Below, in pieces: positions 1 to 24,549 of a DNA stretch of 24,549 nucleotides (positions within the stretch are counted from its first letter, which is position 1; every line of letters starts with the position of its first letter). The notes below the pieces were generated by a model. It was not told the DNA's origin, did not search any database, and saw only the letters and a program-made list of their open reading frames with translations. Origin of the DNA: a virus; the IMG/VR virus record IMGVR_UViG_3300024256_000055, positions 1 to 24,549 of that record. One strand, written 5' to 3'. Position numbers and translations under genes: made by a program.

Positions 1-2
1 AA

Positions 3-596
3 TTTATTCGAAACGTTTGCCCGCCGGATTTAACAAAAAAATGGTGGTCTTTAGAGGCCCAAGGAATTCATGGAATTAGTTACGAAACCGTTCAAACGTA
101 TATGCCGAACGACCAATTTTGTTACGAGCTTTTAATATTTCTTTCGAAATATAGAGGCGAATCGGCATTTGATTTTATTTGCCATGCAAACCCAAGCGGT
201 TGGTTTAGTAAAACGGAAGGTTGGATTATTATAAAATGGTTCGATTATAATTTTCTTGAATGGTGTTTTAGAAAAGCAAAATTTAAGGACGGAACCGAAA
301 TGGTTTGGACTATGAATAAAGTTATTAGTTCAAGTTATTTAATAAGCACGGTCAAAATGGGAAAAGAGGCCGGGCATAAAAAGAATAATTTAAAAGTATG
401 GTCGGAGCGAATCGGATTCGATTTAAAGCACCACGACCCGACAAGCGACACTTATTGTTGCTTAGAAATATATAAGCATTTAAGGGCAACAAATGAAAAC
501 AGTTTTGGAAATAAATTACAAGTTGGTATTCAAGAACCAAGCGGACTATATAACTTACCTGGCACAAACGAAGAACACGCAACCCGACTTATATAA
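3..596 (+). CDS. DnaQ-like (DEDDh) 3'-5' exonuclease, 5'-truncated by window
   Basis: The reading frame is open from base 3, so the start lies outside the window and the usual first ATG (102) is internal. About 197 residues are visible. The Exo II region appears as FDYNFLEW and the Exo III region as KNNLKVWSERIGFDL followed by HHDPTSD, giving the HxxxxD pair of DEDDh exonucleases. Exo I (DxE) would lie upstream. The likely role is proofreading or processing of DNA 3' ends during phage replication. About 15 residues separate the expected 'CHAN' strand from FDYNFL, longer than usual and possibly an insertion. The last ~30 residues overlap the next ORF and read like a shadow of it, so the functional domain probably ends near base 490. 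The family call rests on motif III and the spacing. Confidence 0.72.
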   Translation, partial: FIRNVCPPDLTKKWWSLEAQGIHGISYETVQTYMPNDQFCYELLIFLSKYRGESAFDFICHANPSGWFSKTEGWIIIKWFDYNFLEWCFRKAKFKDGTEMVWTMNKVISSSYLISTVKMGKEAGHKKNNLKVWSERIGFDLKHHDPTSDTYCCLEIYKHLRATNENSFGNKLQVGIQEPSGLYNLPGTNEEHATRLI

Positions 597-705
597 TCAA
601 ATCTTAGATTCCGAATATAAAGAAAAAGAATCAAAAACGGTTATTGACGGCGACCTTGCAAAAAGAACAAGAACGACAAGAGTTTACGAGTTGGGACTTT
701 CATAA
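493..705 (+). CDS. Small hypothetical protein, 70 aa
   Basis: This ORF has an AAGGG Shine-Dalgarno six bases before its ATG. Its stop overlaps the helicase ATG as TAATG, the coupling arrangement seen across this genome. It overlaps the 3' end of the exonuclease frame by about 100 nt, which is long. In the overlap, this frame looks more protein-like (LEINYKLVFKNQADYITYLA) than the exonuclease frame. The C-terminal half is charged and basic (KEKESK, AKRTRTTR), with no recognised domain. It is probably a small accessory protein translated with the downstream helicase. Function is unknown. Confidence 0.55.
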   Translation: MKTVLEINYKLVFKNQADYITYLAQTKNTQPDLYNQILDSEYKEKESKTVIDGDLAKRTRTTRVYELGLS

Positions 706-2378
706 TGGCGTTCGAACTTAGAGATTACCAACAAAAAGGTAAGGACAAAATAAGCGAACGTTTTAGAATGGGCGACAAAAAAGTTATGTTGTGGGCCCAA
801 ACCGGAGCGGGAAAAGGTTTGTGGATGGCCGATTTTGTTCGCGAGTCCGTTGCTAAAGGAATGCCCGTCGGGTCGGTAATGCGCCGTCGTGAGATTATTT
901 TTCAAACCATAAAGAACTATGAAAAGTATTTCTCAATAGGTTCTAACGCTATTATGGGGACGCTTAAGGGCCAGGGCAATAACTTAAGCACGGTTGCAAG
1001 TATCGACACTTTAAGGAATCGAATTCGTAATACTAAATATCATTATTTACAAGACATTCCTTTTTGGATTGTTGACGAATGCCACGACTTAACTTCGGCA
1101 ACATATGAACGATTAATTTGGTTCCTGGAAGGGTTTGCCCTGGACGAATACAACAACGAAAATTTTAATAATCAAAAAGAATATTTTAAAAAGAACTATG
1201 TTGGTCTAACGGCCACGCCTTTTCGTGTCGGAAAAAGAACCCATACTTTTTGGGATTCGGTAGTTAAGCCAATCGAGGCCCACGAATTACGCGACCGTGG
1301 TTTTTTAGTTCCGGCCAAAATATTCGCACCTAAAAAAATAGATACGTCCGGACTTCGTGTTAATCCAATGACGGGCGACTTCGACCAAAAAGAAGTTTTT
1401 GAACGTGTTTCCAAAATGCAAGTTGTTGGGGACGTTATCGAAACTTATAAAATTATGAGTAATAAACATTTCGGCCAGCTAAAACCGGCAATTATGTTTT
1501 GTGTTAACCAACAACATTCTAAGATTATGGCGGAAGCCTTTAGACGCGCCGGAATTCCGGCCATACATTGCGACGCCGACCATACTAAAGAAGAACGGGA
1601 CGCCGCAATTGCGGGCCTTAAAAGCGGCAAATATAAAGTCCTTACCAATTGTAATATCTTTTCGACGGGATTCGATGCCCCTTGGATTGAAATAGAAATT
1701 GGCGGCCGTCCTTCGGATTCGGAAAACTTAACATTACAACAATGGGGTCGAGTTTTAAGACCTTATAAAATTTGCGCAAATTGTTCGACGGAATATGGGG
1801 GCGACCCTTCGTGTTGGCGTTGTGGTTCAACAATAACAAGTTACGAAAAGAAGTTTGCGTTAATTTTAGACCATGCAAACAATACGAGTCGTTGGGGTCT
1901 TCCTTACGATGTTCGCGAACCGGAACTTGAATTAATAGACACGGCAAGAAAAAATTCTTACTTAGGTCTTGGGGTTAAAACTTGCCCGAAATGTTTTGGG
2001 GTTCTTCATTCTAACGAGCGGTTTTGCGTTTGTGGCCATGACTTCGTTCAAGCGACCCAATTTAATGGGAAAGAGGCAATTAACCACGTTGGCGGGGAAT
2101 TGCACGAAGTAAACGAAGAGTTTCTTAAAGAACGAACATACCAGGAAATAAAACAAAAATATAATACTTACAAGCGTCTTGAAATGCTTCGAGGTTGGGG
2201 CCCCAATGCAAAATTCTATAAATTGCACGAAGATTTTGGGGAAAAATTATTTGAATATAGCGCAGAATTCGGAATTTCTCGCGGACTTAAAAAGAAAATG
2301 CAAGAGGGCGAACTTGAAAAAGGAATTCAAGGTTTTCTTGATAACGTAAGGTTGGACAATGCAAAAGTTATTACTTGA
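705..2378 (+). CDS. SF2 DEAD/DEAH-type helicase with two zinc-binding inserts
   Basis: This 557-residue protein has the motifs of superfamily 2 helicases: motif I AQTGAGKG (31-38), motif II DECH (124-127), motif III TATPFR (169-174) and motif VI QQWGRVLRP (345-353). Two cysteine clusters follow the helicase core: C357/C360 with C370/C373, and C427/C430 with C441/C443, each able to bind zinc. The zinc ribbon directly after motif VI resembles phage and restriction-type SF2 helicases that remodel forked or branched DNA. It probably unwinds DNA in phage replication or recombination. The start overlaps the preceding stop (TAATG), and the end overlaps a small membrane-protein gene by 20 nt. The helicase call is secure; the exact DNA substrate is inference. 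Confidence 0.93.
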   Translation: MAFELRDYQQKGKDKISERFRMGDKKVMLWAQTGAGKGLWMADFVRESVAKGMPVGSVMRRREIIFQTIKNYEKYFSIGSNAIMGTLKGQGNNLSTVASIDTLRNRIRNTKYHYLQDIPFWIVDECHDLTSATYERLIWFLEGFALDEYNNENFNNQKEYFKKNYVGLTATPFRVGKRTHTFWDSVVKPIEAHELRDRGFLVPAKIFAPKKIDTSGLRVNPMTGDFDQKEVFERVSKMQVVGDVIETYKIMSNKHFGQLKPAIMFCVNQQHSKIMAEAFRRAGIPAIHCDADHTKEERDAAIAGLKSGKYKVLTNCNIFSTGFDAPWIEIEIGGRPSDSENLTLQQWGRVLRPYKICANCSTEYGGDPSCWRCGSTITSYEKKFALILDHANNTSRWGLPYDVREPELELIDTARKNSYLGLGVKTCPKCFGVLHSNERFCVCGHDFVQATQFNGKEAINHVGGELHEVNEEFLKERTYQEIKQKYNTYKRLEMLRGWGPNAKFYKLHEDFGEKLFEYSAEFGISRGLKKKMQEGELEKGIQGFLDNVRLDNAKVIT

Positions 2379-2484
2379 GAATTGGAAGGAAATTTTAATT
2401 GGTTGGTTAATTTTATCAATATTATTTTGTTATTTTAATTATAGATTTTGGAATGCAATAGGAAAAGACGAAAGGGGTTTTTAA
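2359..2484 (+). CDS. 41-residue single-pass membrane protein
   Basis: This small ORF starts inside the last codons of the helicase gene (20-nt overlap) and ends one base before the cytosine methyltransferase ATG. A weak AAGG lies upstream of its ATG. The protein has a charged N-terminus, one hydrophobic helix (ILIGWLILSILFCYFNY, about residues 12-28) and a charged C-terminus ending KDERGF. It fills the only gap between two tightly packed genes, which supports its being real. A single-pass helix of this size fits a small inner-membrane accessory protein such as an exclusion, antiholin-like or host-modulating factor, but no family is recognised. Function is unknown. Confidence 0.6.
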   Translation: MQKLLLENWKEILIGWLILSILFCYFNYRFWNAIGKDERGF

Positions 2485-2485
2485 C

Positions 2486-3418
2486 ATGAAATATTTAAGC
2501 ACGTTTACAGGAATCGGCGGTTTTGAAAAAGCGATTCATAATATTATACCAAATGCAAAATGCGTCGGTTATTCCGAATATGACAAATTTGCAAACCAAA
2601 CATATGAAAAGAATTTTCCACAACATAAAGGAAAAAATTTAGGTAACATTGAACGCCTGGTTTTCGATATTGATAGCAAGGGCAAACTTGTAGTTAACGA
2701 AGCAAGGGTTCGTTTGTTGCCCGATTTTGATTTATTGATTGGTGGGCCACCATGCCAAGACCTTTCAATTGCAAAAGGGAATCGTCAAGGCCTGGCCGGA
2801 GAAAAGTCCAGGTTATTTTTTGCTTACCTGGAAATACTAAGAATTAAAAAACCAAAATATTTCTTAATGGAAAATGTAAATTCAATGTCTAAAGAGGCCA
2901 GGGAAACAATTAACGAATTGCTTGGTGTTGAATGCGAGGTTATTAATTCGGACAAGTTTACGCCACAAAAGAGAATTCGAAACTATTGGTTCAATTGGGA
3001 CTTGCCGGAACTTCCAAAAGAAGACGGGCCCAGGCGTTCGAAGTTATTGGTCGCATGGTCGCGTTCTACTCGTTACCGTTGCGACAAGACGGGAAAAGTT
3101 TATTCCAAAAAAGCCGAAGGAAGAACGTCGTTTGTTGAACAAAGAAAAACAAGAGACGGGCGCGCAAATACTTTAACAACGGGTCGCGGTTGCGGTTCAT
3201 TCTCAAGTAAAAATTACATTGAGGGCGGCGACGAAACGGGCCGTTCTTACGAAAGAATTTTAACACCAAACGAATGCGAACCGCTTCAAGGTTTTCCGAT
3301 TGGTTGGACAAATGGCGTATCGCTAGGCCAGCAATATAAACAAATAGGAAATGCCGTAAATGTTCCAACGATTGAACATATTTTAAAAGGTGTTGAAAAA
3401 CAAATAAGGTTAATATAA
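2486..3418 (+). CDS. DNA (cytosine-5) methyltransferase
   Basis: The 310-residue protein carries C5-methyltransferase motifs in order: I (FTGIGGFE, 7-14), IV with the catalytic cysteine (GGPPCQDLS, C90), VI (ENV, 129-131), VIII (QKRIRNYW, from 161) and X (QIGNAVNVP, near 286-294). It transfers a methyl group from S-adenosylmethionine to cytosine at a specific sequence. The target-recognition region between VIII and X (about 170-270) gives no clue to the target. An AAAGGGG SD site precedes the ATG. The stop overlaps the start of a VRR-NUC-like nuclease. No classical cognate restriction enzyme is visible, so the likely role is protection of phage DNA against host restriction. The length is normal for a compact phage enzyme. 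Confidence 0.95.
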   Translation: MKYLSTFTGIGGFEKAIHNIIPNAKCVGYSEYDKFANQTYEKNFPQHKGKNLGNIERLVFDIDSKGKLVVNEARVRLLPDFDLLIGGPPCQDLSIAKGNRQGLAGEKSRLFFAYLEILRIKKPKYFLMENVNSMSKEARETINELLGVECEVINSDKFTPQKRIRNYWFNWDLPELPKEDGPRRSKLLVAWSRSTRYRCDKTGKVYSKKAEGRTSFVEQRKTRDGRANTLTTGRGCGSFSSKNYIEGGDETGRSYERILTPNECEPLQGFPIGWTNGVSLGQQYKQIGNAVNVPTIEHILKGVEKQIRLI

Positions 3419-3786
3419 TGACGAATCAATATTTCAATCACCAGGAATTAATTAAGCGGTTCAAACTTTTGGCAATGAAAGAAATTCCAAACTTGAGAAT
3501 ATTCGACCGAACCGTTGGACTCTTTTACGCAAAAAGAATTAACGGCGGAATTATTAATTATGTTCCAATGAAAATTAACAGTAACGGAATGGCCGACGCT
3601 TACGGAATATTAAAAACCGACATGGGTTCAATACATTTAGAATTTGAATTTAAAACAGGTAAGGCCGTGCAAACAAAAGAACAAAAGAATTGGGAAAACT
3701 TCATTATTAATATGAATGGTTTCTTCCTGGTAGTAAGAGACGAAGGCCAGGCCGTCAAGCAAATTAAACATTATTTCGGGGTATAA
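3418..3786 (+). CDS. VRR-NUC-like (PD-(D/E)xK) nuclease
   Basis: This 122-residue protein has the core of a VRR-NUC nuclease: GMADAYGIL with D60, then LEFEFKTGK with E77 and K79 forming the ExK pair, followed by Q85/Q89 and W92, then a strand (GFFLVVRDEGQAV). VRR-NUC proteins are standalone nucleases in many phages, often implicated in cleaving branched DNA such as Holliday junctions. Here it overlaps the cytosine methyltransferase stop (TAATG), so the two are co-translated, and a helicase and exonuclease lie upstream. A junction resolvase role in replication/recombination is the most likely reading. Restriction-like activity paired with the methyltransferase is a less likely alternative. Confidence 0.8.
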   Translation: MTNQYFNHQELIKRFKLLAMKEIPNLRIFDRTVGLFYAKRINGGIINYVPMKINSNGMADAYGILKTDMGSIHLEFEFKTGKAVQTKEQKNWENFIINMNGFFLVVRDEGQAVKQIKHYFGV

Positions 3787-3787
3787 C

Positions 3788-3991
3788 ATGAACGAAGAAC
3801 TAGGACTAAGAATTTTAAATTTTTTTAATTTTATATATTCCCAAGGTTGGGAAGGGTCAATTTGTTGGTTTGAAAAGGAATTTCACGTTACGGTAACTTG
3901 TAATGGCAATATTTACGCTTATGGCCAGGAACCAACTTTAACGGCTTCCTTGGACGAAGTTTTAAAAGACTTGCAAAAGGTCGGCATTTAA
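3788..3991 (+). CDS. Small hypothetical protein, 67 aa
   Basis: The ORF begins two bases after the nuclease stop; that gene's end supplies a GGGG run as a possible SD site. The sequence is mixed alpha/beta: a helix with LRILNFFNFIYSQGW, a strand pair (EFHVTVTCNGNIYAYG) and a C-terminal helix (SLDEVLKDLQKVG). It resembles small phage proteins with one beta hairpin and a terminal helix. No catalytic motif or known domain is recognised. It belongs to the same rightward operon as the methyltransferase and nuclease. Confidence 0.7.
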   Translation: MNEELGLRILNFFNFIYSQGWEGSICWFEKEFHVTVTCNGNIYAYGQEPTLTASLDEVLKDLQKVGI

Positions 3992-4035
3992 TAATAATAT
4001 AATATCTCAAATAATAAGATATGAAGGGCAAGTTC

Positions 4036-6594
4036 ATGGACTTTAGTTTTTTAACAAAACTCAATCAAGAGTTATCGGAAAAAATTCCAATATTAGAACC
4101 GATTGTAACAATTACATTCGACGGTTCGGTTAATCGTTTTGATTCAACAAAAAAAGACGACAAAGCAATTTGGGTTTGCATTCATGCGAACGACTTCAAA
4201 GGAAATGTTTATTACAATGCGGTTTACGGAACTTGGCGGCAAGGTGTTCAATACACTTGTTCAAGTTATGACAAATCGGATAGAACCATTGTAACAAAAG
4301 AATTTCGTAAGGCCGAAAAAGAACAAATGGCCCAAACTCAAGAAAAGCTTGAAAAAGAAAAACAAGACAAATATAAACAATGTCGGGACAAATGGACTCC
4401 GTTTTATTTCAACTTGCCCTTGAATGCGCCGGTTCATACTTATTTGAAAGGTAAGAAGTTAAATTCTAACTTTCACGCAAGAGTGGACGGGAAGGACGTC
4501 TTATTTGTCCCGGCTTGGAATGCGGAAGGCCTCTTTGTTGGGGGCCAACGTATTTTTCTTGACCCGGTTTCTGGAAAATTCGAAAAGCGTTATACTTTTG
4601 GAATCGAAAAAGCCGGGTCTTTTTGCCCCTTCGGAGACATTCGAAAAGCTGAATTTATTTATATAGCCGAAGGTTATGCAACCGCCGCTTCCATTTACAT
4701 GGCATTTAAAAATAAAAAGAATATCGCAGTTGTTTGCGTTTGGGACACTTCGAATATTTTACCAGGGGCAAGCGCGGTAAGAAAAATAAATCAAAATTGT
4801 AATTTAGTTTTTGCGGCCGACAAAGATATTCACGCCGACCCAAAATGGCATAATATTGGCGAACGTAAGGCCAAACAAGCGGCAAATAAGTTTTCCAATG
4901 CCGTGGTTAAGACTGTTAAGTTCGACGGCGGAAACGACGCTTGGAGTGACTATAACGACTTACACCAATTCGAAGGTCTTGAACAAGTAGCGAAACAATT
5001 ACACGTTGAGGAAACGGACTTTATTGAAATAATTCCTTTAGGTTTTAACGGCGACAAATATTATTATTTTTCAACTTCCAAAAAGCAAATATTAGAATTT
5101 TCGAAAAGCGACCATAATCAAGGAACGTTTATGTTAAATGCCCCGCCAAAATATTGGGGCGACCGTTACGGTTATGTAATGAATAAAGACGGAGAAAAAA
5201 CAAATAATCCGGATTGGAAGCAAGTTATTTGGAAAATTGGAATTGAGTCGAACAAGGCCGGGATTTTTAACCATTCAAAAATTCGTGGTGTTGGGGCCTG
5301 GGAACAAGACGGCGAAATTATAGTTAATTTGGGCGACAAACTTTATTATAAAGAAGAGTTTTTTCCATTATTTAATAACGGTATTAAGTCGGATTACTTT
5401 TACCAATCAAGTGAATCGGTGGCCCTGGACTTTAATAGGCCGCTTGGTAATTCGGATTGTTTAAAAATTGTCGAAGCCTTCCAAATGTTAAAGTATAAAA
5501 ATAAAAGTGATTACATAATTGTTTTGGGTTGGTTATTTTCGGCCCAGGTCTTCGCATCGTTATCATGGCGACCGCATATTTGGTTTACAGGGGAACGGGG
5601 TTCGGGAAAATCAACAATCTTAGAATATATTTCTAGTATGGTTGATTTTTCGATTATGGTTCAAGGTTCAACGGCGGCCGGAATTCGTCAAAGGTTGGGT
5701 TCGAATGCCGTTCCAATTATTTACGATGAATCGGAACCCGACACGGAAAAGGCCCGCGACCGTATGGCCGAAATTTTAGAAATGGCAAGACAGTCTTCGA
5801 CTCGTTCTAAGTACGAAATTTTAAGAGGGTCGGCCGGCGGAAAAGCAATTTCATATAATACCAATACAACATTTTGCATGGGTTCAATTCAATTGTCAGA
5901 AATGAACGGGGCCGACACTTCCAGGTTCTTCGTAATTGAAATGGCAAATATTAAAGAAGAGTTACACGAAACTTTTATTCGACTAGAAAATGCAATGTCG
6001 GACTCTCAACGCCTTTCAACGGGTCTTTTTGTTCGTGCCGTAAATATGTATGGAAACCATGTTAAAAACATTGAGACGGCGAAACAAGTCATTAAATCGC
6101 ACAAAATCGAAGCAAGGCAAGCCGACCAACTTGCCCCAATTATAGCGGGTTATTTTGCTTATTTCTCAACGGGCGAAATGGACGAAAAATTTGTTCTTGA
6201 TACTATTAACGAAATGGACTTTTCCCATTCCGAATATGTCCAGGCCAATGACGAAAATGAATCGCAAAAATGTCTTGACGATATTTTTGGGCTTCAAATC
6301 CCTGGCCGTGTAATAACAGTTGGGCAAATTGTTGACCGTTATCAATATGAAGTTACGGCCCAGGCGCGGGACGAATACGACCAAATGCTTGGAATAATCG
6401 GATTAAGATATTTCGAACAAGAAAAAGAAATTTTTATTGCAAGTTCAAGTTCTTCTTTAAGAAAACAAATGGAACGTATTTCAAAATTTTCAGACTATAA
6501 GAATATTTTGAAGAGACACGACAATTATAAAGGTTCTAAAAAATGCCGTGTCGGTGGTATGCCTACAAACGGAATAGTCGTTTCAGTGATTTAA
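4036..6594 (+). CDS. Toprim primase-helicase fusion
   Basis: I place the start at the second in-frame ATG (4036), which has AAGGG seven bases upstream; the ATG at 4021 has no SD. The 852-residue product has a charged coiled-coil-like stretch (about 90-125), then a Toprim domain: YIAEGYATA (near 208-216), the acidic AADKD (near 258-262) and a DYNDLH motif (near 305). The C-terminal half is a P-loop ATPase with Walker A GERGSGKST (about 518-526) and Walker B-like IIYDESEP (near 560). This order matches phage primase-helicases that make primers and unwind DNA at the fork. No N-terminal CHC2-type zinc finger is visible. It closes the first rightward block and reads into a convergent hairpin. Confidence 0.88.
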   Translation: MDFSFLTKLNQELSEKIPILEPIVTITFDGSVNRFDSTKKDDKAIWVCIHANDFKGNVYYNAVYGTWRQGVQYTCSSYDKSDRTIVTKEFRKAEKEQMAQTQEKLEKEKQDKYKQCRDKWTPFYFNLPLNAPVHTYLKGKKLNSNFHARVDGKDVLFVPAWNAEGLFVGGQRIFLDPVSGKFEKRYTFGIEKAGSFCPFGDIRKAEFIYIAEGYATAASIYMAFKNKKNIAVVCVWDTSNILPGASAVRKINQNCNLVFAADKDIHADPKWHNIGERKAKQAANKFSNAVVKTVKFDGGNDAWSDYNDLHQFEGLEQVAKQLHVEETDFIEIIPLGFNGDKYYYFSTSKKQILEFSKSDHNQGTFMLNAPPKYWGDRYGYVMNKDGEKTNNPDWKQVIWKIGIESNKAGIFNHSKIRGVGAWEQDGEIIVNLGDKLYYKEEFFPLFNNGIKSDYFYQSSESVALDFNRPLGNSDCLKIVEAFQMLKYKNKSDYIIVLGWLFSAQVFASLSWRPHIWFTGERGSGKSTILEYISSMVDFSIMVQGSTAAGIRQRLGSNAVPIIYDESEPDTEKARDRMAEILEMARQSSTRSKYEILRGSAGGKAISYNTNTTFCMGSIQLSEMNGADTSRFFVIEMANIKEELHETFIRLENAMSDSQRLSTGLFVRAVNMYGNHVKNIETAKQVIKSHKIEARQADQLAPIIAGYFAYFSTGEMDEKFVLDTINEMDFSHSEYVQANDENESQKCLDDIFGLQIPGRVITVGQIVDRYQYEVTAQARDEYDQMLGIIGLRYFEQEKEIFIASSSSSLRKQMERISKFSDYKNILKRHDNYKGSKKCRVGGMPTNGIVVSVI

Positions 6595-6772
6595 GAAAAT
6601 TGCGCCCGTCTTTTTTGAGCGCAATTTTTATTTCTTGTAAACAAACTTTTAAATTTGCTTGGGCCATATAATTGGCATGAAAATAAGTCTTACGACAATG
6701 GGGACGCATCTTTTCGCTATCTTCGCACCACGGGCAAACGTTATATTCAATTTGTTTTTTTATTTTTTTCAT
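6563..6772 (-). CDS. Small Cys-motif (zinc-binding?) protein, 69 aa
   Basis: The ATG at 6772 is preferred because it overlaps the end of the upstream gene (stop at 6747) in the style of this cluster; an in-frame ATG at 6835 would add 21 residues with no support. The N-terminal half has CPWC...PHC (C13, C16, C26), which could bind zinc with a nearby histidine. The C-terminal half is basic (LKKDGRNFLKSLKRLFRL). It is the last gene of the leftward operon and overlaps the end of the converging primase-helicase gene by 32 nt. The shared terminator hairpin lies in its coding sequence. Function is unknown; a small nucleic-acid-binding role is possible. Confidence 0.6.
   Translation of the reverse strand: MKKIKKQIEYNVCPWCEDSEKMRPHCRKTYFHANYMAQANLKVCLQEIKIALKKDGRNFLKSLKRLFRL
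6596..6629 (+). terminator. Intrinsic terminator at convergent gene ends
   Basis: A perfect 10-bp stem (AAAATTGCGC at 6596-6605 with GCGCAATTTT at 6619-6628) encloses a 13-nt loop, with T residues running on at the 3' side. It starts two bases after the primase-helicase stop and can end rightward transcription. Its symmetry also allows leftward function, but there it lies inside the last codons of the convergent gene. Confidence 0.82.
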
Positions 6773-7073
6773 AATGTTTTTTAACCCATTCCAAATGCTT
6801 ATTAACCAAATCAATCGAACCTTGTTCAACGTCAAGTTCGTCTTCGATTTGAACCTTCGCTTCGATATAACAGATTAAATTTAACATTCCTTGCCTGGCC
6901 TGGCCCGAATCGGCGGTTCCGTCTTCAAGGGCGCAAGCACCAACGGCCAGCTCTTTTTTAATCCTATCAAGTTTAGCTTCAAGAACTAATTTTTGAGTTA
7001 GTACAATATTATATAAATCTTGTACGGCCTTCGGGTTTAGGCCCGCGTCCAATGGGTTGAATTGTCTTGTCAT
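6747..7073 (-). CDS. Hypothetical helical protein, 108 aa
   Basis: The start has a strong AAAGGAG SD site at good spacing. The protein is acidic and mostly helical. Heptad-like stretches (LTQKLVLEAKLDRIKKEL, about 25-42) and a C-terminal amphipathic helix suggest coiled-coil assembly. An acidic GTADSG segment lies in the middle. No known domain is recognised. It overlaps the upstream zinc-ribbon gene by 65 nt and the downstream Cys-motif gene by 26 nt, typical of this compact leftward block. Confidence 0.72.
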   Translation of the reverse strand: MTRQFNPLDAGLNPKAVQDLYNIVLTQKLVLEAKLDRIKKELAVGACALEDGTADSGQARQGMLNLICYIEAKVQIEDELDVEQGSIDLVNKHLEWVKKHYEKNKKTN

Positions 7074-7230
7074 GGTTTGACTCTCCTTTTTCGAATAATA
7101 TAAAAGTTGTTTTACAAAAAAGACAGTTATACCAATTCGTAACTTTATTACAAACTACGTTTTGGCCTATAAACTTAACGTCTTTTCTCATTAATTTTTT
7201 TCCGCAAGTACACTTTTTGAGGACTTTCAT
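7009..7230 (-). CDS. Small zinc-ribbon protein, 73 aa
   Basis: The N-terminal 48 residues form a recognisable zinc ribbon: CTC (C7, C9) and NCLFC (C36, C39) separated by a beta-rich segment ending in TTFILFEKGE. The start overlaps the upstream stop as ATGA, so translation is coupled. The last ~24 residues (after GESNHDK) run through the start of the next gene in another frame and are probably a tail without conserved structure. Small zinc ribbons like this are common in phage early regions, where some bind RNA polymerase or nucleic acids. No specific role can be assigned. Confidence 0.7.
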   Translation of the reverse strand: MKVLKKCTCGKKLMRKDVKFIGQNVVCNKVTNWYNCLFCKTTFILFEKGESNHDKTIQPIGRGPKPEGRTRFI

Positions 7231-7520
7231 TTTATGGCCTGGAAGTCTTCCGGGTTTGTGTTGTCCTTCATAAATTGAACTTCGTCTTCAATTTCGTCTT
7301 TGAGCTTCATTATAATTGTTGCTTCGCTAACGGGTTCGTCGTTGCATTCTGGTTTTGTACTATTAAAAGCGTACGTTCCTAAAATATGAATTGCCGCTTC
7401 CTTTAATACTTCAATTTGATTGCCGACTTGTTCCGGGTTTCCGTTAAGACAGGCTTGAAGCCAATAACTTGCCGTTTCTCTTCCAACGTCTTTAATTTGT
7501 GTTTTAGTTTCTAGTCCCAT
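7227..7520 (-). CDS. Hypothetical acidic protein, 97 aa
   Basis: The start has AAGGA upstream and overlaps the preceding stop (TAATG). The sequence is acidic and predicted helical: ETASYWLQACLNGNPEQVGNQ-type amphipathic segments, then a C-terminal helix with DEIEDEVQFM. It contains no zinc or catalytic motif that I recognise. It sits between two other small leftward genes and is likely co-expressed with the Pif1-like helicase. Function is unknown. Confidence 0.7.
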   Translation of the reverse strand: MGLETKTQIKDVGRETASYWLQACLNGNPEQVGNQIEVLKEAAIHILGTYAFNSTKPECNDEPVSEATIIMKLKDEIEDEVQFMKDNTNPEDFQAIK

Positions 7521-7747
7521 TATTTAATTCCTTTTTTGTATTGGTTAACTTCCTCTTCAAAAAAATGCTTACACTCTTGATTAATCTCTTGTAATTTTTC
7601 CGGATTAAATGAAGCGGTTGCAAGTCCGCCGTAAAAAGCGCGTCGCATTTCCGTTAATTGTTGAGGGTGTAATTTATGAACGTCTCCAAATCCGGCCTTC
7701 ATAAATTCTTGAAATTGTTGTTCTGTAAAATGGCTTTTCGTTAACAT
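7520..7747 (-). CDS. Hypothetical protein, 75 aa
   Basis: A clear AAGGAG SD lies before the ATG, within the last codons of the upstream helicase gene, whose stop is one base away. The sequence is helical (FTEQQFQEFMKAGFGDVHKL, then QLTEMRRAFYGGL) and ends in a basic tail. The MRRAFYGGLA-type segment is reminiscent of small phage proteins near replication genes, but I cannot name a family. Function is unknown. Confidence 0.72.
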   Translation of the reverse strand: MLTKSHFTEQQFQEFMKAGFGDVHKLHPQQLTEMRRAFYGGLATASFNPEKLQEINQECKHFFEEEVNQYKKGIK

Positions 7748-7748
7748 T

Positions 7749-9077
7749 TTAAATTTCTCCTTTATTCTTTAAGTTCATATAAAAATTAAATGCGTCTTTA
7801 TTGCACAAAATTGCATTCTTGCGCCAATTCATAATTTTAAGTCCTTCGTAAGTCCTGGCCCGGCTTAAAGCAACGTACGCCATTCCTTCCGCGAAACACC
7901 TGGTTAAATCGACTTGTAAATAATCGAGCGTCATACCTTGCGATTTATGAACGGTAATGGCCCAACCTAATTTAATTGGGAATTGAGTTAAGGACGCCAA
8001 TTTTTCCGTTATGGTTTTTCCGCCGACCTCTTTTTTCTTTTCAATTTTCCATTCATATTTTGGAACCGCAACAACTTCTTTCGAATCAAACAATTTAACA
8101 AGCGCGACTTTTCTTTTTACGAATTCGCCCATTTCCTCAACTTCGCGTTCGGACATTCCTATATATTCGCCCATTGAACCATTAACGTAAGACCCTGGGC
8201 AATTGACTAAAATCATTACCTGGGCCCCTTCCTTAATATTAAGTTCGACCATGGCCGGAGAGTCGCGAACGATTCGGTCTTTTAATTTGTCGTTATGTCC
8301 TTGAACTTTTGCTTCGTAAGTTTCTTTTTTAGCTTTTATTTTTTCAAGACGTTTTTCATTTACTCGGTTCACTTCCATATTTGTACTAAGTAGGCGAACC
8401 GGTTCGACGTCTTCCGGAAATTTATTAAAAGCGGTATTAAAAAAGTATTCGTCCAGGGCCTCGTTAATAAAACCCGCCCGAATAGCATTTAAGGCCGTGG
8501 CAAATTTTGGGTCGTCTTGTCGTTTGACTTCCTTTAAATAAATAATCTTTAGTTTTAAATCACTCCAAACCGGCGATTGAAACGCCCAAAAACCACGCTC
8601 GACAAAATCGCTTTTTTCTTCCGGTTTAACAATTGGTGGCAATTGCATAAAGTCGCCGGAAAATATTATTTGAAGACCGCCAAAAGGTTTTTCGTTGTCC
8701 ATTACATATTGTAAAAGAGCGTCGATTAATTCCAGGGTGTCCGAACGGAGCATTGAAATTTCATCAACAATTAAAACGTCGAGGGCCTGGAGTTCCCAAC
8801 GAATTTCATTCCTAAACTTCCAGGACTTAACAACCGTTCTTAAATCGTCTTTATTTTTGGCGAATCCTATTCCGGTGCAACGGTGTAATGTTTCCCCAAA
8901 ATCAAATTGCAAGCTGGCCATGCCCGTTAAAGCGGTTCTTGCCATATTCATATTGTTATCGTCGGCCCAATCAAGGACTTTTCGTAAATTGTAGGATTTT
9001 CCAACACCCGCGCCACCGGTAATTAAAATATTATGGCCATTTTTAAGGTGTTCAATTGCTTGGTCGAATGGTTCCAT
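7749..9077 (-). CDS. Pif1/RecD-like SF1B DNA helicase
   Basis: This 442-residue ATPase has a full set of Pif1-family signatures: Walker A GGAGVGKS (21-28), motif Ia GETLHRCTGIG (about 61-71), Walker B DEIS (105-108), GDFMQLPP (141-148) and the C-terminal LGWAITVHKSQGMTL and AYVALSRART motifs. Pif1-like enzymes move 5'-3' on single-stranded DNA and unwind forks, R-loops and G-quadruplexes. The length is close to that of compact phage Pif1/Dda-like helicases. A GAGGA SD precedes the ATG. It is the largest gene of the leftward block, and together with the rightward helicase and primase-helicase gives the phage three helicase-type enzymes. Confidence 0.94.
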   Translation of the reverse strand: MEPFDQAIEHLKNGHNILITGGAGVGKSYNLRKVLDWADDNNMNMARTALTGMASLQFDFGETLHRCTGIGFAKNKDDLRTVVKSWKFRNEIRWELQALDVLIVDEISMLRSDTLELIDALLQYVMDNEKPFGGLQIIFSGDFMQLPPIVKPEEKSDFVERGFWAFQSPVWSDLKLKIIYLKEVKRQDDPKFATALNAIRAGFINEALDEYFFNTAFNKFPEDVEPVRLLSTNMEVNRVNEKRLEKIKAKKETYEAKVQGHNDKLKDRIVRDSPAMVELNIKEGAQVMILVNCPGSYVNGSMGEYIGMSEREVEEMGEFVKRKVALVKLFDSKEVVAVPKYEWKIEKKKEVGGKTITEKLASLTQFPIKLGWAITVHKSQGMTLDYLQVDLTRCFAEGMAYVALSRARTYEGLKIMNWRKNAILCNKDAFNFYMNLKNKGEI

Positions 9078-9081
9078 TGTA

Positions 9082-9312
9082 TTAATCCTCGAATTGATTT
9101 AAGTATTTTGTTTTTCTGGTTTTAAGAACTTTAATTTCTTGCCCGTCGAAAGATAGCGTTGCATTTTTGGCGTAATAAACCTTTCGTTTCTCCAAATTTT
9201 TGCCCGTTTTTTTGGACTTCTTACCCGACAATAATGAAAAATCAATAGTTTGCACCGGTTTAACTCTTTTTATTCCAAATATTTGGGCGATTCTTTTTAA
9301 TAGCCTTAACAT
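9082..9312 (-). CDS. Small basic protein, 76 aa
   Basis: I choose the ATG at 9312, which follows GAGGCGG at SD distance and overlaps the upstream stop by a few bases; an ATG at 9342 would add ten residues without an SD. The product is strongly basic (MLRLLKRIAQIFGIKRVK at the start, then SGKKSKKTGKNLEKRK) and ends with a short beta-rich segment. Basic charge and length suggest nucleic-acid or membrane-surface binding. No family is recognised. Confidence 0.6.
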   Translation of the reverse strand: MLRLLKRIAQIFGIKRVKPVQTIDFSLLSGKKSKKTGKNLEKRKVYYAKNATLSFDGQEIKVLKTRKTKYLNQFED

Positions 9313-9512
9313 TTTCCGCCTCGCTTTAAGCATTTTGGACAATTAACTTTTGACCAACGAAATGCGCTATTGTTCTTAATTGATTTTAAAATGAATTTCT
9401 TTTTAATTTCTTCCCCGGCCTTAACAACTATTGAAGGGGTGCATAAAATCCAATAATCTGAATTATTTCTTCCGGGTTCCGACCCAATCATTCTTTTGTG
9501 TATTGTTCCCAT
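9306..9512 (-). CDS. Small hypothetical protein with C-terminal Cys motif, 68 aa
   Basis: AAAGGG lies at good spacing before the ATG. The first 50 residues form short strands (SDYWILCTPSIVV) and a basic helix (EEIKKKFILKSIK). The C-terminus ends in CPKCLKRGGKC, with C58, C61 and C68 able to bind a metal. It is the third small Cys-containing protein of this cluster. It overlaps the next gene by 7 nt. Function is unknown. Confidence 0.6.
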   Translation of the reverse strand: MGTIHKRMIGSEPGRNNSDYWILCTPSIVVKAGEEIKKKFILKSIKNNSAFRWSKVNCPKCLKRGGKC

Positions 9513-9571
9513 TTTTTTGCCCTTTATTTTGAGAAAAAAGCGTTATTTTTAATTATTTAATTTGTATTTAA

Positions 9572-9799
9572 TTATTCGCCCGATTGGAACATTGGGCTTG
9601 AATTCATATACTTTTCAAGGAAATAAAGCATAAAATCTATTTGTTCGCTCTTATTAATCATTTTAAAAAATGGGCTTTTTTCGGCAAACTTCTCTTTTAA
9701 ATCGTTCATTCTTGTTTCGTCTAACGTCACGTTGATGTTCTTTTTTTTGCGTCCGTCGCGTTGTTCTTTCATTAATACTATTTCGTTTGTAATGTCCAT
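9572..9799 (-). CDS. Ribbon-helix-helix-like candidate DNA-binding regulator, 75 aa
   Basis: I prefer the ATG at 9799 (AAAAGGG SD) over one 17 codons upstream. The core reads KKKNINVTLDETRMNDLKEKF (given in parts: basic KKK, strand NINVTLD, helix from E28), then a second helix starting NKSEQIDFMLYFLEKY. Strand-helix-turn-helix with a basic N-terminus is the layout of ribbon-helix-helix repressors and of small ParG/Arc-type proteins. It is the first gene of the leftward block, next to a control region rich in inverted repeats. It is therefore a good candidate to bind that region as repressor or replication-control factor. The assignment is from fold pattern only. Confidence 0.6.
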   Translation of the reverse strand: MDITNEIVLMKEQRDGRKKKNINVTLDETRMNDLKEKFAEKSPFFKMINKSEQIDFMLYFLEKYMNSSPMFQSGE

Positions 9800-9841
9800 G
9801 GTGTCCCTTTTATTAATAATGTAAATGTTATAGAAATAATA

Positions 9842-9870
9842 CTTAAACACGTTTTTACGGTTATCGTCAA
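9842..9870 (-). promoter_or_regulatory. Putative leftward promoter
   Basis: On the minus strand, TTGACG (9870-9865) is separated by 17 bp from TTTAAG (9847-9842), which resemble sigma70 -35 and -10 boxes (5/6 and 4/6). Transcription would start near 9835, about 35 nt before the RHH-like gene. It is well placed to drive the whole leftward block. Confidence 0.5.
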
Positions 9871-9938
9871 ATGTATTGTATTCTTTTCATTCTTTTGTTC
9901 CGTTTTAGTTGTGAGTCGTTCCGGTGGCCGTTCTGGTC

Positions 9939-10136
9939 TAAGTATATGATATTAAAGGGTTTTTGGGGGCCGTTCCGCGTTCCTATATATATAAATAACT
10001 TATATTAAATGTAGGTAGGTTAGGTGGCATACCTAACCTACAGTGCTTATATATATCCCTTTAGTTTTTCGGAAAAGAACGGAACACGGAACATCAATAA
10101 CTTACAAGGGTGCGTTTGAATAATATCATATACTTA
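9939..10136. repeat. Perfect 16-bp inverted repeat flanking the array core
   Basis: TAAGTATATGATATTA at 9939-9954 is exactly repeated in inverse at 10121-10136 (TAATATCATATACTTA). The arms are 166 bp apart and enclose the central hairpin and the inner GTTCC repeats. Short AAAGGG/CCCTTT arms also mirror each other inside. Confidence 0.9.
10015..10041. repeat. Central 11-bp perfect hairpin
   Basis: GTAGGTTAGGT (10015-10025) and ACCTAACCTAC (10031-10041) form a perfect 11-bp inverted repeat with a 5-bp loop. No T-run follows it, so it is not a simple terminator. It lies between alternating TATATA tracts and at the centre of the GTTCC array, so a protein-binding or extruded-hairpin function is more likely. 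Confidence 0.85.
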
Positions 10137-10190
10137 ACGCGGGAACGCGAATCGGAACGCACGGGAACACGGGGACTTACGTCACTTTTC

Positions 10191-10204
10191 TACTATTAAT
10201 AGTA
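10191..10204. promoter_or_regulatory. 14-bp perfect palindrome, operator candidate
   Basis: TACTATTAATAGTA is a perfect palindrome in the non-coding region, 23 bp to the right of the last GTTCC-type repeat. Its size fits a site for a small dimeric regulator such as the nearby RHH-like protein. Binding is inferred. Confidence 0.45.
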
Positions 10205-10279
10205 ATTTTGGTGGAAAACTTATAAAAATATACGCGCGAGGCAATAAATTTAAAACTCTCCAAAATGAATTAATTTTAA

Positions 10280-10308
10280 TTGATTTATTAATTAATATGG
10301 TTTTTAAT
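10280..10308 (+). promoter_or_regulatory. Putative promoter of the candidate small RNA
   Basis: TTGATT (10280-10285) and TTTAAT (10303-10308) are 17 bp apart and match sigma70 boxes 4/6 and 5/6. The predicted start, about 10315, coincides with the first base of the closing helix of the downstream RNA structure. The region is AT-rich, so each box alone is weak evidence. Confidence 0.45.
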
Positions 10309-10314
10309 AAAATT

Positions 10315-10414
10315 GCATTTGGTAGTTCGGAATGGCCAGGCCGCAAACTTCGGTTGAGTCGGGAGAGTTTAGGCGACAACAAATGCACGACCCGTTTATG
10401 AGACGGGTTTTTTT
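10315..10414 (+). ncRNA. Candidate structured small RNA, about 100 nt
   Basis: No protein is encoded here on a credible ORF. An 8-bp perfect helix (TGCATTTG 10314-10321 with CAAATGCA 10380-10387) encloses about 58 nt that can form smaller stems, including one closed by a UUCG loop (near 10348-10351). An intrinsic terminator follows directly. A promoter-like pair ends seven bases before the 5' arm. Together these define a compact RNA gene. Two GGA motifs (10329-10331, 10362-10364) are present. The segment at 10362-10370 could pair instead with AAACTCTCC upstream at 10253-10261 if a longer transcript is made. It is not a canonical tRNA or a CsrB-type RNA. Function is unknown. Confidence 0.5.
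10390..10414 (+). terminator. Intrinsic terminator of the candidate small RNA
   Basis: A 6-bp stem (ACCCGT 10390-10395, ACGGGT 10403-10408) with a 7-nt loop is followed by seven T residues. It sits three bases after the helix of the candidate RNA and well upstream of the CsrA-like gene, so it separates the two transcription units. Confidence 0.8.
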
Positions 10415-10426
10415 ATTTCTAAAAAG

Positions 10427-10489
10427 CGTTACAAGATTCAAGTAACGTTTAGTAACGTTACGAGATTTAATAACACTCGCTAACGTTAG
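10427..10489. promoter_or_regulatory. Cluster of GTAAC/TAACGTTA palindromes, operator candidate
   Basis: CGTTAC (10427-10432) is mirrored by GTAACG (10442-10447). GTAACGTTAC (10452-10461) and CTAACGTTAG (10480-10489) are perfect 10-bp palindromes sharing the core TAACGTTA, 28 bp apart. Together they make an array of related dyads about 75-170 bp upstream of the late-arm genes. This is the expected form of a regulator-binding region for the late promoter. Confidence 0.55.
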
Positions 10490-10563
10490 GGGTTTTCATA
10501 ACGCAACATTCATTACATTGGTTTTTCTTTTTGGGGCTACGCGGGGGCGGGGCGGTCAAGTAT

Positions 10564-10592
10564 TTGCGAAATCGAACAAATTGCAACATACT
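10564..10592 (+). promoter_or_regulatory. Weak putative promoter just upstream of the CsrA-like gene
   Basis: TTGCGA (10564-10569) and CATACT (10587-10592) are 17 bp apart, each matching sigma70 boxes 4/6. The expected transcription start is about 10599, which is the A of the ATG. If used, the mRNA would be leaderless. The boxes are weak and this is tentative. Confidence 0.3.
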
Positions 10593-10598
10593 TAGTAT

Positions 10599-10799
10599 AT
10601 GAAAGGAAAAAACGGAAATTTAATAGTTAACTTACGCGAAGGCGAGGCCGTCACTTTAGACGGGCCAGGAACTATTTTAATTAAGCAATTGCGACGCAAT
10701 AAGGTCGTTGTTATGGTTAATGCAGACAGTGAAACAAATATTGAGTTAAAACGAGAGTCCAAGGAAGTGGGCCCAATTAAAGAAACCGCGAAGGAATAA
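10599..10799 (+). CDS. csrA: CsrA/RsmA-like RNA-binding translational regulator
   Basis: The 66-residue protein aligns with CsrA across its length: LREGEAVTL matches the first strand region (VGE...I), KVVVMVNADSE matches the conserved QVRIGVNAPKE strand, and IELKRES matches the VHREE segment with the RNA-binding arginine (R52 here, R44 in E. coli CsrA). CsrA dimers bind GGA motifs, often in hairpin loops or over SD sites, and control translation or termination. The N-terminus is a few residues longer and the usual LTR is replaced by VNL. No SD lies upstream; AAAGGA and CGGA occur instead within the first six codons. It opens the late arm, followed by a strong terminator and the terminase genes. 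The call is by pattern alignment only. Confidence 0.75.
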   Translation: MKGKNGNLIVNLREGEAVTLDGPGTILIKQLRRNKVVVMVNADSETNIELKRESKEVGPIKETAKE

Positions 10800-10806
10800 C
10801 GCGTTC

Positions 10807-10850
10807 GTGTCGGCCCCGCCCCAGGATTCGGAATAGGGCCGACACTTTTT
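10807..10850 (+). terminator. Strong intrinsic terminator with GGA-bearing loop, between csrA-like and terminase genes
   Basis: A perfect 10-bp GC-rich stem (GTGTCGGCCC 10807-10816, GGGCCGACAC 10836-10845) is followed by five T residues. The 19-nt loop carries two GGA triplets (10824-10826, 10830-10832). It begins eight bases after the CsrA-like stop. Read-through would be needed for transcripts from upstream to reach the terminase gene, unless another promoter exists. The loop motifs suggest it may be a CsrA-type binding site as well as a terminator. Confidence 0.88.
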
Positions 10851-10864
10851 AAAAGTAGGACATT

Positions 10865-11644
10865 ATGACAAAAATCAAAAATAAATCTATTGAAATGGAA
10901 TTCAAGGAAGAACAAATTGCAATCGAAAAAGCGAAACCGGCAAAAAAAGGGCCTGGGCGTCCAAAAGGTTCGACGAACGGAAGCGGCAAGAAAAAGGTTG
11001 CGAGAAAAAAGGTTAAGGCTTCGGAAAAAACGGGCGCAAGAACAAGCCGCCTTAAGCCGGCCGAACGTGAATCGTATCGACAAAAAATTACCGAGTATTT
11101 CGGAGCGTCTAAAATTGACAAGATTCTTGTTAAGGCCAAAAACATAAAAGAATCGGAAGTTCTTATTGTTCAATTAAAAAAGCAAATGGAAGCCGAACTT
11201 GAAGACGAAAAAAGAGACGTCGAAGAGTATTATAAAAAAATTGATGCCGAATATAAAACAGTTGGGCGACCAAAATCAGTATTTAATGAAAAAGAATTAA
11301 AATATTTATGCTCTATTCATTGCACCCTGGAAGAAATTGCCGGGTTCTTTCAAATGAACAAACAAGTATTAAGCCGAAAAATTAAAGAAGAGTACAATAT
11401 TTCATGGACTGAATTTTATGAACGTAATTCCCAGGGTTCTAAGGTTTCGTTAAGGCGTCGCCAAATTCAGGCCGCAATGGAAGGCGATACGCAAATGTTA
11501 AAGTTCCTTGGTAAGAATATGTTAGGCCAAAAGGAAAAAGTCGAGTTCGACGGGGAAGTTAAAGTTAACTCTTGGGTTGACCTTATTACTAATATTGACC
11601 CGGACGCATTGACCGGAAAAGACGGAGACGAAAAAAATGAATAG
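10865..11644 (+). CDS. Terminase small subunit with AT-hook-like N-terminus
   Basis: An AGGA SD precedes the ATG. The 259-residue protein has a long basic N-terminus with an AT-hook core (KKGPGRPKGS, about 28-37) and a second GRPK at about 140. A helix-turn-helix follows (LKYLCSIHCTLEEIAGFFQM, then NKQVLSRKI), and a C-terminal part matches small terminases of this type (RRRQIQAAMEGDTQMLKFLG, then KNMLGQKEKVEF). Small terminase subunits recognise the packaging site and regulate the large subunit. Its position two genes before the large subunit supports the call. The AT-hook region is longer than usual and may help bind AT-rich DNA. Its end overlaps a small ORF. Confidence 0.85.
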   Translation: MTKIKNKSIEMEFKEEQIAIEKAKPAKKGPGRPKGSTNGSGKKKVARKKVKASEKTGARTSRLKPAERESYRQKITEYFGASKIDKILVKAKNIKESEVLIVQLKKQMEAELEDEKRDVEEYYKKIDAEYKTVGRPKSVFNEKELKYLCSIHCTLEEIAGFFQMNKQVLSRKIKEEYNISWTEFYERNSQGSKVSLRRRQIQAAMEGDTQMLKFLGKNMLGQKEKVEFDGEVKVNSWVDLITNIDPDALTGKDGDEKNE

Positions 11645-11807
11645 GTATAAATTTGGAGAGTTATTTTTTTATGTAACATTTTACAGCGAAAACGTTGTAA
11701 ACATGAAAGGTTTATGCACGGTTCATACCGGGGACAATGAATCAAATTATAAGGAATTCGAAATTCCGGTTGATTTTTTAAATATAATAGCTACTCCGGC
11801 CCCTTAG
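11637..11807 (+). CDS. Small hypothetical protein between terminase subunits, 56 aa
   Basis: The ATG overlaps the small terminase stop (ATGAATAG) and the stop falls one base before the large terminase ATG, so it exactly bridges the two genes. GGAG lies upstream of the start. The sequence looks protein-like: strands (ELFFYVTFYSENVVNMKGLC) and an acidic middle (HTGDNESNYKEFEIPVDF). As the large subunit has no obvious SD of its own, translation through this ORF may couple the two terminase subunits. No domain is recognised. Confidence 0.65.
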   Translation: MNRYKFGELFFYVTFYSENVVNMKGLCTVHTGDNESNYKEFEIPVDFLNIIATPAP

Positions 11808-11808
11808 T

Positions 11809-13476
11809 ATGAATAAGCAAATTCTCGAAAAGGTTCAACGTAACCCCCAACTATTTATTGAAAAAGTCCTTGGCGTTGAGACAATGGAAAAATACCAGGC
11901 CGATATTTGCCAGGACGTTGCCGACTATGACCGTGTTGCCGTGTCCGCTTGTCACGCCGTTGGGAAAACATGGCTTTTAGCTCGTATTGTTTTATGGTTT
12001 CTTTACTGTTTTCCAGGGGCCAAGATTATTACGACCGCACCAACTAACCGACAAGTCGAAATGTTATTATGGGGGGAAATTGGCGTTGCCGTAAAGAATG
12101 CCCTTTATAATCTAGGTGGCCACCTTACGAGTAAAAAATTACAAATAGAGTCCGATTGGTATGCAATGGGATTCTCTCCGGCCAAGACCGCCGGGGGCGA
12201 CGAAAACGGCGAACAAAAGGGTTCGACATTTCAAGGTTGGCATGGGGACTATATTCTTATTGTATTCGACGAAGCCGTTGGGGTTCCGCCCGATGTTTGG
12301 ACTCAAGTCGAGGGGCTATTAACGTCCGGTAAGATTGTAAAATTTGTATGTATAGCAAACCCGACAACTAAGAACTGCAATTTCTTCGAACTGTTTTCAA
12401 TGCCGTCATGGAAAAAAGTTTATTTAAGTTGTTTCGACTCTCCAAACTTAATAATGAATGGAATTGTTGACCTGGAAACATTGGAAGCCGAAGTTGAACT
12501 TTTAAATGGTTTAGACGAAGGGCCCAGGCTTGACCGATTAAAGAATTATAAAAAACCGGTGTCCCATTTAATTTCGTGTCAATGGGTTATGGAAAAAGCT
12601 CTTGAATGGGGAATTGAAGACGCCCGTTTTCAATCGAAAGTTCTTGGTTTATTTCCGGACGTTGACGACACCGTTTTAATTCAAGGAAGAGACGTCGAGC
12701 TTGCGCAAAGAAGAAAAAATTACCCCAAATCAAAAAGATTTATTCGTTATATTGGGGTTGACGTTGCCAGGTTCGGAGACGACAAGTCATGTTTTACTGA
12801 ATTAATCGACGCGGAAGAAAAGAAACTTGACCCTATTACGGTCGCCGCTTCAATATCAACTAACGAAAGACCTGGAATACCATTGCCCGATTATTCGGCC
12901 AAGGTTGTTCATACCAGGACAAAAAAGACTTCGAAAAAAGATTTAATGGAAACAACGGGCGACGTATTTCGTTTTATTATGGACGATTACGAGGGCGAAC
13001 AAGTTGTTGTTGCCATTGATGCGACCGGTCTAGGTTCCGGAGTCTATGACCGTTTAGTTGAAATGCAAAAGAGTGAAAAAGACGACCAAGGCAAACCATT
13101 AATACCAAGAAAAGTTAGATTCCTGGAAATGCACAACGGAATGGGCGTTAAGAGTATTCAAAAAGGCAAGACGGCCACGAAAAAGGAAGCGTTGGAACAA
13201 CGAACGCACCACAATATAAAATCGTTAATGTTCGACGACTTGTCTAAGGCATTGAAGGCCGACTTGAGATTAAGAAAAGACTCGACATATAATCAACAAT
13301 TGCCAACAATTAAATATAAATTTATGTCGTCGGGTAAAATGATTATTGAATCAAAATCAGATTACAAGAAAAGAACGGGCAAGCCGTCCCCCGATGAATC
13401 GGACTCGTTAGCGTTAGCGAATTTTGCTCGACGTTTTTCCGGTTACGGCGATTACTTAAGGAAGTTAACAAGATGA
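11809..13476 (+). CDS. Terminase large subunit (ATPase and nuclease)
   Basis: The 555-residue protein shows a packaging ATPase with Walker A SACHAVGKT (46-54) and Walker B YILIVFDEA (D154, E155), then an RNase H-fold nuclease with IGVDVARFGDD (D318), VAIDATGLGSGVYDRL (D404) and a C-terminal SPDESDSLALA with acidic residues. It pumps DNA into the procapsid and cuts concatemers. Length and motif order are typical. The ATG lies one base after a small upstream ORF and has no clear SD, which suggests coupled translation. The ATGA overlap at its end joins it to a small zinc-knuckle gene. Confidence 0.95.
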   Translation: MNKQILEKVQRNPQLFIEKVLGVETMEKYQADICQDVADYDRVAVSACHAVGKTWLLARIVLWFLYCFPGAKIITTAPTNRQVEMLLWGEIGVAVKNALYNLGGHLTSKKLQIESDWYAMGFSPAKTAGGDENGEQKGSTFQGWHGDYILIVFDEAVGVPPDVWTQVEGLLTSGKIVKFVCIANPTTKNCNFFELFSMPSWKKVYLSCFDSPNLIMNGIVDLETLEAEVELLNGLDEGPRLDRLKNYKKPVSHLISCQWVMEKALEWGIEDARFQSKVLGLFPDVDDTVLIQGRDVELAQRRKNYPKSKRFIRYIGVDVARFGDDKSCFTELIDAEEKKLDPITVAASISTNERPGIPLPDYSAKVVHTRTKKTSKKDLMETTGDVFRFIMDDYEGEQVVVAIDATGLGSGVYDRLVEMQKSEKDDQGKPLIPRKVRFLEMHNGMGVKSIQKGKTATKKEALEQRTHHNIKSLMFDDLSKALKADLRLRKDSTYNQQLPTIKYKFMSSGKMIIESKSDYKKRTGKPSPDESDSLALANFARRFSGYGDYLRKLTR

Positions 13477-13652
13477 AAAAAGTAGAAACGTTCGGTAATG
13501 AACAAAAAGTTCCGAAAAAAGACGCGGCCCCTCAAAGGGTTGTTTGTCATATTTGTCATGGTATGGGATTAAAAGAAAAGCCAAATGGCGACACCTTTGA
13601 TTGTCCTAACCGTTCATGTAATAATGGTTATATAATAATTAAGGAAAATTAA
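13473..13652 (+). CDS. Small DnaJ-type zinc-knuckle protein, 59 aa
   Basis: It starts in an ATGA overlap with the terminase stop. The only clear feature is the metal site: CHICHGMG (C25, C28) matches the CxxCxGxG motif of DnaJ zinc domains, and CPNRSCNNG (C44, C49) is a looser partner. The sequence ends in IIIKEN. Single CxxCxGxG knuckles occur in small phage and bacterial proteins that bind proteins or nucleic acids. The terminase-portal location suggests a packaging or head-assembly accessory, but this is inference. Confidence 0.7.
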   Translation: MKKVETFGNEQKVPKKDAAPQRVVCHICHGMGLKEKPNGDTFDCPNRSCNNGYIIIKEN

Positions 13653-13654
13653 AA

Positions 13655-14380
13655 ATGAAAATAGATTTATTAAAAGGCGATTGCTTAGAATTGATGAAAA
13701 CAATTCCCGACAATTCAATTGACATGGTTTTGACCGACCCGCCATATGGTACGACGGCTTGCAAATGGGACACTGTTATTGACTTTGACTCAATGTGGAA
13801 GCAGTTAAAAAGAATCACCAAAAACAACGGGGCTATTTGTTTGTTTGGAAATCAACCATTTACAAGCGTTCTAATAAGTTCAAATTTAAAAGGGTTTAAA
13901 TATTGTTGGAGTTGGAATAAAAAAATACCAAGCGGAATGAGTTACGCCAGGTTTAGACCCATGCAACAAACCGAAGACATTTGCGTTTTTACAAAAAACG
14001 GAGAAAAAACCATCTATAACGCACAAATGACAAAAAGGGAAAAGCCTATAAAGTCGGGGGGAACAAAAAAAAGCGATTCCGCCCCAATTGCCAACAAAGA
14101 CCCGAATTTTAAAAAAACGTATAATTACAAAAACCCAACAACTCTAATAGAGTTCAGCAAAATAAGAAGAGGCTCGTTACACCCCACGCAAAAACCTGTA
14201 AAACTTTTAGAATACTTAGTAAAAACATACACAAAAGAGAATGAAACGGTTTTAGATTTTACAATGGGAAGTGGTTCAACGGGTGTAGCTTGCAGAAACC
14301 TAAACAGAAATTTTATAGGCATAGAAAAAGATGAAAAATATTTCGAGATAGCGAAGGGGCGAATAAATGAATGTAATTAA
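13655..14380 (+). CDS. DNA N6-adenine/N4-cytosine methyltransferase (DPPY type)
   Basis: AAGGA precedes the ATG at SD spacing. The 241-residue enzyme has motif IV DPPY (residues 28-31, in TDPPYG) near the N-terminus and the S-adenosylmethionine-binding motif (FTMGSGSTG) near the C-terminus. HPTQKPVKLLEYL lies before the latter and IGIEKDEKYF after it. This order is that of beta-class aminomethyltransferases. The target base cannot be decided between adenine-N6 and cytosine-N4. It sits between terminase and portal, and its stop overlaps the portal start. From about 13,980 the gene becomes more A+T-rich, with many ATA and AGA codons, unlike the flanking genes, suggesting recent acquisition or recombination. 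Confidence 0.92.
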   Translation: MKIDLLKGDCLELMKTIPDNSIDMVLTDPPYGTTACKWDTVIDFDSMWKQLKRITKNNGAICLFGNQPFTSVLISSNLKGFKYCWSWNKKIPSGMSYARFRPMQQTEDICVFTKNGEKTIYNAQMTKREKPIKSGGTKKSDSAPIANKDPNFKKTYNYKNPTTLIEFSKIRRGSLHPTQKPVKLLEYLVKTYTKENETVLDFTMGSGSTGVACRNLNRNFIGIEKDEKYFEIAKGRINECN

Positions 14381-15821
14381 CAACACCCTACAATTGGCCA
14401 GCAAAATAAAAGCGGGAATTCAAAATTTTGACGGCCTGGAAAATATGCTTACCGGTTTAGGCATTGAAGGAAAAGACAAACGGACGGGCGGGGCCTATAA
14501 ACAATCCCGTTATAGTCAAAATCAACTTGAGAATTTCCACGACTCTTCGGATATTGCAAAAGTCGTTACGAATAAGATTCCGGAGTTGGGAACTAAAAAG
14601 TGGATAACTCATAAAATCGACAAAGACCAAGGCGGCGTTGAGCTGGCCAATAAATTCGTTGACGAAGACGAAAGGCTTAAAACAAAACAAAAATTTGCTA
14701 AGGCCTGGAAGTGGGCCCGTTTATATGGTGGTTCGGGAATTTATATTTCTGTTAATGACGGACTTGACCCAAGCGAACCATTAAATGTTAATAGAATAAC
14801 TCGCGTTAATTCCTTAACTGTTTTGCACCGATTCGAATTGCAACGGGGTTCTTTAAACCAGGACATTGACGACCCTAATTTTGGTTTGCCGGATTCTTAT
14901 ACTATTTCGGGCCGTGTAACTCAAGGTGTCCCGTCAATTCATCATTCAAGAATATTAAGATTCGAAGGGGAAGAACTTTCGCAACAAGGTTTTGAGAAAA
15001 ACGACTATTGGAATGATTCGACATTAACAATTATTCACGACATTGCCCGCGATTACGATTCGGCATATAATTCAATATTACACGCCTTGCAAGACTTCGA
15101 TATTGATATATTAAAACTTAAAGACCTGGCCGACATTTGCGCAAGTGACGACGACGACTTAATTAAGTCGCGTTTAAGATTGATGCAATTAAGTAAGTCG
15201 ATTATGTCCGCTATTGTTATTGATGCCGAAGGCGAAAGTTTCGAAAAGCTTCAAAGACAATTTCAAAACGTTGACAAGATGCTTGAAAAGGCCGACAAAC
15301 GTTTACAGTTGGCGACCGGTTTACCGCATACCATTTTATTCGGGGAAGGCGCAACGGGCGGCCTGGGCGGAAAAGGCGAAACGGAACAAAATACACTTAA
15401 CGACCTCGTTGCCGGCGAACAAGACAAGGCATTAAGTCAAAACCTGGACAAATACGGCGTTGTTGTAATGTCTTCAAAACAAGGCCCAACAAACGGAAAA
15501 TTGTTAGATTCTTGGTCATATACTTTTAACCAATTAACGGAACCAACGGACAAGTCGGTTGCCGAAGTTAGAAAATTGGTTGCGGAAGCCGACAATTTAT
15601 ATTTTGGAATGGGCGCATTAAGTTCGGGCGAAATATCGGAATCACGTTTTGGTGGCGACGAATATTCAATGGAAACAAACATTGACATGGACGCGCGCGA
15701 GGAACAAAAAGCGACAAATGAAGTTAGTCCGGAAGACGCGGAAAAAGAATTAAACAGTTTAACACCAACAAAGGAACCCGGAGTTCAAGGAAAACCAACG
15801 CCGGAACCTATAAAGGAATAA
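14367..15821 (+). CDS. Portal protein, DUF1073-like
   Basis: The 484-residue protein follows the terminase and has the features of DUF1073/HI1409-type portals: ARLYGGSGIYI near 115-125, an HHSRILRFEGEEL strand, a helical region with SKSIMSAIVIDAEGE and the characteristic ATGLPHTILFGEGATGGLG segment, then a long helical C-terminus. Twelve copies would form the ring through which DNA enters the head. A GAAGGGG SD lies inside the preceding methyltransferase gene, overlapping it by 14 nt. The C-terminal tail is acidic and rich in proline and threonine. Some DUF1073 proteins carry an anti-CBASS domain at the end; I see no evidence for one here. Confidence 0.87.
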   Translation: MNVINNTLQLASKIKAGIQNFDGLENMLTGLGIEGKDKRTGGAYKQSRYSQNQLENFHDSSDIAKVVTNKIPELGTKKWITHKIDKDQGGVELANKFVDEDERLKTKQKFAKAWKWARLYGGSGIYISVNDGLDPSEPLNVNRITRVNSLTVLHRFELQRGSLNQDIDDPNFGLPDSYTISGRVTQGVPSIHHSRILRFEGEELSQQGFEKNDYWNDSTLTIIHDIARDYDSAYNSILHALQDFDIDILKLKDLADICASDDDDLIKSRLRLMQLSKSIMSAIVIDAEGESFEKLQRQFQNVDKMLEKADKRLQLATGLPHTILFGEGATGGLGGKGETEQNTLNDLVAGEQDKALSQNLDKYGVVVMSSKQGPTNGKLLDSWSYTFNQLTEPTDKSVAEVRKLVAEADNLYFGMGALSSGEISESRFGGDEYSMETNIDMDAREEQKATNEVSPEDAEKELNSLTPTKEPGVQGKPTPEPIKE

Positions 15822-15822
15822 A

Positions 15823-16404
15823 GTGACGAATAAATTAAAAGTCGAAATTCATAACTTAAAAAACTTTTCAGTTAAAGAAAAAGAAAAATTTATACTGGCC
15901 ATGTCGGAGCTCGAAAGGGTTGCCAATTCCCAGGAATTCAAACAAGCGATTCTTAATCATAGGTTCGACGACCAAACGAATGGTCTTACCAATCAAGAGC
16001 TATACAACCATTTTATGAGTGGGAAAACTAAGTTTAACGACATGTCCGACCAAGATATTGACGTTAGTCTTACGCTCTATTATTCATGGAAAAATACAAT
16101 TGGTTACACTTATCCAAGTACATGGTTTACATGGCTTAATAGGAAATTCTTTCAAAAATTCAATTCGGCAAAAATTGCCATGAACGTTACGCACGAAGAC
16201 CGACATAATGCGGGCTATGGACATAGAACGGCCAGCGACCATGATTCGGTTCCTTACGCATTTGGTTATATTATGCGCGACCTAATAAACGGAATTGTTC
16301 CGCCTATTTCTTATACAAATAGAGGGTCAAGCGTTCCCGTAAACTCCAGGCCCAGGCGTTCGCGTTGGTCTAGGTTTAAAAGTTGGGTTAGGGGAATTTT
16401 TTAA
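15823..16404 (+). CDS. Putative zinc metallopeptidase-like protein with HExxHxxGxxH motif
   Basis: The start is a GTG, with AAAGGA at SD distance and one base after the portal stop. The 193-residue protein contains HEDRHNAGYGH (124-134), a full metzincin-type HExxHxxGxxH zinc signature, after a predicted helix (FNSAKIAMNVT). A methionine (M151) occurs downstream but no clear Met-turn can be assigned. The protein ends in a strongly basic tail (RPRRSRWSRFKSWVRGIF). It sits between portal and head morphogenesis genes, overlapping the next start (TAATG). A role in head maturation or in cleaving a cell-wall or host protein is possible. It could also be a structural protein with a fortuitous motif. 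The position is unusual for a protease, since the DUF2213 capsid protease lies nearby. Confidence 0.6.
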   Translation: MTNKLKVEIHNLKNFSVKEKEKFILAMSELERVANSQEFKQAILNHRFDDQTNGLTNQELYNHFMSGKTKFNDMSDQDIDVSLTLYYSWKNTIGYTYPSTWFTWLNRKFFQKFNSAKIAMNVTHEDRHNAGYGHRTASDHDSVPYAFGYIMRDLINGIVPPISYTNRGSSVPVNSRPRRSRWSRFKSWVRGIF

Positions 16405-17234
16405 TGGCCCGCAAACTCTCCAAAATGTCCGCGCCTCTTGGAATAGAACGCGACTACCAAACTAAACTTCGTAAAATCACGACTAAGGTCAAAGATATTA
16501 TTAACGAAGAAATAGTTATGAACCTGGAAACGATTCTTGCCGAAACGGAAGCGTTAAGGCCAACGACGGATTCAATTCGTTATGACCAAACTATTGGGGA
16601 AAAGGTTGCGGACTTATTTAAGGCCACCGAACAAAGAATTTCTTCCGACATTACCGATTTTGAATTAAGTCAAATAACCGAAGGGACGGCCGAAGAAATA
16701 AGCGCATGGAATAAGGCCCAAATAACAAGAGTTATGAAACAAGGTCTTGGCGTTGACATATACCAGGCCGAACCATGGCTTGCCCAGGAATTAAATATTT
16801 TTACGGTCAATAATGTAAATTTAATTAAATCAAGCAATGCCGCATTCTTGAAGCAAACCGAAACAATAGTTTACGACGGAATGCGTCGGGGATTACGTCA
16901 CGAAGAAATTGCCAAACAAATACTTGGAACCGGAAAAGATGAATTAGGAAAAGTTTCCAAATTTAAAACGGCAAAAAACCGCGCGAACCTTATAGCGCGC
17001 GACCAAGTGAATAAATTAAACGGCCAACTTAATGAATTACGACAAAAAAACGCGGGTATTAGTAAATATATTTGGCGTACAAATGTAGACGGTCGCGAGC
17101 GCGCGAGTCATAATCATTGGAATGGAATGGAATTTTCATGGGAAACTGGTTCCCCAAATGGGACAAATCCGGGCGACGAAATTCAATGTCGATGCTATGC
17201 ACAACCAGTTTTAGATGATATATTGCCAAAATGA
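16404..17234 (+). CDS. Phage head morphogenesis protein, Mu gpF/SPP1 gp7-like
   Basis: The 276-residue protein is helical for most of its length. It ends in the hallmark of this family: YIWRTNVDGRERASHNHWNG (about 222-241), then TNPGDEIQCRCYAQPVL. Such minor head proteins are incorporated at the portal region of the procapsid and act in early DNA ejection or assembly. An AGGGG SD lies in the preceding gene and the start overlaps its stop. The HNH gene begins in an ATGA overlap at its end. Confidence 0.9.
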   Translation: MARKLSKMSAPLGIERDYQTKLRKITTKVKDIINEEIVMNLETILAETEALRPTTDSIRYDQTIGEKVADLFKATEQRISSDITDFELSQITEGTAEEISAWNKAQITRVMKQGLGVDIYQAEPWLAQELNIFTVNNVNLIKSSNAAFLKQTETIVYDGMRRGLRHEEIAKQILGTGKDELGKVSKFKTAKNRANLIARDQVNKLNGQLNELRQKNAGISKYIWRTNVDGRERASHNHWNGMEFSWETGSPNGTNPGDEIQCRCYAQPVLDDILPK

Positions 17235-17698
17235 AAGAATGTAAAATATGTAAAAATAGTTATCCGTTGAACACTTTTCCATTCAGAAAAGAAACCGGAA
17301 AGCATAGGAACGAATGCCGTCAATGTACTAGAAAAAGCAAGGCCGAAAGTCAAAAAAAGCGAGGGCGCAACATTAATAAAGAAAAAGCGGTTGCGCGCGT
17401 TAACCGTTGGAGAAAAAATAATCCGGAAAAGATTCGCGCGGCTTCCGCTTTGAGACGGGCAAGACAGAAGCAAGCAACGCCAAAGTGGTTAAGCGAAAAC
17501 CATAAAAAAGAGATTAAAAACTATTACCGACTCGCTTGGTCAAGAGAAATGTTCGAAGGCGAAAAATTCGATGTTGACCATATAGTTCCGCTAACCAACA
17601 AAAGTGTTTGTGGTTTACACGTTCCTTGTAATTTGCGAGTTATTCCCAAAATAGAAAATATGAAAAAGCATAATAAAATAAATAGTTGTAACTTTTGA
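17231..17698 (+). CDS. HNH endonuclease
   Basis: The 155-residue protein has an N-terminal zinc finger (C4, C7, C29, C32), a basic linker, and an HNH domain with FDVDHIVPL (D116, H117), HVPCNLRVI (N134) and N143...H147. Phage HNH enzymes of this form are often free-standing homing endonucleases or packaging-associated nicking enzymes. Here it interrupts the head operon between the minor head protein and the DUF2213 protease, overlapping the upstream stop (ATGA), with no strong SD. A mobile passenger gene is the likely origin; a packaging role is the alternative, though most terminase-linked HNH genes lie beside the terminase. Confidence 0.9.
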   Translation: MKECKICKNSYPLNTFPFRKETGKHRNECRQCTRKSKAESQKKRGRNINKEKAVARVNRWRKNNPEKIRAASALRRARQKQATPKWLSENHKKEIKNYYRLAWSREMFEGEKFDVDHIVPLTNKSVCGLHVPCNLRVIPKIENMKKHNKINSCNF

Positions 17699-17720
17699 GA
17701 AAAAAGGTAAAAATAGTATT

Positions 17721-18941
17721 ATGAACTTTAATAAATCAAATAGATTCGACAATATACCGTTAGTAGTTGGAAAAAATGTCCAAGAGACGGCCCAGGGTTT
17801 TTTGAAAGTTCCCGCCTATACTGCAAGGACGGGAATTCAAAAATATAGAATGGACGACGGTCGCGTTGTTAAAGAATACCGCCCGGAATCGGAAGTGTTT
17901 TCAAAAACAAGCATGGACTCGTTGGCCACGGCGGCCGTAACTAACGGACACCCTTCCGAAATGGTAAACCCGGATAACGCAAAAGAATTAATCGTTGGGT
18001 TTCCTCAAGGTGGCGTTAAAAAACACGAAGACGGTTTTGAAAAATTTCTTGGAACCGATTTAATTATTACTCATCGTTCGGCAATCGACGCTATTCGAAA
18101 AGGTAAGGCCCAATTGTCAAATGGTTATCATGTTGACCTGGCATTTGAAGAGGGCGAATACCAAAACGAGAAATACGACGCGATACAAAAAAATATTATA
18201 AATAACCATATTGCGATTGTTTGGCGCGCAAGGGGTGGCGAAAATGTTCGTTTACGTTTAGACTCAAATGACGGAATATTAATAACAGAAGAAAAATTTG
18301 ATAACTTAAAAGGAGAAAAGACCATGAAAGTAAAACTTGGTGACAAAGAATTTGAAGTTGAAGATGCCTTCGGAAAAGCTTTTAAAGAGCATATGAAAAA
18401 AGGTAAGGAAGACAAAGAAAAAGACATGAACGAGCTTAAAGAAAAAGCCGATTCACTTGAACTAGAAAACGAAGTTCTTAAGTCGGGGAAAAGTAAGCTT
18501 GTAGCAAAAGTTGATTCACTTGAAAGTGACCTTGAAAAAAAGGTTAAGCCGGAAATGCCGAAAGAAAAATTCGACGCAGCGGTTAGCGAAAGAATTAACG
18601 TAATAAATGCGGGTAAAACAATGTTGTCAACGGAAGAGGTTGCAAAACTTGATTCAATGACTAACGTAGAAATTAAAACGGCAATCATTAAAGCGGACTC
18701 TCCAAAAATTGACGAAGAGAAACTTAAAAATGAATCATATGTTGATGCTCGTTTTGACCATATTGTTGAAAACTTTTCAAGCGCGGACGAAGCTAAGAAA
18801 AAATTAGCGGCGGAAGTAATTAAGAAAAGAGAAAATAACGATGGTGACGAAGACGTTTATATTTCTCCGGAACAAAAACGTTTAGACAACATGAAAACAG
18901 AACAAGAAAATTCTTTAGGCCCTATCGGCGGAAGAGAGTAA
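17721..18941 (+). CDS. Capsid maturation protease (DUF2213-like) fused to scaffold
   Basis: The N-terminal 200 residues match DUF2213 proteases: a beta-rich start with VPAYTARTGIQKY, AAVTNGHPSEMV (H77), VGFPQGG and GKAQLSNGYHVDL (S133). A histidine and serine in these contexts are the likely catalytic pair. The C-terminal 200 residues are highly charged and helical, with a heptad coiled coil (about 230-290), typical of scaffolding proteins. In such fusions the protease cleaves the scaffold and is lost on maturation. It lies before a cement-type protein and the major capsid gene, as expected. An internal start would give free scaffold (separate entry). Only a distant AAGG is seen upstream. Confidence 0.88.
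   Translation: MNFNKSNRFDNIPLVVGKNVQETAQGFLKVPAYTARTGIQKYRMDDGRVVKEYRPESEVFSKTSMDSLATAAVTNGHPSEMVNPDNAKELIVGFPQGGVKKHEDGFEKFLGTDLIITHRSAIDAIRKGKAQLSNGYHVDLAFEEGEYQNEKYDAIQKNIINNHIAIVWRARGGENVRLRLDSNDGILITEEKFDNLKGEKTMKVKLGDKEFEVEDAFGKAFKEHMKKGKEDKEKDMNELKEKADSLELENEVLKSGKSKLVAKVDSLESDLEKKVKPEMPKEKFDAAVSERINVINAGKTMLSTEEVAKLDSMTNVEIKTAIIKADSPKIDEEKLKNESYVDARFDHIVENFSSADEAKKKLAAEVIKKRENNDGDEDVYISPEQKRLDNMKTEQENSLGPIGGRE
18324..18941 (+). CDS. Nested in-frame scaffold protein, 205 aa
   Basis: Within the protease-scaffold gene, codon 202 is an ATG with a near-perfect SD, AAGGAG (18310-18315), eight bases upstream. This is stronger than the SD of the full-length gene. The product would contain only the charged coiled-coil scaffold. 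The same arrangement is known in lambda C/Nu3 and several other phages, where the nested product makes most of the scaffold. The site itself is directly visible; its use is inferred. Confidence 0.75.
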   Translation: MKVKLGDKEFEVEDAFGKAFKEHMKKGKEDKEKDMNELKEKADSLELENEVLKSGKSKLVAKVDSLESDLEKKVKPEMPKEKFDAAVSERINVINAGKTMLSTEEVAKLDSMTNVEIKTAIIKADSPKIDEEKLKNESYVDARFDHIVENFSSADEAKKKLAAEVIKKRENNDGDEDVYISPEQKRLDNMKTEQENSLGPIGGRE

Positions 18942-18973
18942 CTTTTATTAATCAATAGACAGGAGTAAGAACT

Positions 18974-19462
18974 ATGTCACAAACACAAGTACAAGAACAA
19001 GGTCTTGCGCTCAACGGTCAAAAATACGATTTGTCTCCGGACACCGTATCAAGTTACGCCGCTGAAGGTAGGGTTGGATTTGGTCGTTATGCAGTTTTAG
19101 GAACGGATAAAAATTTACAATGTAAATTACCGGCCCCGGGCGAATTAACATTAATTTTAAAAAGAGGTGTTGCGCTTCAATCTCACGCAATGGAAAACAT
19201 TCAAGACGGTCTTGAACCTGGTTATGAAGACAAAAGACCATGTTCAATTATGGAGCTTGGAAAAGTTTATGTTGAATGCGAAGAGGCCGTTGTTGCAACG
19301 GACGCGGTTCTAGTTAGAACGGCAGTTGACGGCGGAAATGACCAATTAGGTATTTTTGCATCAACGGCGGGAACTGGACTTGAAGCATTACCAAATGCAA
19401 GATTCGTAAGAGGTTCGGAGCTTGTAAACGGGAAACATATTGCGGTTATTCAATTAATGTAA
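18974..19462 (+). CDS. Probable capsid cement/decoration protein
   Basis: AGGAG precedes the ATG. The 162-residue protein is beta-rich, with repeated short strands and glycine-rich turns (GRYAVLGTDKNLQC, GKVYVECEEAVVATDAVLVRTAV) and ends in HIAVIQLM. This composition and its position directly between scaffold and major capsid genes fit the gp24-type structural cement proteins of related phages. These trimerise on the outer capsid and stabilise it. No membrane or catalytic signature is seen. The product is likely abundant. Confidence 0.7.
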   Translation: MSQTQVQEQGLALNGQKYDLSPDTVSSYAAEGRVGFGRYAVLGTDKNLQCKLPAPGELTLILKRGVALQSHAMENIQDGLEPGYEDKRPCSIMELGKVYVECEEAVVATDAVLVRTAVDGGNDQLGIFASTAGTGLEALPNARFVRGSELVNGKHIAVIQLM

Positions 19463-19518
19463 TTGAATAGTTGTTAAATGGAATTAAATAATAATAACTA
19501 AGGATAGGAGTTTTAAAC

Positions 19519-20490
19519 ATGAAACCTAAATTTACAAAACTCGACGAAGCACCAAGAGAATACCAGGGATTTAAAAACCTGGACGAAGGCGAGTCGATAT
19601 TTTTTGCGCGTGAGTTAGAACACGTTAAATCTAAAACATACGACATTAAGTTTCCTTTTTTAAAGGCAAGATTGATTTTTCCATTGGATTTTTCAACTAA
19701 CGCCGGAGCGGAAACTATTACTTACGAACAATATGACCAAGTTGGAATGGCGAAAATCATTTCTAACTACGCGGACGACCTTCCAAGAGCGGACGTTAAA
19801 GGCCAAGAGTTCACTTCAAGAGTTAGAACAATTGCTTCAAGTTATGGTTACAACTATGACGAAGTTCAAGCCGCTAAAATGGCCGGAAAACCTCTTGTTA
19901 CAAGAAAAGCAAATGCGGCGAAACGTGCGCATATGGTTCTTGAAAACAAGATTGCATTTTTCGGAGACGCGACTCACAACTTGCAAGGTTTCTTAACGAA
20001 CCCTAACATTCAAGAGGTTATTATTGCGGCCGACGGTGTTGGCGGACTTAAAACTTTCGCTTCAAAAGTAACTACTCCGGATTTAATTATTCGTGACATT
20101 ACTTCAATGTTTACAGCGGTTCACGATGTTTCTAAAGGCGTTGAGGTTGCCGACACTATGTTACTACCTCTTAACCAATGGAATCTTATTGCGAACACTC
20201 CAAGACTTTCAGGGTCGGACAAGTCGGTTCTTGATTGGGCCATGTCTAACAACCCGCATATGAAAGACCTAGTTTGGGTTGACGAAATGAAAGGTTCGGG
20301 AGCGGGCGGAACGGACAAAATGGTTGTTTATAGAAGAGACGCGGACGCGCTTACTATGGAAATTCCAAGCGAATTTAAGCAATTACCGGTTCAAGAAAAA
20401 GGTCTTGAATATGTAGTTCCTACGCACCATAGATTTGGCGGCGTGTTAATTTATTACCCGCTAAGTGTAGCATTTGCAGACGGAATCTAA
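19519..20490 (+). CDS. Major capsid protein, HK97-fold (DUF2184-like)
   Basis: GGATAGGAG lies upstream of the ATG. The 323-residue sequence has features of DUF2184-type capsid proteins: a strand with ETITYEQYDQVGMAKI, an acidic loop, GYNYDEVQAAKMAGKPL, KIAFFGDATHNLQGFLTNP, a central VADTMLLPLNQWNLIA strand and a C-terminal VVPTHHRFGGVLIYYPLSVAF. These fit an HK97-like fold that assembles the icosahedral shell. The gene follows scaffold and cement genes and is followed by a terminator, as for a very highly expressed protein. Confidence 0.9.
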   Translation: MKPKFTKLDEAPREYQGFKNLDEGESIFFARELEHVKSKTYDIKFPFLKARLIFPLDFSTNAGAETITYEQYDQVGMAKIISNYADDLPRADVKGQEFTSRVRTIASSYGYNYDEVQAAKMAGKPLVTRKANAAKRAHMVLENKIAFFGDATHNLQGFLTNPNIQEVIIAADGVGGLKTFASKVTTPDLIIRDITSMFTAVHDVSKGVEVADTMLLPLNQWNLIANTPRLSGSDKSVLDWAMSNNPHMKDLVWVDEMKGSGAGGTDKMVVYRRDADALTMEIPSEFKQLPVQEKGLEYVVPTHHRFGGVLIYYPLSVAFADGI

Positions 20491-20515
20491 TTCCGAATAT
20501 CTCCTTTGAATATAA

Positions 20516-20548
20516 AAAGAGGGCCCCAAATGGGGCCCTTTTCTTTTT
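20516..20548 (+). terminator. Intrinsic terminator after the major capsid gene
   Basis: GGGCCCC (20521-20527) pairs with GGGGCCC (20532-20538) around a 4-nt AAAT loop, with A-rich 5' and TTTTCTTTTT 3' flanks. It lies 30 bp past the capsid stop. Partial read-through would still supply the neck and tail genes downstream. Confidence 0.9.
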
Positions 20549-20609
20549 GTAGAAATTAGGTAAAAATATAGTCCAATAGGAAATTATTAACGACAACAAA
20601 GGAATTACA

Positions 20610-21065
20610 ATGTCAAAAGTATTAGTAAAATGGAACAAATCAAATGTAATGAGTGTTGGGGCCGGTCTTCCGGACGCTTCGGTTATTCAATTCATGCCAG
20701 GGGTTAACGAGTTCACAAAAGAGCAATGGGAAAAAGTTAGCGCGCACCCGGAAATTAAAAAAAGAATGGAAACGGAAGTTGTTGACCTTAAACGCGGAAA
20801 AGTTCCAATGATTGAAGTTTTAAGCGAAGTTAAAAAGTCGGACAATTCAAACGAAGGAAATGACGAAGACAACAAAGGCGGAATTGAAGGCCTAAACGTT
20901 GGCGACGCTAAGGCCCTAGTAAAAGAAACGGAAAACACTCCGTTATTAAGAGAATGGTTAGAATCGGAAACTAGAAAAGGCGTTAAGGAAGCAATCGAAA
21001 AGAAATTAGAAAAGATTGAAGCCGACCGCGAAGGTAACGACGAAAATGAAGGTTCGCAAGAATAG
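20610..21065 (+). CDS. Hypothetical protein with acidic linker and C-terminal SAP/HeH-like helices, 151 aa
   Basis: AAAGGA precedes the ATG. The N-terminal part (LVKWNKSNVMSVGAG, IQFMPGVNEFTKEQWEKVSAHPEIKKRM) is a globular strand-helix unit. The middle is acidic and low complexity (NSNEGNDEDNKGG). The C-terminal helices (LNVGDAKALVKETENTPLLREW) resemble a helix-extended-helix domain found at the ends of various phage proteins. It lies between capsid and connector genes and is flanked by terminators, so it forms a short unit. A head-associated role is likely but unproven. Confidence 0.72.
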   Translation: MSKVLVKWNKSNVMSVGAGLPDASVIQFMPGVNEFTKEQWEKVSAHPEIKKRMETEVVDLKRGKVPMIEVLSEVKKSDNSNEGNDEDNKGGIEGLNVGDAKALVKETENTPLLREWLESETRKGVKEAIEKKLEKIEADREGNDENEGSQE

Positions 21066-21097
21066 TTTTTTTAGCTTATAATTATAATATAATTGTC

Positions 21098-21124
21098 AAG
21101 GGCGGTTTTTCCGCCCTTTTTTTT
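21098..21124 (+). terminator. Intrinsic terminator before the connector gene
   Basis: GGGCGG (21100-21105) pairs with CCGCCC (21111-21116) around TTTTT, followed by eight T residues. It separates the preceding unit from the neck and tail genes. A second terminator so close to the first suggests stepwise reduction of transcription after the capsid gene. Confidence 0.88.
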
Positions 21125-21137
21125 AGGAGTTTTCAAA

Positions 21138-21512
21138 ATGTTAAATTACGAATTATTTCGAAAAGTCGTTGCTCCGGAATACGCAAGCAAGTCCGATTCG
21201 GAACTTGATTTATTCGCAACCGAAGCCGAATGCGAGGTTTCCGAAACGAAATGGGGTTGTAAGTACGACCGCGCCGTTGCATTGATTACAGCGCATTTAA
21301 TTGCCATGTCCGAACGTGCTAAGAATAGCGGGACGGGTTCAAGCGGAACGGGACAACTAACAAAAGTAAAAGTTGGCCAGCTCGAAAGAACATTTGACGC
21401 CGGTTCCGACGTTGAGAAAAAAGACGGTTCATATAATTTAACTATTTATGGAAAAGAATTTATTCGAATTCGTAAACAGTTACTAAAGGGCCCTATATTT
21501 GTGAGTTGCTAA
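21138..21512 (+). CDS. Head-tail connector protein, DUF4054-like
   Basis: I take the ATG at 21138, with AGGAG upstream; an earlier in-frame ATG (21093) lies within the terminator and has no SD. The 124-residue protein is helical: FRKVVAPEYASKSDSELDLFATEAECEV, then KWGCKYDRAVALITAHLIAM, then a variable loop with GTGSSGTG. This is the pattern of DUF4054/gp6-like adaptor proteins that form a ring under the portal. It is the first of a series of small neck genes. Confidence 0.78.
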   Translation: MLNYELFRKVVAPEYASKSDSELDLFATEAECEVSETKWGCKYDRAVALITAHLIAMSERAKNSGTGSSGTGQLTKVKVGQLERTFDAGSDVEKKDGSYNLTIYGKEFIRIRKQLLKGPIFVSC

Positions 21513-21513
21513 A

Positions 21514-22017
21514 ATGGCCGTAATTAAGTCGAAGAAACCAAAAACAAGAGTTATCGACCATGGTTTTAATGCCATTGTTAAAGAATTGCGCAAGCTCGAA
21601 AAGAAACCATATGTAAAAATTGGTTATCCTCAAAAAAAATCAACTACAAATGCAGAAAAAGAAACGTCCGACGACTCCGAAAGTTTTGTTACGGTGTTGG
21701 ACGTTGCGTTATGGCACGAATTCGGAACCAACAATATGCCCGAAAGGTCTTTTGTTAGGGCGTCTTTCGACCAAAACCAAAAAAAATACGAACAACTTAA
21801 CAAAAAATTACTGGTTAAAATCTATTCCGGCAAAATGACAGTTGAAAAAGCTCTTGATATTCTTGGCTTTACAATAGAAAATGATATTAAGGCATTTATT
21901 AAAAGCGGGGAAGTTAATCCCGATTCACAAAGAGCAATCAACGAGGGCGGTACGACTTTATGGGACACTGGCCAGTTGATTAACTCGATTACGTTTATAA
22001 AGGTAATGAACCCATGA
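21514..22017 (+). CDS. Minor head/tail morphogenesis protein, Mu gpG/HK97 gp10-like
   Basis: It begins one base after the connector stop. The 167 residues include the family hallmarks: ALWHEFGTNNMPERSFVRASFD (about 66-87), then GFTIENDIKAFI, and the C-terminal TTLWDTGQLINSITF. Proteins with this WHEFGT...PxRPF/SF and DTGxLxxSI pattern are virion morphogenesis or neck proteins. The basic N-terminus (KSKKPKTRV) is followed by an amphipathic helix. It overlaps the next gene by 4 nt (ATGA). Confidence 0.8.
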   Translation: MAVIKSKKPKTRVIDHGFNAIVKELRKLEKKPYVKIGYPQKKSTTNAEKETSDDSESFVTVLDVALWHEFGTNNMPERSFVRASFDQNQKKYEQLNKKLLVKIYSGKMTVEKALDILGFTIENDIKAFIKSGEVNPDSQRAINEGGTTLWDTGQLINSITFIKVMNP

Positions 22018-22385
22018 TTGATATTATAACGGGGACATATTCAGTTACACGCGCGAAGCAAGGCGGAACTTGGGGCGACGACGGTAAGTTTAAAAGAGGC
22101 GAATCAAAAGTTTTCGACATGGAAGCAAGTATTCAACCTTTAAGCGGAAACATGATTAAACTTTTACCCGAACACCGGAGAAATTCGGAATCGGTAATTA
22201 TATTTTCGGAAGAACGTCTTTTTTCTTCCGATGAAAAGAGTCAAAGAGCGGCCGACATAATTGAATATGACGGCAAGTGTTTCGAAATTTTTAATGTAAA
22301 AAAATGGTCGGAATTTACGGACATTAACCATTACGAGTCTATTGCTATTATGGAAGACGGACAAGGCGGGGGAAATGAAAAGTAA
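22014..22385 (+). CDS. Small neck protein (head-tail joining), 123 aa
   Basis: It starts in an overlap with the upstream stop and has a weak SD. The sequence is beta-rich: GTYSVTRAKQGGTWGDDG, SKVFDMEASIQPLSG, SVIIFSEERLFS and CFEIFNVKKWSEF, with a C-terminal acidic/glycine tail. The position between the gpG-like protein and the neck terminator, and the small beta fold, fit a head-tail joining or stopper protein. The family is not identified with certainty. Confidence 0.68.
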   Translation: MIDIITGTYSVTRAKQGGTWGDDGKFKRGESKVFDMEASIQPLSGNMIKLLPEHRRNSESVIIFSEERLFSSDEKSQRAADIIEYDGKCFEIFNVKKWSEFTDINHYESIAIMEDGQGGGNEK

Positions 22386-22932
22386 TACTATAATCCAGGC
22401 CTGGATTGATTATTGTAACCAGGTATTGCCGGACGAATGGACGGTTACGCGCGCGGAAGAGGTTACGGGAAAAGATGCCCCAAGACCAACGGGCCCATAT
22501 TTAACACTTAAAATAATTTCTGGCCCTCGAAAAATAACCATGGACGATGAAATGCGTTTTAATGGTAAGGCCGAAGGAACTAAGAATTATAACTTGGTTG
22601 GTCAAAGAGCTTATACACTCTCCGTTAAAGCTTTTCGAGCTGGCCATAACGACGCCCTTTCGGATATTTCTACTTATTTAGACGACCCGGACTATTGCCA
22701 ACTATTAAAAGAAAAGGCTTGCATTGCGATAACGAACAAAGGTGACGTCCTGGACATTTCCGGGCCATTGGACACGGGGTTTGAAGGTCGTTCGTCATTG
22801 GACATATTTTTCAATTCAAGTAATAATAAAGAAACAAATGTTGGTTTAATTGAAGGTGTCCAAATTAAAGGAGAGCTTGAAACGGATAGCGGAAAAATTA
22901 TTAATACAAACGCGGATATAAACAAGGAGTAA
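22375..22932 (+). CDS. Tail/neck terminator protein, gp12-like (LIC_12616-type)
   Basis: I take the ATG at 22375, after a GGGGG run, overlapping the preceding stop; a 5' extension to 22342 has no support. The 185-residue protein has a helix (IQAWIDYCNQVLP), strands (LTLKIISGPRKI and RAYTLSVKAFRAG), a helix (DALSDISTYLDD) and a terminal beta region with GPLDTGFEGRSSLDIFF. These match the pattern of myovirus tail-terminator proteins next to the sheath gene, which cap the tail tube and join it to the neck. Confidence 0.72.
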   Translation: MKSNTIIQAWIDYCNQVLPDEWTVTRAEEVTGKDAPRPTGPYLTLKIISGPRKITMDDEMRFNGKAEGTKNYNLVGQRAYTLSVKAFRAGHNDALSDISTYLDDPDYCQLLKEKACIAITNKGDVLDISGPLDTGFEGRSSLDIFFNSSNNKETNVGLIEGVQIKGELETDSGKIINTNADINKE

Positions 22933-22937
22933 GAATT

Positions 22938-24278
22938 ATGTCTTTAGACTCAATTGTAAAAGTAAACATTACAAGGGACACAAAAGTTCCAACACAAAAA
23001 GGGTTTGGCGTTCCGGCGATTTTGTCAACGGAAGCAAATCTTTTACTAACAAACTTAGTTACTGAATACGAAAGTGACTCGGTTCTTGAAAGTTTAATTG
23101 CGGACGGTTTCACGACGGCAAGTCAAACTTATTTAGCGGCTTCGGCAATGGTTTCGCAATCACCTAAAATTGAAAAATTAAAGGTAATTAAGCAATCGCC
23201 AAGTATTGCACAAACCGACATTATTAACATTGATAGCGTGGAAAATGCGGCGACTTACGCGGTTACTTTTAACGGTATTCTTGTCGAATACATTTCGGAC
23301 GCAGACGCAACGGACGCGGAAATTCAAGCCGGTCTTATTGCTTTACTTGCGGGAATTCCAAGCGTAAACGCGGGATTCGTTGCAAACGGAACGGACAAAA
23401 TCGACATTACGGCAAGTAATGGCGGGGAAGGTTATTCGGTTTCGGTTGGTGACGCAAAACTTAGCATTACGGCGGGTGTTGCAAATAACGGCCCAGTTGA
23501 AGACTTGATTGCGGCAAGAGACGAAGACGACGATTGGTATTTTCTTTGTGATACTACTCACACGCCATTACAAGTAACTCTTGTTTCGGCATACATCGAA
23601 ACTATAATTAAACTTTACGCTTACCAAACAAGTGACGCGAATTCGAAAGATGAAACGGAATCAAGTTTAACACCTGGAATAATTGGAGACTTAAAACTTC
23701 AAAACTATGACCGAACATTTGGTTTATGGGTTCCGGCCGCGGAATTAGTTGATTATAAAATTGCCGCTTGGGTTGGACTTATGGCCCCTAAAGACCCGGG
23801 AAGCGCGACTTGGAAATTCAAAGAAGGAAACGCAATTTCGGCGAATAAATTCACTTCGGCGGAAAAGAAAAACATTCAAGACAAGAACGGAAATATTTAT
23901 ATTCCAATTGCCGGTTTTAATATGTTTGAAGAGGGTGTTGTTGCTTCGGGCGAATACATCGACATTATGAGAGGAACGGATTGGATTCAAGCAAGAATTC
24001 AAGAAAACGTTTTTGGATTATTGGTTTCTTCGGACAAGGTTCCTTACACGGACGGCGGAATTGAGTCAATCGGTTTACAAGTTGAGGAAGTTCTTGACCG
24101 TGCCGTTGATAGATTAATTCTAGTTGGCGGGGAAGACGGGCCAATTGTAACGGTTCCGAAAAGAGCTGATACAAGTAAGGCCGATAGGGCCGCAAGATTT
24201 TTAAGAGACGTTAAGTTTACTGGAAATTATGCGGGTGCGATTCACAAAGTTCAAATTGACGGAACATTAAGCGTATAA
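22938..24278 (+). CDS. Contractile tail sheath protein, DUF3383-like
   Basis: AAGGAG precedes the ATG. The 446-residue protein shows the sheath layout: an N-terminal strand (DSIVKVNITRDTK), a variable beta domain inserted after about 80 residues (DIINIDSVENAATYAVTFNG), and a conserved C-terminal part with DWIQARIQENVFGLL, KVPYTDGGIESIG and FTGNYAGAIHKVQIDG. Such proteins form the contractile tube around the tail and drive injection. It is followed by a tube gene, the usual order. This gene is the main evidence for myovirus morphology. Confidence 0.88.
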   Translation: MSLDSIVKVNITRDTKVPTQKGFGVPAILSTEANLLLTNLVTEYESDSVLESLIADGFTTASQTYLAASAMVSQSPKIEKLKVIKQSPSIAQTDIINIDSVENAATYAVTFNGILVEYISDADATDAEIQAGLIALLAGIPSVNAGFVANGTDKIDITASNGGEGYSVSVGDAKLSITAGVANNGPVEDLIAARDEDDDWYFLCDTTHTPLQVTLVSAYIETIIKLYAYQTSDANSKDETESSLTPGIIGDLKLQNYDRTFGLWVPAAELVDYKIAAWVGLMAPKDPGSATWKFKEGNAISANKFTSAEKKNIQDKNGNIYIPIAGFNMFEEGVVASGEYIDIMRGTDWIQARIQENVFGLLVSSDKVPYTDGGIESIGLQVEEVLDRAVDRLILVGGEDGPIVTVPKRADTSKADRAARFLRDVKFTGNYAGAIHKVQIDGTLSV

Positions 24279-24288
24279 GGGGGCTACC

Positions 24289-24549
24289 ATGTTAGACGGA
24301 ACATATGATTTTAAAGCAGTAAATTTAATAGTTGGTATAAAAGAAATTGAAGGGTTCGAAGACGGTTCGGAAATTACGGCCGAAAGGTCGGAAGACTCTT
24401 TTACTTCAAAAGTTGACGTTGACGGAAACGTTACACGTTCAAGAACTAATAACAAAATGGGAAGGATAACTTTTACACTTTCGCAATTTTCTAGTTCAAA
24501 CGCATACCTTCAAACGTTATCAAATCTTGACGAAGCAAGCGGCGCGGGG
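24289..24549 (+). CDS. Tail tube protein, DUF3277-like, 3'-truncated by window
   Basis: AAGGGGG lies at SD distance before the ATG, ten bases after the sheath stop. Eighty-seven codons are visible before the window ends. The start (MLDGTYDFKAVNLIVGIKEI), an acidic loop (EGFEDGSEITAERSEDSF) and GRITFTLSQFSSSNAYLQTL match the beta-barrel monomer of myovirus tail tubes of this type. It would stack into the inner tube inside the sheath. Gene order supports the call. Confidence 0.82.
   Translation, partial: MLDGTYDFKAVNLIVGIKEIEGFEDGSEITAERSEDSFTSKVDVDGNVTRSRTNNKMGRITFTLSQFSSSNAYLQTLSNLDEASGAG

Follow-up and report, generated by a model that had tools for sequence, protein, structure and literature searches.

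A divergent csrA-family gene and a possible attenuator hairpin at the head of a phage late operon

The stretch of DNA analysed here (the window) is an IMG/VR virus record of 24.5 kb (24,549 nt). Its plus strand carries genes for portal, capsid, head morphogenesis and tail sheath proteins, and its minus strand holds a divergent block of small genes extending from ~9850 downwards. The plus-strand late block starts at 10599, and its head is formed by the csrA/hairpin/terS locus, with the following features:

10564..10592, plus strand: probable sigma70-like promoter, TTGCGA-N17-CATACT, an aligned block conserved in four phages
10599..10799, plus strand: CsrA-family gene (66 amino acids, with a six-residue N-terminal extension, MKGKNG), assigned from relatives, a profile and dN/dS
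10807..10850, plus strand: U-tailed, attenuator-like terminator hairpin, predicted by folding and with a homologous hairpin in the relatives L001, L008 and L007
10824..10826, plus strand: first GGA of the hairpin loop (CAGGAU), a candidate CsrA site in the 7-nt apical loop of the minimum free energy fold
10830..10832, plus strand: second GGA of the loop, its GG paired with CC in the minimum free energy fold
10858..10860, plus strand: GGA in the terS Shine-Dalgarno sequence, uninformative
10865..11644, plus strand: terS, probable small terminase subunit gene, first of the late operon and upstream of terL in the window, L001, L007, L008, L010 and L012
11809..13476, plus strand: terL, large terminase subunit gene (phrog_2 terminase large subunit, E 1.8e-29)

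The name terS rests on position, and the gene has no above-threshold family match in Pfam, PHROGs or NCBIfam. Four related phages were compared: the window phage, two relatives that carry csrA (L001 and L008) and one from which it is deleted (L007, terL 67–69% identical). Three scans of viral contigs with csrA queries recovered only L001 and L008 as further csrA-bearing relatives, the relatives added by terS and terL scans all lacked the gene, and when 39 relative records were searched for CsrA a single additional hit came up, weak (G018, E 0.011) and remote from terS. Scans of genome contigs with terL found distant relatives only (27–39%). No Rfam match was obtained for the window, and at distant terS loci, where folds were judged by eye, no comparable U-tailed hairpin was found directly before terS. 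Genes for Rrf2-family transcriptional regulators (Pfam Rrf2, 67–70 bits) sit upstream of the csrA/hairpin/terS region in L008 (1001–1420) and L007 (1354–1749).

A divergent member of the CsrA family

The open reading frame at 10599–10799 is present exactly as a sequence-only reading of this DNA had given it. Its assignment to the CsrA family, proposed in the same reading, holds through the relatives: the window protein alone has no match in Pfam, PHROGs or NCBIfam, and the family was therefore assigned from its homologues in L001 (60% identity) and L008 (47%). Against the Pfam CsrA family (PF02599) the L008 protein scores 37.5 bits, above the cut-off of 27, and the L001 protein 14.9 bits, below it. 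At E ≤ 0.1 a profile built from all three members retrieved CsrA/Rsm proteins exclusively, eight PDB chains in number; a phmmer search of the PDB with the window protein returned five sub-threshold rows, three of which are CsrA-family. Among the three csrA genes dN (0.28–0.46) is well below dS (1.0–1.3), which indicates purifying selection. By these sequence comparisons the frame is confirmed as a divergent CsrA-family gene.

Five beta strands, the number in a CsrA monomer, are tentatively predicted for the window protein by a low-confidence AlphaFold model (pLDDT 63), from which Foldseek placed RsmN in the top row as a weak match (E 0.63). In VIA, RsmF scored Z 3.5, level with filamin domains; we read the filamin matches of both Foldseek and VIA as reflecting a common beta arrangement. 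When aligned with Escherichia coli CsrA and Burkholderia phage CsrA, the family residues L2, G9, E10, A36 and R44 (E. coli numbering) are invariant. The window protein differs from E. coli CsrA, to which it is 24% identical, in its N-terminal extension, in the replacement of two RNA-contact residues (R6 by L12 and L4 by V10) and in a two-residue insertion before the equivalent of R44 (R52), around which the alignment is uncertain. L4 and R44 are critical for RNA binding in the family. We rejected an internal csrA start, for which the AAAGGA of the extension would serve as Shine-Dalgarno sequence, since none of the three genes has an ATG, GTG or TTG where CsrA canonically begins; conservation of the N-terminal extension also opposes it.

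Promoter, terminator hairpin and loop GGAs

A promoter-like block (TTGC[GA]N-N17-AATAAT/CATACT) occurs in all four phages and, in the three that carry csrA, ends 6–8 nt before the ATG, with no Shine-Dalgarno sequence. The pattern has 10 matches in ~257 kb of strand, this site in all four phages among them, where shuffled sequences lead one to expect 3.2; a generic sigma70 promoter scan did not list the site at 10564..10592, which falls below its threshold. Judging from the usual distance to a −10 element, the transcript would begin on the csrA ATG or right next to it, which would give a leaderless mRNA. Upstream of this promoter the window holds two tandem copies of AGTAACGTT (10441–10460), a 9-mer that in the three relatives occurs only within the loop of a terminator between terS and terL (L001 ~5105–5150, L008 ~3486–3530, L007 2834–2880). 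That terminator has a nearly invariant loop of ~24 nt, ATGTCRAYAAGTAACGTTGCYA, with GGCCGG and then a T tract behind it; in the window this terminator is missing, and a 56-amino acid open reading frame takes its place. The ~750-nt intergenic region before csrA also contains a second terminator-like hairpin (GACCCGTTTATGAGACGGGTTTTTTT, 10389–10412), which might terminate a small RNA or protect the csrA promoter.

Folding bore out the strong terminator that had been described behind csrA, with a stem of 10 bp (10807–10816/10836–10845), a loop of 19 nt (10817–10835, CGCCCCAGGAUUCGGAAUA) and the U tract UUUUU directly after the stem (10846–10850). The predicted minimum free energy is −22.5 kcal/mol (z −2.7), and two of 200 shuffles were equally stable. 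With its stable G+C-rich stem and immediate U tract, the predicted structure has what is expected of an intrinsic terminator, and homologous U-tailed hairpins (−17 to −22.7 kcal/mol) lie at the same place in all four phages. In the window the U tract ends just 14 nt ahead of the terS ATG, which leaves next to no space for a further promoter; one dedicated to terS would need to lie partly within the hairpin or csrA, and the hairpin is thus placed as an attenuator. The comparison of the phages supports this predicted position, behind the probable late promoter and ahead of terS.

Two GGA triplets, the number previously reported for this loop, lie within its 19 nt in the window. The L001 loop (also 19 nt) has two, that of L008 one and that of L007 none, and in the folds of both the window and L001 the first GGA falls in a 7-nt apical loop. 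Two GGAs arise in 1.4% of shuffles of the window loop, in 2.8% of plus-strand 19-mers of the window and in 7.2% of the G+C-rich ones; at a single locus, two loop GGAs are only mildly unusual. The window loop gains weight from the GGAs in the loops of L001 and L008, although the loop-shuffling probabilities (0.014 for the window, 0.041 for L001 and 0.24 for L008) are not to be multiplied, as the three GGA-bearing loops share ancestry and are not independent. Loop sequence is poorly conserved among the relatives at the csrA–terS hairpin, in contrast to the terS–terL terminator.

In L007 the promoter block is followed by the last csrA codons in frame (STEMVDGKEVAKKLNAL and the stop), then by the hairpin and terS, and a CsrA search of its 45.8-kb record found no other csrA. 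Promoter and hairpin are thus retained where csrA is deleted, and the hairpin does not need CsrA. GGA is present in the loop of all three phages with csrA and absent from the single one without it (n = 3 versus 1), consistent with GGAs being kept only while csrA is present, in the one deletion case available. A 14-codon open reading frame at 1874–1918 of L007 (MVDGKEVAKKLNAL and a stop that lies inside the hairpin stem) comprises almost all that is left of csrA, and could be a remnant of that gene or a leader peptide.

GGAs had also been pointed out at 10858–10860, in the terS Shine-Dalgarno sequence, and in the first csrA codons (10605–10607 and 10614–10616). All three are present and carry no evidential weight. 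A GGA occurs within 20 nt upstream of 12 of the 23 start sites listed for the window (one of which, 21132, is not a start codon, leaving the share at about half either way), so the Shine-Dalgarno motif is at background frequency. The Gly3 and Gly6 codons of the three csrA genes are GGA/GGA, GGA/GGC and GGT/GGA. The background rate and these variable glycine codons led us to reject both sets of motifs as evidence for CsrA control.

How well the loop would suit CsrA is a separate matter. GGA in hairpin loops is bound by CsrA, which prefers small loops and weak stems, is disfavoured by very stable stems and bridges, as one dimer, sites separated by 10 nt or more (PMC7652899). The two GGAs of the window loop are spaced by 3 nt in a strong hairpin, so that binding is possible and, on paper, not favoured; binding of the CsrA-like protein to the terminator loop is a candidate interaction. 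An explanation built on it entirely would have the protein bind the loop GGAs and block or stabilise the terminator, or repress terS translation, with csrA translation irrelevant. It draws on the GGA found in every loop next to csrA and lost with the gene, on the apical position of the first GGA, and on the ability of CsrA to affect transcript elongation (PMC7652899), but the spacing of the two GGAs is too short for a dimer to bridge them, occupancy of the loop need not prevent a 9–10 bp stem from closing, and the Shine-Dalgarno GGA is at background level. We consider this explanation unlikely. We are similarly doubtful of the combined form, a CsrA-based intrinsic-terminator switch for phage timing in which phage CsrA controls the late operon through the loop GGAs behind a leaderless csrA and csrA translation is a second input.

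Translation of csrA as a possible switch

The csrA stop codon lies 7 nt from the hairpin stem in the window, and 7, 8 and 8 nt over the three csrA-bearing phages. At five other terminators of these phages, a small and non-exhaustive set from a simple scan in which the gene end was found, the corresponding distances are 26, 30, 38, 26 and 34 nt. In E. coli the tR2 terminator is almost fully repressed when a translated gene ends several base pairs before it, termination falling from ~90% to under 10% with a stop codon 5 nt upstream (PMC4824070). The short spacing at csrA therefore points to translation coupling, and translation of csrA would itself favour read-through if the E. coli rule holds in the host; the E. 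coli data come from an ordinary ribosome-binding site, as against a predicted leaderless mRNA in an unassigned host here. Such coupling, which the sequence-only reading had not considered, is on our analysis the best reading of the core of the locus.

In this reading a late packaging and structural operon would begin, behind its probable promoter, with csrA as first cistron, and the hairpin behind csrA would act as an attenuator. The leaderless csrA mRNA would be translated at once, and a ribosome close behind RNA polymerase would cover the 5′ arm of the hairpin and allow read-through into terS; with csrA untranslated, the hairpin would form and cut off the late operon. The CsrA-like protein may bind its own transcript at GGA in the terminator loop, and perhaps also near the csrA start codon, and so exert feedback of either sign. 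The gene family, the order promoter, csrA, GGA-loop hairpin and terS (kept in the window, L001 and L008) and the 7–8 nt placement come from the comparison of phages. We put forward the whole, an attenuator of the late operon that responds to csrA translation and receives CsrA feedback through the loop or start codons, as a tentative reading that falls somewhat short of even confidence. Against it weigh the small sample of four related phages, the poorly conserved loop sequence, the persistence of the hairpin in L007, a very stable stem with one GGA partly paired, and the altered RNA-contact residues, although R44 is retained. Of the RNA switch proposed earlier, it keeps the CsrA family, the terminator ahead of terS and behind the probable late promoter, and the loop GGA that tracks csrA; the Shine-Dalgarno and start-codon GGAs drop out as evidence. 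The layout itself suggests, short of proof, a self-built on/off control of the late genes.

It is rather unlikely, in our judgement, that a plain terminator simply ends the csrA transcript, with csrA acting on other phage or host mRNAs, the late genes expressed by leaky read-through or from elsewhere, and the loop GGAs due to chance. Two GGAs do occur in ~1.4–7% of comparable sequences, csrA is known cargo of other phages (PMC9144972, PMC7366521) and the hairpin persists in L007 without an intact csrA; the 14 nt left before the terS ATG, a stop-to-stem spacing that departs from the other terminators of these phages, and a loop GGA that follows the presence of csrA argue the other way. Highly improbable, to our mind, is a hairpin serving as a 3′-UTR decoy or autoregulatory site, at which CsrA, bound to the 3′ end of its own mRNA, would be titrated (that of the phage or of the host) or would determine mRNA stability, with no control over terS: sponges of the CsrB type are built from GGA in hairpin loops (PMC7652899), but each transcript here offers one or two sites only, and all four phages, including the one without an intact csrA, keep the hairpin immediately ahead of terS.

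Relation to known systems

Genes for CsrA are widespread on phages and plasmids, and those of phages have been described before (PMC7366521, PMC9144972); that of phage JC1 has been described as a moron gene (PMC9144972), and the requirement for phage or plasmid csrA still needs loss-of-function tests (PMC7366521). The present locus offers phage CsrA a specific candidate target in cis, a terminator guarding the late genes, and a short construct would then allow a direct test of what purpose a phage CsrA serves. If the tentative reading is true, a CsrA-linked intrinsic terminator would be added to the known CsrA mechanisms. A csrA gene with an intrinsic terminator in cis before terS was not found in the literature searched and may nonetheless have been reported.

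The window gene shares its phage location with the known phage copies of the CsrA/RsmA family (PHROG 5527, 9500 and 8397; Pseudomonas phage F116, Vibrio phages and Burkholderia Lessieviruses). In five Lessieviruses (BcepIL02, BcepMigl, DC1, JC1 and CSP3) csrA lies directly upstream of the major capsid gene, and the gap between them contains a conserved GCGCAGGA(U/G)GUG in a stable hairpin (L068 6195–6292, with the same place in L075–L078) that ends near the capsid gene Shine-Dalgarno sequence. This is a candidate CsrA site in isolated phages; the motif reads AGGAGGUG in three of the five and could also be a ribosome site. As at the present locus, csrA lies in the late structural gene region and a hairpin that bears GGA separates it from the next late gene, but the Lessieviruses are another phage type without close sequence relation to the window phage, and their hairpin lies in the capsid gene leader, where no U-tract terminator was identified.

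Attenuators of the pyrBI type likewise have an intrinsic terminator in front of an operon, a short distance past a stop codon, so that a trailing ribosome would prevent termination (PMC4824070); the leader cistron here is a full regulator gene and not a short peptide, and attenuation is a prediction. At E. coli pgaA, CsrA affects transcription termination through RNA structure, as is proposed here, but there termination is Rho-dependent and in the leader, whereas the candidate described here is an intrinsic terminator behind the csrA gene.
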